Of a DNA stretch of 64,000 bases, positions 1-64,000 are shown one piece after another. The translations under genes were made by a program, and so were the position numbers. Positions within the stretch are counted from its first letter, which is position 1. Each line of letters starts with the position of its first letter. Source of the stretch: Oryzomicrobium terrae (GTDB lineage Bacteria > Pseudomonadota > Gammaproteobacteria > Burkholderiales > Rhodocyclaceae); contig NZ_CP022579.1 in the NCBI RefSeq assembly GCF_008274805.1, positions 2,914,001 to 2,978,000 on the forward strand, read 5' to 3'. Under the pieces are notes generated by a model. The model made no database searches. It was not told where the DNA came from and saw nothing but the letters and a program-made list of their open reading frames with translations.

Positions 1-607
1 CTTCCAGGGCCCGGCCGACACGGCGATTGACCAGGAACACGCCGAGCAGGGTGAGAAAGCCCGCCGGCAGCAGCCACCAGGCCGTCTGGGCGAGGAAACC
101 GCCGCGCAGGCCGGCCAACGCACCGGTCAGATCCTGGCGCACCTCGATCACCCCCAGGGTATCGCCGGCGGACACGCCGTCGTGGCACCCCAGGCATTTG
201 CGCTCGGCCTGTAGCGGGTAGAGCAGGCGGATACGCTCATCGCTGACCCGATGGAAGGACTGGCCGCTGGCCAGCACCTGCTGCAATTCGCCATCCAGGG
301 GCGGTTGCTCGATGGCGCCGTACTGGGCCTCGACCCGGGGGCCCCGATAAATCTGCACCACGGCGCCCTGGCCGGCATTGGCCTCCCGGGTGCGGGCGAC
401 GAAGCGTTCGGCCTGGGCGCGGCTCCAGCCGGTGGACATCAGCTCGTACATGGCGACGAAGGTGGTCCGGGCGGTGGCCTCGGCCGATTCCCGCGCCTGG
501 GTGGTCACCGCCACGTCGAACGCACGGGACACGGCCAGGTAGCTGCCGGCAAACAGAACGGAGCCGGTCAGAATCGACCCGGCCAGGATGAAGGTGCGAA
601 TTTTCAT
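1..607 (-). CDS. Membrane sensor with periplasmic c-type haem site (partial)
   Basis: This is the N-terminal part (about 202 residues) of a minus-strand gene that runs off the left edge. The first ~25 residues form a membrane anchor (MKIRTFILAGSILTGSVLF). A periplasmic domain of ~140 residues follows and contains CLGCH, a CXXCH c-type haem attachment motif. A second membrane segment (WWLLPAGFLTLLGVFLV) and the start of the cytoplasmic part come next. The layout fits DUF3365/Tll0287-like haem or redox sensor modules fused to HAMP plus an output domain (kinase, GGDEF or chemoreceptor). The output domain lies outside the window, so the function is inferred. The ATG at 607 has a purine-rich GGGAGAG upstream. 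Confidence 0.8.
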   Translation of the reverse strand, partial: MKIRTFILAGSILTGSVLFAGSYLAVSRAFDVAVTTQARESAEATARTTFVAMYELMSTGWSRAQAERFVARTREANAGQGAVVQIYRGPRVEAQYGAIEQPPLDGELQQVLASGQSFHRVSDERIRLLYPLQAERKCLGCHDGVSAGDTLGVIEVRQDLTGALAGLRGGFLAQTAWWLLPAGFLTLLGVFLVNRRVGRALE

Positions 608-853
608 GTGCGTAGGCTCTCCCATGACCCGGGGCACGCCCGGATCCGGCGGCGCTCGGGCCGCCTTCCTGCCAATTTATTTACCGATGGCATATTACCC
701 CACCCCCTCGCCCCGGCGCAGGGCAAATTTCTGTTCCAGAGGGCGAAAAGCCGCTACCGGCGGGCTTCTGCGGCAGCGCAGCACCAGGGCGGGGCATCGC
801 GGTACAATCCGCCGCTGATAGTTGTTATCGCATCCTAGCTTTCGGAGTTTTTC

Positions 854-1867
854 ATGCGCCGCATCACCCTCACCCGCTTCCTCATCGAAGCCCAACGCCA
901 GCAAGGCGCCCAAAATAGCGACCTGCGCCTCCTCATCGAGGTGGTGGCGCGGGCCTGTAAAGCCATTTCGGTGGCCATCGGCAAGGGCAGCCTGGGCGGC
1001 GTCCTGGGCGATGCCGGCAGCGATAACGTGCAGGGCGAAGCGCAGAAGAAGCTCGACGTGCTGTCCAACGAAATCCTGCTCGAAGCCAACGAGTGGGGCG
1101 GCCACCTGGCCGGCATGGCCTCCGAGGAAATGGAACTGCCCCACGCCATCCCCACCGAATACCCCAAGGGCGAATACCTGCTGCTGTTCGATCCCCTCGA
1201 CGGCTCCTCCAACATCGACGTCAACATTTCGGTGGGCACCATCTTCTCGGTGCTCAAGTGCGCCAACGCCGGCTGTGACCTGCACGACCACGACTTCATG
1301 CAGAAGGGCACCCAGCAGGTGGCCGCCGGTTACACGGTGTACGGGCCGTCGACCCTGTTGGTACTGACCCTGGGCAACGGCGTGCACTGCTTCACCCTGG
1401 ACCGGGAACTGGGCTCCTTCGTGCTGACCAAGGAAAACCTGTCGATCCCCGAGGACACCCGCGAATTCGCCATCAACATGTCCAACCAGCGTTTCTGGGA
1501 AAAGCCCGTGCAGCGCTATGTGGACGAGCTGTTGCAGGGCAAGGAAGGCCCCCGCGGCAAGGACTTCAACATGCGTTGGGTCGCCTCGATGGTGGCCGAC
1601 GTGCATCGCATCCTCACCCGGGGCGGCCTCTTCATGTACCCCTTGGACAGCAAGACCGTGGCCCAGGGCGGCAAGCTGCGCCTGATGTACGAAGCCAACC
1701 CGATGGCCTTCATCGTCGAGCAGGCCGGCGGCGCCGCCACCACGGGTCGCGAGCGCATCCTCGACCTGCAGCCCACCGGCCTGCACCAGCGGGTGCCGGT
1801 GGTGCTCGGTTCGAAGAACGAAGTGGAGCGGGTCACCCGCTACCACCTCGAAGGCAGCCAAGGCTAA
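854..1867 (+). CDS. fbp: Class I fructose-1,6-bisphosphatase
   Basis: Hydrolyses fructose-1,6-bisphosphate to fructose-6-phosphate in gluconeogenesis and in Calvin-cycle regeneration; cytoplasmic. It has 337 residues, the normal length for class I FBPase. The metal-binding signature [12 protein letters not shown] starts near residue 113, and a late segment [20 protein letters not shown] is typical of the family. The ATG at 854 has CGGAG about six bases upstream; a TACAAT hexamer at 803-808 may be its -10. Phosphoribulokinase follows after 23 bp, so the two are probably co-transcribed, which points to a Calvin-cycle role besides gluconeogenesis. Confidence 0.97.
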
Positions 1868-1890
1868 GCCCGCCGGGAGGCCCGCACCCC

Positions 1891-2766
1891 ATGTCGGTCA
1901 AGCACCCCATCATCGCCGTCACCGGATCCTCCGGGTCCGGCACGACCACGGTTCGCCACACCTTCGAGCGCATTTTCTGGCGCGAGAACGTCAAGGCCGT
2001 GCTGATCGACGGGGACAGCTACCACCGCTACACCCGGGCCGAAATGCATCAGAAGATCCAGGAGGCGGAGACCGCCGGTCACCGCCCCCCCTCCCATTTC
2101 GGCCCCGATGCCAACTTGCTGGCCGAACTGGAAATCTTCTTCCGCGAATACGCGGCCAGCGGCACCGGACAGATGCGCCACTACGTTCATGACGAAGCCG
2201 ATTCGCTGAAGTGGGGCCAACCCCTGGGCACCTTCACCGCCTGGGAAGACATCCCGGCCAATACCGATCTGCTCTTCTACGAGGGGTTGCACGGCGCGGT
2301 GGTGACCGACACGGTGGACGTGGCGCGCTACCCGGACCTGCTCATCGGCGTAGTGCCGACCATCAACCTGGAATGGATCCAGAAGATCCACCGCGATACC
2401 CGCACCCGGGGCTATTCGCTGGAGGCGGTGACCCACACCATCCTGCGCCGCATGCACGACTATGTGCATACCATCACCCCCCAGTTCTCGCGCACCCACA
2501 TCAATTTCCAGCGGGTGCCGGTGGTGGATACCTCCAACCCGTTCATTGCCCGGGATATCCCCAGCCAGGACGAGAGCTTCGTCATCATCCGCTTCGCCAA
2601 TCCGCGCGGCGTCGACTTCCCCTACCTGCTCAACATGATCGCCGACAGCTTCATGAGCCGCCCCAACACCATCGTCGTGCCCGGGGGCAAGATGAACCTG
2701 GCCATGGAACTGATCCTCACCCCCTTCGTCTGGCGTCTCATGGAGCGCCGCCTCGGCGCCGGCTGA
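1891..2766 (+). CDS. prk: Phosphoribulokinase
   Basis: Phosphorylates ribulose-5-phosphate to ribulose-1,5-bisphosphate with ATP, the step that makes the CO2 acceptor for RuBisCO. The protein has 291 residues, the length of the octameric proteobacterial type. The P-loop GSSGSGTTT lies at residues 12-20, followed by [14 protein letters not shown], and LFYEGLHG is visible in the middle. The start at 1891 is chosen because the P-loop then sits at the usual N-terminal position and GGGAGG lies upstream; a longer reading would overlap fbp. Neighbours fbp and tkt support a pentose-phosphate regeneration role. RuBisCO itself is not in this window. Confidence 0.96.
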
Positions 2767-2850
2767 GCCTCTGCGCCCCATCCCGGGGCATGCACGCGCC
2801 CCTGAACAGCCCTGCTCCGGTGGGCAGCCCCGATTGCCGCAGTGCAAAAT

Positions 2851-2880
2851 TTGTTCAAGCCCCCTGTTTTGGCGGATAAT
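2851..2880 (+). promoter_or_regulatory. Candidate sigma-70 promoter of tkt
   Basis: TTGTTC (2851-2856) and GATAAT (2875-2880) are separated by 18 bp, a good match to a vegetative promoter. It would start transcription near 2887, just before the GTG chosen for transketolase. It implies that tkt can be transcribed independently of fbp-prk. Confidence 0.55.
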
Positions 2881-2908
2881 TTCGGTTTTTGCTGACTTGG
2901 CCGCCGTC

Positions 2909-4924
2909 GTGTCTTCCTCTGCCTCCGCCACTACCGAATTCCTGCTTTCTCCCCTGACCGGCGCCATCCGTGCCCTTGCCATGGATGCGGTGCAAAAAGC
3001 CAATTCCGGTCACCCGGGCATGCCCATGGGCATGGCCGAAATCGCTGAAGTCCTGTGGCGCCGGCACCTCAAGCACAACCCGGCCAATCCGCAATGGCCC
3101 GACCGGGACCGTTTCGTGCTCTCCAACGGTCACGGCTCCATGCTGCTCTACAGCCTGCTGCACCTGACCGGCTACGACGTCTCCATCGACGATCTGAAAA
3201 ACTTCCGCCAGCTGCACAGCAAGACCCCGGGCCACCCGGAAGTGGGCTATACCCCGGGCATCGAGACCACCACCGGCCCCCTGGGTCAGGGCATCAGCAA
3301 CGCCGTGGGCCTGGCCCTGGCGGAAAAGATCCTCGCCGCCGAGTTCAACAAACCCGGCCACGCCGTCGTCGATCACTACACCTACACCTTCCTCGGCGAC
3401 GGCTGCCTCATGGAGGGCGTCTCCCACGAAGCCTGCTCCCTGGCTGGCACCCTGGGCCTGGGCAAGCTGATCGCCTTTTACGACGACAACGGCATCTCCA
3501 TCGACGGCCACGTCGAAGGCTGGTTCACCGACGACACCCCGAAGCGCTTCGAAGCCTACGGCTGGCAGGTCATCCCCAATGTGGACGGCCACAACGCCAG
3601 CGCCATCGAGGCCGCCCTGCTGCAGGCCCAGGCCGAGGGCAACAAGCCCACCCTGATCTGCTGCAAGACCAAGATCGGCATGGGCTCCCCCAACAAGGCC
3701 GACAGCCACGACGTGCACGGCGCCCCCCTGGGCGATGCGGAAATCGCCGCTACCCGGGCCGCCATCGGCTGGAACCACGCTCCCTTTGAAGTCCCCGCCG
3801 ACGTGTACGCCGCCTGGGATGGCAAGAAAAAAGGCCAGGCTGCCGAAGCCCAGTGGAACGAGCGTTTCGCCGCCTACGCTGCCGCCTTTCCGGCAGAAGC
3901 CGCCGAGTTCCAGCGCCGCATGGCTGGCAAGCTGCCCGCCAACTGGCAGCAGGTGGTGGATGCCTACATCGCCGACACCGCTGCCAAGGCCGAGAACATC
4001 GCCACCCGCAAGGCCAGCCAAAACGCCATCGCCGCCCTGGTGCCGAACCTGCCGGAAGTGGTGGGCGGCTCCGCCGACCTGGCCGGTTCCAACCTGACCC
4101 TGTGGAAGGCTGCCAAGGGCGTCACCCGCAAGGACGGCGGCAACTACGTCTATTACGGCGTGCGCGAATTCGGCATGACCGCCATCGCCAACGGTCTGGC
4201 CCTGCACGGCGGCCTGATTCCCTACACCGCCACCTTCCTGGTGTTCTCCGACTACGCCCGCAACGCCATCCGCATGGCGGCGCTGATGAAGCAGCGCCAG
4301 ATCATGGTCTACACCCATGACTCCATCGGCCTGGGCGAGGACGGCCCGACCCACCAGCCGGTGGAACACGTGCCTTCCCTGCGCCTGATCCCCAATCTGG
4401 ACGTGTGGCGCCCCGCCGACTCCACCGAGACCGCCGTGGCCTGGGCCAATGCCGTGGAACGCCATGACGGTCCTTCCGTCCTGGCCCTGTCCCGCCAGAA
4501 CCTGCCCAATGTCACCGCCGGCATCAGCGCCGAGACCATCCGCCGCGGCGGCTACGTGCTGTCCGAGGCCAAGGGCGAAGCCCAGGTGGTGCTGATCGCC
4601 ACCGGCTCCGAGATCAAGCTGGCCCTGGACGCCCAGAAGGCCCTGGGCGAAGAAGGCATCGCCGCCCGCGTCGTCTCCATGCCCTGCGTCGAAGCCTTCG
4701 AACGTCAGGACGAGGCCTACCGCCAGCAGGTGCTGGGCAGCGTCCCGCGCCGCGTCGCCATCGAAGCCGCCCACACGGGTCTATGGCACAAGTACGTGGG
4801 CCGTTGCGGCGCTGTAGTGAGCATCGACCACTTCGGCGAATCGGCCCCCGCCGGCAAGCTGTTCGAACTCTTCGGCTTCACCGTGGCCAACGTGGTGAAG
4901 ACCGTTAAGGAAGTCCTGCAATAA
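2909..4924 (+). CDS. tkt: Transketolase
   Basis: TDP-dependent transfer of two-carbon ketol units in the non-oxidative pentose phosphate and Calvin pathways. It has 671 residues from the GTG at 2909. The N-terminal signature [23 protein letters not shown], cut here only for description, begins near residue 19. The thiamine-diphosphate motif starts GDGCLMEG near residue 164 and ends at [11 protein letters not shown] pyrimidine domain with ANGLALHGG and a C-terminal domain with [10 protein letters not shown] follow. The frame is open further upstream, but those codons lie inside the candidate promoter, so the GTG start is preferred; the start is the only uncertain point. gap follows 61 bp downstream. 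Confidence 0.95.
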
Positions 4925-4985
4925 GGGAGGAGCGCGGCCCGCAAGACCGCGCCATCAGGTTTTTTAGATAGAGGAGAGAAGTACC

Positions 4986-6014
<1,029 letters not shown>

Positions 6015-6033
6015 GCCTTTCCTGCGCCAGGCA

Positions 6034-6076
6034 CAAAAAAACCGCCGGCACCCTCACGGGGCCGGCGGTTTTTCTT
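6034..6076 (+). terminator. Intrinsic terminator after gap
   Basis: The stem ACCGCCGGC / GCCGGCGGT has an 11-base loop. An A-tract precedes it and TTTTTCTTT follows it, so it may act in both directions. It closes the tkt-gap unit. Confidence 0.9.
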
Positions 6077-6151
6077 TAGCCCACTGTCCCAGCAAGACTT
6101 GCCGCGTATCCGGTGGCAGCACAGCCACTATCCGCCTTTATGCGGCGCATG

Positions 6152-6565
6152 GGACGATTATCGTCGCCGCCATATCGGCACATCAGAACAATTCCTATAC
6201 CGTCCGGGTGTCATTGCCCGCTTCCAGCAGGTAGTTGCGGACTCCCGCTCAGCCAACAGCCACTCCACTTCGCTTCATGACAACACCACCGCTACCCGCT
6301 TGGGCTTCTTGAGCCGCTCCAGGCCAGCCAGGACAACTCGACATGCAGCACGTCACGATAGAGGAACAACCAGGCCGCCAAAGCCTGCCGGTGCGTCGAT
6401 GCGGCCACGTTTTGATCACAAGCCAGATGCCAAAGAAATGCCAGCACCCCGCTCACCCCCATCTCCCGGGCTAGCAGAACGACAAAACCCACTACCCACT
6501 CGACATAAATCCGTTCGATTCTTATGCTGTGACGTTTGCAGCGGAGAGGTATGCCGTCCGCTTCA
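6152..6565 (-). pseudogene. Remnant of an integron-type tyrosine recombinase (integrase)
   Basis: Read on the minus strand from ~6565, the frame carries HSIRIERIYVEW, then REMG, then NVAASTHRQALAAWLFLYRDVL. These are the N-terminal core-binding region of integron integrases (compare S-x-R-TEQAYVxW and VSxSTHRQALAALLFFY). After a frameshift near 6310 the other frame reads KRVAVVLS-stop-SEVEWLLAE, matching RLPVVLTxxEV. Sequence then jumps directly to LLEAGNDTRTV-stop-ELF (6240 to ~6180), matching the C-terminal LLxxGYDIRTVQELLGH. The central domain with catalytic R, K and HxxR is deleted, and stops and a frameshift are present. The gene is certainly dead. The assignment to the integron class, rather than another recombinase subgroup, is inferred from these fragments. 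Confidence 0.75.
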
Positions 6566-6602
6566 CGTTATGCCTCATCAGAAGACGCAGGGGTTGCTTC
6601 TT

Positions 6603-7061
6603 ATGAAATGGTTCTTTTTAGCCTTTATTGCACTACTTGCCGTTACTGGCAATGCTGCCATTTTCGAGAGAATTTCCTTGGGTAGGGCGCTTGGTGGTAT
6701 TGCCTTTAACCTTTTCACCCTTTCTTTGATTTTAATTTGGTTGGCATCGTATTTCTCCGACGCTCCAACGAAAGCACAACGTCTTGTGCTCGGCCATGCG
6801 ACGCTCATGTTGGCGGCTGGTATTGGAATATCCCGAATCGGCATAAACATGGCATTGGCAAACTCATGTGAGAGCTTGATATTCGGCAACAAACCGAACA
6901 GTTTCCTTAGTCTGTTTGCAACCCACCTACAGTCGCTTGGCTATTGCCGAGAGCTTGGATTTGGCGTTTTTATCTTCGGTTTGTTTATGGGATACCCAAG
7001 CATTCGTTTATTCGTAGGCATAAAAAGCCGCTCCAGCGGCCCGCCTTACCTTAAATATTAG
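6603..7061 (+). CDS. Orphan low-GC membrane protein
   Basis: I do not recognise this 152-residue protein. It begins with a hydrophobic segment (MKWFFLAFIALLAVTGNAAIF) and has further probable membrane segments around residues 30-48 (FNLFTLSLILIWLASYF), 65-80 and 120-135 (ELGFGVFIFGLFMG). Its base composition is clearly richer in A+T than its neighbours, and codons such as TTT, ATT and AAA are common, which indicates transfer. AGGGG lies 10 bases before the ATG at 6603; an in-frame ATG at 6570 is an alternative start. It lies beside the decayed integrase and points away from it, as a cassette gene would. The 3' end overlaps the next minus-strand gene by 11 bp. Confidence 0.6.
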   Translation: MKWFFLAFIALLAVTGNAAIFERISLGRALGGIAFNLFTLSLILIWLASYFSDAPTKAQRLVLGHATLMLAAGIGISRIGINMALANSCESLIFGNKPNSFLSLFATHLQSLGYCRELGFGVFIFGLFMGYPSIRLFVGIKSRSSGPPYLKY

Positions 7062-7063
7062 GC
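7017..7063 (+). other. Possible degenerate attC-like site
   Basis: GGCATAA (7017-7023) and ATTAGGC (7057-7063) resemble the outer R'' and R' boxes of an integron attC site, whose consensus ends are RYYYAAC and GTTRRRY; each has one mismatch at the invariant base. Between them is a perfect hairpin GCCGCT-CC-AGCGGC. A GTTATGC at 6567-6573 could be the matching 5' junction. The lengths are plausible but the motifs are short, so this is a tentative call that depends on the neighbouring integrase remnant. Confidence 0.3.
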
Positions 7064-7566
7064 CGCACAATCAGGCCCTGCCGTGCCCTGCTCGTTGCGG
7101 CGACAACAGCGCCCCCCCCACCGACGCTGTCTCCGCCCTTGAGTGCCTGAACACCGGCTAGCGCGGGGTCCTTCACTTCGCCGGATTCATCCTTCTTGCC
7201 CAGGATTTTCTCCCGCATGCGGCGGCCGATCTCGTCTTCCATCGCCATGCGCTTTTCCGGTGGCAGGGCGTTGAGTTCATCCTCGGTCAGGCCCAGTTCC
7301 TTGAGAATTGCTTCGCGCATGTGCTCCATGGGGGAGCGGTTCAGGTAGTCGACCAGATACTGGCGGGCGGTCTCGTTCTCCGCTTTGGCCTTGGCGCTCT
7401 TTTCCTCGGCGGTCAGCATCTTCTTGTCGTCCGGAGTGCTGCCGCCCGATGCGGCGGGACTTCCCGCCTGGGCCAGGGCGCCCTGGAAATCTCCGCCGGC
7501 GAAGAAGGCCTCGGTCTGATAGCACCGGGCAGTGGACGAAGCGTCGTAGCGAGAATCGACTTTCAT
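7051..7566 (-). CDS. Hypothetical cytoplasmic protein
   Basis: 171 residues with no signal peptide or membrane segment. Residues ~45-70 are Lys/Glu/Ala-rich and likely helical (LTAEEKSAKAKAENETARQYL). A conserved-looking block MEHMREAILKELGLTEDEL followed by LPPEKRMAMEDEIGRRMREK occurs around residues 80-120; similar blocks appear in uncharacterised proteobacterial proteins. The C-terminus is Gly/Ala-rich. The last ~15 residues are encoded within the suspected recombination junction, so the native C-terminus may have been replaced. The ribosome-binding site is weak. Function unknown. Confidence 0.6.
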   Translation of the reverse strand: MKVDSRYDASSTARCYQTEAFFAGGDFQGALAQAGSPAASGGSTPDDKKMLTAEEKSAKAKAENETARQYLVDYLNRSPMEHMREAILKELGLTEDELNALPPEKRMAMEDEIGRRMREKILGKKDESGEVKDPALAGVQALKGGDSVGGGGAVVAATSRARQGLIVRPNI

Positions 7567-7793
7567 GACGGATACTCTGGATGGTTACGGCTATGCATAC
7601 TGCAAACCCCGTGCCACTTCAGCCGATGCCCCCAAGCGTGGGCACAACGTGCCATTGAGGATCTGCACGCCTCCCGAAGCGGCAAAACCTACCGCTAATC
7701 CCGCAGAGATTGCCGCCCATCGCCGTCAGCCGACTCCGAATTTAGTCCCTGAGGCGGTAAAATTCCGCCTTTACCTCACCCCCCGAGAACGCC

Positions 7794-8831
7794 GTGTCCG
7801 GCCTCCCCCGCCCCCTCCGCCTTGCCATCAACGGTTACGGCCGCATCGGCCGCTGCTTTCTGCGCGCCCTGTATGAACGCGGCCTGGCGGACGATCTCCA
7901 GGTCGTGGTCATCAATGAACCGGCCAACGCCGAGAGCATTGCCTACCTGACCCGCTTCGACTCCACCCACGGTCGCTTTCCTGCACCGGTGGCCCTGGAA
8001 GGCGAAACCCTGATCATCGACGGCCGGCCCATCGCCCTGACCCACGCCACGACGCCGGAAGGGGTGGACTGGCGCAGCCTGAAGATCGACCTGCTGGTGG
8101 AATGCTCGGGGCAGTACAGCAACCGGGCCGGCCTGGCGCGCTTCCTCGCCGCCGGCTGCCCCCGGCTGCTGCTCTCCCACCCCGCCAACAGTGCCGCCGA
8201 CGTGGATGCGACGGTGGTCTATGGCCTCAACCACGGCCGCCTGACCGGGGATGAGCGGCTCATTTCGAACGCCTCGTGCACCACCAACGCGGTGGTGCCG
8301 GTGCTCGACCTGCTGCACCGGGAACTGGGGCTGGAGCAGGTGCTGCTCACCACCCTGCATTCGGTCATGAACGACCAGCCCCTGGCCGACGGTTACCACC
8401 ACGATGATCTGCGCCGCACCCGCTCGGCCATGCAGTCGATGATCCCCGTATCCACCGGATTGGCCCGGGGCGTGGAGCGCCTCCTGCCGGCCCTGGCCGG
8501 CCGGGTCCTGGCCAAGGCGATTCGGGTGCCAACCCTCAACGTCTCGGCCATCGACCTCACCGTCACCCTGGCCAGGGACACCACCCCCGCAGCGGTTAAC
8601 GATCTGCTGCGCCAGGCCGCTCAAGGCCCCTGGCAGGGCGTGCTTGCCACCTCCGGCGATCCCCATGCCTCCATCGACTTCAACCACGACCCCCATTCGG
8701 CCATCGTGGACACCAGCCAGACCCGGGCCGGTGGGCCGCGCCTGATCAACCTGTTCATCTGGTTCGACAACGAGTGGGGGTTCAGCAACCGGCTGCTCGA
8801 TACCGCCGTGGCTCTGGCGGGCGCCAAGTAA
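7794..8831 (+). CDS. epd: Epd-type glyceraldehyde-3-phosphate/erythrose-4-phosphate dehydrogenase
   Basis: A second GAPDH-fold enzyme of 345 residues that starts with GTG at 7794. Rossmann motif INGYGRIGRC; catalytic C162 in [12 protein letters not shown], where the usual second cysteine is Ala; catalytic His in TTLHSVMNDQ; C-terminal WFDNEWGFSNRLLDT. HSVMNDQ and DFNHDPHSAIVD are the family features that separate erythrose-4-phosphate dehydrogenase (vitamin B6 branch) from glycolytic GAPDH. The order epd, pgk, and later fba in the same direction matches the enterobacterial epd-pgk-fba arrangement. pdxA lies elsewhere in this window. Substrate preference cannot be settled from sequence, and it could be a Calvin-type GAPDH. 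Confidence 0.8.
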   Translation: MSGLPRPLRLAINGYGRIGRCFLRALYERGLADDLQVVVINEPANAESIAYLTRFDSTHGRFPAPVALEGETLIIDGRPIALTHATTPEGVDWRSLKIDLLVECSGQYSNRAGLARFLAAGCPRLLLSHPANSAADVDATVVYGLNHGRLTGDERLISNASCTTNAVVPVLDLLHRELGLEQVLLTTLHSVMNDQPLADGYHHDDLRRTRSAMQSMIPVSTGLARGVERLLPALAGRVLAKAIRVPTLNVSAIDLTVTLARDTTPAAVNDLLRQAAQGPWQGVLATSGDPHASIDFNHDPHSAIVDTSQTRAGGPRLINLFIWFDNEWGFSNRLLDTAVALAGAK

Positions 8832-8917
8832 TACAATCCGTGCCGCATTGATTCCAATGTCAAGATAACTGCCGGCTGCCCGGATCCCGGGCCCGAAACA
8901 CCACCAGGAGGGGAAAC

Positions 8918-9631
8918 ATGTCGTCTGTTCTGCGCACCACCGCACTGGCCGCGGCCCTGGCCATCCTCGGCGCCGGCTGCGCCAGCAAGACGGCCAAGCC
9001 CGACGAAGCCACCAAGCCGGCCCAGGAAGCCGCGCCTGCCGCGGCCGCCGCCCCGACCCTGCCACCCTGCCCCGCCCCGGCCAAGGTGACCGACAAGAAG
9101 GGCAAGACCACCGGCAAATCCAGCAAGACCAAGGCCGCCCCGGCACCGGCCCCCACCGACTGCACGCCGGCCGACGGCAGCGCCCCCGCTGCCAAGACGG
9201 CTCCTGCCCCGGCGGCCGAACCTGCCCCGGCGCCCGCCGCCGGCAAGGACGGCCCGGGCATGAAGAACGGCCTGGTGGTGGACTCGTCCAAGGTTGAGTC
9301 CGGCTACGGTCAGAAGGTCAAGGGTATTAACGACTGGGAAGGCGAGATCACCGGCCGCCCCGCCGCCGGCAGCAAGTTCACCCAGCTGAAGATCGGTATG
9401 TCGATGTCCCAGGTCACCTATCAGATCGGCCAACCCACCGACCAGGGCGCCTACATCACCGGCAAGGCCTGGATCCCCTTCTACTTCGGCAGCGACCGGC
9501 ACCGCTACGAACTGGTCTACAAGGGCCAGGGCCGGCTGATCTTTGCCGGCGGCGCCGGCTTCACCGGTGACTGGGGCTCCGGCCACCTGATCTGGATCAT
9601 CCACAACAGCGGCGAAGGCTGCTGTCGTTAA
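8918..9631 (+). CDS. Lipoprotein with Ala/Pro-rich linker and BamE/SmpA-like domain
   Basis: 237 residues. A signal peptide ends in the lipobox LGAGC, with lipidation expected near Cys21. Residues ~25-115 form a low-complexity linker rich in Ala, Pro, Lys and Thr. The C-terminal ~100 residues include FTQLKIGMSMSQVTYQIGQPT, the pattern of the SmpA/OmlA (BamE-like) fold found in small outer-membrane lipoproteins. A strong AGGAGG precedes the ATG. It sits between epd and pgk and is closed by its own terminator, so the link to carbon metabolism is only positional. Specific function unknown. Confidence 0.8.
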   Translation: MSSVLRTTALAAALAILGAGCASKTAKPDEATKPAQEAAPAAAAAPTLPPCPAPAKVTDKKGKTTGKSSKTKAAPAPAPTDCTPADGSAPAAKTAPAPAAEPAPAPAAGKDGPGMKNGLVVDSSKVESGYGQKVKGINDWEGEITGRPAAGSKFTQLKIGMSMSQVTYQIGQPTDQGAYITGKAWIPFYFGSDRHRYELVYKGQGRLIFAGGAGFTGDWGSGHLIWIIHNSGEGCCR

Positions 9632-9641
9632 GCCATTCATT

Positions 9642-9679
9642 GACGGCACGACGCACCAGCGCCGTGCCGTTTTGTTTTT
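9642..9679 (+). terminator. Intrinsic terminator between the lipoprotein gene and pgk
   Basis: The stem ACGGCACG / CGTGCCGT is followed by TTTTGTTTTT. It lies 30 bp before the pgk start, so pgk must either have a promoter overlapping it or depend on readthrough. Confidence 0.75.
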
Positions 9680-9709
9680 CCCGTTTTCTTTTTTTCGACG
9701 GTTCCCGCC

Positions 9710-10894
9710 ATGCAATTCAAGAAGCTCACCGACCTCGACCTCGCCGGCAAGCGCGTCTTCATCCGCGCCGACCTGAACGTCCCCCAGGATGAAACCGGCC
9801 GCATCACCGACGACACCCGCATCCGCGCCTCCATCCCGGCCATCAAGCTGGCCCTGGAAAAAGGCGCTGCGGTGATGGTCACCTCCCACCTGGGCCGTCC
9901 CACCGAAGGCGAAATGAAGCCGGAAGACTCCCTGGCCCCCATCGCCCACCGCCTGGCCGAGTTGCTCGACCGCAAGGTCAAGCTGATCGACAACTGGGTG
10001 GACGGTAACTTCGAGGTCGCCCCGGGCGAGGTGGTGTTGCTGGAAAACTGTCGCGTGAACAAGGGCGAGAAGAAGAACAGCGACGAGCTGGCCCAGAAGA
10101 TGGCCAAGCTGTGCGACGTCTACGTGAACGACGCCTTCGGCACTGCTCACCGGGCCGAGGCCACCACCCACGGCATCGCCAAGTACGCCCCGGTGGCCTG
10201 TGCCGGCCCGCTGCTGGCTGCCGAGCTGGACGCCCTGGGCCGCGCCCTGGAAAACCCCAAGCGCCCGTTGGTGGCCATCGTCGCCGGCTCCAAGGTGTCC
10301 ACCAAGCTGACCATCCTCAAGTCCCTGGCCGAAAAGGTGGACCAGCTGATCGTTGGCGGCGGCATCGCCAACACCTTCATGGTCGCCAACGATCTGCCCA
10401 TCGGCCAATCCCTGGCCGAGCTGGACCTGGTGAACGAAGCCCGCAACATCATGGACGTCATGGACAAGCGCGGCGCCTCGGTGCCCATCCCCGAAGACGT
10501 GGTGGTGGCCAACGAACTGTCGGCCCACGCCCGCGGCAACCGGGTGGACGCCAACGACGTGGCGCCCGACGACATGATCCTGGACATCGGCCCCAAGACC
10601 TCCGCCAAGTTGGCCGGCATCATCGCCCACGCCGGCACCATCGTCTGGAACGGTCCGGTCGGCGTATTCGAATTCGACCAGTTCGGCGGCGGCACCAAGA
10701 TGCTGGCGGCAGCCATCGCCCACTCCCCGGCCTTCTCCATCGCCGGCGGCGGCGACACCCTGGCGGCCATCTCCAAGTACGGCATCGAGAAGCAGATCGA
10801 CTACATCTCCACCGGCGGCGGCGCCTTCCTGGAATTCCTCGAAGGCAAGAAGCTGCCGGCCGTGGAAGTGCTGGAGCAGCGCGCCAACGGCTGA
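9710..10894 (+). CDS. pgk: Phosphoglycerate kinase
   Basis: Transfers phosphate between 1,3-bisphosphoglycerate and ADP in glycolysis, and the reverse in the Calvin cycle. It has 394 residues, the standard length. The N-terminal substrate motif is [14 protein letters not shown] (residues 14-27), and [14 protein letters not shown] follows. [14 protein letters not shown] and [16 protein letters not shown] are also N-domain signatures. The nucleotide-binding C-domain has [12 protein letters not shown] (Ala-Gly-Ser rather than the usual Gly-Gly-Ala/Ser) and the C-terminal glycine-rich [13 protein letters not shown]. An intrinsic terminator follows. Confidence 0.97.
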
Positions 10895-10919
10895 TGCCGG
10901 CGTTTCACTCCCGCGTAGC

Positions 10920-10950
10920 AAAAAGGCCCGGAAGATACCGGGCCTTTTTC
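10920..10950 (+). terminator. Intrinsic terminator between pgk and the response regulator gene
   Basis: The stem GGCCCGG / CCGGGCC has a six-base loop and is flanked by AAAAA and TTTTTC, so it probably terminates both convergent transcripts. Confidence 0.9.
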
Positions 10951-10972
10951 TTGGGCAGCGACGGCTGGGGGT

Positions 10973-11605
10973 TTAGCGCGCCCAGTCCCGGCTGAAGGCG
11001 TACTTGAGCAGGGCGGCGGTCCCCTCGATGCCGACCTTGCGCTTGATGTTGAGACGATGGGTTTCCACCGTACGCACGCTCAGGCCCAGGGCGCTGGCGA
11101 TGCGCTTGTTGCCAAGGCCGTCGGCAATCAGGGCCAACACTTCCTTTTCCCGCTGGGTCAGTTGGGGCGAAGGCGACTGCCCTGCCCCGGGCAAGGGGAT
11201 CACCCCGGCCGAGTAATAAAAACCGCCGGCCAGCACCGCATCGATGGCAGCGAAGATCTCGTCCGAGGGGGCGTCCTTGAGCACGTAGCCCCGGGCACCG
11301 GCGCGCATCGCCTCGGCCACGTATTCCGGGTTGTCGTACATGGTCAGCACCACCAGCCGGGTGGCGACCTGCTGCTGGCGTAGCCGGGCGATCAGGTCGA
11401 TGCCGCTTTCGCCGCGCATGCCGATATCCACCAGGGCCAGGTCGGGACGCTCGGCCAGGATCAGGCGCTCCGCCGCCGCGGCATCGCCGGCCTCCCCCAC
11501 CACGCGCAGGTGGGACGAGGCTTCCAGGCAGGCCCGTACCCCATCCCGCACCAGGGGGTGGTCGTCCACGATCACCACACGGATGCTTGCCGCTTGCTCA
11601 CTCAT
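10973..11605 (-). CDS. NarL/FixJ-type response regulator
   Basis: 210 residues. The receiver domain has acidic residues in VDDHPLVRDG, the phospho-acceptor Asp60 in LALVDIGM, and the switch Lys in YVLKDAP. A LuxR-type helix-turn-helix at ~150-195 follows (LTQREKEVLALIADGLGNKR, then TVETHRLNIKRKV). The ATG at 11605 is preferred over an upstream TTG because GAAGGAAG is correctly spaced. It lies 11 bp downstream of its histidine kinase and next to cstA, which is divergent from the kinase; regulation of cstA is an inference by analogy with pyruvate-sensing systems. Confidence 0.9.
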   Translation of the reverse strand: MSEQAASIRVVIVDDHPLVRDGVRACLEASSHLRVVGEAGDAAAAERLILAERPDLALVDIGMRGESGIDLIARLRQQQVATRLVVLTMYDNPEYVAEAMRAGARGYVLKDAPSDEIFAAIDAVLAGGFYYSAGVIPLPGAGQSPSPQLTQREKEVLALIADGLGNKRIASALGLSVRTVETHRLNIKRKVGIEGTAALLKYAFSRDWAR

Positions 11606-11616
11606 GCACGCTTCCT

Positions 11617-13068
11617 TCAACCAAAAAAGGGATGGGCCCCGGCGGGGACGAACACGCTCAATTCGGTGCCGCTGGCCCCGGATTCGATCGACAGGGTGCC
11701 ACGCAGGGCAGCCAGGCGCTCGCGCATGTTGCGCAGGCCGATGCCGCTGCGCGGGTGCTGCTCGACCCCGGCCACGTCGAACCCCTGGCCGTCATCGCGG
11801 ATCGACAGGCGCAGGCCCAGGGCGTCCTGGGTGGTCTCGATGCTCACCGAGGTGGCCCCGGCATGGCGCTCCACGTTGGACAAGGCTTCCTGGGCGACAC
11901 GGAACAGGGCCGTCACCACCGCCTCGGGCAACTCGCCTCCGCTGCCCCGGTGCGACACGGAAACCGTCAGCCCGGTTCGATCGGCGAAGTCCCGGCCCAG
12001 GTGGTCGAGGGCCGCCGCCAACCCCAGATCGTCGAGCAGCGCCGGACGCAGGGCGTGGGAGATGCGCCGCACCTCGCCAAGGATTTCATTCAGCCGGGTG
12101 ATGCCCCGCTCCAGCAGCGGCGTCGCCTCCGCCGCCCGCTCCGGCCCCTGGGCGAGGCGGCTGCGCGCCGATTCGAGGAAGAACTTCACCGACACCAGCA
12201 TCTGGCTGACGCCGTCGTGCAGTTCCCGGGAAAGCCGCGCCCGCTCTTCTTCCTGGGACGACACCACCTGACGCGCCAGGGTGCGCAGCTTGACGTCGGC
12301 CAGGCGGTGCTCGCTGATGTTGAGGGCCAGGCCGGCCACGCCCACCAGCAGCGCCGCCACCACGGCGATGGCCGCCACCACCTGCAGGTTGGTATCGATC
12401 TGGCGCACCGACTCGCGGTGGATGCGCTTGAGCGCCTCGTCCACGTCGTCCAGGTAGATGCCGGTGCCGATCATCCAGCCCCAGCGTTCGAGCGGAATCA
12501 CGTAACCGAGCTTTTGCTCCATGCGGCGGGTGGTGGGCCGCTCCCACAGGTAGGGCTCGTAGCCGCCGCCGCCCTTGGCCCGGGCGAGCAGGCGCTGGAT
12601 GGTGGGGGTGCCGTTGGGATCGCGCAGCTCCCACAGGTTGCGCCCCACCAGCTCGGGCTGGCGCGGGTGCATCAGGTTGTTGCCGTTCTGGTCATAGACG
12701 AAGAAGTAGCCGTCCACGCCAAAGGCCAGGCGCGACAGCACGTCCTTCACCTGCTGCTGGGCGGCGGCATCGTTGCGGCCGCTGTCGTAGATCGGCGCGA
12801 TGGCGGCCCGGGCCAGCTCCATGTAGTGCTTGAGCTCGGCCTCCTTCATGGCGTTGAGCACCGGCGCCACGGCGGCTGCCTCTTCCCGGGCCAGGGCCTC
12901 GCCCTGCTGGCGGATCGCCAGGGCGATGGAAATGCAGGCGATCACCAGGGGCACCACCGCCAGCAGCAGGATCTTGCGGCGCAGGCGCCCCTCGGCGGAA
13001 GGACGCACCGAGGCCTCGCTACGTGATACCACGTAGTCGGGCTGCGTAGTAGCTCGGATTTTGTCCAT
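11617..13068 (-). CDS. Cache-domain sensor histidine kinase (HisKA_3, NarX-like)
   Basis: 483 residues: TM1 about 31-52, a periplasmic single-Cache domain (about 60-215, with GVDGYFFVYDQNG and WGWMIGTGIYLDDVD), TM2 about 228-250, then a dimerisation region with the phospho-acceptor His284 in ERARLSRELHDGVSQ. An HATPase domain follows (ALSNVERHAGA; DDGQGFD; GIGLRNMRERL). The ATG at 13068 has GAGGAG six bases away; an ATG 18 bp earlier overlaps that site. sCache_2 domains often bind small carboxylates, and cstA lies divergently beside it, so pyruvate or a similar acid is the likely ligand (inference). Confidence 0.9.
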   Translation of the reverse strand: MDKIRATTQPDYVVSRSEASVRPSAEGRLRRKILLLAVVPLVIACISIALAIRQQGEALAREEAAAVAPVLNAMKEAELKHYMELARAAIAPIYDSGRNDAAAQQQVKDVLSRLAFGVDGYFFVYDQNGNNLMHPRQPELVGRNLWELRDPNGTPTIQRLLARAKGGGGYEPYLWERPTTRRMEQKLGYVIPLERWGWMIGTGIYLDDVDEALKRIHRESVRQIDTNLQVVAAIAVVAALLVGVAGLALNISEHRLADVKLRTLARQVVSSQEEERARLSRELHDGVSQMLVSVKFFLESARSRLAQGPERAAEATPLLERGITRLNEILGEVRRISHALRPALLDDLGLAAALDHLGRDFADRTGLTVSVSHRGSGGELPEAVVTALFRVAQEALSNVERHAGATSVSIETTQDALGLRLSIRDDGQGFDVAGVEQHPRSGIGLRNMRERLAALRGTLSIESGASGTELSVFVPAGAHPFFG

Positions 13069-13185
13069 TCCCAACTCCTCATACATTTCGCTACCCGGTC
13101 GACGTTGCGTCCGGACCGTTAGTTTACCGGCTCGCCCACCGGCGGGACCGGATCGTTTTCATACCAAGGAAAAACGAGGAGATCC

Positions 13186-15252
13186 ATGAAATCCATCCAG
13201 CGCCATCTCGGCTGGGCGGCGGTCGCGCTTCTGGGCGCGGCTGCATTCGGTGTCGTCGCCCTGCAGCGCGGCGAGACCATCAACGCCCTGTGGCTCGTCA
13301 TCGCCGCCGTCTGCACCTACCTGATCGCCTACCGCTACTACAGCCTGTACATCGCCGACCGGGTGATGGAGCTGGACCCGACCCGGATGACCCCGGCGGT
13401 GCGCCATAACGACGGCCTGGACTACGTGCCGACCAACAAATACGTGCTGTTCGGCCACCACTTCGCCGCCATCGCCGGTGCCGGCCCCCTGGTGGGCCCG
13501 GTGCTCGCCGCCCAGATGGGCTACCTGCCGGGCATGCTGTGGATCCTGGCCGGGGTGGTCTTCGCCGGCGCGGTGCAGGACTTCATGGTGCTGTTCATTT
13601 CCACCCGCCGCGACGGCCGCTCCCTGGGCGACCTGGTCAAGTCCGAGCTGGGCGTGGCCCCGGGCGTGATCGCCCTGTTCGGCACCTTCATGATCATGGT
13701 CATCATCCTGGCAGTGCTGGCCCTGATCGTGGTCAAGGCCCTGGCCGGTTCCCCCTGGGGCACGTTCACCGTCGCCGCCACCATCCCCATCGCCCTGTTC
13801 ATGGGCGTCTATTGCCGCTACATCCGCCCGGGCCGCATCGCCGAGATGTCCCTGATCGGCTTCGTGCTGCTGATGGCCTCCATCGTCTACGGCGGCGACA
13901 TCGCCGCCAGCCCGGTATGGGGCCCCCTGTTCACCTTCGACGGCAAGCAGCTGACCTGGATGCTGATCGGCTACGGCTTCATCGCCTCGGTGCTGCCGGT
14001 GTGGCTGCTGCTGGCGCCCCGGGACTACCTGTCCACCTTCCTCAAGATCGGCACCATCGTCGGCCTGGCCATCGGCATCGCCATCGTCGCCCCCAACCTG
14101 CAGATGCCGGCCCTGACCAAGTTCATCGACGGCTCCGGCCCGGTGTGGGCGGGCAGCCTGTTCCCCTTCCTCTTCATCACCATCGCCTGTGGCGCCGTGT
14201 CCGGCTTCCATGCCCTGATTTCCTCGGGCACCACGCCGAAGCTGCTCGACAACGAGAAGAACGCCCGCATCATCGGCTACGGCGGCATGCTGATGGAGTC
14301 GTTCGTCGCCATCATGGCCCTGGTGGCCGCCTCGGTGATCGACCCGGGCGTGTACTTCGCCATGAACAGCCCGGTGGCCGTGATCGGCAAGACTGCCCAG
14401 GAAGCCGCCCAGGTGATCTCCCAGTGGGGGTTCGTGGTCACTCCGGACGTGCTGCTGCAAACCGCCAAGGACGTGGGTGAGCAGAGCATCATCTCCCGCG
14501 CTGGCGGCGCCCCGACCCTGGCCGTGGGCATGGCCCACATCCTGGCCAGCGTGATCGGCGGCAAGACCATGATGGCCTTCTGGTACCACTTCGCCATCCT
14601 GTTCGAAGCCCTGTTCATCCTCACCGCCGTGGACGCCGGCACCCGGGCCGGCCGCTTCATGCTGCAGGACCTGCTCGGCACCTTCGTGCCGTCGATGAAG
14701 CGCATGGATTCGATCGTCGCCAGCCTCACCGCCACCGCCCTGTGCGTGGCCGCCTGGGGCTACTTCCTGTATCAGGGCGTGGTCGACCCCCTCGGCGGCA
14801 TCAACACCCTGTGGCCCCTGTTCGGCATCGCCAACCAGATGCTCGCCGGCGTGGCCCTGATGCTGGCCACCGTGGTGCTATTCAAGATGAAGCGCCAGCG
14901 CTTCGCCTGGGTGACCATCGTGCCCACCGTCTGGCTGCTGCTGTGCACCCTCACCGCCGGCTGGCAGAAGGTGTTCCACGAGAACCCCAAGATCGGTTTC
15001 CTCGCCGCCGCCAACAAGTACCACGCCGCCATGGACAAGGGCGAACTGCTGGCCCCGGCCAAGACCATGGAGCAAATGCACCAGATCGTGCTGAACAACT
15101 ACATCGACGCCGGCATGGCGGCCCTGTTCCTGTTCCTGGTGGTGAGCATCCTGTTCTTTGCCGTGCCCGCCTGCCGCAAGGCCCTGGGCAAGCGCGAGCG
15201 CACCGACCGGGAAACTCCCTTCGAGCTGATGCCCGAAGGCGTCCGGGTGTAA
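13186..15252 (+). CDS. cstA: CstA/BtsT-family carbon starvation (pyruvate/peptide) transporter
   Basis: A polytopic inner-membrane protein of 688 residues with well over a dozen hydrophobic segments. Family blocks visible include HHFAAIAGAGPLVGPVLAAQMG (cited only in part), AVQDFMVLFISTRRDGRSLG, FHALISSGTTPKL and the late GINTLWPLFGIANQMLAGVAL. Characterised relatives take up pyruvate in symport with protons or take up peptides. AGGAG precedes the ATG. ybdD/yjiX and the yjiA-like GTPase follow, as in the enterobacterial btsT operon; the divergent two-component system probably controls it. Confidence 0.93.
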   Translation: MKSIQRHLGWAAVALLGAAAFGVVALQRGETINALWLVIAAVCTYLIAYRYYSLYIADRVMELDPTRMTPAVRHNDGLDYVPTNKYVLFGHHFAAIAGAGPLVGPVLAAQMGYLPGMLWILAGVVFAGAVQDFMVLFISTRRDGRSLGDLVKSELGVAPGVIALFGTFMIMVIILAVLALIVVKALAGSPWGTFTVAATIPIALFMGVYCRYIRPGRIAEMSLIGFVLLMASIVYGGDIAASPVWGPLFTFDGKQLTWMLIGYGFIASVLPVWLLLAPRDYLSTFLKIGTIVGLAIGIAIVAPNLQMPALTKFIDGSGPVWAGSLFPFLFITIACGAVSGFHALISSGTTPKLLDNEKNARIIGYGGMLMESFVAIMALVAASVIDPGVYFAMNSPVAVIGKTAQEAAQVISQWGFVVTPDVLLQTAKDVGEQSIISRAGGAPTLAVGMAHILASVIGGKTMMAFWYHFAILFEALFILTAVDAGTRAGRFMLQDLLGTFVPSMKRMDSIVASLTATALCVAAWGYFLYQGVVDPLGGINTLWPLFGIANQMLAGVALMLATVVLFKMKRQRFAWVTIVPTVWLLLCTLTAGWQKVFHENPKIGFLAAANKYHAAMDKGELLAPAKTMEQMHQIVLNNYIDAGMAALFLFLVVSILFFAVPACRKALGKRERTDRETPFELMPEGVRV

Positions 15253-15264
15253 GGAAGGGCGACC

Positions 15265-15468
15265 GTGTTTTCCGACCTCGCCCGCGTCGGCAAGTACCTC
15301 GGCCAGGCCGCCCGCCTGATGGTGGGCGTCCCCGACTACGACGCCTACGTGCAGCACATGCGCCTGACCCATCCGGAGCAGACGCCCATGAGCTACGAGG
15401 AGTTCTTCCGCGAGCGCCAGGAAGCCCGCTACGGCGGCGCCGACGGGCGCCCCGGGCGCTGCTGCTGA
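15265..15468 (+). CDS. YbdD/YjiX family small protein
   Basis: 67 residues from a GTG at 15265, 12 bp after cstA, with AAGGAAGG upstream. The family pattern is the short block [20 protein letters not shown] followed by [18 protein letters not shown]. Members (DUF466) almost always lie directly downstream of CstA/BtsT transporters and are thought to act with them, though the mechanism is not established. The C-terminus ends in GRCC. A terminator-like hairpin follows. Confidence 0.9.
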
Positions 15469-15492
15469 GCGCCCGGCCTCATCGCCTCACCG

Positions 15493-15530
15493 CCGGCCGA
15501 CCGACCTTGCGTCGTGTCGGCCGGTTTTTC
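15493..15530 (+). terminator. Terminator-like hairpin after ybdD
   Basis: A perfect nine-base stem CCGGCCGAC / GTCGGCCGG with a 14-base loop is followed by TTTTTC. It would reduce readthrough into the GTPase gene that starts 12 bp later. Confidence 0.75.
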
Positions 15531-15541
15531 GTTGGACGACC

Positions 15542-16597
15542 ATGAACGTGCCCCACTCCCAACCCCTGCCCCCCATTCCGGTGACCATCCTCACCGGCTT
15601 CCTCGGCGCCGGCAAAACCACCCTGCTCAACCGCCTCATCGCCGCCGCCGGCGACACGCGCATCGCCGTGGTGGAGAACGAGTTCGGCGCCGTCGGCATC
15701 GACGGCGGTCTGATCGGCACGGCCTCCCGCCCCGACATCACCGTGGTCGAACTGGCCAACGGCTGCGTCTGCTGCAGCGTGCGCGGCGAAATGAGCCGGG
15801 CCCTGGCCGACCTGGCCGACCGGCGCGACGCCGGCACCCTGGCCTTCGACCGGCTGGTGCTGGAAACCACCGGCCTGGCCGACCCGGCCCCGGTGGCTCA
15901 GGCCTTTTTCGTCGATGAAGGCGTGCGGGAACGCTACGTGCTCGACGGCATTCTCACCCTGGTAGATGCGGTGCACGCCCCCGCCCAGCTCGACGAGCAG
16001 CGGGTGGCCGCCGCCCAGGTGGGCTTTGCCGACCGGCTGTTGCTGACCAAGACCGACCTGGTGGACGACGCCCAGGTGGAGGCGCTGACCGAGCGCCTGC
16101 GCCGCATCAACGCCCGGGCGCCAATCGCCCCGCCTCCGACGGATGGCCGGGTGGCCGACCTGCTGGCGCTGAACGCCTTCCACCTGGACGACGTGCTGGA
16201 GATCGACCCCACCTTCCTCACCGGCCACCACCCCAAGGGGCTGGCCCGCAGCGGGGTCGTGGCCGATGCCAGCGCCGCGGAACACACCCGCTCTTGGGAC
16301 GACGACGTTTCCTCCCTGGTACTGCGCCACCCCGGCGCCGTTGACGTGGACCGCATCGGCGCCTTCGTCGAGGGCCTGCTCGAGACCAACGGCAACGACA
16401 TGCTGCGCTACAAAGGCGTGCTGGCGGTGCGCGACAACCCGCAGCGCCTCGTCTTCCAAGGCGTGCACCGCATCACCGGCTTCGACTACGGCCGTCCCTG
16501 GGCAGAGGGCGAAGCCCGGGAAAGCCTGATCGTCATCATCGGCCGCCGGCTCGACGCCGCGGCGATCGAGGCGGGTTTTCAAGCGGCCTGCCGCTAA
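15542..16597 (+). CDS. COG0523/CobW-family GTPase (YjiA-like)
   Basis: 351 residues. P-loop GFLGAGKTTLLNR (residues 19-31), the metal-binding CxCC motif (GCVCC, Cys75/77/78), switch residues VVENEFG and ETTGLADPAP, and the base-recognition motif LTKTDLVDD. The C-terminal CobW_C domain runs from about residue 255 to the end, with QGVHRITGFDYGRPW. G3E GTPases of this type act as metallochaperones or metal insertases. Position after cstA-ybdD matches the btsT-yjiX-yjiA gene order, which favours a YjiA orthologue. The metal target is unknown. Confidence 0.9.
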   Translation: MNVPHSQPLPPIPVTILTGFLGAGKTTLLNRLIAAAGDTRIAVVENEFGAVGIDGGLIGTASRPDITVVELANGCVCCSVRGEMSRALADLADRRDAGTLAFDRLVLETTGLADPAPVAQAFFVDEGVRERYVLDGILTLVDAVHAPAQLDEQRVAAAQVGFADRLLLTKTDLVDDAQVEALTERLRRINARAPIAPPPTDGRVADLLALNAFHLDDVLEIDPTFLTGHHPKGLARSGVVADASAAEHTRSWDDDVSSLVLRHPGAVDVDRIGAFVEGLLETNGNDMLRYKGVLAVRDNPQRLVFQGVHRITGFDYGRPWAEGEARESLIVIIGRRLDAAAIEAGFQAACR

Positions 16598-16616
16598 GCC
16601 TGCCCGTTACCGGCGT

Positions 16617-16649
16617 AAAAAAGGCGGCCCCAAAGGCCGCCTTTTTTGT
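16617..16649 (+). terminator. Intrinsic terminator between the GTPase and the OmpA-like gene
   Basis: GGCGGCC / GGCCGCC with a five-base loop, flanked by AAAAAA and TTTTTT; likely bidirectional between convergent genes. Confidence 0.9.
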
Positions 16650-16682
16650 CCTGCCGCCCACCGCGGCGCCAGCGATGGCACC

Positions 16683-17339
16683 CTAGCGGGCCGCCTCGGC
16701 GACGAAGATTTCTACCCGCCGGTTATGCGCCCGGCCAGCGGCGGTGCCGTTGTCGGCCACCGGTTCCCGCGCGCCCCGGCCGTCGATGCTGATCCGGTTC
16801 ATCGCCACGCCCCGCTCCACCAGGTAGTCCCGGGTGGCACTGGCCCGGTTCACCGACAGGGGCTGATTGATCGCGTCCGAGCCGGTGTTGTCGGTATGGC
16901 CGACGATGCGCACCGTGGTCACCGGGTTCTGGTTCAGGGTGGTGGCGAAGCGGTCCAGGATCGGCCGCAGGTTAGGCTTGATCACGTAGCTGCCCGAATC
17001 GAAGGAAATGTCGCTGGGGATATCGAGCTTCAACTGGTTGTCAGCGGTCTGGCTGACCTTCACCCCGGTCCCCTGGGTGGCCTGTTCCATGGCGGCTTTC
17101 TGCTCCTGCATGTGCCGCGACCACAGGTAGCCGCCCCCGGCCCCAAGGGCCCCGCCGAGCACCGCCCCGGTGGCGGCGCCACGCCCGCCGTGAGTCGCGC
17201 CGCCCACCACCGCCCCGGCCAGGGCGCCGATGGCTGCCCCCGTTCCGGTGGTGCGCTGGGTTTCGCTCATGTCGGCACAACCTCCCAGGCCGCCGACCCC
17301 GATCACCACAGCCGCAAGCGCGGCACCGATCTTGTTCAT
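16683..17339 (-). CDS. OmpA-family outer-membrane lipoprotein (YiaD-like)
   Basis: 218 residues. The lipoprotein signal ends in LGGC (Cys ~21). A glycine-zipper segment at residues ~32-72 (GAAIGALAGAVVGGATHGG and GAVLGGALGAGGGYLW) could insert in membrane. The C-terminal OmpA domain (about 100-215) has ISFDSGSYVIKPNLRPIL, VRIVGHTDNTGSDAIN, LSVNRASATRDYL and RAHNRRVEIFV, which bind peptidoglycan diaminopimelate. It probably tethers the outer membrane to the cell wall. Monocistronic between a terminator and corA. Confidence 0.9.
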   Translation of the reverse strand: MNKIGAALAAVVIGVGGLGGCADMSETQRTTGTGAAIGALAGAVVGGATHGGRGAATGAVLGGALGAGGGYLWSRHMQEQKAAMEQATQGTGVKVSQTADNQLKLDIPSDISFDSGSYVIKPNLRPILDRFATTLNQNPVTTVRIVGHTDNTGSDAINQPLSVNRASATRDYLVERGVAMNRISIDGRGAREPVADNGTAAGRAHNRRVEIFVAEAAR

Positions 17340-17475
17340 GTTCCCGCCTCCAGAGAAACCCGTTGAACTTTATATATAGCCAAACAACGGGGCTTTTTCG
17401 CAGGGCGGCACGGACGGGCGGCGTGGAATCACCCTCTCCGCGGCATCTCCCCTCTCCATCCACCCCCAGGCTTGG

Positions 17476-18441
17476 TCACAGCCACTTGGCCCGCTTGAAG
17501 CGGTAGTACAGGTAGCCGCAGGTCATCGCGATCACTCCCAGGGCCATGGGGTAGCCGAATTCCCAGTCCAGTTCGGGCATGGCCTTGAAGTTCATGCCCC
17601 AGATGCCGGCGAAGGCGGTGGCCACGGCGAAGATACCGGCCCAGGCGGCGAGCTTCTTGTTCACCTCGTTTTCTTCGATGGTGACCATGGACAGATTCAC
17701 CTGCATGGCGGTGCCGATGGTGTCGCGGCAGGCGTCGAGGGCGGCGTTGATGCGCACCAGGTGGTCGTAAACGTCGCGGAAGTAGTGCTGGCTGCTGGCG
17801 CAGACCTCCGGCACCCGGCCGCCGGCCAGCTTGCCCGCCGCTTCCATGAGGGGCGAAACGGCGTGGCGTAGTTCGGTGACCTTGCGCTTGAGTTGGTAGA
17901 GGCGCTCGATGTTGGAGCGGGCGGCGCCCTTGGCGAAGATCTGCTCCTCCACCGTTTCCAGCTCGGCCTCCAGTTCGCTCAGCACCGGGAAATAGCGATC
18001 CACCACCGCGTCCATCAGGGCGTAGAAGACGAAGCCGGCGCCGTCCTTGAGGCGGTGCGGCTCGCGCTCGCAGCGGCCGCGCACGCCGAGGAAGTCGTGG
18101 CTGCTGCGGTTGCGCACCGACAGCACGTAGTTGTGGCCGACGAAGACATCCACCTCGCCGCAGTTCAGTTCGCCGTCCTGCATTTCGATCAGCTGCATCA
18201 CGGCAAACAGGGAATCGTCGTATTCCTCGACCTTGGGCCGCTGGTGGCCGTGCAAGGCGTCTTCCACCGCCAGTTCGTGGAGGTGGAACTCCTGGCGCAT
18301 TTCCTCCAGTTCTTCCCGGGTGGCGTCGCGCAGGGCGACCCAGACGAAACAGCCGGGGAGGACCAGGTAGTCGCTGATTTCGGCAATGGAGATATCGGCG
18401 AGTTTTTTGCCTTCTCGGTAGGCGACGCAATTGATCAGCAT
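17476..18441 (-). CDS. corA: CorA magnesium/cobalt transporter
   Basis: 321 residues. It has a large acidic cytoplasmic N-domain and two C-terminal membrane helices. The signature Gly-Met-Asn of the pore is at residues ~282-284 (IWGMNFKAMPELDW). The basic tail RFKRAKWL follows the last helix. Family blocks YDDSLFAVMQL and LSVRNRSSHDFLGVRGR are visible. CorA pentamers carry Mg2+ (and Co2+/Ni2+) through the inner membrane. Divergent from pyk with about 117 bp between the starts. Confidence 0.94.
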   Translation of the reverse strand: MLINCVAYREGKKLADISIAEISDYLVLPGCFVWVALRDATREELEEMRQEFHLHELAVEDALHGHQRPKVEEYDDSLFAVMQLIEMQDGELNCGEVDVFVGHNYVLSVRNRSSHDFLGVRGRCEREPHRLKDGAGFVFYALMDAVVDRYFPVLSELEAELETVEEQIFAKGAARSNIERLYQLKRKVTELRHAVSPLMEAAGKLAGGRVPEVCASSQHYFRDVYDHLVRINAALDACRDTIGTAMQVNLSMVTIEENEVNKKLAAWAGIFAVATAFAGIWGMNFKAMPELDWEFGYPMALGVIAMTCGYLYYRFKRAKWL

Positions 18442-18558
18442 AGTGGTGCGAAGTGTAGCGGGCCCCAGGCGGGGCGCGGAGATTGGGGTGATGCCGTGGG
18501 AGACGGCGGCGCGGGCGCGTTAGAATCCTCACCATAACCACAGAACGGAGGACCGTCC

Positions 18559-19998
18559 ATGCCCCGCCATACCAAGATCGTCGCCACCCTCGGCCCCGCC
18601 TCCAGCGATGCCGAGACCCTGACCCGCATGATCGCCGCCGGGGTAGACGTGGTGCGCCTGAACTTCTCCCACGGCAAGGCCGAGGACCACATCGCCCGGG
18701 TGGCTGCGGTGCGCGCCGCCGCCGAGCAGGTGGGCCGGCCGGTGGGCATCCTGGCCGACCTGCAGGGGCCGAAGATCCGCGTCGGCAAGTTTGCCGCCGG
18801 CAAGGTGACCCTGGCCAAGGGCCAGGCCTTCATCCTCGACGCCGCCTGCGACCTGGGCAACGACGAGCGGGTCGGGCTGGACTACAAGGACCTGCCCAAG
18901 GACGTGTCCGCCGGCTCGGTGCTGCTGCTCGACGACGGCCGCATCGTGCTCGACGTGGTGCGCGTGGCCGGTCCGGAAATCCACTGCACGGTGCGCCACG
19001 GCGGCGAGCTGTCCAACAACAAGGGCATCAACCGTCAGGGCGGCGGCCTGTCCGCCCCGGCGCTCACCGCCAAGGACATGGAAGACCTGAAGGTGGCCGC
19101 CCAGCTGGGCGTCGATTTTCTCGCCGTGTCCTTCCCCAAGAGCGCCGCCGACATGTACATGGCCCGCCAGCTGCTGCGCGCCGCCGGCGGCCGGGCGCTG
19201 CTGATCGCAAAGATCGAGCGCACCGAGGCGGTGGAAAACCTGGGCGAGGTGCTCGACGCCTCCGACGGCGTCATGGTGGCCCGGGGCGACCTGGCGGTGG
19301 AAGTGGGCGACGCCGCCGTGCCGGCCCTGCAGAAGAAGATGATCCGCATGGCCCGGGAGAAGAACAAGGTGGCGATCACCGCCACCCAGATGATGGAATC
19401 GATGATCCATTCGCCGGTGCCGACCCGGGCCGAGGTGTCCGACGTGGCCAACGCCGTGCTCGACGGCACCGACGCGGTGATGCTGTCGGCCGAGACCGCC
19501 TCGGGCGCCTACCCGGTGGAGACGGTGGAAGCCATGGTGCGGGTGTGCGTCGAGGCCGAGCGCTCGGCGGAAGTGACCCTGGACCGGGAATTCCTCGACC
19601 GTATCTTCACCCGCATCGACCAGTCGATCGCCATGGCCGCCATCTGGACCGCCCACCACCTCAAGGTGAAGGCCATCGCCGCCCTGTCCCAGTCCGGCTC
19701 CACCGCATTGTGGATGAGCCGCCTCAACTGCGGCGTGCCGGTCTACGCCCTGACCCCGGACCCGGCCGCCGTGGGGCGCATGACCCTCTACCGGGAAGTC
19801 TGCCCCCTGCTGATGGGCGAGCAGCACACCGAGCGGGAACTGCTGCTGGCCGACGCCGAGCAGCTGCTGCTGGCCCGGGGCGTGGTCGACAAGGGCGACC
19901 TGATCGTGCTCACCATCGGCGAGCCGATCGGCACCCCGGGGGGCACCAACACCCTGAAGATCGTCCGGGTCGGCGAGCACCAGGCGCCCACCGTTTAA
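18559..19998 (+). CDS. pyk: Pyruvate kinase
   Basis: Converts phosphoenolpyruvate and ADP to pyruvate and ATP. It has 479 residues, the type II bacterial size. The N-terminal motif is [22 protein letters not shown] carries active-site residues; the core signature is [15 protein letters not shown]. Also present are [13 protein letters not shown] and TQMMESM, and the C-domain has [18 protein letters not shown] at 18521-18526 is a candidate -10, and ACGGAGG lies upstream of the ATG. It continues the central-carbon theme of the region. A long inverted repeat lies downstream. Confidence 0.96.
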
Positions 19999-20049
19999 GC
20001 CCCTGCCCCAAACCCCAGGCGGGACGGGCATCTTCACGCCTCCATCGCC

Positions 20050-20114
20050 AAACGCCGCGCCCCTGGCCGATCTCCGGCCCCCCCCTTTGGAGATCGGCCA
20101 GGGGCGCGGCGTTT
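20050..20114. repeat. 26-bp perfect inverted repeat between pyk and the GlsB-like gene
   Basis: Arms 20050-20075 and 20089-20114 are exact reverse complements (26 of 26) around a 13-base loop. The arms begin AAACGCCGCGCCCC and end GATCTCC. There is no T-tract of terminator length on either side. It sits between convergent genes, so it may end both transcripts, or it could be a mobile palindromic element. Confidence 0.9.
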
Positions 20115-20152
20115 CAGCCAGGCATCCCCACCGGCAGTGGTGCCTGATGGCG

Positions 20153-20419
20153 TTAGCGGAACACCCCCACCACCTTGAGCAGGGCGATCAGAATCACCGC
20201 CCCGAGCACGCCGAAAGCCAGCCCGACCAGGGAAAAGCTGCCGGCGCTTTCTGCTGCGCCGATGCCGATCACGTCGCCGAAGAACCAGCGCCCCAACGCC
20301 GAGCCGATGATCCCGACCAGAACGTTGGCAATGATGCCCTGCTGGGCATCGGTGTTCATGATGCGGCTCGCGATCCAGCCGATCAAGCCGCCGACCAGAA
20401 GCGTGACGATCCAGCCCAT
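20153..20419 (-). CDS. GlsB/YeaQ/YmgE family membrane protein
   Basis: 88 residues with three hydrophobic segments. The family pattern is GWIVTLLVGGLIGWIASRIM, then QQGIIANVLVGIIGSALGRW and a last helix with GVLGAVILIALLK. These transglycosylase-associated family proteins are small inner-membrane stress proteins of unclear function. The ATG at 20419 is preferred because GGAG is six bases away; the upstream in-frame ATG would add a Pro-rich, non-family segment. Confidence 0.88.
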   Translation of the reverse strand: MGWIVTLLVGGLIGWIASRIMNTDAQQGIIANVLVGIIGSALGRWFFGDVIGIGAAESAGSFSLVGLAFGVLGAVILIALLKVVGVFR

Positions 20420-20507
20420 GGCTGTCTCCGGTGGTGGGGGGTAAAACATTAGAGGCCGGCCGGGCCGGATCGTTTCATTGCCGGCGGCAATCCCGCCCCC
20501 GCACCTC

Positions 20508-20516
20508 TGCTAGAAT
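20508..20516 (+). promoter_or_regulatory. Extended -10 promoter of the riboswitch-bluB transcript
   Basis: TGCTAGAAT matches the extended -10 pattern TGnTATAAT at five of six hexamer bases. No good -35 is visible, as expected for this class. Transcription would start near 20523, about 30 bases before the riboswitch core. Confidence 0.5.
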
Positions 20517-20552
20517 CGCCGCGCCCGGTTCTGCCGGGCAGCATGACACCCA

Positions 20553-20740
20553 CGCCTTCCAGGTGCCCGCAAGGGAGAATCGGGAACGCGGTGCGCCCCG
20601 CCACCGGCAGGGCAATTCCGCGACGTGCCCAACGCTGTGAGGGGGACTGCCGACGCACATGCCACTGATCGCCGCCGCTGCGGATTTCCGATCGGGAAGG
20701 CGCGCCGGCGGGACGATCCCGAGTCAGAAGACCGGCCTGG
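20553..20740 (+). promoter_or_regulatory. Cobalamin riboswitch
   Basis: Conserved blocks occur in the correct order: AGGTGCCCGCAAGGGAGAAT (20561-20580) with CGGGAACGCGGTGC following, then CCGCCACCGGCAG. The core GCCACTG is at 20661-20667, and the B12 box GAGTCAGAAGACCGGCC is at 20721-20737. Together these are diagnostic of the AdoCbl/cobalamin aptamer. A perfect hairpin GGACCGC / GCGGTCC at 20753-20774 follows and may be the expression platform, controlling access to the AAGGGGA ribosome-binding site of bluB. High cobalamin is expected to lower bluB expression. Confidence 0.93.
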
Positions 20741-20800
20741 AGGAGTTTCGACGGACCGCACGGCCAGGCGGTCCGCCACCGTTCTTCACAAGGGGACTCC

Positions 20801-21583
20801 ATGAAGACCGACTGCAGCATCCCGGCGACCCTCGCCGCCTCCTCCACGCCCGCCGGCCACCAGGCCATGCCCGACTTCACCGCCGAAGCCCGGGAAGCCC
20901 TCTACCACACCATCTTTTCGCGCCGCGACGTGCGCGGCCAGTTCCTCCCCGACCCGGTGCCGGACGAGGTGCTGTCGCGCCTGCTCACCGCCGCCCACTT
21001 CGCCCCCTCGGTGGGCTTCATGCAACCCTGGAGCTTCATCGTGGTCAAGGACCCGGCCACCAAGGCGGCGGTCCACGGCGCCTTCGACGAGGCCAACCGG
21101 GAGGCGGCGGAAATGTTCGAGGCGCACCGCCAGGGCACCTACCGCTCGCTCAAGCTCGAAGGCATCGAGGAAGCGCCGATCAACCTGTGCATCACCTGCG
21201 ACCGGGACCGGGCCGGCCCGGTGGTGATCGGTCGCACCCACCTCAAGGTGATGGACATCTACAGCGCCGTCTGCGCCGTGCAGAACCTGTGGCTGGCGGC
21301 CCGGGCCGAGGGCCTCGGGGTCGGCTGGGTGTCGATCTTCCACCAGGCACGGCTGAAGGAAATCCTCGACATTCCCGAGCGGGTGATCCCGATCGCCTAC
21401 CTATGCATCGGCCGGGTCAGCCACTTCTTCGACAAACCCGAACTGGAAACCGCCGGGTGGCGTTCCCGCCTGCCCCTGGAAACCCTGGTCCACGCCGAGC
21501 GTTTCGGCGCCCCGGTGCCGGCGGCCCTGGTGCCCCACCTGCAGGCCGACCAGGCCCGGGCGGCCCGGGAGCGCAAGCTCTAA
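20801..21583 (+). CDS. bluB: 5,6-dimethylbenzimidazole synthase
   Basis: Cannibalises reduced FMN with O2 to make 5,6-dimethylbenzimidazole, the lower ligand of cobalamin. It has 260 residues with a nitroreductase-like fold. Family features are IFSRRDVRGQFLPDPVPD (the RRDVR block binds FMN), AAHFAPSVGFMQPWSFIVV, ITCDRDRAGPVVIGRT, and GLGVGWVSIFHQ. The cobalamin riboswitch directly upstream independently supports the call. No other cobalamin genes are adjacent. The first ~22 residues are an extension before the nitroreductase fold. Confidence 0.96.
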   Translation: MKTDCSIPATLAASSTPAGHQAMPDFTAEAREALYHTIFSRRDVRGQFLPDPVPDEVLSRLLTAAHFAPSVGFMQPWSFIVVKDPATKAAVHGAFDEANREAAEMFEAHRQGTYRSLKLEGIEEAPINLCITCDRDRAGPVVIGRTHLKVMDIYSAVCAVQNLWLAARAEGLGVGWVSIFHQARLKEILDIPERVIPIAYLCIGRVSHFFDKPELETAGWRSRLPLETLVHAERFGAPVPAALVPHLQADQARAARERKL

Positions 21584-21686
21584 CCCCCACCATCGCGGCC
21601 CTGCGGCCGGGCTCCGGGAGTGCAAGGAAACGGGGTAAAATGCCCGCCTTTGCCCCCGGGGCCTTTGTTATTTTAGGAAGACCACC

Positions 21687-22751
21687 ATGCCTCTCGTTTC
21701 GATGCGCCAACTCCTCGACCACGCCGCCGAGAATGGCTATGGCCTGCCCGCGTTCAACGTGAACAACATGGAGCAGGTCTGGGCCATCATGGAAGCCGCC
21801 AACGAGGTGAACGCCCCGGTGATCATGCAGGCCTCCGCCGGTGCCCGGAAATACGCCGGCGAGCCGTTCCTGCGCCACCAGATCCTCGCCGCCCTGGAAG
21901 CCTATCCCCACATCCCCGTGGTGATGCACCAGGACCACGGCCAGTCCCCCGCCGTGTGCATGGCCGCGATCCGCTCCGGCTTCTCCTCGGTGATGATGGA
22001 CGGTTCCCTGGAAGAGGACGGCAAGTCCGTCGCCTCCTTCGAGTACAACGTGGCCGTGACCAAGAAGGTCACCGAACTGGCCCACGCCATCGGCGTGTCG
22101 GTGGAAGGCGAACTGGGCGTGCTCGGTTCCCTGGAAACCATGAAGGGCGACAAGGAAGACGGCCACGGCGCCGAGGGCACCATGACCCGCGACCAGCTGC
22201 TGACCGACCCGGACCAGGCCGCCGACTTCGTCAAGCAGACCAACTGCGACGCCCTGGCCATCGCCATCGGCACCAGCCACGGCGCCTACAAGTTCACCAA
22301 GAAGCCCACCGGCGACATCCTGGCCATCGACCGCATCGCCGAGATCCACGCCCGCATCCCCAACACCCACCTAGTGATGCACGGGTCCTCCTCGGTGCCC
22401 CAGGAACTGCTGGAAGAGATCCGCCAGTTCGGCGGCGACATGAAGGAAACCTACGGCGTGCCCGTGGAAGAGATCGTCAAGGGCATCAAGCACGGCGTGC
22501 GCAAGGTGAACATCGACACCGACATCCGCCTGGCCATGACCGGCGCGGTGCGCCGCTACTTGGTCGAGAACCCCGCCAAGTTCGACCCCCGCGACTTCCT
22601 CAAGCCCGCCCGGGAAGCGGCCAAGAAGATCTGCGTGGCCCGTTACCAGGCCTTCGGCTGCGAAGGTCAGGCGAGCAAGATCGTGCCCGTGTCCCTGGAC
22701 AAGATGGCCGAGCGCTACAAGAAGGGCGAACTGAACCAGATCGTCCGCTAA
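21687..22751 (+). CDS. fba: Class II fructose-1,6-bisphosphate aldolase
   Basis: Zn-dependent cleavage and condensation of fructose-1,6-bisphosphate; also the Calvin-cycle aldolase (CbbA type). It has 354 residues, typical of the class IIB Calvin-cycle/Gram-negative form. Visible motifs: [13 protein letters not shown], the Zn ligand region [36 protein letters not shown], and [33 protein letters not shown] is the phosphate-binding region. TAAAAT at 21636-21641 may be its -10. A hairpin terminator follows. Confidence 0.96.
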
Positions 22752-22781
22752 GCGTTCGCCCAGCGCACCGCTTGCCTGCAC

Positions 22782-22813
22782 CAAGACGGCATCGCCACGG
22801 CGATGCCGTCTTG
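22782..22813 (+). terminator. Hairpin after fba
   Basis: The 14-base stem CAAGACGGCATCGC / GCGATGCCGTCTTG has a four-base loop. The following TGCTTGC is only a weak T-tract, so termination efficiency is uncertain. Confidence 0.65.
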
Positions 22814-22836
22814 CTTGCAAGTCCCGGAGACTTTTC

Positions 22837-23259
22837 ATGCCCCGTCACTGCTTCACCTACGGTTCCCTGATGTGCGACGACATCATGGCCGCCGTGTGCG
22901 GCACCGCCTACCCCGGCCAGCCCGCCCGGCTGGCCGGCCACGTGCGCCACCCGGTGCAAGACGAGGCCTACCCGGGCATGGTGCCGGGGCCCGGCACAGT
23001 GGTCGGCGTGCTCTACCGTAACGTGGACGACGCAGCCCTGGCCCAGCTCGACCGCTTCGAAGGGCCGTACTACGAGCGCCGCACGGTCACCGTGACCTTG
23101 GACGATGGCAGCCCGGTCGAGGCCGAGACCTACCTTTTCCGCCCCCAGTACGCCTACCTGCTGCAGCCGGGGGAATGGGACGTCGCCGCCTTCCTGGCCC
23201 GGGGCAAAGCGGACTTTACCGCCCGCTACGTGGGCTACAGCCGCATCGAGAGCGCCTGA
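22837..23259 (+). CDS. Gamma-glutamylcyclotransferase-like (AIG2) protein
   Basis: 140 residues, a single GGCT/AIG2 domain. The substrate loop YGSL is seen in CFTYGSLMCDD (residues 5-15), followed by HPVQDEAYPGMVPG. The catalytic Glu region is LAQLDRFEGPYYERR (around residues 68-82), and YLFRPQYAYLLQPGEWD follows. The family releases 5-oxoproline from gamma-glutamyl compounds or amines; the actual substrate is not known for this branch. Cytoplasmic. Confidence 0.85.
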   Translation: MPRHCFTYGSLMCDDIMAAVCGTAYPGQPARLAGHVRHPVQDEAYPGMVPGPGTVVGVLYRNVDDAALAQLDRFEGPYYERRTVTVTLDDGSPVEAETYLFRPQYAYLLQPGEWDVAAFLARGKADFTARYVGYSRIESA

Positions 23260-23327
23260 GCCATTCTTGTCAGCCGCCGCCCCGGCTGGCAAAGTCGACC
23301 GCCACCCACGCCCCCACCGCCCCATTT

Positions 23328-24623
23328 ATGACCGCCTTCCGCGAACACCCCCTGCGCCAGCGCCTCAACGACGAGGTCCATTCCCGGCCGCCCATGGCGC
23401 TGTCCGGCGCAGAATGGATCAGCTATCTGGCGGTGCTCCACGACGGCGGCGATGCCGCTACCGAGGAGGCGCACCTGCACCAGCTGTGCGGCACCCTGGG
23501 CACCCAGCTGTGTCCGGTGATCCAGGGCGACCATTGGGTGATGGAAGCCGGCGACCTGCGCCTGAAGTGGGAGCGGCACAACGAATTTTCCAGCTACACC
23601 TTCTTCCGCCGCCGCCAGCCCGGCGACCCCCTGTACACCTCGGCCCTGTCGGCCCTGCCCGCCGACTGGCTGGCGGCCATCCCCGGCACCGTGCTAGTGG
23701 CCACCCACATCGAACTGCGCCCCGCCGCCGACATGGCGCCGGAAACGGTGCTCGCCGACCTGGCCCAGCGCGGTGACACGGTGGTGGCGAGCCAGGTGGC
23801 CGACGGCGCCGCCTGGGTGTATTCCGACTTTCAGCTGCACGACGGCTACTCTCGCTTCCTGGTCCTCGACGATCACCTGACCCACCGCCAGGCCGGGCGC
23901 ACCGTGCAGCGCCTGCTGGAGATCGAGACCTACCGCATGATGGCCCTGCTGGCCTTTCCGGTGGCCAAGGAAGTGGGCCGCTTCCTGGCCCGGGCCGAGG
24001 GCGAGCTGGCCGACCTGATGGACCGCATGGGCGAGGCGCGCAGCACCGAGGACGAGCGCGTCCTGCTCACCCGCCTGACCCGCCTGGCCGCCGAGGTCGA
24101 ACGCTCGGTGACCCGCACCGCCTTCCGCTTCGGCGCCGCCGAGGCCTACTACGCCCTGGTGCAGCAGCGTATCCGCGACCTGCGCGAGCAGCGCATCGCC
24201 GGCTTTCCACCCATCGACGAGTTCATGGAACGCCGCCTGGCCCCGGCCATTAGCACCTGCCTGTCGGTGGCGCGGCGCCAGACCGAGCTGTCCACCCGCA
24301 TCGCGCGCAAGAGCGCCCTGCTGCGCACCCGGGTGGACATTGAGCTGGAGCGCCAGAACCAGGAGCTGCTGACCCAGATGAACCGGCGCGCCAAGCTCCA
24401 GCTGCGCCTCCAGGAAACCGTCGAAGGCCTGTCGGTGGTGGCCATCACCTACTACGCTTCCCAATTGGTGACTTACGTCTACAAGGGGATGAAATCCATG
24501 ACCGGCGGCCCCTCCTACGAAGTCATCACCGCCATCGCCGTGCCGGTGATCGGCGCCCTGGTGGCGATCAGCATCCGCCGCATGCGCCGCGCCCTGGCCG
24601 CCGAAGAAGAAGGGCTGCACTGA
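23328..24623 (+). CDS. DUF3422 family membrane-anchored protein
   Basis: 431 residues from the ATG at 23328, chosen because the family begins with [19 protein letters not shown] long soluble region includes [15 protein letters not shown] and [20 protein letters not shown], then helical segments likely to form coiled coils (about 210-370). Two C-terminal hydrophobic segments follow ([20 protein letters not shown] and [16 protein letters not shown]). The protein is widespread in proteobacteria with no assigned function. It is separate from purC, 79 bp downstream. Confidence 0.88.
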
Positions 24624-24702
24624 GCCACCGCCTTCTCGTCCGTTTCTCGTCTATTTCCGTCCCGTTTTCCCTTTTCATTCCGTCACTTTCAGGAACCCTA
24701 CC

Positions 24703-25644
24703 GTGACCGCTGCCCTGTTCGAATCCACCATCACCAGCCTGCCTCTGATCGCCCGGGGCAAGGTCCGGGACATCTACGCCGTGGGCGACGACAAGCTCCT
24801 CATCGTCACCTCCGACCGCCTGTCGGCCTTCGACGTGATCCTGCCCAACCCGATTCCGGGCAAGGGCAAGGTGCTCACCCAGGCCGCCAACTTCTGGTTC
24901 GACCGGCTCGCCCACATCGTCCCCAGCCAGCTCACCGGCATCGACCCGGAAACCGTGGTGGCCGAGAACGAGCGCGAGCAGGTGCGCGGCCGCTCCCTGG
25001 TGGTCAAGCGTTTGAAGCCCCTGCCCATCGAGGCGGTGGTGCGCGGCTACCTGATCGGCTCCGGCTGGAAGGACTACCAGGAAACCGGCACCGTCTGCGG
25101 CATCAAGCTGCCCGCCGGCCTGAAAATGGCCGCCAAGCTACCCGAGCCGATCTTCACCCCGGCCACCAAGGCCGAGGTGGGCGACCACGACGAGAACATC
25201 TCCTTCGAGCAGGCCCAGACCCACTGCGCCGCGGTGCTCGCCGACGCCCTCTACGGCACCGGCAAGACCGGCGCTCAGCTGGCCACCGAGGCCCGCGACG
25301 TGGCGATCCGTCTATACACCGAAGCGGCCGACTACGCCGCCACCCGGGGCATCCTGATCGCCGACACCAAGTTCGAATTCGGCATCGACGACAAGGGCAC
25401 CCTGCACCTGATCGACGAGGCCCTCACCCCGGACTCCTCCCGCTTCTGGCCTCGCGACGAATGGGCCGAGGGCCGCAACCCACCGTCCTTCGACAAGCAG
25501 TTCGTGCGCGACTACCTGGAAACCCTCAAGGACTGGGGCAAGAAGGCCCCCGGCCCGGAGCTGCCCGACGAGGTGATCGCCGTCACCGCCGCCAAGTACC
25601 GGGAAGCCTTCGAGCGCCTTTCCGGCAAGCCCCTGGCCGAGTAA
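24703..25644 (+). CDS. purC: Phosphoribosylaminoimidazole-succinocarboxamide (SAICAR) synthase
   Basis: ATP-dependent condensation of CAIR with aspartate in purine synthesis. It has 313 residues, the longer form typical of beta- and gammaproteobacteria. Motifs: [20 protein letters not shown] with [45 protein letters not shown], and [10 protein letters not shown] followed by [19 protein letters not shown] start with CAGGA upstream is chosen. Monocistronic in appearance. Confidence 0.96.
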
Positions 25645-25651
25645 GCGGCCA

Positions 25652-25742
25652 TGCCCCGGGCCGCCGCACGCGCCCCGGGGCCACGTGCAGCCGGATCCCT
25701 GCCCCGCTGCATATCCGGAGAACCACCGCGCCACCCCGGGGT
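25652..25742. repeat. Two intergenic hairpins after purC
   Basis: GCCCCGG / CCGGGGC (about 25652-25682) and CCGGAT / ATCCGG (about 25692-25721) form two successive stem-loops in the 130-bp gap before the DUF2189 gene. Neither has a T-tract. They may be processing or Rho-linked structures. Confidence 0.5.
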
Positions 25743-25774
25743 CATAAGGAGACCCATGCCCCCTGGAGGCGGCG

Positions 25775-26584
25775 ATGTTTACTGGTTCCCAACCGGATTT
25801 CACTCCCACCCCACCCCGCTCTGCCCCTTCCCCGCTATCGGCGGGCCGGCTGCGCATCCGCCGAGTCGAATTGAGCCGCCCGTTCGCCTGGCTGCGCCGC
25901 GGCTGGGGCGATCTGCAGCGCACCCCCACCGCCAGCCTGGCCTACGGCGCCCTGTTCGCCGCCATCGGTTTTGCCGTGCTGCTGCTCGGCGACCAGCACC
26001 CGCGCACGGCCATGGCCGCCCTGTCCGGATTCCTGCTGGTGGGGCCGCTCCTGGCCGTGGGCTTTTACGAACTGTCGCGGCGCAGCGCCGCCGACGAACC
26101 GGTGGACGCGGTCATGGCCCTGACCGGGTTGCGCCGCTGCTGGCGCCCCCTGGCGGCTTACGGCGTGCTGCTCGCCCTGTTCTATTTCTGTTGGGAGCGG
26201 CTCACCGTGGCCATCCTCGCCTTTCTCCTCGGCAGTGCCGATCTGTGGGATTTCGTCGGACTGTTGCGCGAAATCTTCCTCTCGCCCCACCACCCGATCC
26301 TGGCCATGGCCTGGATCCTTTCCGGCGGGGTGATCGCCGCCCTGTGCTTCCTGGTCTCGGTGATCACCGCCCCGGTGCTGGTGGACCGGGGCGGGCGCCT
26401 GGCCGACGCTGTGGAGGCGAGCATTACCGCGGTATCGGAAAACGTCTTCCCGATGCTGCTCTGGTCCGGGCTGATCGTCGCCCTGGTGCTGATCGGCTTC
26501 GCCACCATCATGGTCGGCCTGGTGGTGATCGTGCCCCTACTCGGCCACGCCACCTGGCATGCCTACCGAGACCTTGTAGAATGA
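25775..26584 (+). CDS. DUF2189 family integral membrane protein
   Basis: 269 residues. After a Pro/Ser-rich start, the block LSRPFAWLRRGWGDLQRTP opens the DUF2189 domain. Six hydrophobic segments follow, including ASLAYGALFAAIGFAVLLL, SGFLLVGPLLAVGFYELSR and a last one near VLIGFATIMVGLVVIVPLLG. The family ends with GHATWHAYRDLV. Members are inner-membrane proteins of unknown function, often described as cytochrome-c-oxidase-subunit-like, but nothing here supports an oxidase role. Confidence 0.85.
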   Translation: MFTGSQPDFTPTPPRSAPSPLSAGRLRIRRVELSRPFAWLRRGWGDLQRTPTASLAYGALFAAIGFAVLLLGDQHPRTAMAALSGFLLVGPLLAVGFYELSRRSAADEPVDAVMALTGLRRCWRPLAAYGVLLALFYFCWERLTVAILAFLLGSADLWDFVGLLREIFLSPHHPILAMAWILSGGVIAALCFLVSVITAPVLVDRGGRLADAVEASITAVSENVFPMLLWSGLIVALVLIGFATIMVGLVVIVPLLGHATWHAYRDLVE

Positions 26585-26636
26585 ACTGAATGGGCGGAAA
26601 GCGGCGCCCAGCCTTGCTGTGCAAGGCCCCTGGCGC

Positions 26637-26667
26637 AAACCCCGCGCCCCGCCTCGCTCTCCGGGCA
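26637..26667 (+). repeat. Dispersed GC-rich repeat, intergenic copy
   Basis: It shares 27 of 31 positions with the copy inside prmC (50755-50785). Shared parts are AAACCCCGCGCC, CCTCG and TCTCCGGGCA. It lies in the 207-bp gap between the DUF2189 gene and prlC; the rest of that gap shows only further GC-rich inverted segments such as CGACTGGCGCGG. Confidence 0.65.
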
Positions 26668-26791
26668 TGCAGCGCCAAACGCCACGACTGGCGCGGCTTT
26701 CCGAAGCACACCTTTTTGCAACGTGTCACCCAATTTTCCGCCGGGCCCGGTACCTGCCGCCCGGCGCCGTTTTGATTTCCGCTCGATCCCC

Positions 26792-28864
26792 ATGACAACA
26801 ATGACCGCCAATCCCCTGCTCGCAAATCCTTTGCTCGACTTCTCCGGCCTGCCCCGCTTCGACGCCATCACCCCGGCCCACGTCCGCCCCGCCGTTGAGC
26901 AGCTGCTCGCCGACGGCCGCGCCCTGGTGCAGACCCTCACCGCCGCCGGCAGCCCGGCCACCTGGGCCGGCTTCGCCGCCCCGCTCACCGACGGCCTGGA
27001 GCCCCTGTCCCGGGCCTGGGGCATCGTCGGCCACCTGCACTCGGTGAACGACGTGCCGGAATGGCGCGAGACCTACAACGACCTGCTGCCGGAAGTGACC
27101 CGCTTCTACACCGAGCTGGGCCAGAACCTGGCCCTGTTCGAAAAGTACAAGGCCCTGCGCAACAGCGCCGAATACGCCACCCTGACACCGACCCAGCAGA
27201 AGATCGTCGATAACGAAGTGCGCGACTTCCGCCTGTCCGGCGCCGAGCTGCCGGAAGACGTGAAGCCCCGCTTCCAGGCCATCCAGGAGGAGCTGGCCGG
27301 GCTGTCCGCCAAGTTCTCGGAAAACCTGCTCGACGCCACCAACGCCTTCGCCCACCTGGTCACCGACGCCGCCCAACTGGCCGGCCTGCCGGAGGACGTG
27401 CAGGAAGCCGCCCAGGCCGCCGCCGAAAAGGCCGGGGAGAAGGGCTGGAAATTCACCCTGCACGCCCCCTCCTACCTGCCGGTGCTGCAGTACGCCGAGC
27501 ACCGCCCCCTGCGCGAGCTGATGTACCGGGCCTACGCCACCCGGGCCGCCGAGTTCCCCGAGCACGGCAGCAAGCCGGAATGGGACAACGCCCCGCTGAT
27601 CGCCCGCCTCCTGGAACTCAAGCGGGAGGAGGCCCAGCTGCTCGGCTACGCCAACTTCGCCGAGATTTCCCTGGTGCCCAAGATGGCCGAATCCCCGGCC
27701 CAGGTGCTGGCCTTCCTGCGCGAACTGGCGGCCAAGGCCAAGCCCTTCGCCGAGCAGGACGTGGCCGAGTTGCGCAACTTCGCCGCCAAGGAGCTGAACC
27801 TGGCCGACCTGCAGCCCTGGGACGTCTCCTACGCCGCCGAAAAGCTCAAGCAGGCCCGCTACAGCTTCTCCGAGCAGGAGGTGAAGGAATACTTCCCCGA
27901 GCCCCAGGTGCTGGCCGGCCTGTTCCGGGTGATCGAATCCCTGTTCTCGGTGCAGGTGAAACCCGATAGCGCTCCCGCCTGGCACCCGGACGTGCGCTTC
28001 TTCCGCATCGAGCGAAACGGCGCCCTGGTGGGCCAGTTCTACCTGGACCTGTACGCCCGGGAAACCAAGCGCGGCGGCGCCTGGATGGACGAGGCGGTGA
28101 CCCGTCGCCTCAAGAACGGCGCCATCCAGACCCCGGTGGCCTACCTCAACTGCAACTTCCCGGCCCCCGTCGGCAACAAGCCGGCCACCTTCAGCCACGA
28201 CGACGTGATCACCCTGTTCCACGAAACCGGCCATGGCCTGCACCACCTGCTCTCCCAGGTGGAAGAGCTGCCGGTGTCCGGCATCCACGGCGTGGAATGG
28301 GACGCGGTGGAACTGCCCTCCCAGTTCATGGAGAACTTCTGCTGGGAGTGGGACGTGCTCGCCCACATGACCGCCCACGTGGATACCCGCGCCCCCCTGC
28401 CCCGCGCCCTGTTCGACAAGATGCTGGCGGCCAAGAACTTCCTCGCCGGCATGGGCATGGTGCGCCAGCTCGAATTCAGCCTGTTCGACATGCTGCTCCA
28501 CGCCGACTTCGACCCACAGGGCCAGCGCAGTGTGCTCGACCTGCTCCACCAAGTGCGCCAGGAGGTGGCGGTGCTGATCCCGCCGCCCTGGCACCGTTTC
28601 CCCAACAGCTTCTCCCACATCTTCGGCGGCGGTTACGCCGCCGGCTACTACAGCTACAAGTGGGCCGAAGTACTGTCGGCGGACGCCTACGCTGCCTTCG
28701 AGGAGGCCGGCAACCCGCTCGACGCCGCCACCGGCGCCCGCTTCCTGCGCGAGATCCTGGCTGTGGGCGGCTCCCGCCCGGCCATCGAGTCGTTCAAGGC
28801 CTTCCGCGGCCGGGAGCCGTCGGTGGACGCCCTCCTGCGGCATAATGGGATGGTCGCTGCCTAG
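26792..28864 (+). CDS. prlC: Oligopeptidase A (M3 metallopeptidase)
   Basis: Cytoplasmic zinc oligopeptidase that degrades short peptides, including cleaved signal peptides. It has 690 residues. The zinc site is HETGH (His477-His481) in LFHETGHGLHHLLSQVEEL, with the downstream Glu ligand in GVEWDAVELPSQFMENF. Other family blocks are PVAYLNCNFPAP and FSHIFGGGYAAGYYSYKWAE. The ATG at 26792 gives the usual N-terminus (NPLLDFSGLPRFDAITPAHV); the frame is open further upstream but without family similarity. Confidence 0.95.
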   Translation: MTTMTANPLLANPLLDFSGLPRFDAITPAHVRPAVEQLLADGRALVQTLTAAGSPATWAGFAAPLTDGLEPLSRAWGIVGHLHSVNDVPEWRETYNDLLPEVTRFYTELGQNLALFEKYKALRNSAEYATLTPTQQKIVDNEVRDFRLSGAELPEDVKPRFQAIQEELAGLSAKFSENLLDATNAFAHLVTDAAQLAGLPEDVQEAAQAAAEKAGEKGWKFTLHAPSYLPVLQYAEHRPLRELMYRAYATRAAEFPEHGSKPEWDNAPLIARLLELKREEAQLLGYANFAEISLVPKMAESPAQVLAFLRELAAKAKPFAEQDVAELRNFAAKELNLADLQPWDVSYAAEKLKQARYSFSEQEVKEYFPEPQVLAGLFRVIESLFSVQVKPDSAPAWHPDVRFFRIERNGALVGQFYLDLYARETKRGGAWMDEAVTRRLKNGAIQTPVAYLNCNFPAPVGNKPATFSHDDVITLFHETGHGLHHLLSQVEELPVSGIHGVEWDAVELPSQFMENFCWEWDVLAHMTAHVDTRAPLPRALFDKMLAAKNFLAGMGMVRQLEFSLFDMLLHADFDPQGQRSVLDLLHQVRQEVAVLIPPPWHRFPNSFSHIFGGGYAAGYYSYKWAEVLSADAYAAFEEAGNPLDAATGARFLREILAVGGSRPAIESFKAFRGREPSVDALLRHNGMVAA

Positions 28865-28877
28865 GAAGGAGTCTTCC

Positions 28878-29375
28878 ATGGAAACCACGCACACCGTCGC
28901 CCGACGCCCCGTTCGCCTGCCGGCCGCGCTGTTCGCGCTGCTGCTCGGCGTCGGCGCCGGATCCGCCGACGCCCAGATCACCTACCGCTGGGTCGATAAA
29001 TCCGGACGGGTCGTGGTTTCCGATACGGCGCCGCCCAAGGATGCCCGGGATGTGGTGGTGCTGCGCATGAACGAGGCCACCACGCCGCCCGCCCGCTTCG
29101 ATGTGCGCACCGCCAGCGGTAAATACCCGGTGGTGCTGTACACCGCCAGCGAATGCGGCGACCGCTGCGACCAGGCCAAGACGCTGCTCTCCAGCCGGGG
29201 CATCCCCTTTGCCGAAAGGCCGGTGCGCAGCGAAGCCGATCTGCGCGCCCTGAAGCAGCTGACGAACGATCCGGCCGTGCCCACCCTCACCGTGGGACGG
29301 GAGGTCGCTTCCGGCTTCCACGCCGAAGCCTGGAACGACCTGCTCGACCTGGCCGGCTACCCCAAAACCAAATAA
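28878..29375 (+). CDS. Exported DUF4124-glutaredoxin-like protein
   Basis: 165 residues. The signal peptide is residues 1 to about 34 (hydrophobic LPAALFALLLGVGAG, cleavage after ADAQ). Residues 35-60 form a DUF4124 motif (ITYRWVDKSGRVVVSDTAPP). A thioredoxin-fold domain follows with VVLYTASECGDRCDQAK; its redox motif is CGDRC, a CxxxC spacing rather than CxxC. VPTLTVG supplies the cis-Pro. Probably a periplasmic thiol or metal protein. AAGGAG is well spaced from the ATG. It may be co-transcribed with prlC (14 bp gap). Confidence 0.85.
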   Translation: METTHTVARRPVRLPAALFALLLGVGAGSADAQITYRWVDKSGRVVVSDTAPPKDARDVVVLRMNEATTPPARFDVRTASGKYPVVLYTASECGDRCDQAKTLLSSRGIPFAERPVRSEADLRALKQLTNDPAVPTLTVGREVASGFHAEAWNDLLDLAGYPKTK

Positions 29376-29452
29376 ATCCGGGCGCGGCGCACGGAGCGGT
29401 CCGGGCCCCGGCCCGCCATCTCGTAGCCCCGCCCCTGTCGAGAGAAACCCCG

Positions 29453-30256
29453 TTGTCCGCCCCTGAATCCACTACGCCGTTCTCGATCGCCACCTGGAAC
29501 GTCAACTCCCTCAAGGTACGCCTGCCCCATCTGCTCGAATGGCTGGCCGAAGCCAATCCCACCGTGGTCTGCCTGCAAGAAACCAAGCTCGAAGACCACG
29601 CCTTTCCCACCGCCGAGATCGAGGCCGCCGGCTACCAGGTCGCCTTTGCCGGGCAAAAGACCTACAACGGCGTGGCCATCGTCTCCCGCCTGCCCCTGGC
29701 CGATGTGGTGGTCGGCAACCCCCGCTTCGACGATCCGCAAAAACGCCTGATCTCAGCTACCGTGGCCGCCCCCGACGGCGATGTTCGGGTCGTGGGGGCC
29801 TATTTCCCCAACGGCCAGGCCGTGGGCTCCGACAAGTACGCCTACAAGCTTCAGTGGCTCACCGCCCTGCACGACTGGCTAGCCGACGAGCTGGCCAGCC
29901 ACCCGCGCCTGGCCCTGTGCGGCGATTACAACATCGCGCCGGAAGACGCGGACGTGCACGACCCGGTCGCCTGGGCCGGCCAGATCCTCTGTTCCGACCC
30001 CGAGCGCCAGGCTTTCCGCGACCTGATCGCCCTGGGACTGGTGGATGCCTACCGACTGTTTCCCCAGGCCGAACGCAGCTTTTCCTGGTGGGACTACCGC
30101 AACCTGGGTTTCCAGAAGAACCTGGGGCTGCGCATCGACCACGTACTGCTCTCCGCCCCTCTGGCGGCCCGCTGCACCGCGGCGCGCATCGAGCGTCATC
30201 TGCGCAAGAAGGAACGCCCCTCCGACCACGCCCCGGTGATCGCCACCCTGGGTTGA
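29453..30256 (+). CDS. xth: Exodeoxyribonuclease III
   Basis: Mg-dependent AP endonuclease and 3'-5' exonuclease of base-excision repair. It has 267 residues from a TTG at 29453, preferred because the conserved FSIATWNVNSLKVRLPHLL then lies near residue 11. Catalytic blocks: CLQETKLED, KTYNGVAIVSR, ALCGDYNIAPED, and FSWWDYRNLGF. NLGLRIDHVLLS and SDHAPVIA complete the active site. The start codon is uncertain because the frame is open upstream. Confidence 0.93.
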   Translation: MSAPESTTPFSIATWNVNSLKVRLPHLLEWLAEANPTVVCLQETKLEDHAFPTAEIEAAGYQVAFAGQKTYNGVAIVSRLPLADVVVGNPRFDDPQKRLISATVAAPDGDVRVVGAYFPNGQAVGSDKYAYKLQWLTALHDWLADELASHPRLALCGDYNIAPEDADVHDPVAWAGQILCSDPERQAFRDLIALGLVDAYRLFPQAERSFSWWDYRNLGFQKNLGLRIDHVLLSAPLAARCTAARIERHLRKKERPSDHAPVIATLG

Positions 30257-30309
30257 GCCCGGGCTGAAACGACGACCGCACTTCCTGCCCCCCCACCCCG
30301 TCCTGCGCC

Positions 30310-31020
30310 ATGACCACCGCCGATCTTGCCCCTGTTGCGCCCCCGCCGGCCCTGCCCCCGCTGACTGCGCTGACCGAGCGCTACCCCTGCCTGGCCGGGT
30401 TGCCGGCGGACACCCTGGCCGCCCTGCCGCCGCTGATGACGGTGCCGGCCGGGACCGTGCTGTTCTCGGAACAGCAGCCCTGCCAGGGTTTCCCCCTGGT
30501 GCTCGACGGGACGGTCAAGGTGGTCAAATCCGCCGCGTCCGGGCGTGAATTGATGCTCTACCAGGTAGAGCCCGGCGCCAGCTGCCTGATCACCAGCAGC
30601 TGCCTGCTCGGCCGCAGCCCCTACCCGGCCCGGGGCGAAGCCCTGACGCCGGTCACCCTGACCCTGCTGCCCCGCCCCCTGTTCGACCGGCTACTGGCCG
30701 AACACGCCCCATTCCGCGAGTTCGTCTTCCACCTCTTCGCCGATCGCCTCGCCGACCTGATGACTCTGGTGGAGGAGGTGGCCTTCCAGCGCCTCGACCA
30801 GCGCCTGGCCCGCCTGCTGCTGGCCCGGGGCGGGCTTGGCGCCGATGGACGGATCAATGCCACCCACCAGCAATTGGCCGAAGAGTTGGGCAGCGTGCGT
30901 GAGATCGTCTCGCGCCTGCTCAAGCAGTTCGCCGACGCCGGCTGGGTGCGCCTCTCCCGGGGCGGGATCGACCTGCTCGACAGTGCCGCCCTGCGCCGGT
31001 TGGCCGACGCCAACCACTGA
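30310..31020 (+). CDS. Crp/Fnr-family transcriptional regulator
   Basis: 236 residues. The N-terminal cyclic-nucleotide-binding-like domain covers about 30-155 (VPAGTVLFSEQQPCQGFPLV). A dimer helix precedes a C-terminal winged helix (about 165-230). The recognition helix reads SVREIVSRLLKQF; the E-x-x-S-R pattern is that of FNR-like proteins that read TTGAT half-sites. The N-terminal iron-sulphur cysteine cluster of FNR is not evident, although Cys pairs occur (GASCLITSSC). It may control the FNR-type boxes upstream of nosR and nosZ in this window (inference), or the small DUF2892 gene that follows. Confidence 0.9.
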   Translation: MTTADLAPVAPPPALPPLTALTERYPCLAGLPADTLAALPPLMTVPAGTVLFSEQQPCQGFPLVLDGTVKVVKSAASGRELMLYQVEPGASCLITSSCLLGRSPYPARGEALTPVTLTLLPRPLFDRLLAEHAPFREFVFHLFADRLADLMTLVEEVAFQRLDQRLARLLLARGGLGADGRINATHQQLAEELGSVREIVSRLLKQFADAGWVRLSRGGIDLLDSAALRRLADANH

Positions 31021-31187
31021 GCGAGCCCCGCACCAGGCGCGGAGTTTCACGGCATGCCTTTGAAAGTCCGCTCCCAGTCTTGCTTTCCGGGAAGCCATTA
31101 GAAAATTGCTTTTTATGTAACCGGGGTCACAGACGAATCCCGGCCCCGGGTCTATCATGAAACGGTGATAAACCTGAGGAGGCAGCC

Positions 31188-31376
31188 ATGAAGGCAAACG
31201 TAGGCGGTATGGACAAGGTGGCGCGCATCGGCGCCGGCGTCGTGCTGATCGGCCTGGCCCTGGCCGGCGTGATCGGACCGTGGGGTTACATCGGCGTGGT
31301 GCCTCTGGCCACGGGATTGATGGGTTGGTGCCCGGCTTACAGCCTGTTCGGCATCAAGACCTGCTCGACCAAGTAA
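31188..31376 (+). CDS. DUF2892 (YgaP-like transmembrane) small protein
   Basis: 62 residues with two membrane segments: VARIGAGVVLIGLALAGVIG and YIGVVPLATGLMGWCPAYSLFG. The opening KANVGGMDKVARI and the tail GWCPAYSLFGIKTC are typical of DUF2892, often found alone or fused to rhodanese. Two cysteines lie in the C-terminal part. GAGGAGG precedes the ATG. An inverted pair TATCA-N8-TGATA lies at 31153-31170, between the regulator and this gene, and may be an operator. Confidence 0.85.
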   Translation: MKANVGGMDKVARIGAGVVLIGLALAGVIGPWGYIGVVPLATGLMGWCPAYSLFGIKTCSTK

Positions 31377-31463
31377 GCGTCGGGCACCTCTGTCGCCCCA
31401 TTCCGGAGTGATCCAGTCACGTTGCTCACCCGGCGGTGCAGAGGCATAGCAGTTTCCACCCTT

Positions 31464-31503
31464 AGCGCGGACAGACCGAGAGGTCGCCTCCGCGCTTTTT
31501 TTC
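31464..31503 (+). terminator. Intrinsic terminator in the 31377-31822 gap
   Basis: AGCGCGGA / TCCGCGCT forms the outer stem and GACC-GAGA-GGTC a second inner stem; TTTTTTT follows. It either ends the DUF2892 transcript with an 87-base 3' UTR or closes a small RNA. The remainder of the gap (31504-31822) shows one palindrome at 31708 and no other gene that I can support. Confidence 0.8.
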
Positions 31504-31707
31504 GTCCGCACAACGGCTTTCCCGTCTGGGCAGCGAAGGGAGCGGGAACATGCCCCACTCCCCCGGATGCGCCGCAGCTAACACAATGCCTCCTGGCCCG
31601 GCGAGGCAAACGACCGTACCGCTGCCGCCATGACGCTAAGCGCCCAGCCCCAGCAACTAAAGGCTTCTGGCGGCCACTAAGCTAAGTGCATGGAGAGCAA
31701 TCAGTGC

Positions 31708-31729
31708 AGGTTTTCGCTGGCGAAAACCT
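31708..31729. repeat. Perfect 10-bp palindrome upstream of the RHH gene
   Basis: AGGTTTTCGC-TG-GCGAAAACCT lies 94 bp before the ATG of the ribbon-helix-helix gene. Small RHH regulators often bind such sites in their own promoter, so this is a candidate operator. TATAGT at 31785-31790 may be the -10. Confidence 0.55.
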
Positions 31730-31822
31730 CGCCCAGCAGCCGACCTCTGCGATCCGAAGCAATTTTTTGGCGGACCTACACTCTTATAGTGCAATTAGCC
31801 CCGAAGAGGAGTGAGTACGACC

Positions 31823-32122
31823 ATGCACCCCAAATTCCTGACTGCTCGCATAACTGAAGAAAACAAAAATGAGCTCAAGAAAAGCGGGCTCATGGCCAAG
31901 GCACTGGAAACCTACATTGCCGAAGCGACCATCGAAACCATCATCGATGCGCTCAAAGCCCGCTTCGAAACAGGCCGCGTCGTCGGCGAGGACATCAAGC
32001 AGGCCGCCTTCCTGATCGACCCGGCCGTTTGCGCCAAGCTAGACGAATTCGCCGCCCGCACTGGGCTTTCCTGCGACCTGATCGTCCGCCTCATTATCGA
32101 GAGCCATCAAAAGGAAGATTAG
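31823..32122 (+). CDS. Small ribbon-helix-helix-like DNA-binding protein
   Basis: 99 residues. The C-terminal ~45 residues read as a ribbon-helix-helix: a strand AAFLIDPAV, then helix KLDEFAARTG, turn, and helix LSCDLIVRLIIESH. The N-terminal half is helical and charged (TEENKNELKKSGLMAKALE). The ATG at 31823 has GAGGAG 11 bases upstream; a GTG at 31811 overlaps that site and is rejected. Base composition is poorer in GC than the flanks. No toxin gene is adjacent, so an antitoxin role is not supported. Function unknown. Confidence 0.65.
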   Translation: MHPKFLTARITEENKNELKKSGLMAKALETYIAEATIETIIDALKARFETGRVVGEDIKQAAFLIDPAVCAKLDEFAARTGLSCDLIVRLIIESHQKED

Positions 32123-32191
32123 CCGTCGGCAGAGGGGCGGGCCTGGCGCCGCGGTCGCGTTCCGCCGAGCGCATGCCCGGCCCGGATCAGA

Positions 32192-32995
32192 TCACGCCGC
32201 CGGCGGCGGGACAGGCGTCGCCGCCATCCGGTTGGCCAGGGCGACAAAGGCCTCCAGAGTCAGATCCTCGGCCCGGGCCTGGGGATCGATACCCACGGCG
32301 TCCAGGTCGGCGGGGGCGCACACCGGCTTGAGGGTGTTGCGCACCATCTTGCGCCGCTGGGAAAAGGCGGCGGTAACCACCCGGTCGAACACCGTCCAGT
32401 CCTGCACCGGCAGCAACGCCTCCCGGGGCTTGGGGGTGAGGCGAACCACCGCCGAATCCACCTTGGGTGGCGGATCGAAGGATTCCGGCGGCACGTCGAT
32501 CAGCCACTCCAGGTCGAAGCGATACTGCAACATCACCGACAGGCGTCCCCGGTCGCTATCACCGGGACCGGCCACCATGCGCTCGACTACTTCTTTTTGC
32601 AGCATGAAGTGCATGTCGCGCACGTGCTCGGCAGCCTCGGCCAGATGGAAGAGGAGCGGCGTGGAGATGTTGTAGGGCAGGTTGCCGACGATGCGCAGCC
32701 CACCCTGGCCAGGCGCCAGGCGGCTGAAGTCGAAGGCCAGGGCGTCGCCTTCGTGGATGGTCACCCGCTCCGGGGCATGCAGGCGCTTCAGCCGGGCGAT
32801 CAGGTCCCGGTCGATCTCGACCACATGCAAGTGGTCGACCCGCTTCAGCAGGGGTTCGGTGATCGCCCCCAGGCCGGGGCCGATTTCCACCACCGTATCG
32901 CCCCGGGCCGGACTGACGGCGGAGACGATGGCATTGATGAGTTGCACGTCGACCAGGAAGTTCTGGCCGAAACGCTTGCGCGGAATATGTTTCAT
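32192..32995 (-). CDS. rsmA: 16S rRNA A1518/A1519 N6-dimethyltransferase
   Basis: Dimethylates two adjacent adenosines near the 3' end of 16S rRNA during 30S assembly. It has 267 residues. [11 protein letters not shown] at the N-terminus, the SAM-binding [23 protein letters not shown], and the catalytic [17 protein letters not shown] with [20 protein letters not shown] follows and [13 protein letters not shown] closes the core. It lies nine bp downstream of pdxA in the conserved lptD-surA-pdxA-rsmA order. Confidence 0.96.
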
Positions 32996-33004
32996 GAAAA
33001 CGGA

Positions 33005-34042
33005 CTAGGAGCGGGCCGGGGTCGCCAGGGCGGCCATGCGGCAGGCCTCGTCCACGGCGGTGAACAGGCTGCCCGGGTCGGCCTGGCCGGTACCGGCCAG
33101 GGCCAGGGCGGTGCCGTGGTCCACCGAGGTGCGGATCACCGGCAGGCCCAGGGTGACATTGATGCCCTGGCCGAAGGTGGCGTACTTGAGCACGGCCAGG
33201 CCCTGGTCGTGATACATGGCCAGCACCGCATCGCCCCGGGCCAGCACCGGCGGGGTGAACAGGGTGTCGGCAGGCAGGGGACCGATCAGTTCGAGACCCT
33301 CGCGGCGCAACTGCTCCAGAGTCGGGGTGATCACCTCGATCTCCTCGCGCCCCAGGTGGCCGTCTTCCCCGGCGTGGGGATTGAGGCCGGTGACCAGGAT
33401 ACGCGGCCGGGCCAGACCGTACTTGCGCTTGAGGTCGGCATCGAGAATGGTGATGACCTCGCGCAGCAGGGCCGGGGTGATGGCACCCGGCACATCCTTG
33501 AGCGGCAGGTGGGTGGTGGCCAGGGCGACGCGCAGGGGGTGCCTGTCGGCCCCCTCCCCCACGTCGCCGGCGAGCATCATCACCACCCGGGGGGTGGATG
33601 TGTGCTCGGCCAAGTATTCGGTGTGGCCGGTGAACGGCACGCCGGCGTCGTTAATCACGCCCTTGTGCACCGGAGCGGTGACCATGGCGGCGAACTCGCC
33701 GGAAACGCAGCCGGCCAGAGCCCGGTCGAGCAGGGCGAGCACGTAGGCGCCGTTGCGCGCGTCGAGTTGGCCGGCCTGGGACGGCGCGGCCAGCGGCACA
33801 TGCAGCACTTCCAGGCAGCCCGGAAAGGGTGCCCGGCCGGCGGGCTGGCCGGGGTCGTAGTCGCGGATCGCCACTACCTGGCCGGTGGCCCGGGCCCGCT
33901 CGGCGATCAGCTCCCGGTCACCGAGCACCACCAGACGCGCCGGAAAGCGCGCCTGGGCCAGGCGCACGCACAGCTCCGGACCGATCCCCGCCGGCTCGCC
34001 ACTGGTAATGGCGATCAGGGGGCTGTGCTCGGCCGCGGCCAT
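33005..34042 (-). CDS. pdxA: 4-hydroxythreonine-4-phosphate dehydrogenase
   Basis: NAD-dependent oxidation in pyridoxal-5-phosphate synthesis. It has 345 residues. Motifs: [14 protein letters not shown] (N-terminal), [20 protein letters not shown] (with the metal/substrate His), [18 protein letters not shown], and [13 protein letters not shown]. The C-terminal part has [21 protein letters not shown]. The ATG overlaps the surA stop (TAATG), so the two are translationally coupled. The Epd-like enzyme at 7794 could supply the same pathway. Confidence 0.96.
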
Positions 34043-35397
34043 TATTCGCGCTCCAGGCGGATTTCCACGTAGGCCCGGTCGCGGATCTGGCGCAGCCAGT
34101 CCTGGTAGGCGTCGTCGGAGCGGCGGTCACGCAGGGCTTGACGGGCGATGGAGCGGCGACGCTCGTCGGAAACGTCCTGGACGCGACGCTCCTGAACCTG
34201 GATCAAGTGCCAGCCGAAGGGGCTGCGCACCGGTTCGCTGATCTGGCCGGGGGTCAGGGCATTCATGGCCCGCTCGAACTCGGGCACGGTGTCGCCCGGA
34301 TAGATCCAGCCCAAATCCCCCCCCTTGGCGGCAGAGCCGTCCTGGGAATAGAGGCGGGCCAGTTCGGCAAAGTCGGCGCCGCCCTTTTCCAGACGCTCCT
34401 TGACGGCCGCCAGCTTGCGCCGGCCTTCTTCCTCGGAAACCACCTCGTTGACCCGGATCAGGATGTGGCGCACCCGGGTCTGCTGCACCGGGGGCAGATC
34501 CATGCCGCCCCCCTTCTTCGCCACCAGCTTGATGACGTGGAAGCCGGCCGGGCTGCGCAGCACGCCGCTGCTCTGACCGGGATTCAGTTCTGCCGCAGCC
34601 TGGGCAAAAATGGTCGGCAGACGGTCCTGGGTGCGGAACCCCAGATCACCACCGTTGAGGGCATCCGGCGCATCGGAGTAGGAGGCCGCCAACTGAGCGA
34701 AGTCTTCGCCCTGGCGCGCCCGTTCCGCCGCCTGGGCGGCCTTGGCCTGGAGCTTTTGCAGGGCCTCGGGACTGGCGCCTTCCGGCGCGCGCACCAGGAT
34801 GTGGGCAATCTGCAATTCTTCGCCGCTGGCCGCTCCACCACGCTGCTCGCCGGCAATGAAGTTGTCCACCTCGCCGTCGGAAATGGTGATGCGGTTTTCC
34901 ACTTCCCGCTCGCGCAGGCGCGAGATGATGATCTCGCTACGGATTTCCTCGCGGAATTTGGGATAGGACACCCCGTCCTTTTCCAGCATGGCGCGGAACT
35001 CGACCACCGATACCTTATTGTTGGCGGCAATGCGGCCGATCGCCTGGTCCAGCTCGGCATCGGACACCTTGACCCCGGAATCCCGGGCCAGTTGCAGTTG
35101 CACCCGGTCCATCACCAGGCGCTCGAGCATCTGGCGCTCCAGTTCCTCCTTGGGCGGCAGGGAGGTGCCCCGGCTCTTGAGCTGAGCCAGGGCCAGGTCG
35201 AGGCGCTGGCGCAGGTCGCTGGCGGTGATCACCTCGTCATTGACCACGGCCACGATGCGGTCGGCCTCCAGCGGCTCGTTGCGCGGGGCCGCCTGCAGAC
35301 TGGTCAGGGGCGCCAGGACGGCAGCAGAGAAGGTGGCCAGCAACACCAGCCGGTGGGCGCTGCAGGAGCGAAAAACGGCAGGAAGCATGCGGATCAT
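34042..35397 (-). CDS. surA: Periplasmic chaperone/peptidyl-prolyl isomerase SurA
   Basis: 451 residues. Signal peptide with [15 protein letters not shown] and cleavage after LQA. An N-terminal chaperone domain follows ([19 protein letters not shown]). Two parvulin domains come next, around 190-290 ([15 protein letters not shown]) and 305-405 ([28 protein letters not shown]). A short C-terminal helix closes the chaperone module. SurA assists folding of outer-membrane proteins, including LptD, whose gene overlaps its start by 4 bp. Confidence 0.96.
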
Positions 35398-38342
35398 AGG
35401 GCTTCTTCGTAAGGGGAAACGGGCACCGAGCCGTCGGACGGCAGGGTGCGGGAATAGCCAGGAATGTTACGCCGCAGGATGCTCAGCGGATTGGAACCGA
35501 TGCTGGCAAAGTCCGACAGCTCCAATTGCATGAAGAAGGCGCGCACGGGCGTTGCCGAGGTCACGGCCAATTGTTGCATCACCCCGCGTACGACCCAACA
35601 GCCACCGTTGTATTCCAGGCCACCGACGCCTTCGAGCAGACGCTGGTCGAGCAAGGAGTAGTTGTAGCGCCCCACGGCATACCAGCGGCCGCCCAAGGGC
35701 CATTGCCCGGCCAGGTCGATTTGCCGGATCGAGGCGTTGAACGGCGGCGCGGAATCGCGCGAGATACGGTAACCCGCCTGCAGCACCTTGCCGATTTCCG
35801 GACGATAGCGCAGCACGGTGGACAAGCGCTCGGTGCGCGCATCCCGGGGGTTGTACTGCCAGCCGGCATCGAAGGTGGTATAGGGCGCGACCTGGCCGTT
35901 CAGGGCGAACAGCCAGTCGGCGCGGCGGACCGTCGACGGGGGGTCCCCGGCGTTGAGCGTCACCTTCTGGTCGCTGAAGTAAAGGCGCTGCCCCACCAGG
36001 GCCTTGATCACTTCGGCACCGGTTTCCGGACGGATCAAGCGGCTGGCCAAGGCGACGGTCAACTGGTTGGCATCCCCGACCCGGTCTGCCCCGGTGTAGC
36101 GGTTCTCGGTAAAGATCTGGGCAAAGTTGATGTCCGACGCCGAAGTATCGAAGAGAGGAACGTTGCTCTGATCCTTGTACGGAATGTTCACGTAGAAGAG
36201 CCGGGGCTCCAGGGTTTGCGTAAAGCCCTGGCCGCCCAATTGCAGATCGCGTTCGAACACCGCTCCCGTATCCACGCTGAAAACGGGGATCGCCCGGGAA
36301 ACCGAGTTCTCACCACTGGTCTGCTGGCGATTCAGACTGTAGGAGGCCATGTTCAGGCCCACCTTGGGGGTGATGAACAGTCCGCCCGACTGCAGCGGCA
36401 GCGCCAGCGTCGGGTAGGCATAGACGCGCTTGCCTTCATCCAGGGTCGGATGGCGGAAATCCGAGTAGGAGCCGGTGAAAGCCAGGTCGGTGGTGTAGAA
36501 ATCCGGACGCCGGGCTGTCACCGTGATCTGGGGCTCCAGGGCGTACGGTTTGGCTACGGGGGCCAGGGGGTCGGGCTGCAGGGTCTGGTATTTCTGCACC
36601 ATCCCTGTCGCCGACCACCACCCGCCGGAGTAGGTCAGCATGCCGCGGCGCAGCAGCTGGTTCTGGGAGGTGATGGCGTAGCGGCTGGCCAGATCGGTGT
36701 AGTAGGTGTCGTCGGACACCCCCTGCAAATCGAGGCGCCCGGTGAACCCGCGGCCAAAATCCTGGAAGTGCATCAGGTTGTAGGCGTGCCGGCTGGAGCC
36801 TTTGAGGCTGTCATTGGGCAGGTATTCCGCCTGCAACTGCCCGCTGTAGCTTGACGACAGGTAGCGGAAGTCTCCATTAACCAGGGCGCCCCGTTTGGTC
36901 AGCACACGTGGGGTGACGAGGAGGTCGTAATTGGGCGCCAGGTTGACGTAGTAGGGCAGGGAAAAATCAGCACCGCTGTTGGAGGTCGCCCCGAAGGTCG
37001 GCGCCAAGAAACCGGATTTGCGCTGCTGATTGAGACCGAACGACATCAACGGCGCGTAGAGGAAGGGCACGTTCTTGAAATACAGCACCCCATTGCGCCC
37101 TTCGCCTTCTTCCCGCTCGTAATCCAGGCCCAGGTCGCTGACACGGCCGTACCAGTCGGGGTTGGGTCCCAGGCAGGTCGAGAAGGTGGCGTTCTCCAGG
37201 CGGTACTGCTGCTCGCCTTCGAAGAGGATGCGATCGGCCTTGCCCTGCATCACGGTGTTGCGCCGGATTTCCTCGGTCTTGGTGGCACCGGGGACCGGGA
37301 TGAAATAGGGGTTGTTGTCCCGGAACACCCGTTGCTGCTGGAAGTTGAATTCGGGGGTGTCGAAGAAGCCGGTCTGAGCATCCACCTGCAGACGCATCAA
37401 GGGGCCTTTCACGGTCCCGGTCGGATCCCGTAGCACCACGTTGCCTTCCGCCTCCACTTCGTCCTCGACATGACGATAGGTCATGCGGTCCGCGGTGACG
37501 GTCTTGTTGAGGCGGCGCAACTCCGCATTGCCCTCGGCCACCGTCGTGACATCGGTCACCCCCGACAGGCGATCGGCCAGCAGAAAGGTCGGCAGGCTTT
37601 CGCCAGTCGGCTCGGGCAAAGCGCCCATACGCGACGAAGCGGCCAGGTGCAGCCCCGGCAGCGGATCGTCGGGCAACGCCTCGGCCGCGACGGCCTCCCC
37701 GGTGTTCGCTGTGCGCGGGATGGGCGACGCCACCGGAGCGCCGGAAGCGGGTGCGACCGGAGACTGGCCTGCGCGTGGCGCCTGCGGCCGTAGGCCGAGG
37801 AGGGCCGGGTCGACGCGAAAGGGCGCCATCGTCACGACGACGCCCCCGGCTGAAGCCGCATTCCGGGCGGGTGCGGGTGCGGGTGCGGGTGCGGGTGCGG
37901 GTGCCGGGGCCGGGGCCGGGGCCGGGGCCGGGGCCGGGGCCGGGGCCGGGGCCGGGGCCGGGGCCGGAGTCGGAGTCGGAGTCGGAGTCGGAGTCGGAGT
38001 CGGAGTCGGAGTCGGAGTCGGAGTCGGAGTCGGAGTCGGAGTCGGAGTCGGAGTCGGAGTCGGAGTCGGAGTCGGGGCCTGGGCCGGTACGGGCTCAACC
38101 CCGGCGGGGCTGACCGGGCGAACCTCGACACCAGGGCCTGCAGGAGCATCCCCCGTCCCGGACGGGGTGGTCGAAGCAGGCGCCGGGGAGGGGATCGGAC
38201 GCGTCGCCGGCGGCAACCCGAGCAGGGCCGGATCGACCGAAAAAGGGGTCGTGGAAGAGGCCGCGTGGGCGTGGGCGGCCAGCCCTGCACACAGGCAGAG
38301 TGCAAGCGGCGTCAGGCGATAGGGAAAGATGGAGGGGTGCAT
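35394..38342 (-). CDS. lptD: LPS-assembly protein LptD with expanded Pro/Thr/Ala N-terminal repeat
   Basis: Outer-membrane beta-barrel that inserts lipopolysaccharide with LptE. It has 982 residues, longer than the usual ~780-800. Signal peptide about 1-27 (LALCLCAGLAAHAHA). Residues ~90-160 are a Pro-Thr then Pro-Ala repeat encoded by hexanucleotide satellites. PFSVDPALLGL before and PFRVDPALLGL after the repeat form a duplicated peptide. The N-terminal beta-jellyroll starts near ~260 (VTTVAEGNAELRRL), and NPYFIPVPGA is followed by the barrel domain. The cysteine in STCLGPNPDWY is typical. TGCTAGAAT at 38390-38382 (minus) looks like its extended -10. Downstream surA overlaps by ATGA. Confidence 0.95.
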   Translation of the reverse strand: MHPSIFPYRLTPLALCLCAGLAAHAHAASSTTPFSVDPALLGLPPATRPIPSPAPASTTPSGTGDAPAGPGVEVRPVSPAGVEPVPAQAPTPTPTPTPTPTPTPTPTPTPTPTPTPTPTPTPTPTPAPAPAPAPAPAPAPAPAPAPAPAPAPAPAPAPARNAASAGGVVVTMAPFRVDPALLGLRPQAPRAGQSPVAPASGAPVASPIPRTANTGEAVAAEALPDDPLPGLHLAASSRMGALPEPTGESLPTFLLADRLSGVTDVTTVAEGNAELRRLNKTVTADRMTYRHVEDEVEAEGNVVLRDPTGTVKGPLMRLQVDAQTGFFDTPEFNFQQQRVFRDNNPYFIPVPGATKTEEIRRNTVMQGKADRILFEGEQQYRLENATFSTCLGPNPDWYGRVSDLGLDYEREEGEGRNGVLYFKNVPFLYAPLMSFGLNQQRKSGFLAPTFGATSNSGADFSLPYYVNLAPNYDLLVTPRVLTKRGALVNGDFRYLSSSYSGQLQAEYLPNDSLKGSSRHAYNLMHFQDFGRGFTGRLDLQGVSDDTYYTDLASRYAITSQNQLLRRGMLTYSGGWWSATGMVQKYQTLQPDPLAPVAKPYALEPQITVTARRPDFYTTDLAFTGSYSDFRHPTLDEGKRVYAYPTLALPLQSGGLFITPKVGLNMASYSLNRQQTSGENSVSRAIPVFSVDTGAVFERDLQLGGQGFTQTLEPRLFYVNIPYKDQSNVPLFDTSASDINFAQIFTENRYTGADRVGDANQLTVALASRLIRPETGAEVIKALVGQRLYFSDQKVTLNAGDPPSTVRRADWLFALNGQVAPYTTFDAGWQYNPRDARTERLSTVLRYRPEIGKVLQAGYRISRDSAPPFNASIRQIDLAGQWPLGGRWYAVGRYNYSLLDQRLLEGVGGLEYNGGCWVVRGVMQQLAVTSATPVRAFFMQLELSDFASIGSNPLSILRRNIPGYSRTLPSDGSVPVSPYEEAL
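37867..38075. repeat. Hexanucleotide satellite inside lptD
   Basis: On the plus strand three successive arrays occur: GGGTGC units (about 37867-37902), GGGGCC units (about 37903-37967), then GGAGTC units (about 37968-38075, 18 or so near-perfect copies). On the coding strand they encode Pro-Ala and Pro-Thr dipeptides. All units are six bases, so gain or loss of units keeps the frame. Confidence 0.95.
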
Positions 38343-38369
38343 CGGGTCGGCCGTGGTCAGCCCGGATGG

Positions 38370-38390
38370 TAAAATCGTCGCATTCTAGCA
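38370..38390. promoter_or_regulatory. Overlapping divergent -10 elements for lptD and amgK
   Basis: TAAAAT (38370-38375, plus) and TGCTAGAAT read on minus (38390-38382) are only six bases apart. Each promoter would lie in the other's initial transcript, so firing could be mutually exclusive. No good -35 is seen on either side; the minus one has the TGn extension. Confidence 0.45.
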
Positions 38391-38557
38391 CCATACGCCC
38401 TGTGCCCCCGAGGCTGGCGACACCCCGAAAAGCAACGGCGGCGGTGACCAACGGGGGGCGCACAGCGCCCCAGGCATCGTGGCATCGCTCGCCGCCTCGC
38501 ACCCGATGCCGCGTCCGACTTCTGCTTCCGACTTCTTTCCCCTTGCCCCTCTCTTCC

Positions 38558-39589
38558 ATGCCCCGTCTCGACGACCTCTCCGCCTGGCTTGGCCAGGTGC
38601 TCGGCCAGCCGGCCCCGCCCCTGGTGCCGGCCTCCGCCGATGCCAGCTTCCGCCGCTATTTCCGCATCACCCTGCCCGACGGCGCCACCCGCATCGTCAT
38701 GGACGCCCCGCCGCCCCAGGAGGATTGCCGCCCCTTCGTGCACGTCGCCGGGCTGATCCGGGACGCCGGCCTGACCGCCCCCGAGGTGCTTGCCCAGGAC
38801 CTGGAGCGGGGCTTCCTGCTGCTCACCGACCTGGGGGGCGCCACCTACCTGGAACACTTCGCCACCTTCGATTTCGCCCCGGCCCAGGCCGATCCCTACA
38901 TGCGCGAAGCCATCACCGCCCTGGTGCGCTGGCAGGGCGCCTCCCTGGGGGGCGTGCTGCCCGCCTACGACGACGCCCTGCTGCGCCGCGAACTGGGCCT
39001 CTTCCCCGAATGGTTCGTCGCCCGCCACCTGGGCCACACCCTGAGTGATGCCGAGCAGGCCGTACTGGCCAAGACCAACGACTTGCTGGTGGCGTCCGCC
39101 CTGGCCCAGCCCAAGGTGTATGTGCACCGCGACTACATGCCGCGCAACCTGATGGTGGCCCCCCTGGGCGGCAACGGGCCGGGCATTCTCGACTTCCAGG
39201 ACGCGGTCTACGGCCCGATCACCTACGACGTGGCCTCCCTGTTCCGCGACGCCTTCCTGTCCTGGGAAGAAGAGCAGGTGCTCGACTGGACCGTGCGCTA
39301 CTGGGAAGAAGCCCGCCGCGCCGGCCTGCCGGTGAGCGAGGCCTTCAACCACGATTTCGGCGAGTTCTACCGGGCCTTCGAGTGGATGGGCTTGCAGCGC
39401 CACCTCAAGGTGCTGGGCATCTTCTGCCGCCTCAACTACCGGGACGGCAAGGAGAAGTACCTCACCGACCTGCCCCGCTTCCTCGGCTACGCCCGCCGCG
39501 TGGCCGAGCGCTACATCGCCCTGAAACCCTTCCTGCGCCTGCTCGACACCCTGGAGAACCACCAGGAAAAGGTCGGCTACACCTTCTGA
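38558..39589 (+). CDS. amgK: N-acetylmuramate/N-acetylglucosamine kinase (AmgK-like)
   Basis: 343 residues of the aminoglycoside phosphotransferase (APH) fold. SADASFRRYFRI at the start replaces a glycine-rich loop; VHRDYMPRNLMV is the catalytic loop with HxDxxxxN; GILDFQDAVYGPITYDVASL carries the metal-binding Asp. RLNYRDGKEKYLTDLPR is typical of AmgK. AmgK phosphorylates the anomeric position of MurNAc in the MurU recycling bypass. Synteny with murU and lptD-surA is the same as in Pseudomonas and supports the call. The ATG at 38558 gives the family N-terminus. Confidence 0.9.
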   Translation: MPRLDDLSAWLGQVLGQPAPPLVPASADASFRRYFRITLPDGATRIVMDAPPPQEDCRPFVHVAGLIRDAGLTAPEVLAQDLERGFLLLTDLGGATYLEHFATFDFAPAQADPYMREAITALVRWQGASLGGVLPAYDDALLRRELGLFPEWFVARHLGHTLSDAEQAVLAKTNDLLVASALAQPKVYVHRDYMPRNLMVAPLGGNGPGILDFQDAVYGPITYDVASLFRDAFLSWEEEQVLDWTVRYWEEARRAGLPVSEAFNHDFGEFYRAFEWMGLQRHLKVLGIFCRLNYRDGKEKYLTDLPRFLGYARRVAERYIALKPFLRLLDTLENHQEKVGYTF

Positions 39590-40393
<804 letters not shown>

Positions 40394-40569
40394 ACGCTCC
40401 CGCACCACGGCCGCGAGCCATCGCCCCCCTACCCGGCTGCCGGGCCCGGTAGCACTACCCGTGCCCTGGAAGCCCCACCGGACCAACGCTGCGCTTGTCC
40501 GGTGCGCCCTCTCCATCCCCGACCCTGCCCACCTTCCCCATGCCCACCGCGGGGGACGATAATCGCGCC

Positions 40570-41964
40570 ATGAACGCTCCTCTCCACACCGCCCTGCCCC
40601 CCCTCGACCCGGCCCCCCTGGCCGCACCCTTCGACCCGGCCCCCTTCGCTGCCCGGCGCCGCCGCCTGCTCGAGCGCATGGCCGCGACCGGCGGCGGCGT
40701 GGCGGTGGTACCCACCGCCCCGGAAAAGCTGCGTAACCGGGACACCCACTACCCCTACCGGGCCGACAGCTACTTCTGGTACCTGACCGGCTTCGGCGAA
40801 CCCGAGGCGGTGCTGGTGCTGGTGGCCGATCCGGCTCACCCGGAAGGCGGGCGCAGCCTGCTGTTCTGCCGCGAGAAGAACGAGGAACGGGAAATCTGGG
40901 ACGGCTACCGCTACGGCCCCGCCGCCGCCCAGGGCACCTTCGCCGTGGACGAGGCCCACCCCATCGGCGAGTTGGACGCCCAGCTGCCCGACCTGCTCGG
41001 CGACCAGCCAGCCCTGTGGCACACCCTCGGCGTGGACAGCTACTGGGACGAGCGTCTGGCCGCCGCCATCAACACCGTGCGCACCCGCAGCCGGGCCGGC
41101 ATCCGCGCCCCGGGCGAGATCCGCGACCTGCGCCAGGTGCTCGACGCCCTGCGCCTCGTCAAGGACGCCAGCGAACTGGCGCTGATGCAGCGCGCCGCCG
41201 ACATCGCCAGCCTGGCCCACCGCCGCGCCATGGCGCGCACCCGGCCGGGCCTGGCGGAATTCCAGATCGAGGCCGAGCTGTTCCACGACTTCCGCCTGCG
41301 CGGCGCCGACGGCCACTCCTACCCGCCCATCGTCGCCGGCGGCAAGAACGCCTGCGTGCTGCACTACGTCGAGAACAACGCCATCCTCAAGGACGGCGAC
41401 CTGCTGCTGATCGACGCCGGCTGCGAAGTGGCCGGCTATGCTTCGGACATCACCCGCACCTACCCGGTGAACGGCCGCTTCTCGCCGGCCCAGAAGGACG
41501 TCTACGAGATCGTGCTGGCCGCCCAGCTGGCCGCCATCGACGTCATCAAGCCCAGCGCCACCTTCCAGGCCCCCCACGCCGCCGCCCTGCGGGTGCTCAC
41601 CCAGGGGCTGGTGGATCTCAAGCTGCTGTCCGGCGACCTCGACGGCCTGATCGAGAGCGAGGCCTACAAGCCCTGGTACATGCACCGCACCGGCCACTGG
41701 CTGGGCCTGGACGTGCACGACGCCGGCGACTACAAGCGCCCGGTGGAAGGAGGCGGCAGCGACTGGATGCCCCTGGAAGCGGGCATGGTGCTGACCGTGG
41801 AGCCGGGCCTCTACATCCGCCCGGCGGACAAGGTGCCCGAGGCCCTGTGGAACATCGGCATCCGCATCGAGGACGACGTGGCCGTCACCGCCGCCGGTTG
41901 CCACGTGCTCACCAGCCCGCCCAAGACCGTGGCCGAGATCGAGGAGGTGATGGCCCATGGCTGA
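40570..41964 (+). CDS. pepP: Xaa-Pro aminopeptidase (PepP-like, M24B)
   Basis: 464 residues. The N-terminal domain has the AMP_N pattern NRDTHYPYRADSYFWYLTGF. The catalytic pita-bread domain shows YPPIVAGGKNACVLHYVENN with substrate His, metal ligands in LLLIDAGCEVAGYASDITRT (the two Asp), HRTGHWLGLDVHDAG (His ligand) and VLTVEPGLYI (Glu), then GIRIEDDVAVT. It removes N-terminal residues before proline. The ATG at 40570 is preferred. The ubiH-like gene overlaps its end by 8 bp, as in the common pepP-ubiH operon. Confidence 0.95.
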   Translation: MNAPLHTALPPLDPAPLAAPFDPAPFAARRRRLLERMAATGGGVAVVPTAPEKLRNRDTHYPYRADSYFWYLTGFGEPEAVLVLVADPAHPEGGRSLLFCREKNEEREIWDGYRYGPAAAQGTFAVDEAHPIGELDAQLPDLLGDQPALWHTLGVDSYWDERLAAAINTVRTRSRAGIRAPGEIRDLRQVLDALRLVKDASELALMQRAADIASLAHRRAMARTRPGLAEFQIEAELFHDFRLRGADGHSYPPIVAGGKNACVLHYVENNAILKDGDLLLIDAGCEVAGYASDITRTYPVNGRFSPAQKDVYEIVLAAQLAAIDVIKPSATFQAPHAAALRVLTQGLVDLKLLSGDLDGLIESEAYKPWYMHRTGHWLGLDVHDAGDYKRPVEGGGSDWMPLEAGMVLTVEPGLYIRPADKVPEALWNIGIRIEDDVAVTAAGCHVLTSPPKTVAEIEEVMAHG

Positions 41965-43171
41965 TACCCCCCTCGCATCCGCTACGGCGTGCGACGCACT
42001 GCACGCCGACATCCTGATTTCCGGCGCCGGGCCGGTGGGCCTCACCCTGGCCCTGGCCCTGGCCCGCCGCGGCCAGCCCAGCCTGCTGGTGGACGCCCGC
42101 CCCACGAACGCCTCCCGGGCCGACCCCCGGGCCCTGGCCCTGTCCCACGGCACCCGCCAGCTGCTCGAACAGCTCGGCGCCTGGCCGACGCAAGCCGCCA
42201 CCCCGATCACCACCATCCACGTCTCCCAGCGCGGCGGCTTCGGCCGCACCCTGATGAACGCTGCCGAAATGGGCGTGCCGGCCCTGGGCTACGTGGTGCG
42301 CTACGGCGACCTGTGGGCCGCCCTGGCCGCCCGGGCCGAACGGGAAGGCATCGCCTGGCGGGGCGACACCCGGGTGGCGGATCACGGCAGCGTGGCCGAC
42401 GGCCGCCGCCGCGTCACCCTCACCAGCACCGGCCAGGGTGACGCGGCGGCGCAGCCCTGCGCCACCCGGCTGCTGGTCCATGCCGAAGGCACGCCCTACG
42501 ACGACCCGGCGGTATCGGTGAAGGATTACGGCCAGCACGCGGTGCTCGCCGAAGTCAGTACCGCCCAGCCCCACGGCAACCGGGCCTGGGAACGCTTCAC
42601 CCCGGACGGCCCACTGGCATTGCTGCCCCTGGAGGACAAGCTGGCGGTGGTATTCACCGTGCCACCGGAAAAGGCCGAGCACCTGCTCGCCCTGGACGAC
42701 GCGGCCTTCGTCGCCGCCCTGCAAGCCCAGTTCGGCCAGCGCGTCACCTTCACCGGCACCGGCTCCCGGGCCAGTTTCCCCCTGGCCCTGCGCCTGCGCG
42801 ACACCCTGGCGGGTGAGCGGGAGGTGTGGATCGGCAACACGGCCCAGACCCTGCACCCGGTGTCCGGCCAGGGCTTCAACCTGGGCCTGCGCGACGCCTG
42901 GGAACTGGCGGAAACCCTGACCCCGGCCGTGCCCCACCTGGTGCACACGCCGGACCCGGGCGCCGCTGCACCGCTGGCGGCCTACGCCCAAGCTCGGCGC
43001 CTCGACCGGCGCGGCGGCGCGGCGTTCACCGACGGCATCGTGCGTCTTTTCTCCAACGACAGCACGCCCCTGACCCTGGCCCGGGGCGTCGGATTGCTCG
43101 CCCTAGACCTGCTGCCGCCGGCACGCCGTTTCGTCGCCCGGCGGATGATCTGGGGCGCCCGGGCGTGGTGA
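41957..43171 (+). CDS. ubiH: UbiH/VisC-family FAD-dependent ubiquinone hydroxylase
   Basis: 404 residues. FAD-binding Rossmann motif ILISGAGPVGLTLALALARR (residues 17-36), a middle motif DPRALALSHGTRQLLEQLG, and the flavin ribityl motif VWIGNTAQTLHPVSGQGFNLGLRDAW with GN-x-AQTLHP. Family members hydroxylate the ubiquinone ring; position after pepP favours UbiH (C4 or equivalent step) over UbiF or UbiI, but substrate position cannot be read from sequence. A short inverted repeat follows the stop. Confidence 0.88.
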   Translation: MADTPLASATACDALHADILISGAGPVGLTLALALARRGQPSLLVDARPTNASRADPRALALSHGTRQLLEQLGAWPTQAATPITTIHVSQRGGFGRTLMNAAEMGVPALGYVVRYGDLWAALAARAEREGIAWRGDTRVADHGSVADGRRRVTLTSTGQGDAAAQPCATRLLVHAEGTPYDDPAVSVKDYGQHAVLAEVSTAQPHGNRAWERFTPDGPLALLPLEDKLAVVFTVPPEKAEHLLALDDAAFVAALQAQFGQRVTFTGTGSRASFPLALRLRDTLAGEREVWIGNTAQTLHPVSGQGFNLGLRDAWELAETLTPAVPHLVHTPDPGAAAPLAAYAQARRLDRRGGAAFTDGIVRLFSNDSTPLTLARGVGLLALDLLPPARRFVARRMIWGARAW

Positions 43172-43172
43172 G

Positions 43173-43221
43173 GATAACGGCGCGCGCCGCCCCCAGCCTC
43201 GCGCTCCGGGCCACCGTTATC
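43173..43221. repeat. Inverted repeat after ubiH with a core like the dispersed repeat
   Basis: GGATAACGG (43173-43181) and CCGTTATCC (43213-43221) flank a GC-rich core reading CCTCGCGCTCCGGGC. That core resembles CCTCGNTCTCCGGGC of the dispersed repeat. It could be a terminator without T-tract or a degenerate copy. Confidence 0.5.
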
Positions 43222-43292
43222 CCCCTCCGGCGGAACGGCTTGCGGTAAATCAAGGGCGTGCGCCGCCACCGCCCGGGGGGCAAATCCCCGGG

Positions 43293-43301
43293 TGCTATAA
43301 T
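43293..43301 (+). promoter_or_regulatory. Extended -10 promoter of hemA
   Basis: TGCTATAAT is a perfect TGn extension and consensus hexamer 35 bp before the hemA ATG. The -35 region is GC-rich with no match. Confidence 0.65.
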
Positions 43302-43335
43302 CGGCGCGCTTTTTCCGCCTTTCGACCCCTCCCCC

Positions 43336-44601
43336 ATGCGGCTTTATACCCTCGGCATCAACCACCACACCGCCCCCGTCTCGGTGCGCGAACAGGTGGC
43401 GTTCGGCGCCGACAAGCTGCCCCAGGCCCTGGCCAGCCTGGCGGGAGGTCCGGCCCGGGAAGCGGCGATCCTGTCCACCTGCAACCGCACCGAGGTGTAT
43501 TGCGCGGCGGAAACCCCGGAAGATGCCGCCCGCTGGCTGGCCGACTTCCACCGCCTGCCGATCGACCGCATCACCCCCTACCTGTACACCCTGCCCGAGC
43601 GGGAAGCGGTGCGCCATGCCTTCCGCGTCGCCTCCGGGCTCGACTCGATGGTCATCGGCGAACCCCAGATCCTCGGTCAAATGAAGGACGCGGTGCGTGC
43701 CGCCGAAGAGGCCGGCACCCTGGGCACCCTGCTCAACAAGCTGTTCCAGCGTTCCTTCGCGGTGGCCAAGGAGGTGCGCACCACCACCGCCATCGGCGCC
43801 AACATCGTTTCCATGGCCGCCGCCGCGGTGCACCTGGCCGGACGCATCTTCGACTCCATCTCCAACCAGCGCATCCTGTTCATCGGCGCCGGCGAGATGA
43901 TCGAGTTGACCGCCACCCACTTCGCCGCCCAGGCCCCCAAGGCCATCACTATCGCCAACCGCACCGTGGAGCGGGGCGAGGCCCTGGCCGCCCGCTTCGA
44001 CGGCAGGGCGATCCGCCTCGAAGACCTGGCCGACGCCCTCCCCCAGCACGACATCATCGTCTCGTGCACCGCCGCGCCCCTGCCGATCATCGGCCTGGGC
44101 CTGGCCGAGCGGGCGATCAAGGCGCGCCGCCACAAGCCCATGTTCATGGTGGATTTGGCCGTGCCCCGGGACATCGAGCCCGAAGTCGGCGAACTCGACG
44201 ACGTCTTCCTCTACACCGTGGACGACCTGTCCCAGGTGGTGGCCTCCGGCATGGAAGCCCGCCAGGCCGCCGTGGTGGAGGCCGAGGCGATCATCGACGC
44301 CCGGGTCGAGCACTTCCTGCACTGGATCGAACAGCGCCATTCGGTGCCCACCATCCGCGCCCTGCGCGATTCCGCCGAGCGCATGCGCCGCCACGAGGTC
44401 GAGCACGCCATGAAGCTGCTGGCCAAGGGCGAAGCCCCGGAAAAGGTCCTGGAAGCCCTCTCCCAGCGCCTCACCAACAAATTCCTGCACGCCCCGACCC
44501 AGGCGCTCAACCAGGCAGCGGCATCCCCTTCCACCTCGGAAACGGGGCTGGACATTCATTCCGCTGTGACAAGGTTGTTCCACCTGCACCAACAAGACTG
44601 A
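43336..44601 (+). CDS. hemA: Glutamyl-tRNA reductase
   Basis: NADPH-dependent reduction of glutamyl-tRNA to glutamate-1-semialdehyde, the first step of C5 tetrapyrrole synthesis. It has 421 residues. The N-terminal [14 protein letters not shown], the catalytic Cys in [12 protein letters not shown], then [19 protein letters not shown], the NADPH motif [17 protein letters not shown], and [16 protein letters not shown]-terminal dimerisation domain ends in [13 protein letters not shown]. The ATG at 43336 fits the family start and the promoter. Supplies haem for the cytochromes implied elsewhere. Confidence 0.97.
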
Positions 44602-44869
44602 TAGTCTTGTCATAAGAGGAGAGCATATCTCCCGACAATGCAGGGGGGTCGCCGGCAAACGTTCGGCGTGGCGGCATTGCGTCCGCACGACACAGCATTA
44701 CCTCCCTGCCCCAGAACAAGAAAAATCAGGGAGGTTGCGCACAGGCCACCGCGTCATGCCGGGGCCGCCATCAGTCATCCCAATACTGCTGCTCATGATC
44801 GGGCTTCAAGCCCGAAGGACGCCCACGCCTGCCGTGGCGCGTAGTCGCAACTCGCTCACGTTCCTTCTC

Positions 44870-45847
44870 ATGACAAAAAAATCAACGCAAACGCTGTCAA
44901 CCCTAGTCGCCGTCTCCGGAACCCTGCTCCTCGGAGGCTGTGCTACCCGCAACGATGTACCGCAGGTCGTCGAACAAGCCGCGCCACGCGTCCAGCAAGC
45001 CCAAGCGCAGCAACGCATGGAGCAAACTGAAGCCAAGGGCTTCAAGCGCAAGGTAGCCCTAGGCCGTTTCTCCAACGAGACCCAATACGGCCGCACCTTC
45101 TTTACCGACAAGAACCTCGACCCCCTAGGCAAGCAGGCTGCCGACATCCTCGGCAGCCGCCTGGTGGCGTCAAATCGTTTCCTGGTACTGGAACGTCCGG
45201 ACATCAACCAACTCCGCTCCGAGCAGAAGCTCCAGGGGCTGGAGAGCATCGTCGGTGCTGACGCATTAATTCTCGGCTCGGTAACGGAATTCGGTCGCTC
45301 GACCCAGGGGAAGTCCGGCTTCCTAAGCTCGACCAAGATCCAGGTAGCCCGCGCCAAGGTGGAACTACGTCTGGTTGACGTACGTACCGGTCACGTCTTC
45401 TTCTCCGCCAGCGGCACCGGCGAGGCAAACACCGAATCTGGCCAGATCGCCGGCTACGGTAGTAAAGCCGATTACGACGGCACCCTCAACGATCGGGCCA
45501 TCGCCGCCGCCATCTCTGACGTGATCGGCGGACTGATGTCCAAGCTCGGCGAGCGCGAGTGGAAAACCGACATCCTCAAGACCGAAGGCAACACCGTGTA
45601 CATCTCGGGTGGCGCACGGCAAGGGATTCGTCCCGGCGAAACCCTGCAGGTTTTCCAGGCGGGCGAGAAGGTCAAGAGTGGCCAGAGTGGCTTTGAGGTA
45701 GCCCTGCCCCCCAAGCCCATCGCGCAAATCAAGGTTGCGGCCAACTTCGGCGACAGCGAGACCAACGAAGGTTCGGTCTGTGACGTAGTCCAGGGCAAGC
45801 TGCCCGCCAACACCGCCAATCTGTTCGTGGGAGAACTCAAGAAATGA
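44870..45847 (+). CDS. CsgG/HfaB-family outer-membrane lipoprotein
   Basis: 325 residues from the ATG at 44870. Lipoprotein signal with LLLGGCATRNDVPQ (Cys ~23). The CsgG domain runs from about 65 to 245: KVALGRFSNETQYGRTFF, ILGSRLVASNRFLVLERPDI, and VGADALILGSVTEFGRSTQG. Relatives form oligomeric outer-membrane secretion channels (CsgG) or adhesin anchors (HfaB). The C-terminal ~80 residues form a further domain (VYISGGARQGIRPGETLQVF). It is the first gene of a four-lipoprotein operon; the next start overlaps by ATGA. The 268-bp gap upstream holds a hairpin TCGGGCTT-C-AAGCCCGA (about 44800-44816) and no gene. Confidence 0.88.
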   Translation: MTKKSTQTLSTLVAVSGTLLLGGCATRNDVPQVVEQAAPRVQQAQAQQRMEQTEAKGFKRKVALGRFSNETQYGRTFFTDKNLDPLGKQAADILGSRLVASNRFLVLERPDINQLRSEQKLQGLESIVGADALILGSVTEFGRSTQGKSGFLSSTKIQVARAKVELRLVDVRTGHVFFSASGTGEANTESGQIAGYGSKADYDGTLNDRAIAAAISDVIGGLMSKLGEREWKTDILKTEGNTVYISGGARQGIRPGETLQVFQAGEKVKSGQSGFEVALPPKPIAQIKVAANFGDSETNEGSVCDVVQGKLPANTANLFVGELKK

Positions 45848-46152
45848 AAGCCTTGATCGCTTGGGCGCTCGCCTTGAGCGTCGCCGCCTGCGCACTGCCG
45901 GCCTCGACCACCACCTCGGGATCGGTCCGGCCGACCCTGCAGGTAAAAGGTGCGCCGGAAGGCGCGACCCTGTTTGTCGACGGCGTTGCCGTGGGGGCTG
46001 CTGCCGACTTTGACGGCAGTTCGAAAGTACTTGCCTTGGAAGAAGGGGCGCACCGCATCGAAGTTCGTCAGGGAGCGACGGTGATCGTCAAACGCTCCGT
46101 CTTCGGCTCCGGAGGCGAGCGCATTTCCATCGACGCAGGAGCCAGCCAATGA
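45844..46152 (+). CDS. Small PEGA-like lipoprotein
   Basis: 102 residues. Signal with lipobox VAAC (Cys ~17). The body is one PEGA-like beta domain: LQVKGAPEGATLFVDGVAVG, then LALEEGAHRIEVRQG and KRSVFGSGGERISID. PEGA domains are surface or periplasmic beta modules of unknown specific function. It overlaps the CsgG-like gene by 4 bp and the next gene by 4 bp, so it belongs to the operon. It may be an accessory subunit of the CsgG-like assembly (inference). Confidence 0.8.
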   Translation: MKALIAWALALSVAACALPASTTTSGSVRPTLQVKGAPEGATLFVDGVAVGAAADFDGSSKVLALEEGAHRIEVRQGATVIVKRSVFGSGGERISIDAGASQ

Positions 46153-46568
46153 CCCGCACCCTCTTGATTGTCACCGCGCTGGCCAGCGCCCTGCTCAGCG
46201 GCTGCGCCTCCCAAGGGGGACGCTACCACTGGGGCGACTACGAACAGTCGCTGTATTCCTACTACAAGGCCCCCACCGATCTGAATGGCTTCGCCCTCTC
46301 ACTGGAGGACTCGATCAAGCAGGGTGAAACCCTGGGTAAGCGCGTCGCGCCTGGCCTGTATGCCGAATTGGGCTACCTCCTGATGCTCCAGGGCAAAAAG
46401 GAGCAGGCAATCGTGCTGTTCGAGAAGGAACGCAGCCTGTGGCCCCAATCCACTCAACTGATGACCACCATGATCCGTCTGGCCTCCGAAGCCCCCAAGG
46501 GGGAACCGAGCCAGGCACTCGTTCCGGCGGCAACTGTAGCGGAGGCAGAAAACAATGCGAAAAAGTAG
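46149..46568 (+). CDS. DUF4810 lipoprotein
   Basis: 139 residues. Lipobox LLSGC (Cys ~19). The family block is RYHWGDYEQSLYSYYKAP, followed by a TPR-like helical part (APGLYAELGYLLMLQGKKEQ and AIVLFEKERSLWPQS). DUF4810 proteins usually occur directly between a CsgG-like and a DUF799 lipoprotein gene, exactly as here. The start overlaps the PEGA gene by 4 bp, and the end overlaps the next gene by 14 bp. Confidence 0.88.
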   Translation: MTRTLLIVTALASALLSGCASQGGRYHWGDYEQSLYSYYKAPTDLNGFALSLEDSIKQGETLGKRVAPGLYAELGYLLMLQGKKEQAIVLFEKERSLWPQSTQLMTTMIRLASEAPKGEPSQALVPAATVAEAENNAKK

Positions 46569-47217
46569 CCTGGTCCTGCTGGCCATCCTTGCCCTGGCGG
46601 TGGCAGCCTGTGCTCCGGTGCAGCGCAAATACGACTACAAAGAGTTCCGGGCCGCGGACCCCAAGTCGATCCTGATCGTACCGGCGATCAACAAGAGCGT
46701 AGACGTCGACGCGCCGGATTACTTCCTGTCGACCATCTCGCGGCCGATCGGTGAACGGGGCTACTACGTTTTCCCCGTGAATTTGACCAAACGTCTGATG
46801 GAAGATGATGGCCTGTCCGATGCAGACATGGTCCACGCCAACGACCCGGTGGTCCTGGGAAAAATGTTCGGTAGCGACGCCATCATGTATGTCTCGATCG
46901 AACGCTGGGACGCCCGTTACGCGGTGCTCTCCACCGTGGTCACGGTAGACCTGGCCTACACGCTGAAGAGCGCCAAAACAGGCCAAACGCTGTGGAAACA
47001 CCGGGAAATGCGGACCTTCGACTCCCAGGCAGGGAACTCTGGCGGCGGCATCGCCGGACTCATCGCCAAGGCCATCGTCGCCGCCATTGAAAAGGCCTCG
47101 CCCCGCTACATCCCCCTGGCCCAGCAGGCCAATGCCGGGGCGGTCGGACGTGCGGGGACGGGCCTGCCCGCAGGCCCGCAAGATCCGGCCTACAAGAGCG
47201 ACATCAGCCAGTTTTAG
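46555..47217 (+). CDS. DUF799 (GNA1162-like) lipoprotein
   Basis: 220 residues. Lipobox VAAC (Cys ~19). KSILIVPAINKSVDVDAPDYF, YVFPVNLTKRLMEDDGL and GKMFGSDAIMYVSIERWDARY are the family blocks; the meningococcal homologue GNA1162 has a fold similar to TolB/CsgG N-domains. The C-terminal ~30 residues are Gly/Ala-rich. Last gene of the operon; an intrinsic terminator follows. Together the four genes probably build an outer-membrane lipoprotein assembly whose cargo is unknown. Confidence 0.9.
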   Translation: MRKSSLVLLAILALAVAACAPVQRKYDYKEFRAADPKSILIVPAINKSVDVDAPDYFLSTISRPIGERGYYVFPVNLTKRLMEDDGLSDADMVHANDPVVLGKMFGSDAIMYVSIERWDARYAVLSTVVTVDLAYTLKSAKTGQTLWKHREMRTFDSQAGNSGGGIAGLIAKAIVAAIEKASPRYIPLAQQANAGAVGRAGTGLPAGPQDPAYKSDISQF

Positions 47218-47256
47218 CGCCCTCCGCACCAGCGTGCGGCCCGGCCGAAGCCACTC

Positions 47257-47287
47257 AAGCCTCCCGCTACCGCGGGAGGCTTTTTTA
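47257..47287 (+). terminator. Intrinsic terminator of the lipoprotein operon
   Basis: AAGCCTCCCGC / GCGGGAGGCTT with a four-base loop, then TTTT. It overlaps the stop codon of the convergent FmdB-like gene. Confidence 0.9.
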
Positions 47288-47518
47288 CTCCTTAGCTGCC
47301 ACTTTTGAACGGCTGTAATTACTGAAACACCCTTCCCGGGCCCCCTGGGCGGGGCCTTTCCGGACAAAGCCGGCGGTCTTGCCTGGCACAGCGGAAAGCA
47401 ATAAGCATCTGTCCAGGCGGACGCTGTCGCAAGCAGGACAGGGCGGCACCTGGCCGCCACGCATCAGTGCTTCGAAGGTCGTGGCGCAGTCCTGGCAACG
47501 GTAATCGTCAAGCGGCAT
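47285..47518 (-). CDS. FmdB-family zinc-ribbon protein
   Basis: 77 residues from the ATG at 47518. The N-terminal zinc ribbon has YRCQDCATTFEAL (first CxxC) and PPCPACDSVRLDR (second CxxC). The C-terminal part is short and basic. FmdB-type proteins are small putative regulators with unclear targets. The frame is open upstream but lacks similarity. GAGGAG lies 10 bases before the ATG. Confidence 0.85.
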   Translation of the reverse strand: MPLDDYRCQDCATTFEALMRGGQVPPCPACDSVRLDRCLLLSAVPGKTAGFVRKGPAQGAREGCFSNYSRSKVAAKE

Positions 47519-47708
47519 GATGGTGGTGCTCCTCGGGCAGAATCGTCGCAGCGGGCGGGAATGACCTGGCACGGCACCAGCCGCGCCGGATAAATTGCCG
47601 GCTTGACGACAACCCCCGCGACTCACGCCCCGCCTGCCACCACCTGGCAACAACGGCTCCGCATCGACCTCGCCTTCGTACCCACCACAATTCTTTCTGC
47701 CACCCGCC

Positions 47709-48089
47709 ATGCCCGACGACGACCTGACCTGGCTGCTCGACCGCCTCGCGCCCCTGGGACGCGTCAGCGCCCGGCGCATGTTCGGCAGCCGCGGGCTGTA
47801 TTGCGACGGGGTGTTCTTCGCCATCTACAGCGACGGCCAGCTCTATCTCAAGGCCGACGACGGCAACCGGGACGACTTCACCCGGCTCGGCCTCACCCCC
47901 CTGACTTTCCAGGCGCCTTCGGGGCGCGTTCAGGTGCTGCCCTACTACCCCCTGCCCGACGAGGCGGCGGATGACGACGGCGCGCTGTGGCGCTGGTGCC
48001 GCAGCGCCATTGCCGCCGGTCTGCGCAGAGGACGGCCAACACCGGGCCAACGCGGCCGGCATCGCACCGCCACGGCCGACCCTACGTAA
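47709..48089 (+). CDS. TfoX N-terminal domain protein
   Basis: 126 residues. It matches the TfoX/Sxy N-terminal domain: VSARRMFGSRGLYCDGVFFAIYSDG, described here only in outline, and QLYLKADDGNRDDF, then VQVLPYYPLPDEA and WCRSAIAA. The C-terminal ~20 residues are a basic tail. It lacks the TfoX C-terminal domain, so a direct competence role is doubtful. The 5' region of 190 bp to the FmdB gene shows no other feature. Confidence 0.82.
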   Translation: MPDDDLTWLLDRLAPLGRVSARRMFGSRGLYCDGVFFAIYSDGQLYLKADDGNRDDFTRLGLTPLTFQAPSGRVQVLPYYPLPDEAADDDGALWRWCRSAIAAGLRRGRPTPGQRGRHRTATADPT

Positions 48090-48122
48090 AGGCCCGCCGC
48101 CCCGCAGCGGCCGTCGGCAAAC

Positions 48123-48470
48123 TTAGAGGGAGCGCCCGTCAAAGTGGCTGACCGGTAGGGCGGCGATATCCACGTCCTCCAGGCAGCGCACGTTAATCGC
48201 CGCTGCCGCCCGTCCGCTCGGGTCCGTGCCCTCGCCGAAGGGATGGATGCCGCACACCGGGCAGAAGCGGTGGCGGATGCGCGCCTTGCCGAAGGTGTAG
48301 GTGGCCAGGTTCTCGTCCGGGGTGAGCAGGCGCAGCTTGTCCCGGGGCACGAACCAGAGCAGGGCGCCCTTGCGCGAGCAGATCGAACAGTTGCAATCGG
48401 CCACCTGGGTCAGGTCCCCCTCCACCTCGAAGGCGGTGCGGCCGCAATGACAGCTTCCCTTGTAGATCAT
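48123..48470 (-). CDS. GFA-family (glutathione-dependent formaldehyde-activating-like) protein
   Basis: 115 residues. Zinc ligands in GSCHCGRTAFEVEG (CxC), DCNCSICSRKGALLW (CxxC) and HRFCPVCGIHPFGEG (CxxC) are the GFA/CENP-V fold signature. Whether it binds glutathione adducts is unknown; most members are uncharacterised. The promoter side faces the CSD gene. The ATG at 48470 has GAGAGGAG upstream. Confidence 0.88.
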   Translation of the reverse strand: MIYKGSCHCGRTAFEVEGDLTQVADCNCSICSRKGALLWFVPRDKLRLLTPDENLATYTFGKARIRHRFCPVCGIHPFGEGTDPSGRAAAAINVRCLEDVDIAALPVSHFDGRSL

Positions 48471-48548
48471 GGTCCAGCTCCTCTCATGGCGTAATGAAGG
48501 ATTAGCGGACAGCGGACCATTCCGCCAGCCCGAACCGGCCCGAGGAGC

Positions 48549-49190
48549 TTAGCCGAGGAAGAGCCGCGGCCCCTGGACAATGGCAAAACCCAGTGCCGCG
48601 ACGTTGAGCACCACGGTCACCCAGAACTGGGCAAGAAAGGTGGTCTTGCGATGCTTGTGGCGGAACAAGGCCTGGGCGAGCAGAGCGCCGGGCCAGCCAC
48701 CGAGCAGTGCTAGCAGATGCAGGCGCGTCTCGGCGGTGCGCCAGCCCTGGCGTACCGCCGCACCCTTGTCGAGGCCGTAGGCGACGAAGGTTACCGCGCT
48801 CAACCCGGCCAGCACCGCGCCAGCCCAGCCTGGCAGCGCCCCACTGCGGACCAGCCCGTAGAGTACGGCCAGAGCCGCTACGCCCAGCACCAGACGTCCC
48901 CACAACGCCCCCTGGCCGCCACCGGGGCGAGGCGGGACGGACCGTGGCGAGGGCCGCGCCCGGGCAGGGTGCGGCGCCGCGGCGGCCCCGACATAGGCGA
49001 CCTCCTCGGCGCGGCGGCGCCCCTGGGCGTCCCGGACGAGGCGGTAGCGCACCCGGGCCCCCGGCCGGGGGGCGGGGTCGCGAACGGCGAAGGCCTTGAT
49101 GTGGGCAAACACCTCCTCGCCTCCTTCCTCCGGCGCGATGAAGCCGAAGCCCCGTTCCACCACCCAACGTTCGATCGTGCCCTGCGCCAT
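48549..49190 (-). CDS. Cold-shock domain fused to DUF1294 membrane domain
   Basis: 213 residues from the ATG at 49190. Residues 1-65 form a cold-shock domain ([20 protein letters not shown], then VFAHIKAF), which binds single-stranded nucleic acid. A Pro/Ala/Arg linker follows to about 100. The rest is DUF1294 with three to four membrane segments ([72 protein letters not shown]). The fusion is widespread in proteobacteria with no known role. Divergent from prfA. Confidence 0.9.
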
Positions 49191-49295
49191 GGGTATTCCT
49201 CGGTCATGATGATTTGCCCCGCATCGTACCCGAGCGCCCCCACAACGCTCTGCCAAGCTGGGAGGATTGGGGCGGAGCAAGTACACTTCGCCCCC

Positions 49296-50378
49296 ATGAA
49301 ATCCAGCATCCGCGAAAAACTCGACACCCTCGCCCGGCGCCTGGCCGAGGTGGACGCCCTGCTCTCCTCGGAAAACGCCGCCGCCGACCTGGACCAGTTC
49401 CGCAAGCTATCCCGGGAGCGGGCCGAACTGGAGCCGGTGGTGACCCTCTACCAGGCCTACCGCCAGACCGAGGCCGACATGGCCGACGCCGAGGCCATGC
49501 TCGCCGACCCGGACATGAAGGCCCTGGCCCAGGAAGAGTTGGCCGCCGCCAAGGAAAAGCTGCCCGAGATCGAGCTGGAGCTGCAGAAGCTGCTGCTGCC
49601 CCGGGACCCCAACGACGACCGCAACATCGTGCTGGAAATCCGCGCCGGCACCGGCGGCGACGAATCGGCCCTGTTCGCCGGCGACCTGTTCCGCATGTAC
49701 ACCCGCTACGCCGAGCGCAACCGCTGGCAGATGGAAGTGCTGTCCGCCTCCGAATCGGACCTGGGCGGCTACAAGGAAGTGATCTGCCGCATCATCGGCA
49801 ACGGCGCCTATTCCCGGCTCAAGTTCGAATCCGGCGGCCACCGCGTCCAGCGCGTGCCCGAGACCGAGACCCAGGGCCGCATCCACACCTCGGCCTGCAC
49901 CGTGGCGGTGATGCCCGAGGCCGACGACGTGTCCGACGTGGACATCAACCCGGCGGACCTCAAGATCGACACCTACCGGGCCTCCGGCGCCGGCGGCCAG
50001 CACGTCAACAAGACCGAATCGGCGGTGCGCATCACCCACCTGCCCACCGGCACCGTGGCCGAGTGCCAGGACGGCCGCTCCCAGCACCAGAACCGGGAAT
50101 CGGCGATGCGCGTGCTGGTGGCGCGCATCAAGGATGCCCAGATCCGCGCCGCCCAGGCCAAGGAGGCGGCCACGCGCAAGAGCCTGATCGGCTCCGGCGA
50201 CCGCTCCGAGCGCATCCGCACCTACAACTTCCCGCAAGGGCGCATCACCGACCACCGCATCAACCTGACCCTGTACAAGATCGCCGCGATCATGGACGGG
50301 GACCTGGACGAGCTGATCGGCGCCCTGGCCAACGAGCATCAGGCCGAGCAGCTGGCCAACCTGGCCGAGCAGGCGTGA
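49296..50378 (+). CDS. prfA: Peptide chain release factor 1
   Basis: Terminates translation at UAA and UAG. It has 360 residues from the ATG at 49296, the typical length. The codon-recognition tripeptide region reads [14 protein letters not shown] (PET here against the usual PxT). The catalytic GGQ lies in [39 protein letters not shown] and [18 protein letters not shown] are further RF-1 blocks. prmC, which methylates the GGQ glutamine, follows directly. Confidence 0.97.
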
Positions 50379-50383
50379 CCGGA

Positions 50384-51346
50384 ATGAGCGGCAACGCCGG
50401 TGCCCCCACCCGGGAACAGGCCTGGCGCGAGGCCAGTGCCCGCATCGCCCGGCTGGATGCGCGGCTGCTGCTCGAACACGTCTGCGGCATTAGCCACACC
50501 GAGCTACGGGTGCGCCCCGAAACGCCCCTCACCGCCGACGAGGCCGCCACCTACGCCACCCTGGTAGCGCGCCGCGCCGCCGGCGAACCCCTGGCCTACC
50601 TGACCCGCCACGCCCATTTCCGCGGCCTCAATCTGGCCGTCACCCCGGACGTGCTGATTCCCCGGGACGACACGGAAGTGCTCGTCGATAGGGCACTCCA
50701 GGCCATCGCCGCCCGGAAGCAAGGCAGGACGCCACTCTCCGAAGGGGGATCGCCAAACCCCGCGCCAGTCCTCGATCTCCGGGCAGCCCCTGCGGCGGAG
50801 TTGCCCACCCTGCCCCTCCAGGTGCTCGACCTGGGCACCGGCAGCGGCGCCATTGCCCTGGCCCTGGCCCGCGAGGCCAGCCCCGGGGTGGCGGTCACCG
50901 CGGTGGACCGTTCCCCCGCCGCCCTGGCGGTAGCCGAAGGCAACGCCCGGCGCCTCGGCCTGGCGGTGCGTTTTGTCGCCTCCGACTGGTTTTCCGCCCT
51001 CCCTGGCGAGCGCTTTCACGTCATCGCCAGCAACCCGCCCTACGTGGCCGAGGGCGACCCGCACCTGGACGGCGACGGCCTGCCCTTCGAACCCCGCGGC
51101 GCCCTCACCGACGGGGTGACCGGTGGCGACGGTGGCGCCTGCCTGCGCGCCATCATCGCCGCCGCCCCGGCCCACCTGCATCCTGGCGGCTGGCTGCTGC
51201 TCGAGCACGGCTACGACCAAGGCCCCCTGTGCCGGCAATTGCTCAGCGCCGCCGGGTTTGGCGAGGTCGCCACCTGGCCCGACCTGGCCGGCCTCGACCG
51301 GGTCAGCGGCGGCCGCTGGCCGTCGGCCGGCGCGACTCAGAATTGA
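50384..51346 (+). CDS. prmC: Release factor glutamine methyltransferase with repeat-derived insertion
   Basis: SAM-dependent methylation of the GGQ glutamine of release factors. It has 320 residues, about 35 more than the usual ~285. The SAM motif is VLDLGTGSGAIALALARE and the catalytic motif SNPPYVAEGDPHL; LLLEHGYDQG follows. LIPRDDTEVLVD replaces the usual PRPDTE. Between the helix ending ALQAIAARK and VLDLGTG, about 30 extra residues (QGRTPLSEGGSPNPAPVLDL and onward) are encoded by a copy of a dispersed repeat. A GTG at 50375 overlapping the prfA stop is an alternative start. Confidence 0.93.
   Translation: MSGNAGAPTREQAWREASARIARLDARLLLEHVCGISHTELRVRPETPLTADEAATYATLVARRAAGEPLAYLTRHAHFRGLNLAVTPDVLIPRDDTEVLVDRALQAIAARKQGRTPLSEGGSPNPAPVLDLRAAPAAELPTLPLQVLDLGTGSGAIALALAREASPGVAVTAVDRSPAALAVAEGNARRLGLAVRFVASDWFSALPGERFHVIASNPPYVAEGDPHLDGDGLPFEPRGALTDGVTGGDGGACLRAIIAAAPAHLHPGGWLLLEHGYDQGPLCRQLLSAAGFGEVATWPDLAGLDRVSGGRWPSAGATQN
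50755..50786 (+). repeat. Dispersed GC-rich repeat, in-frame copy in prmC
   Basis: AAACCCCGCGCCAGTCCTCG plus ATCT (50755-50778) is identical on the opposite strand at the 5' end of nosD, and the following CCGGGCAG differs by little. It encodes part of an extra loop in PrmC. Further related copies lie at 26637 and 53605. Confidence 0.8.
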
Positions 51347-51456
51347 TCCGGATCGCGCCCACAGCGACGCCCCTCGGCTAGAATTTCCCACCCGGCGACG
51401 GAACCCGGCCCGGCCCGATCCGTCCAAATACTGCTTTACCCCTAGGAGAAACCAGC

Positions 51457-51816
51457 ATGACCGTAGACACCGGCGCCCACGTGGACCCCACCAGTCCCGC
51501 CATCCAGGACCTCATCCGCGAACAGGTCACCGGCCACCCCGTGGTGCTGTACATGAAGGGCACGCCCCAGTTCCCGATGTGCGGCTTTTCCGGCACCGTG
51601 ATCCAGATTCTCAAGGCCTGTGGCGTCAAGGACATCTTCAGCGTGAACGTGCTCGAGCACCCGGCCATCCGTGAAGGCGTCAAGACCTACGCCAACTGGC
51701 CGACCATCCCCCAGCTGTACGTCAATGGCGAGTTCGTCGGCGGCTGCGACATCGCCCGCGAGATGTACCAAAGCGGCGAGCTGCAGCAACTGCTCGGCAC
51801 CACGCCCCAGGCCTGA
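51457..51816 (+). CDS. grxD: Monothiol glutaredoxin (Grx4/GrxD type)
   Basis: 119 residues. The CGFS active site is at Cys42 in GTPQFPMCGFSGTV, preceded by VVLYMKGTP. The glutathione/Fe-S binding WPTIPQLYVNGEFVGGCD is complete. Such proteins carry [2Fe-2S] clusters with BolA partners rather than reducing disulphides. The N-terminus is ~10 residues longer than the E. coli form. TAGAAT at 51379-51384 may be its -10, and CTAGGAG lies before the ATG. A terminator follows. Confidence 0.95.
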   Translation: MTVDTGAHVDPTSPAIQDLIREQVTGHPVVLYMKGTPQFPMCGFSGTVIQILKACGVKDIFSVNVLEHPAIREGVKTYANWPTIPQLYVNGEFVGGCDIAREMYQSGELQQLLGTTPQA

Positions 51817-51850
51817 CCCTTTCGGTCACCCCCTGCGGCCTGCCGCCGTC

Positions 51851-51885
51851 AAGGAGCGCCCACCCGGGCGCTCCTTTTCTTTTCG
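51851..51885 (+). terminator. Intrinsic terminator after grxD
   Basis: AGGAGCGCCC / GGGCGCTCCT with a short loop, followed by TTTCTTTT. Confidence 0.88.
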
Positions 51886-51954
51886 CCGTCCGTTGCCCGC
51901 AGCGCCCCAACCGGCCTACCATCGGACGTATCGACACTTGCCCAGGAGCTTCCC

Positions 51955-53037
51955 ATGCGGATCGACGCCGCCGCCGCCCAAACCTTCGCCCAAGAGAGCC
52001 TCGTCGCCCTGGGCTGTTCCCCGGCGGTTGCCGCCACGGTCGCCGAGCACATGATCCACGCCGACCTGGTGGGGTATTTCAGCCACGGTTTTTCCATGCT
52101 GCCGACCTACGCCAAGGCCGCCCAAAGCGGTGGCGTCGACGCCACCGCCGAGGGGGTGGAAGTCTCGCGCCTGGGCGCCATCTCGGTGTGGGATGGCCAG
52201 ATGGCCTTTGGCCACATGGCGGTCAAACGCGCCACCGAAGCCGGCATCGAAATCGCCAAGCAACTCGGCGTGGCCGCCGTGGCGGTGCGCCGCAGTTACC
52301 ACTGCGCCCGGGTCGGCCACTTCGTGGAAATGGCCGCCGAAGCCGGTCTGGCCTCGATCATCATGGCCAACGTGATCGACATCGAACCCAACGTGGTGCC
52401 CTACGGCGGCCGCGACCCGCGCCTCACCACCAACCCCATCGGCATGGGCGTGCCGCGTCCCGACGGCAAGCCGCCGGTGGTGCTCGACTTCGCCACTGCC
52501 GCCATGGCGCTGAACAAGGTGCGGGTGGCCCACGCCCGGGGCGAACAGCTGCCGCCGGGCATTCTGGTGGACGCCGATGGCAACCCGACCCTGGACCCGG
52601 GCGCCCTCTTCTCCACCCCGCCGGGGGCGATCCTGCCCTTCGGCGGCGAGCAAGGCGGGCACAAGGGCTACGCCCTGTCGGTGATGATCGAGCTGCTCGC
52701 CGGCGCGGTCACTGGCGGCGGCGCCGAGCTTGGCCAGCCCGAAGGCAAGCCCCGGGTGATCACCAACAACGTGCTGATGGTGCTGATGGACCCCTACAAG
52801 ATGGGCGCCAGCGCTTTCGAGGACCAGGTGCGCGCCGCCACCGAATGGATCCTCGGCTCCCGCCCGATCGACCCGGCCCGGCCGGTGGTACTGCCGGGGG
52901 AACTGGAGGCGGCCAAGCGCGCCGAGCAGTTGGCCAAGGGCATCGATTACGGCGACAAGGTGTGGGCCCAGATCACCGCCACCGCCCGGGAACTGGGCGT
53001 GGCCGAAAGCCACTTCCCGGTGCCTGTCGATGCCTGA
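51955..53037 (+). CDS. LDH2-family malate/L-lactate dehydrogenase-type oxidoreductase
   Basis: 360 residues. Family blocks: HMIHADLVGYFSHGFSMLP near the N-terminus, VAVRRSYHCARVGHFVEMAA (with the catalytic His region), IGMGVPRPDGKPPVVLDF, and GGEQGGHKGYALSVMIELL. VRVAHARGEQLPPGILVDAD is also typical. NAD(P)-dependent members act on malate, sulfolactate, ureidoglycolate or cyclic imino acids, so the substrate is open. AGGAG precedes the ATG. The next gene overlaps its end by 8 bp. Confidence 0.88.
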   Translation: MRIDAAAAQTFAQESLVALGCSPAVAATVAEHMIHADLVGYFSHGFSMLPTYAKAAQSGGVDATAEGVEVSRLGAISVWDGQMAFGHMAVKRATEAGIEIAKQLGVAAVAVRRSYHCARVGHFVEMAAEAGLASIIMANVIDIEPNVVPYGGRDPRLTTNPIGMGVPRPDGKPPVVLDFATAAMALNKVRVAHARGEQLPPGILVDADGNPTLDPGALFSTPPGAILPFGGEQGGHKGYALSVMIELLAGAVTGGGAELGQPEGKPRVITNNVLMVLMDPYKMGASAFEDQVRAATEWILGSRPIDPARPVVLPGELEAAKRAEQLAKGIDYGDKVWAQITATARELGVAESHFPVPVDA

Positions 53038-53587
53038 GTCGAGCCCCCGGCGGCTGCGGCCGTGGCCCGCTCGGCTGGCCACGTCGCTCCTGGTCGTCCT
53101 GCTTGCCGGCTGCGCCCTGGCCGGCCAGTACAGCGGCCGCGGCCTGGAGCCGGGGCGCGCCGACGAAGCGGCGGTGCGGGCCCGCATGGGCGAGCCGGCC
53201 CTGGCCTTCACCGAGGACGATGGCCGGGGCCAGCGGGTGCTGCTCTACCCGCGCGGCCCTGAGGGCTACCACACCTTCCGCGTCACCCTGGACACGAGCG
53301 GGCGTTTGGTCGGCATCGAGAATGTCCTCGAACCCCGCGGCTTCGCCCGGGTGCGGCTCGGCGACGACCGGGAGGCGGTGCGTCGCACCCTGGGCCCGCC
53401 CCGGGAAATCACCCTGTTCGAGCGGCGCCACGAAGAGGTCTGGGAATGGCGCTTCTGCGACGATTTCGCCGAGGCCGCCCGCTTCTACGTGGTTTTCGAC
53501 CAGCCGAGCGGCCGGGTGACGCGCACCGAGCAATTGACCGAGGCCCAGATCACCTGGAACCACCGGCGCGTCATCTGCGCACGCTGA
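53030..53587 (+). CDS. Small lipoprotein of unknown function
   Basis: 185 residues. A basic start, then hydrophobic LATSLLVVLLAGC with lipobox LAGC (Cys ~28). Two similar blocks follow, ARMGEPALAFTEDDGRGQRV and VRRTLGPPREITLFERRHEE, which resemble the SmpA/BamE-like pattern (G-x-P then aromatic and basic) used twice. No firm family is recognised. Overlaps the dehydrogenase gene by 8 bp, so the two are likely one transcript. Confidence 0.75.
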   Translation: MPESSPRRLRPWPARLATSLLVVLLAGCALAGQYSGRGLEPGRADEAAVRARMGEPALAFTEDDGRGQRVLLYPRGPEGYHTFRVTLDTSGRLVGIENVLEPRGFARVRLGDDREAVRRTLGPPREITLFERRHEEVWEWRFCDDFAEAARFYVVFDQPSGRVTRTEQLTEAQITWNHRRVICAR

Positions 53588-53604
53588 GCCCAGGCCGACC
53601 CGGC

Positions 53605-53636
53605 CAAGGTCCGCGCCAGTGCTTGCTCTCCGGGCA
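53605..53636 (+). repeat. Dispersed GC-rich repeat, intergenic copy
   Basis: Shares CCGCGCCAGT and TCTCCGGGCA with the prmC copy, about 24 of 31 positions. It lies in the 69-bp gap between the lipoprotein gene and the convergent end of the nos cluster. Confidence 0.6.
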
Positions 53637-53656
53637 ATGCCCGGGTTGTGCCGCGC

Positions 53657-54304
53657 CTAGCGGCCGGCCATCAGCTTGGCCTGCAACTCCGGGGAGGCGG
53701 CCACCGCCGAGAACGGCAGCAACCGGCCGCCCCGTTCGGTGACGAAGCGCTGACCCGCCTCGCGGCTGGCGAAGGCGGGCAGGCCGGCGTCGCCCATGGG
53801 GCCGCTGAGGTTGGAATCGATCACCACCAGGGCGTCGTCGCCGGGCAGCCATTTGCCGCTGTCGTAGTCGGTGAGGTACAGGTCGGCCACGTCCTCGCGG
53901 CGCCGTTGCGGCGCATAGCGCTCCAGGCGGTTGAGGAAGCGGAACAGGTTCACCGCCGAATCGAAGGCGGCGCCGCTGCGGTCGCGGAACACCACCTGGG
54001 TGCGCCACTTGGGAAAGCGCGCCGGATACATGCCGCACACCGGGCAGCGCTCGCTCTCACCGATGCGCCGGGGCGGGTAGTCGCGCTGCTGCAGGGGATC
54101 GAACCAGCGCGGCGCCACCTCGGCCACGGCGCCGGCGAGAAAGCCCACCACCAGAGCCAGCAGCAGGGTACGCAGGGGGATCAGCCACCAGCCGCGCCGC
54201 GCCCGGTCGGCGCGGCTGGCCCGGGATGACGTGGCCGAAGCCCGGTCCGGCCGGGTACGCGACGCGTCCGGATCGGCGGCAGGAGAAGATGGCGGGCGAT
54301 CCAT
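53657..54304 (-). CDS. Membrane-anchored NosL-like protein
   Basis: 215 residues from the ATG at 54304. A Pro/Ser/Arg-rich cytoplasmic start is followed by one membrane segment (WWLIPLRTLLLALVVGFLAG). A periplasmic NosL-type domain comes next: ERCPVCGMYPARFPKWRTQ (CxxCGM, the Cu(I)-binding motif), FDSAVNLFRFLNRL, VADLYLTDYDSGKWL, and a last part with FASREAGQRFVTERGG. It lies nine bp after the preceding gene in the nos operon. It likely delivers copper to NosZ, in addition to the true nosL upstream. Confidence 0.85.
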   Translation of the reverse strand: MDRPPSSPAADPDASRTRPDRASATSSRASRADRARRGWWLIPLRTLLLALVVGFLAGAVAEVAPRWFDPLQQRDYPPRRIGESERCPVCGMYPARFPKWRTQVVFRDRSGAAFDSAVNLFRFLNRLERYAPQRRREDVADLYLTDYDSGKWLPGDDALVVIDSNLSGPMGDAGLPAFASREAGQRFVTERGGRLLPFSAVAASPELQAKLMAGR

Positions 54305-54312
54305 GGCCAGGC

Positions 54313-54993
54313 TCAGTCGATGTGGCTGCCGAGCAGAGGATCGTCGGCCAGGGCACGCACCAGGGCTTCCAGGTTCTCCAGGGGCGGAGCGCCGGGGACG
54401 GTGACCGGCGCCGGCACGACGCTGCCGTCGGGCCGGTGCAGGTGGGCCCGGGCGGCGCCCAGGGCAGCGTCCGCCGGGCGCGGTGCGGTATCCAGGCACA
54501 GCTCGGCCTCGCCCCAGGTCCAGCGGTAAGCGTAGGCATCGGGGTCAGCCCAGCGCGCCTCGAGGCGCACGCCGCCGTCGATGAACACCAGCAGGGCATC
54601 CTGCTTCACTTCCACCGGGTGCTCCAGGCATTCGCCGCAGCGCTCTTCCAGGGGCTCGGCCACTTCCAGTAGCCACACCGCGGCGGGGGCGCTGTTGGCG
54701 GCGGCCTCGTCGGCGGCCAGGGGGGCGCCGTTGAGGGCCAGGGTGCGGGTCTTCAGGTCGGCGCGCACCGCCTCCTGGGTGGCGGACAGGGTCAGGGCCG
54801 ACAGGTAGCTCTCGTAGCCCGGGTGCTCGGCCACGCTGCCGGCCGCGATCGCCGCCAGCAGGGCGGCTTCATCGGCGGCACCGTGGGCGGCCAGGATCTG
54901 CTGGCGGTTCTCGCGCAGTTCGTAGAGCAGCTTGGCCAGTTGTTCCAGGGCCAGGGCCTCGTCGGGGGCAAGGCCTTCGTAGAAGACGTGCAT
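54313..54993 (-). CDS. Hypothetical protein within the nos operon
   Basis: 226 residues from the second ATG (54993), which is spaced correctly from GAGGA; an ATG six bases earlier is too close. No signal peptide or membrane segment. It is acidic and Ala/Leu-rich. A helical N-terminal part (ALALEQLAKLLYELRENRQQ) is followed by a likely beta region with ERCGECLEHPVEVKQD (a CxxC) and RLEARWADPDAYAYRWTWGE. I do not recognise a family. Position between nosL and the NosL-like gene suggests a cytoplasmic accessory function in N2O reductase expression or maturation (inference). Confidence 0.75.
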   Translation of the reverse strand: MHVFYEGLAPDEALALEQLAKLLYELRENRQQILAAHGAADEAALLAAIAAGSVAEHPGYESYLSALTLSATQEAVRADLKTRTLALNGAPLAADEAAANSAPAAVWLLEVAEPLEERCGECLEHPVEVKQDALLVFIDGGVRLEARWADPDAYAYRWTWGEAELCLDTAPRPADAALGAARAHLHRPDGSVVPAPVTVPGAPPLENLEALVRALADDPLLGSHID

Positions 54994-55026
54994 GGTCATG
55001 TTCCTCGGGAGGGGTTGGGGGGCCGC

Positions 55027-55578
55027 TTACATGCGCTTGTCGTGGAGGGCGCCGCCGTCGAGCACCACCATTTCCGGGGTGACCTGGTCGAAGCGCAGCA
55101 CGGTGCCGCCGTTTTTTGCCACGAAGGCCTGGGCATCAGCCTCCTGGGCGAAGGACGCCAGGGTGCCGCCCATGGAGCCGCGCTTCTTGCTGTCCTTGAC
55201 GTAGAAGGCGCTCTTGGCGTCGATCCAGTGGCCTTGCGGCGCATCCCAGTCGGTCTGGGCCATATCCTGGACGTAGAGGGCGCGCACCCGCTTCTGCTGC
55301 TCGGGCTTCAGGTAGAGGGAGAACATCTCCACCGTGTCGCAGAAGAAATCGGGCTTGTCGGCGCCGACGTAGTGGATCTGGGCCTTGGGCCCGGGAAAGT
55401 CGGCGAGCAGCATGCCGTCCAGGGCGCAGGAGGTGTCCCGGGAGACTTCCACCGGTACGCTCGGGCCGGATGCGCTCTGGCCGCAACCGGCCAGGAGCAC
55501 CACCAGGGCGGCGGCGGCCAGGCCGGCCAGGGGCCCGGCGCCGAGGGCCGGGCGGGCAACGGAAACGAAGGGGATCAT
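55027..55578 (-). CDS. nosL: Nitrous oxide reductase accessory lipoprotein NosL
   Basis: 183 residues. The signal ends in the lipobox LLAGC (Cys ~32). The copper motif is DTSCALDGMLLADFPGPKAQ. KPDFFCDTVEMFSLYLKPEQ, WIDAKSAFYVKDSKKRGSMG and LASFAQEADAQAFVAKNGGT follow, all typical of NosL. The protein binds Cu(I) in the periplasm and donates it to NosZ with the NosDFY transporter. The start overlaps the nosY stop (ATGA). Confidence 0.93.
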   Translation of the reverse strand: MIPFVSVARPALGAGPLAGLAAAALVVLLAGCGQSASGPSVPVEVSRDTSCALDGMLLADFPGPKAQIHYVGADKPDFFCDTVEMFSLYLKPEQQKRVRALYVQDMAQTDWDAPQGHWIDAKSAFYVKDSKKRGSMGGTLASFAQEADAQAFVAKNGGTVLRFDQVTPEMVVLDGGALHDKRM

Positions 55579-56399
55579 GGCTTGAATCTCCACATGGCCA
55601 CGCCCAGGGGCGCGGCGATCCAGGCGCCCATCACCGCGCAGAGCAGGGCGGGATGGGACAGGGCGGGGGGAAAGACGGTGGCCAGCCCGTACAGGGTGCG
55701 CACTTCGTCGAGGGAAAAGACGTTGAGGACCCGGAACACGTCGGCCGGGTTGAGCAGCAGCAGGTAGGGGAAAACGTCGCCACCGAACTGGCCGCCGCTC
55801 ACCACCAAGGCGCCGAGGATGAGCAGGTCGAAGATGAGGACGAAGAAGAACCACAGGGCGATGGCCAGCCCCGAGGCCCGGGTGCGGTCCAGGGCGAACA
55901 CCGAGACCATCACCGCCAGGGAGAGGAAGGCCAGGCCGAGCAGGATGGCGCTGCCCATGAAGCCGGCGTAGTGGCCCAAGGCGGAAACGCTCAGCTGGGG
56001 CGAGAGGATCAGCCCGACCAGGCCGAAACCGGTCACCGACGAGAAGGTGAGCGCCCCGGCCAGGCCCAGGTACTTGCCGAGGATGACCTCGACCCGGGTC
56101 ACCGGCAGGGTCAGCAGCAGGTCCAGGGAGCCCCGCTCCTTTTCGCCGACGATGGCATCGAAGCCGAGCATCAGGGCGATCAGGGGGATCAGGTAGATGA
56201 CCAGGCTGACCAGGGAGGCGATGGTCAGGTCGATGGAGCGAAAACCGACGCTGCCCTGCTGGGCGGTGCCGAAATAGGCGATCGACAGGGCGAAGACGGT
56301 GAACACCAGGGCAACCGCCAGCACCCAGCGGTTGCGGATGCGGTCCCAGAATTCCTTGCCGGCGATGACGGCGATGGGGTGCAAATCGAGCGTGGCCAT
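55575..56399 (-). CDS. nosY: ABC transporter permease NosY
   Basis: 274 residues with six membrane segments. Family blocks: VIAGKEFWDRIRNRWVLAVA, YLIPLIALMLGFDAIVGEKE with the coupling motif ERGSLDLLLTLPVTR, and the last helix with HPALLCAVMGAWIAAPLGVA. NosY with NosF and NosD forms the complex needed for CuZ assembly in NosZ. It begins three bp after the nosF stop. Confidence 0.94.
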   Translation of the reverse strand: MATLDLHPIAVIAGKEFWDRIRNRWVLAVALVFTVFALSIAYFGTAQQGSVGFRSIDLTIASLVSLVIYLIPLIALMLGFDAIVGEKERGSLDLLLTLPVTRVEVILGKYLGLAGALTFSSVTGFGLVGLILSPQLSVSALGHYAGFMGSAILLGLAFLSLAVMVSVFALDRTRASGLAIALWFFFVLIFDLLILGALVVSGGQFGGDVFPYLLLLNPADVFRVLNVFSLDEVRTLYGLATVFPPALSHPALLCAVMGAWIAAPLGVAMWRFKP

Positions 56400-56402
56400 G
56401 GC

Positions 56403-57395
56403 TTATCCCCGGGTTCCAAAAAAGACGTCTTCCAGGGACGGCTCGCGCACCTGGAGGTCGAGGAGCCGGTCGCCCAGCCCCATCAGGGCGGCCACTACGG
56501 CCAACTTGGCGTCCCGCGGGCAGGACAGAAGCAGGTGAGCCGCATCCACCGGAGCGGACGCACCCTCTTCCGCCGTCACCTCGCTCACCGGCAGCCCGGT
56601 CAGCACCGCCTGGAGCAGCGGGCCGTGACCCTCGGCCAGGCGCAGCGCCAGGGTCACCGGCAGGTTCAGGCCGTCGCGCAGCTGCTGCACCGTGCCCTGG
56701 GCCTTGATGCGACCGGCTTCGAGGACGGCCAGGCTATCCACCCGCTCCTGGATTTCGGCCAGGATGTGGGAGGTCAGCACCACCGTCACGCCGTCGCCGC
56801 GCAATTCGGCGATGATGCGGTAGAAGTCGCGGATGGCCTCCGGATCAAGGCCGGTGGTGGGCTCGTCGAGGAACAGCAGGCGCGGGTTGCCGAGCAAGGC
56901 CTGGGCGAAGCCGAGGCGCTGGCGCATGCCTTTCGAGTACTCGCGCACCCGCCGCACCGCGGCGTGGGCCAGGCCGACCCGCTCCAGCACCGCCGGGCAG
57001 CCGGCGTGGGAAACCCCCTTCAGGTCGGCAAAGAAACGCAGGGTCTCCAGGCCGGTGAGGTTGTCGTAGAGCACCACGTTTTCCGGCAGGTAGCCGATGG
57101 AGCGGCGCACCTGACGGAAGTCCGGGCCGTTCACCGGCCGGCCGAGCACGGTGATGCTGCCGGCGCTGGGGGTGATCAGGCCGAGCATCATCTTGAACAG
57201 GGTGCTCTTGCCCGCGCCGTTATGGCCGATCAGGCCGAACAGGGCACCAGCCGGGATATCCAGATCCACGCCGGCCACGGCGCGGATCTGACCGGCGGGA
57301 CCGAAGCGCTTTTCCACACCGCGCAGGGCAATCGGGGCCGCCGGCGGCGGAGCCGTCGCGATGGCCGCCAGGGAGAGGGACGTATCAGCGTTCAT
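56403..57395 (-). CDS. nosF: ABC transporter ATPase NosF
   Basis: 330 residues. Walker A GHNGAGKSTLFKMMLGL, Q-loop region RSIGYLPENVVLYDNLTG, signature YSKGMRQRLGFAQALLGN (divergent from LSGGQ as usual for NosF), Walker B LLFLDEPTTGLDPEAI and the switch VVLTSHILAEIQ. The C-terminal ~80 residues are a regulatory region. Its ATG overlaps the nosD end by 11 bp. Drives NosDFY. Confidence 0.95.
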   Translation of the reverse strand: MNADTSLSLAAIATAPPPAAPIALRGVEKRFGPAGQIRAVAGVDLDIPAGALFGLIGHNGAGKSTLFKMMLGLITPSAGSITVLGRPVNGPDFRQVRRSIGYLPENVVLYDNLTGLETLRFFADLKGVSHAGCPAVLERVGLAHAAVRRVREYSKGMRQRLGFAQALLGNPRLLFLDEPTTGLDPEAIRDFYRIIAELRGDGVTVVLTSHILAEIQERVDSLAVLEAGRIKAQGTVQQLRDGLNLPVTLALRLAEGHGPLLQAVLTGLPVSEVTAEEGASAPVDAAHLLLSCPRDAKLAVVAALMGLGDRLLDLQVREPSLEDVFFGTRG

Positions 57396-58734
57396 GAGTA
57401 TTCAGCCATTGGTTCCAGTGCGGGTCCGCCGGGTGCATCGCCGGGTAGCGGTCCACCACGCTGGGGGCGCGGAGCAGGGGGAATTGCTGGGCAATCAGGC
57501 GCAAGGTCTGGATGGCCGGGCTGGCGAGCAGCAGCTTGACCATGGGGTGGCGCCAGGAGAGCCGGTCCACCAGGTCGTTGGCCTCGTAGCCGACGTCGCC
57601 GATACCGTCGCCGTCCCGGTCCCAGCCCACGTAGTTGCTCCAGTGGTTGCCGTGACCCTTGATGCCCTTGCCGTCGCCCTTGCCGCCCCACACCTCGTCC
57701 CGGGCGCCGACGTACTTGACCTGCTCCCGGTTGGCGATGAAGTCGTTGTTTTCCACCGTGTTGCGGGTCGAGCCGGCCCACAGGTGCACGCCCACATCGT
57801 TGTCGATCACCCGGTTGCCGCACAGGGTGTTGTATTCGGCGTCGTAGATGAAGAAGCCCCGGGCGTTGCCGGCCACCACGTTGTTCTCGACGATGGCATC
57901 CTGGATGGTGCGCAGCATGATGCCGTGGTCGGAGTTGCCCCACACCCGGTTGTTGCGCACCACCTGGTCGCGCACTTCCATCAGCGCCAGGCCGCCCCGG
58001 TTGCGGTACACCTCGTTGTCCTCCCAGACGTTGTGGTAGGAGTTCATGTAGTGGGTGCCATAGCGGCTATCGTGCAGGCGATTGCCGCGGAACAGGGCAT
58101 GGTGCGAGACATCGACGTAGAGGGCGTCGCGCACGAAACTGATGCGGTTGTTCTCGACCCGGGCGCGCTCGGTGTTGTACAGCTGGATGCCGTTGCCGCG
58201 CTGGGAAGAGCCCAGGTCGCGCTTGCCGGTGATGACGTTGCCGCTCACCGCCACATCTTCGACGCCCTCGATCCAGAGGCCGAACAGGGTGTCGGCCAGG
58301 GTGCAGCCGCTCACTCGGGCGCGATGGGCGCCGGGTTGGATGTAGATGCCGGCGTTCTGCTCGCCCAGGTCCTCGCCGGAGGCCACCACGTTGAGGTCGG
58401 CCACGGTCACGTCGGTGGCGACGATGCGGATGGTGTCGCCCTTGAGGCCACCGTCCACCGTGGGCTTTTGCTCGGGCCGCTCACCACGCAGGGTGAGGGG
58501 CTTGGCGATGCGCAGGTTTTCCCGGTAGTGGCCCCGGGCCACCGTGACGGTGTCGCCGGCGGCCGCCCGGTCGATGGCGGTCTGGATCGACTGGCCTGGA
58601 ACGACGCGCCAGTCGGCCGCCTCCAGCCCCCCTGCCCGAAGAACGAGCAAGGACGCGGCGATCCACAGGCACCGCCCGAAGATCGAGGACTGGCGCGGGG
58701 TTTGACCCCGCGGCCTGAACGAATCGATGGTCAC
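57385..58734 (-). CDS. nosD: Periplasmic copper-maturation protein NosD
   Basis: 449 residues from the GTG at 58734 that overlaps the upstream stop (GTGA). The signal peptide (LWIAASLLVLRAGGLEA) begins unusually late, after about 22 residues of which QTPRQSSIF are encoded by a copy of the dispersed repeat. The rest is a right-handed beta-helix with CASH-type repeats: VENNRISFVRDALYVDVSHH, RLHDSRYGTHYMNS, DNEVYRNRGGLALMEV, and RDGDGIGDVGYEAND. NosD shuttles copper/sulphur to NosZ. Confidence 0.94.
   Translation of the reverse strand: MTIDSFRPRGQTPRQSSIFGRCLWIAASLLVLRAGGLEAADWRVVPGQSIQTAIDRAAAGDTVTVARGHYRENLRIAKPLTLRGERPEQKPTVDGGLKGDTIRIVATDVTVADLNVVASGEDLGEQNAGIYIQPGAHRARVSGCTLADTLFGLWIEGVEDVAVSGNVITGKRDLGSSQRGNGIQLYNTERARVENNRISFVRDALYVDVSHHALFRGNRLHDSRYGTHYMNSYHNVWEDNEVYRNRGGLALMEVRDQVVRNNRVWGNSDHGIMLRTIQDAIVENNVVAGNARGFFIYDAEYNTLCGNRVIDNDVGVHLWAGSTRNTVENNDFIANREQVKYVGARDEVWGGKGDGKGIKGHGNHWSNYVGWDRDGDGIGDVGYEANDLVDRLSWRHPMVKLLLASPAIQTLRLIAQQFPLLRAPSVVDRYPAMHPADPHWNQWLNTHER
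58671..58708 (-). repeat. Dispersed GC-rich repeat, copy at the 5' end of nosD
   Basis: On the minus strand it reads GGTCAAACCCCGCGCCAGTC then CTCGATCTTCGGGCGGT. The 24 bases from AAACCC to GATCT are identical to the prmC copy. It encodes residues ~9-20 of NosD before the signal peptide. Confidence 0.8.
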
Positions 58735-59156
58735 ACCACCACCCGGCCGAGGGCCTTCAGGGTGAGGAACAGCAGGGCGCCCACCAGCAGGTTCTTGAAG
58801 GCCACGTAGCAGATCAGATCCATCAGGCTGGCGGCCCGGTAACGCCGCCCCCACCAGGGGCCTTCCTTGACGTAGGGCTTGGCCGAACGGCGCACCAGCA
58901 CCTCGCAGGCGCTCCAGCCGACCCACCAGCCGATCAGGGCGCCGGCGCCCATCTCGCCCATGCCGGCCAGCACCCAGACGGTGGTCACCGCCACCGCCAG
59001 GGCCAGGCCCAAGGCCTGGACCAGCTTCTGCTGCGTGAACCCCACCCGGCTCCACGGCCACAGGTGGTCCCAGGCCTCGGCCAGCAGGCGTCGGGGGGCG
59101 GCCCCGTCGGCATAGGCCGGCTGGACCGGGTCGGTGAGCATGGTCGGATCAACCAT
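58731..59156 (-). CDS. Hypothetical membrane protein between nosR and nosD
   Basis: 141 residues. A soluble start (LLAEAWDHLWPWSRVGFTQQ) is followed by three hydrophobic segments: KLVQALGLALAVAVTTVWVL, MGAGALIGWWVGWSACEVLV, and YVAFKNLLVGALLFLTLKAL. Basic RRYRAASLMD lies between. I recognise no functional family, although small membrane proteins at this position are common in betaproteobacterial nos clusters. Overlaps nosR by 8 bp and nosD by 4 bp, so translation is coupled. Confidence 0.82.
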   Translation of the reverse strand: MVDPTMLTDPVQPAYADGAAPRRLLAEAWDHLWPWSRVGFTQQKLVQALGLALAVAVTTVWVLAGMGEMGAGALIGWWVGWSACEVLVRRSAKPYVKEGPWWGRRYRAASLMDLICYVAFKNLLVGALLFLTLKALGRVVV

Positions 59157-61374
59157 GGGTCGTCTCCTTGAGGGGTGCGGCAGGCACCGGGATGATGGGG
59201 ATGAAGTAACCGTCCTGGCCGATCGGGGTCAGGGGCTGGCCGGCCTTGGTGCGGCGCTTGCGCTCCTGGACCAGGGGCGGGCAGGCGTGGTCGTCATGAT
59301 AGAGGACCATGCAGTCGAGGCAGAGCAGACATTCGCGCTGGTCGATGCGGCCGTCCTTGTCGATGGCCTGGGAGCCGCAGCCGTGGGCGCAGGCGTTGCA
59401 GCTGGTGCACTCCTGCTTCCGCTTCAGGCCGAACCAGCGGAAGGTGGTGGGCATGGCCAGGGAGGCGCCCAGGGGGCACAGGTACTTGCAGAAGGGCCGC
59501 TCGACGAAGATCGACAAGCCGAGCAGGCCGGCGGCGAACAGGGTGTAGGGCCAGGAGCGGTTGAACAGGCCGACCAGGAAGGTGGTCTTGAACGGTTCGA
59601 CCTCGGCCAGTTTTTCCGCCAGGGGCATGGAGAAGAACGACACTGCCAGGAGGCCGAGGAAGATGGCGTACTTGAGCCACTTCAGCTTGTCATGCAGCGC
59701 CTTCGGCAGCTGGCGCTGGAAGCGCTTCAGGCCGATGCGCTCGCCCACCTTGTAGAGCAGCTCGGAGAGCGAGCCGAAGGGGCACAGCCAGCCGCAGAAC
59801 AGGCCCCGCCCCCAGAGGAAGACAGTGACGATGATGAAGACCCAGAAGATGAAGATGAACGGGTCGGACAGGAACAGCTCCCACTTCCACTGGAACAGCA
59901 GGGAGTGGAACCAGGTGAGCACCTGGGTGATCGACGGCTGGGCCATGGCGTAAAAGCCGACGAAGCCGATGGACACCACCCAGCCGGTGTACTTGAAGGC
60001 GTTAACCGGCCACTTGTTCTTGCGGCTGGCGCGGCGCACCAGGGCGTCGCGACGGGCATAGACGGTAGCCACGGCGATGAGCAGGACGACGAAGCCGGCG
60101 ATCTGCCAGGCCCGGTCCTTCCACATCTTCAGCCAGGGCGCATCGGGCTTCTTCACCACCGGGCGACCACCTTCCAGGTAGCGGGCGGGCAGCCACACCT
60201 CCCGGTCGAAGTTGGCGAAGGTCTTGGCCCCGGTGCTCTTGTCCAGCTTGTTGGCGAGGAAGACGAACTGCCAGGGGTAGGCGGCGGAGAAGGTCTTGCC
60301 GCGCACGATGAAGATGGCCGACTCGGTGTAGCTCGGCGCCCCGGCGGCGGAAACGCCATACAGGTTGAGGTAGTCCAGGTCGCGGAAGGTGTAGGTGTCG
60401 CGCTCCTGGCGCACCTGGACCCGGTCGTACAGGCCGCCGCGGACGAAGCCGGAGCCCTTGAACGATTCGATGCCGTCGCTCTTGATGACGAACAGGGCCT
60501 GCTCGCCCGGGTGCAGCCCGGACATCAGGCGCTCGTAGCCGTCCTTGCCGAGAATGCTGCGGCCCACGGTGGGCACGTTGAGCAGACCGAACCAGAGATC
60601 CACGTAGGGCCGACCGTCGCTCACCAACCCCACGTCCTGAGGCTTGACGGTGAGCCGGGCGATGCTGCCCTCGGCGACCAGCTGGTCCCAGGTGAGAGTC
60701 TCACCGGTGTCGATGAAGGTGGCGGGCGGGCGCACCTGGGGCTTGAGGATGCCGACCTGCTTGGCCACCTCGCCACCCGAGACCATCATCACCTGGTTCT
60801 GGGCAATCACGGTGACCGTGGCGCCGGTAATGGCGTCCAGGCCGATGATGCTCTCTTCGGGACGGGCCTTGCCGATCTCGATCTGGTCGCCGACAAACTT
60901 GCCCAGGTACTGCTCATTGAACTTGATCAGGGCCGACTCGGGGATGCCGAGCAGCAGGATCGGTTCGGAGTGCTTGAGGATCTTCACCCCGGCGAAACGG
61001 CCGGCGGTATCCATGCCGATCAGGGTGACCACCGGTTTGCCCGAGTAGGCGGGGATATCGACGATGTCGGTGGACAGCATGACGTAGCCGACCAACTTCT
61101 TCTCGCCCCCCTCGGTCTTGTAGGCCTCGACGAAGGGCGGCTGGCCGCGCCGCTCGGAAAAACTGTCGGCGCCGGGCATCACCTCGCGGCACGGCACGTA
61201 GTCGCACATGCGCGGTGAGGTATGCAGTTCAGGCGGCAAGGCAGCTTCGTAAGAATCGGCGCGAACCGTGCCGACAGCCCCGGGCAGGAGCACCATGGCG
61301 CCGGCCAGGACCGTGCCGAGCAGACCGCCGGCGAGGGTCCGGGAAAAACGCCGGCAAAGGCGAGCGAACATCAT
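59149..61374 (-). CDS. nosR: NosR, electron donor/regulatory flavoprotein for N2O reductase
   Basis: 741 residues. Signal peptide about 1-40, then a periplasmic FMN-binding domain (about 80-190; LDAITGATVTVIAQNQVMMV contains the covalent-FMN TGATxT motif). Membrane helices lie between about 410 and 640. FCGWLCPFGSLSEL and FCKYLCPLGASLAMP supply CxxxCP motifs. Two [4Fe-4S] ferredoxin motifs, CTSCNACAHGC and CLLCLDCMVLYHDDHACP, lie near the C-terminus. NosR passes quinol electrons to NosZ and is needed for its expression. An FNR-type box lies 57 bp upstream of the ATG. Confidence 0.96.
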   Translation of the reverse strand: MMFARLCRRFSRTLAGGLLGTVLAGAMVLLPGAVGTVRADSYEAALPPELHTSPRMCDYVPCREVMPGADSFSERRGQPPFVEAYKTEGGEKKLVGYVMLSTDIVDIPAYSGKPVVTLIGMDTAGRFAGVKILKHSEPILLLGIPESALIKFNEQYLGKFVGDQIEIGKARPEESIIGLDAITGATVTVIAQNQVMMVSGGEVAKQVGILKPQVRPPATFIDTGETLTWDQLVAEGSIARLTVKPQDVGLVSDGRPYVDLWFGLLNVPTVGRSILGKDGYERLMSGLHPGEQALFVIKSDGIESFKGSGFVRGGLYDRVQVRQERDTYTFRDLDYLNLYGVSAAGAPSYTESAIFIVRGKTFSAAYPWQFVFLANKLDKSTGAKTFANFDREVWLPARYLEGGRPVVKKPDAPWLKMWKDRAWQIAGFVVLLIAVATVYARRDALVRRASRKNKWPVNAFKYTGWVVSIGFVGFYAMAQPSITQVLTWFHSLLFQWKWELFLSDPFIFIFWVFIIVTVFLWGRGLFCGWLCPFGSLSELLYKVGERIGLKRFQRQLPKALHDKLKWLKYAIFLGLLAVSFFSMPLAEKLAEVEPFKTTFLVGLFNRSWPYTLFAAGLLGLSIFVERPFCKYLCPLGASLAMPTTFRWFGLKRKQECTSCNACAHGCGSQAIDKDGRIDQRECLLCLDCMVLYHDDHACPPLVQERKRRTKAGQPLTPIGQDGYFIPIIPVPAAPLKETTHG

Positions 61375-61431
61375 CTACGACTCCCTGATCTGTAATTCAG
61401 CAAATGGTGATTTACAGCGCCCCATCTGCCC

Positions 61432-61445
61432 TTAACGCAAATCAA
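61432..61445 (-). promoter_or_regulatory. FNR/DNR-type box upstream of nosR
   Basis: On the minus strand TTGAT-TTGC-GTTAA: the left half is perfect and the right half has three of five bases of ATCAA. The centre lies 64-65 bp before the nosR start, giving a start site near 61397 for a class II (-41.5) activator. This separates nosR expression from nosZ. Confidence 0.7.
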
Positions 61446-61493
61446 GACGAAAAATTACGGGGAACATCCCGCGCCCGTAATCCGGACGCGCCA

Positions 61494-61526
61494 AGGAAAA
61501 AAAGGGAGACGCAAGCGTCTCCCCCA
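61494..61526 (-). terminator. Intrinsic terminator after nosZ
   Basis: Read on minus: GGGAGACGC-TT-GCGTCTCCC then TTTTTTTCC. It closes the nosZ transcript, so nosR and the genes after it need their own promoter. Confidence 0.9.
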
Positions 61527-61555
61527 ACTCTCCATGCGGGTGAATCAACCGAGGA

Positions 61556-63505
61556 TTACTTCTCCACGATCATGCGCGAACGCATCTCTAGGTGCAGGGC
61601 GTGGCAGAAGTGGGTGCAGTAGCACCAGAACACACCCGGCTTGTCGGCCTTGAAGGTGACCGACTTGGTTTCCTGCGGGTTGACGATGAAGTTCACGTCG
61701 TACTTGGGAATGGCGAAGCCGTGGGTCAGGTCTTCCACCTTGTCCAGATTGGTGAGGATGATGGTGACTTCGTCGCCCTTCTTGAGCTTGAACTCGCGCA
61801 TCGAGAAGGCCGGCGCCTGGGACACCAGGTGCACGGTGACCTTGTTGCCGTTGCGCTCGATGCGGGAATCCTTGGCATCCTTGGTGGCCAGGGGGAAGTC
61901 GTCCAGGTTGTACACCTGACGCGGCTTGATCTTGTCGCGCTTGACGATGATGAAGTCGTGGGGCTCCGGGTAGACCGGGTGGTCGGCCAGCAGCACCATC
62001 TTCTCGCCACGGATGTCGATCAGCTGTTCGTTCTCCGGATGCAGCGGCCCCACCGGCAGGAAGCGGTCCTTGGAGAACTTGCAGCCCACGCCGAGGAATT
62101 GGCCATCGGCTTCCTTGGTCTCGCTCATGGACGCGTTGGTGTGGCCCGGCTGGTACTGGACGTCGAGGCGGTCGATGACGTACTTGACGTTCTTGTCCTT
62201 GAAGGCCTTGATCGCCGCTTCCACGTTCCACTTCACCATCTGGCTGTCGAGGAACAGGGTGGTGAAGGCGTTGCCACGGCCGTCGAAGGCGGTGTGCAGG
62301 GGGCCAAGACCCAGTTCAGGTTCGCCGACCACGGCATCGCGGGGATCCTTCAGTTCGCCGGCGAAGAACTTGTGCACCAGGGCGATCTCGATGATCGTGG
62401 CGGTGGGGGACAGCTTGCCGGAGCAGATGAAGTACTTGCCGTCCGGGCTGGCGTTCACGCCGTGGGGGTTCTTCGGCACCGGCACGTAGCAGGTCAGGGC
62501 GGTCTTCGGGTCCTGGTTGGACTCGCGGGTACCGTCCACCACGGGGACCTTGGAATCGCCGATGGTCTTGAACTTGCCGTCCTTGATCGCCTGCTCGATG
62601 CGGGCGATGTTGAAGAACACGCAGGCATCGCGTTCGGCGGACATCATGTCCTCGTACTTGGCGCCGCCTTCGGTGTTGTACTGGTTGGTGGCGGCGAACT
62701 TGCCGTCGTAGGAGGTGGCCACCAGGTCGCAGTTACCGTCGATCTTCACCTGCCAGCGCACGTCCATGGTCTCGGCATCGACGCAGGTGAACAGGGTGCC
62801 GTATTTCTTCGGATCATCCATGTCCCGGCCGTCGTTGGGCTGGGGCAGGTGGAATTCGCTGCCGCAGAAGACGCGGGTGGTGTGGTTGATCTTCTCGTCC
62901 ACCGGGTCGCAGCGGTCCGGGAAGATGCCGTGGAAACCCTGGATGTTGGGGATGTCGGTGATCTTGTCGCACTCGAAGGTATCGAGGCGGATGCGGGCCA
63001 GGCGGCTGTTGATCTTGTCGTTCACCCAGGCGTACTTACCGTCGTAGGTGCCGTCGGTGTACGAGGCATGGACGTGGTGGGTATCGCCGATGTGGTACTT
63101 GAGCGAGCCGTCGGGCTTGGTGCCCATGATCTTCTTCGACTCGTTGGTGATGCCCCAGCCGCTCATGCAGTCCATGTTGAACACGGGGATGCGCTTGATC
63201 TCGCGGCCGGAAGGCAGGCCCAGCACGCGCATCTCGCCGGAGTGGCCGCCGGACCACAGGCCGTAGTAGGTATCCAACTCGCCCGGGGCCATGTGGATCT
63301 TCATCCCGCCCTCGGCGTGGCTGGCCGCAGCGGGTGCGGCGGCGCCGGCAGCCGGCTTGTCTTCCTTACAGGCGGCCAGGCCAGTGGCCAGCCCCGCCCC
63401 CGCCAGGCCGGTCAGGGCTGCGGTATTGAGGAAGCGACGACGGCCGAGGTCGGCCTGGGCCACTTCCAGTTGCGTTTCCACCTGATGCTTGTCTTGCTTG
63501 TCCAT
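61556..63505 (-). CDS. nosZ: Nitrous-oxide reductase (Tat-dependent, clade I type)
   Basis: Reduces N2O to N2 in the periplasm. It has 649 residues from the ATG at 63505 with GGGAGATC upstream. The twin-arginine signal is GRRRFLNTAAL, exporting the folded protein. The propeller domain with CuZ histidines has HIGDTHHVHASYTDG, GFHGIFPDRCDPVD, PKNPHGVNASPDGKYF, LGLGPLHTAFDGRGN and QPGHTNASM. The cupredoxin CuA domain ends with CTHFCHALHLEM (Cys630, Cys634, His638, Met641); the residue at the usual Trp position (632) is His. Present as the first gene before nosR, which is unusual. Confidence 0.97.
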   Translation of the reverse strand: MDKQDKHQVETQLEVAQADLGRRRFLNTAALTGLAGAGLATGLAACKEDKPAAGAAAPAAASHAEGGMKIHMAPGELDTYYGLWSGGHSGEMRVLGLPSGREIKRIPVFNMDCMSGWGITNESKKIMGTKPDGSLKYHIGDTHHVHASYTDGTYDGKYAWVNDKINSRLARIRLDTFECDKITDIPNIQGFHGIFPDRCDPVDEKINHTTRVFCGSEFHLPQPNDGRDMDDPKKYGTLFTCVDAETMDVRWQVKIDGNCDLVATSYDGKFAATNQYNTEGGAKYEDMMSAERDACVFFNIARIEQAIKDGKFKTIGDSKVPVVDGTRESNQDPKTALTCYVPVPKNPHGVNASPDGKYFICSGKLSPTATIIEIALVHKFFAGELKDPRDAVVGEPELGLGPLHTAFDGRGNAFTTLFLDSQMVKWNVEAAIKAFKDKNVKYVIDRLDVQYQPGHTNASMSETKEADGQFLGVGCKFSKDRFLPVGPLHPENEQLIDIRGEKMVLLADHPVYPEPHDFIIVKRDKIKPRQVYNLDDFPLATKDAKDSRIERNGNKVTVHLVSQAPAFSMREFKLKKGDEVTIILTNLDKVEDLTHGFAIPKYDVNFIVNPQETKSVTFKADKPGVFWCYCTHFCHALHLEMRSRMIVEK

Positions 63506-63617
63506 TGTGATCTCCCTGGGGGCGCATTCCCCCGTTGTGTGCCGCTTCACTCGCCGGCGTGCCGTCCGCGGCGATTTGTCGCAGGTGGGACTCTAGGCCC
63601 GCCCTCGCCCAGGGAAT

Positions 63618-63631
63618 TTGATCTGTGCAAA
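63618..63631 (-). promoter_or_regulatory. Weak FNR-like site upstream of nosZ
   Basis: The plus-strand text is TTGAT-CTGT-GCAAA: one perfect half-site and a degenerate second half, 113-126 bp before the nosZ ATG. It is weaker than the nosR site but is placed where an activator of nosZ would bind. Confidence 0.4.
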
Positions 63632-63734
63632 AACGGCAAAATAGTCGTCAAAACCTTGCGCACGAGCGCTATTGCGCCAGCCCACAACGCTCTACCATCC
63701 TCCCCAGCCGCGCCCTCATTTTGGAGACTCCACC

Positions 63735-64000
63735 ATGACACCGCCGATCATTGCCACCCTGGAAAAGCTGCTCGGCGGCCCCCGGGATAACGCCCTGCTG
63801 CGCTTTTCCCTGGGTACCGAGTGGCGCAAGGCCGGCGATCCGGCCAGGGCGGCCCTCTATTTCCGTCAGGCGGTGGAACTGGATCCCCGCTACTCAGCGG
63901 CATGGAAAGGCCTCGGACATGCCCTGGTCGACACGGGCGACAGCGACGGGGCCCTGGCCGCCTGGCGCGACGGCATCGCCGCCGCCAACGCCCGGGGCGA
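63735..64000 (+). CDS. TPR-repeat protein (partial)
   Basis: The N-terminal 88 residues of a gene that runs off the right edge. LRFSLGTEWRKAGDPARAAL, YFRQAVELDPRYSAAWKGLG and HALVDTGDSDGALAAWRDGI are two successive TPR-like helical pairs. No signal peptide, so probably cytoplasmic. GGAGACTCC lies before the ATG. Divergent from nosZ; the 229-bp gap between them contains the FNR-like site. Similar short TPR proteins are common; function unknown. Confidence 0.8.
   Translation, partial: MTPPIIATLEKLLGGPRDNALLRFSLGTEWRKAGDPARAALYFRQAVELDPRYSAAWKGLGHALVDTGDSDGALAAWRDGIAAANARG

Follow-up and report, generated by a model that had tools for sequence, protein, structure and literature searches.

A widespread and mobile class of four-lipoprotein operons pairing an extended CsgG-like protein with a PEGA-like partner

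Operons in which a CsgG-like lipoprotein with an additional C-terminal domain is followed by a small PEGA-like lipoprotein, a DUF4810 lipoprotein and a DUF799/GNA1162-like lipoprotein constitute a real, widespread and mobile class, for which no earlier description was found in the literature searched. One such operon is located after hemA in a 64,000-nucleotide stretch of the Oryzomicrobium terrae genome (hereafter the window). Our preferred reading, held tentatively and at somewhat short of an even chance, is that the operon is a mobile module of four co-translated lipoproteins which together would form a multi-storey ring or collar at the periplasmic face of the outer membrane. The operon comprises the following features:

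44870..45847, + strand, CsgG-like lipoprotein gene with extra C-terminal domain (325 aa ORF)
45844..46152, + strand, PEGA-like small lipoprotein gene (102 aa ORF)
46149..46568, + strand, DUF4810 lipoprotein gene (139 aa ORF)
46555..47217, + strand, DUF799/GNA1162-like lipoprotein gene (220 aa ORF)
47257..47282, + strand, intrinsic terminator, an 11-pair stem followed by a T tract (stem-loop scan)

As the initial annotation had described, the four reading frames overlap (by 4, 4 and 14 bp, 5' to 3'), each product carries a lipobox cysteine as judged by eye, and the set ends in one terminator. The latter is convincing by the length of its stem and not by site count, since the scan gave 4 sites with 3.1 expected. 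A sigma-70 promoter scan found none. The genes are less GC-rich than their neighbours, again as first remarked, and are compositionally foreign: GC content is 0.616 for the operon compared to 0.673 for the window, 0.681 for hemA and 0.695 for the downstream genes. GC3 lies between 0.72 and 0.79 across the four genes, compared to 0.90 for hemA and 0.94 for prfA. The genome itself contains a single protein over cut-off for each of DUF4810, CsgG and the GNA1162-like family. The four-gene arrangement is not due to chance, because the identical order recurs in dozens of genomes.

Two classes of DUF4810 locus

A DUF4810 search of 398 genomes of the phylum returned 40 matches, 39 of them over the cut-off, and 26 matches were obtained from 150 genomes of the family. 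Counting the own genome once and dropping the chance match G360 (E 6.3e-4, under the cut-off and without an operon), 64 loci were classified using profiles of all four proteins. The majority (48/64) are of a three-gene class, in which no PEGA-like gene was found and the CsgG-like protein extends only to about profile position 228; this is the recurrent, uncharacterised trio of CsgG-like, DUF4810 and DUF799 genes that had been recognised from the window. The other 16, window included, encode about 95 more C-terminal residues on the CsgG-like protein and a PEGA-like gene directly after it. Mixed loci were not seen (0/64). The survey of the PEGA gene in DUF4810-DUF799 loci proposed in the initial annotation hence places it in a quarter of these (16/64), always accompanied by the long CsgG-like protein.

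We then scanned one genome per species, 84,980 species in all, for relatives using an alignment of the long CsgG-like protein, and considered the best 80 of 513 relatives. These best 80 are found in Burkholderiales, Rhodospirillales, Anaeromyxobacter, Shewanella, Kiritimatiellota and others, although several are bins from metagenomes and may be mislabelled; Cupriavidus, Paraburkholderia and Massilia are among the environmental hosts of the four-gene form. The PEGA-like gene directly follows the long CsgG-like gene in 77 of the 80 loci. The exceptions are L128 and L147, where the contig ends about 170 bases after the CsgG-like gene, and L165, where transposase-like DNA (IS3-like by eye) lies right behind it. 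The DUF4810 and DUF799 genes come next in these best 80 of 513 loci unless the contig ends, with intergenic gaps mostly of -4 to +15 bases. The PEGA-like gene, initially viewed as an insertion at this particular locus, is shown by these comparisons of gene content to be a constant component of a widespread class of four-gene operons.

A tree of the CsgG domain was calculated from 63 rows (approximately every second sequence from the short set of 46 and the long set of 76, to which the window protein and E. coli CsgG were added). Short and long forms part on one branch with a support of 99/98, in a tree with a very long E. coli CsgG branch and unsettled bootstrap. As a single branch is involved, the extra domain and the PEGA gene appear to stem from one event kept without exception, and not from many.

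The PEGA-like protein itself (lipobox Cys16) scores 15.9 bits against PF08308, under the Pfam cut-off of 20.8, and 9 of the 62 members of its family match PEGA at E<=0.01 (best 1.3e-6). The model is a confident small beta-sandwich (pLDDT 87.4) for which only generic beta-sandwich matches were obtained, with a best Foldseek E of 1.4e-3 and a best Z of 7.8 (2.7 Å, 72 aligned). Searched against 299 phylum genomes at E<=0.01, a profile of the 62 members (alignment A6, containing 61 of 77 locus proteins and that of the window) gave 27 matches, spread over 26 of these genomes. Ten of the 27 belong to four-gene operons, and these account for nine of the ten matches with E<1e-4; stray family members may be present among the 16 weaker ones, which are known by score only. 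Occurrence of the PEGA gene without the others had been suggested as a counter-indication. Of the ten strongest matches, only G257 (E 2.8e-5) does not belong to such an operon; it is a lipoprotein carrying a generic PEGA domain, and its 3-kb contig has none of the other operon genes. In a mirror-tree analysis of 68 complete operons, the partial r between the PEGA-like protein and the CsgG C-terminal domain was 0.147, with no special signal compared to other parts (0.218, 0.178 and 0.247).

The two remaining proteins are readily assigned. The DUF4810 protein matches PF16068 (85.3 bits, Pfam cut-off 34.7) and shows weak TPR similarity (TPR_1, E 0.0018, under the cut-off), while the GNA1162-like protein matches PF05643 (143.5 bits, Pfam cut-off 25.9) and, by phmmer, 4hrv (E 2.7e-26). 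A lipobox pattern is present in 294 of 302 proteins of the four families, and only 1/302 has the Asp+2 inner-membrane signal, the +2 rule for lipoprotein sorting being one derived from E. coli.

Clustering of neighbouring ORFs (blastp, >=100 aa) in the best 80 of 513 loci, with short flanks where contigs end, revealed no recurrent neighbour beyond the four genes. Clusters spanning 17 and 12 of these loci correspond to antisense ORFs over the operon, and the next (7, 7, 5 and 5 loci), whose orientation varies, look by eye like a response regulator, two LysR groups and an ABC ATPase. Curli-like (csgA/B/E/F), flagellar, cell-wall and PelB-like genes do not recur near the best 80 of 513 loci. Given that no other neighbour family recurs, there is no linked cargo, and the early remark that none is encoded nearby thus extends to these loci.

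Probable insertion after hemA and mobility

Comparison to G438, a genome of the same genus, delimits the region that sets the window apart:

44523..47311, segment absent from G438, containing the four genes and terminator (BLASTN edges, approximate)

Window positions 43332-44522 and 47312-47523 align with G438 sequence up to position 2050 and again from 2191 onwards. A total of 2789 bases is found between the matching flanks in the window versus 140 in G438, corresponding to a ~2.65-kb insertion after hemA. DUF4810 is absent from G438; after its hemA, the protein of which is 96% identical, come the same small genes and then prfA. Among six other same-family genomes (of 17), hemA and prfA are adjacent in five and separated by a larger gap in G400. 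Neither an integrase nor a transposase was seen in the 44523..47311 segment. The CsgG-like protein of the window shares 67% identity with its counterpart in Cupriavidus necator, but only 46-47% with the proteins of four-gene loci from its own family (L084-L086, L088). The CsgG-domain tree places it beside Cupriavidus (83/79) and within a Burkholderiaceae set (96/93). Composition and tree together make it more likely that the segment was gained by insertion than lost in G438. Furthermore, copies are carried by plasmids in Polaromonas (pPNAP04) and Novosphingobium (pLA5), and all four genes are present on a large Prevotella replicon.

Such mobility could also point to an accessory trait directed against outside threats, for instance surface masking or the exclusion of phages or toxins, gained under selection and lost when unneeded. 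The patchy distribution (DUF4810 in 26/150 family genomes), the plasmid copies and the changing gene contexts are consistent with this. However, a defence system was rejected on the basis of PADLOC, which matched 0/4 operon proteins at E<=0.01; PHROG matches were to families of unknown function; and the long CsgG-like alignment (A5, 56 of 78 locus proteins plus that of the window) has no relatives in viral_contigs. We consider a protective trait of this kind very unlikely. A phage origin was likewise rejected: only two phage records were matched, both Acinetobacter 'phage' contigs that look like host DNA, and the one examined holds metabolic genes of chromosomal type (paaJ, aroP and puuP) around a three-gene form. 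The set of 78 leaves out L148 (broken frame) and L140 (not placed) from the 80 loci; alignment A1 is without the CsgG-like proteins of L074 (broken frame) and L087 (contig edge).

Predicted fold of the CsgG-like protein

The protein is a member of the CsgG domain family (PF03783, 100.7 bits, Pfam cut-off 20.8), and its designation as CsgG-like in the initial annotation stands. It is far from the NCBIfam CsgG equivalog (PRK15184, 15.6 bits, cut-off 505). A FlgT_C match was obtained under the cut-off (18.1 bits, E 0.0036, Pfam cut-off 27), with FlgT_N and FlgT_M absent from the Pfam matches at E<=1; a FlgT_C search of the own genome gave this protein and one chance-level match only, none over the cut-off. 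Single-sequence phmmer against the PDB found no match, while a profile of the long CsgG-like proteins finds CsgG at E 2e-6. A model based on 57 sequences (pLDDT 85.9, pTM 0.76) displays two domains:

about residues 56-231, CsgG/TolB-N-like domain
about residues 231-325, FlgT-C-like beta domain

Foldseek against the PDB places FlgT on top, with 8z5n_0 (LPHT ring) at E 1.8e-14 and 3w1e at E 6.2e-14, ahead of the best CsgG (E 4.4e-9); GNA1162, PelC and LpoB are further down. We read chain 8z5n_0 as FlgT from its agreement with 3w1e. VIA comparison gave Z 16.5 (4.2 Å, 241 aligned) for 8z5n_0, Z 13.8 (6.4 Å, 238 aligned) for 3w1e, Z 13.3 (3.0 Å, 164 aligned, residues 52-231) for CsgG and Z 12.0 (2.9 Å, 119 aligned) for PelC. 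Taken by themselves, residues 230-325 are similar to the N-terminal domain of V1-ATPase subunits (Z up to 9.7, 2.7 Å, 72 aligned). As modelled, the long protein therefore consists of two domains and is nearer to FlgT than to CsgG. FlgT is the best whole-chain match because its N-terminal and C-terminal likenesses combine; the modelled N-terminal domain on its own is at least as similar to CsgG as to FlgT. The fold is also common to proteins that do not form rings, with TolB, LptE and HpaA among the VIA matches, and a similarity of GNA1162 to TolB and LptE was reportedly noted by Cai in 2013.

The CsgG likeness underlies the main rival explanation, a CsgG-like secretion channel with a barrel pore, in which the other lipoproteins would act as periplasmic or surface cofactors and the cargo would be encoded elsewhere. 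The PF03783 score and domain superposition agree with this, as do one long beta-hairpin in the monomer model (132-149/153-170) and a second hairpin region of 39 residues compared to 38 in CsgG. The constriction does not follow. Residues Y51, N55 and F56 of E. coli CsgG, which we take to form it, correspond to F77, K81 and N82 in the window protein. Across the 76 long members the Y51 site is F or L (one I), the N55 site is variable (commonest Ala, 22/76) and so is the F56 site, with D, N or S commonest; the Y/N/F set is conserved in neither the 76 long nor the 46 short members aligned with E. coli CsgG. The initial annotation had itself turned to the CsgG-like pore residues, and on the available alignment these are missing. 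In addition, the first hairpin region is shorter (25 residues versus 31 in CsgG), and residues 194-205 hardly form any strand in the model. Both regions are less hydrophobic (strong hydrophobics 0.22, compared to 0.35 and 0.42 in CsgG) and alternate less (best alternating stretch 0.41 and 0.48, compared to 0.6 and 0.8). Hence, residue and hairpin comparison, made with one E. coli reference on a distant alignment, speaks against a CsgG-type pore, though not decisively. With csgA/B/E/F-like partners also not recurrent in the best 80 of 513 loci, the channel suggested at first is weakened, not least by FlgT as the best match, and we regard it as unlikely.

It is conceivable that the lipoproteins instead act in the manner of LpoB or TolB, without any ring, as a regulator of peptidoglycan synthesis or an outer-membrane tether reaching cell-wall enzymes. 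Weak similarity to LpoB is seen for the CsgG-like protein at the sequence level (PF13036, 13.1 bits, under the Pfam cut-off of 22.3) and in the model, for which Foldseek finds the LpoB C-terminal domain 4q6l (E 8.7e-5) and VIA finds TolB (Z about 10, 3.4 Å, 110 aligned). FlgT and CsgG matches are nevertheless better and longer, the GNA1162-like member scores 12.2 against the NCBIfam LpoB model, far under its cut-off of 110.55, and cell-wall genes do not recur near the best 80 of 513 loci. We regard an LpoB/TolB-like role as quite improbable.

Proposed assembly and comparison with known systems

For the preferred ring or collar, we infer oligomerisation, contacts among the four proteins, an outer-membrane site and function from gene order, lipoboxes and predicted folds. 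The CsgG-like protein would oligomerise via its CsgG/TolB-N/PelC-type domain, with the FlgT-C-like extra domain providing a second tier. In all testable loci the PEGA-like lipoprotein occurs together with the extra domain, and it may dock on or cap this tier. GNA1162, of the same general fold, and the TPR-like DUF4810 protein would be the components common to this form and the simpler three-gene one. The assembly could then play a role comparable to that of the PelC ring or the flagellar H-ring, supporting outer-membrane structures or serving as an adaptor for them, with no flagellar genes involved. Weighing against this reading are the lack of a co-evolution peak between the PEGA-like protein and the extra domain, the single event behind their perfect association, the merely generic matches of the PEGA model, the presence of the CsgG-like fold in non-ring proteins, and a FlgT_C match under the cut-off without FlgT_N or FlgT_M. 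A more specific proposal is that the module is a flagellum-independent, H-ring-like outer-membrane collar, with a FlgT-like lipoprotein ring and PEGA cap encoded by a cargo-free four-gene cassette that spread horizontally across several phyla and organises outer-membrane structures; in this full form it is rather unlikely. If true, H-ring-like collars would exist apart from flagella. The four-gene form in any case represents a second class, for which the extra domain and its partner are diagnostic, and it yields a precise structural hypothesis, a FlgT-like ring instead of a curli pore. It stands alongside a three-gene form, some of whose lipoproteins have been investigated as vaccine antigens of meningococcus and gonococcus.

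With CsgG of the curli channel, the window protein shares the PF03783 domain, its fold and lipoprotein character; it differs in its extra C-terminal domain, in constriction residues that are not conserved and in having no curli genes nearby. PelC, described as forming a periplasmic ring of 12 lipoproteins on PelB (PMC12141448), is likewise a lipoprotein with the fold of the N-terminal domain, but consists of that single domain, and a PelB-like gene is not recurrent beside the best 80 of 513 loci. FlgT is the closest whole-chain match in the models, with two domains in the same order (the fold of its middle and C-terminal parts). It is, however, described as a periplasmic protein, whereas the window protein is a lipoprotein that lacks FlgT_N and FlgT_M matches, reaches FlgT_C below the cut-off and has no recurrent flagellar neighbours. 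FlgT belongs to the H-ring together with the outer-membrane lipoproteins FlgO and FlgP (PMC7990780); the presence of outer-membrane lipoproteins in the H-ring is a further likeness.

Members of the Neisseria trio are included in a scheme for typing the antigens of outer-membrane-vesicle vaccines, which labels the CsgG homologue PP and GNA1162 OM (PMC6338130), and GNA1162 and the Neisseria CsgG homologue are treated as vesicle or vaccine antigens (PMC6338130, PMC6497663, PMC11306574). Surface exposure of meningococcal GNA1162 is reported by FACS, with its function listed as unknown (PMC6497663). Taken with the PP and OM labels, this exposure means that not all fits a collar facing the periplasm (PMC6497663, PMC6338130). 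DUF799 and CsgG genes share one region of a meningococcal recombination table (PMC5282872), and homologues named NMB1162 and NMB1164 are in a Haemophilus parasuis biofilm transcriptome table (PMC4245831). DUF4810 was not found mentioned in the literature searched. The Neisseria trio (NMB1124-1126 / NMB1162-1164) resembles the window operon in encoding lipoproteins from three homologous genes in the same order. It is without a PEGA gene, and its CsgG-like protein reaches only to about profile position 228, whereas the window form has both extras.

The hemA-prfA interval

In the window, hemA and prfA are separated by the four-gene lipoprotein operon together with several small genes. These small genes are also found between hemA and prfA in the same-genus genome that lacks the four-gene segment, and in 5 of the 6 other family genomes opened hemA directly adjoins prfA. 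Two features of this region were noted:

44602-49295, hemA-to-prfA region, filled by the operon and several small genes
47285-47824 (-), opposite-strand ORF just past the operon terminator

The opposite-strand ORF is partly conserved in the same-genus genome (42% identity), and, judged by eye, its product resembles a small FmdB-like zinc-ribbon protein.

Broken CsgG-like frames and adjoining transposase-like DNA

The CsgG-like reading frame is broken at two of the compared loci:

L074, 7032-7993, CsgG-like gene in genome G267
L148, 7986-8938, CsgG-like gene in Burkholderia sp. OK233

At both, the remaining three operon genes were still detected by the profiles built from the operon proteins. 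At a further locus, L165, transposase-like DNA (IS3-like by eye) lies immediately 3' of the CsgG-like gene, from about 9000; no PEGA, DUF4810 or DUF799 gene was found within the stretch examined.

Source records and plasmid contexts

Some metagenome bins in the locus set carry doubtful taxonomic labels. L107 and L108 show an identical operon at identical coordinates and with identical scores; one comes from a bin labelled Pseudomonadaceae and the other from a bin labelled Alphaproteobacteria. L172 (CAKLQH020000025.1), a contig whose deposited name is 'Acinetobacter phage MD-2021a', carries chromosomal metabolic genes and a three-gene lipoprotein operon, hence phage families containing this contig may be misleading.

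Two operons are plasmid-borne. On Novosphingobium plasmid pLA5 (L171), the operon is surrounded by glycosyltransferase, kds and capsule genes. The other lies on a Polaromonas plasmid:

L170, pPNAP04, 11820-18226, operon with TerD, VWA, phosphatase and kinase genes downstream
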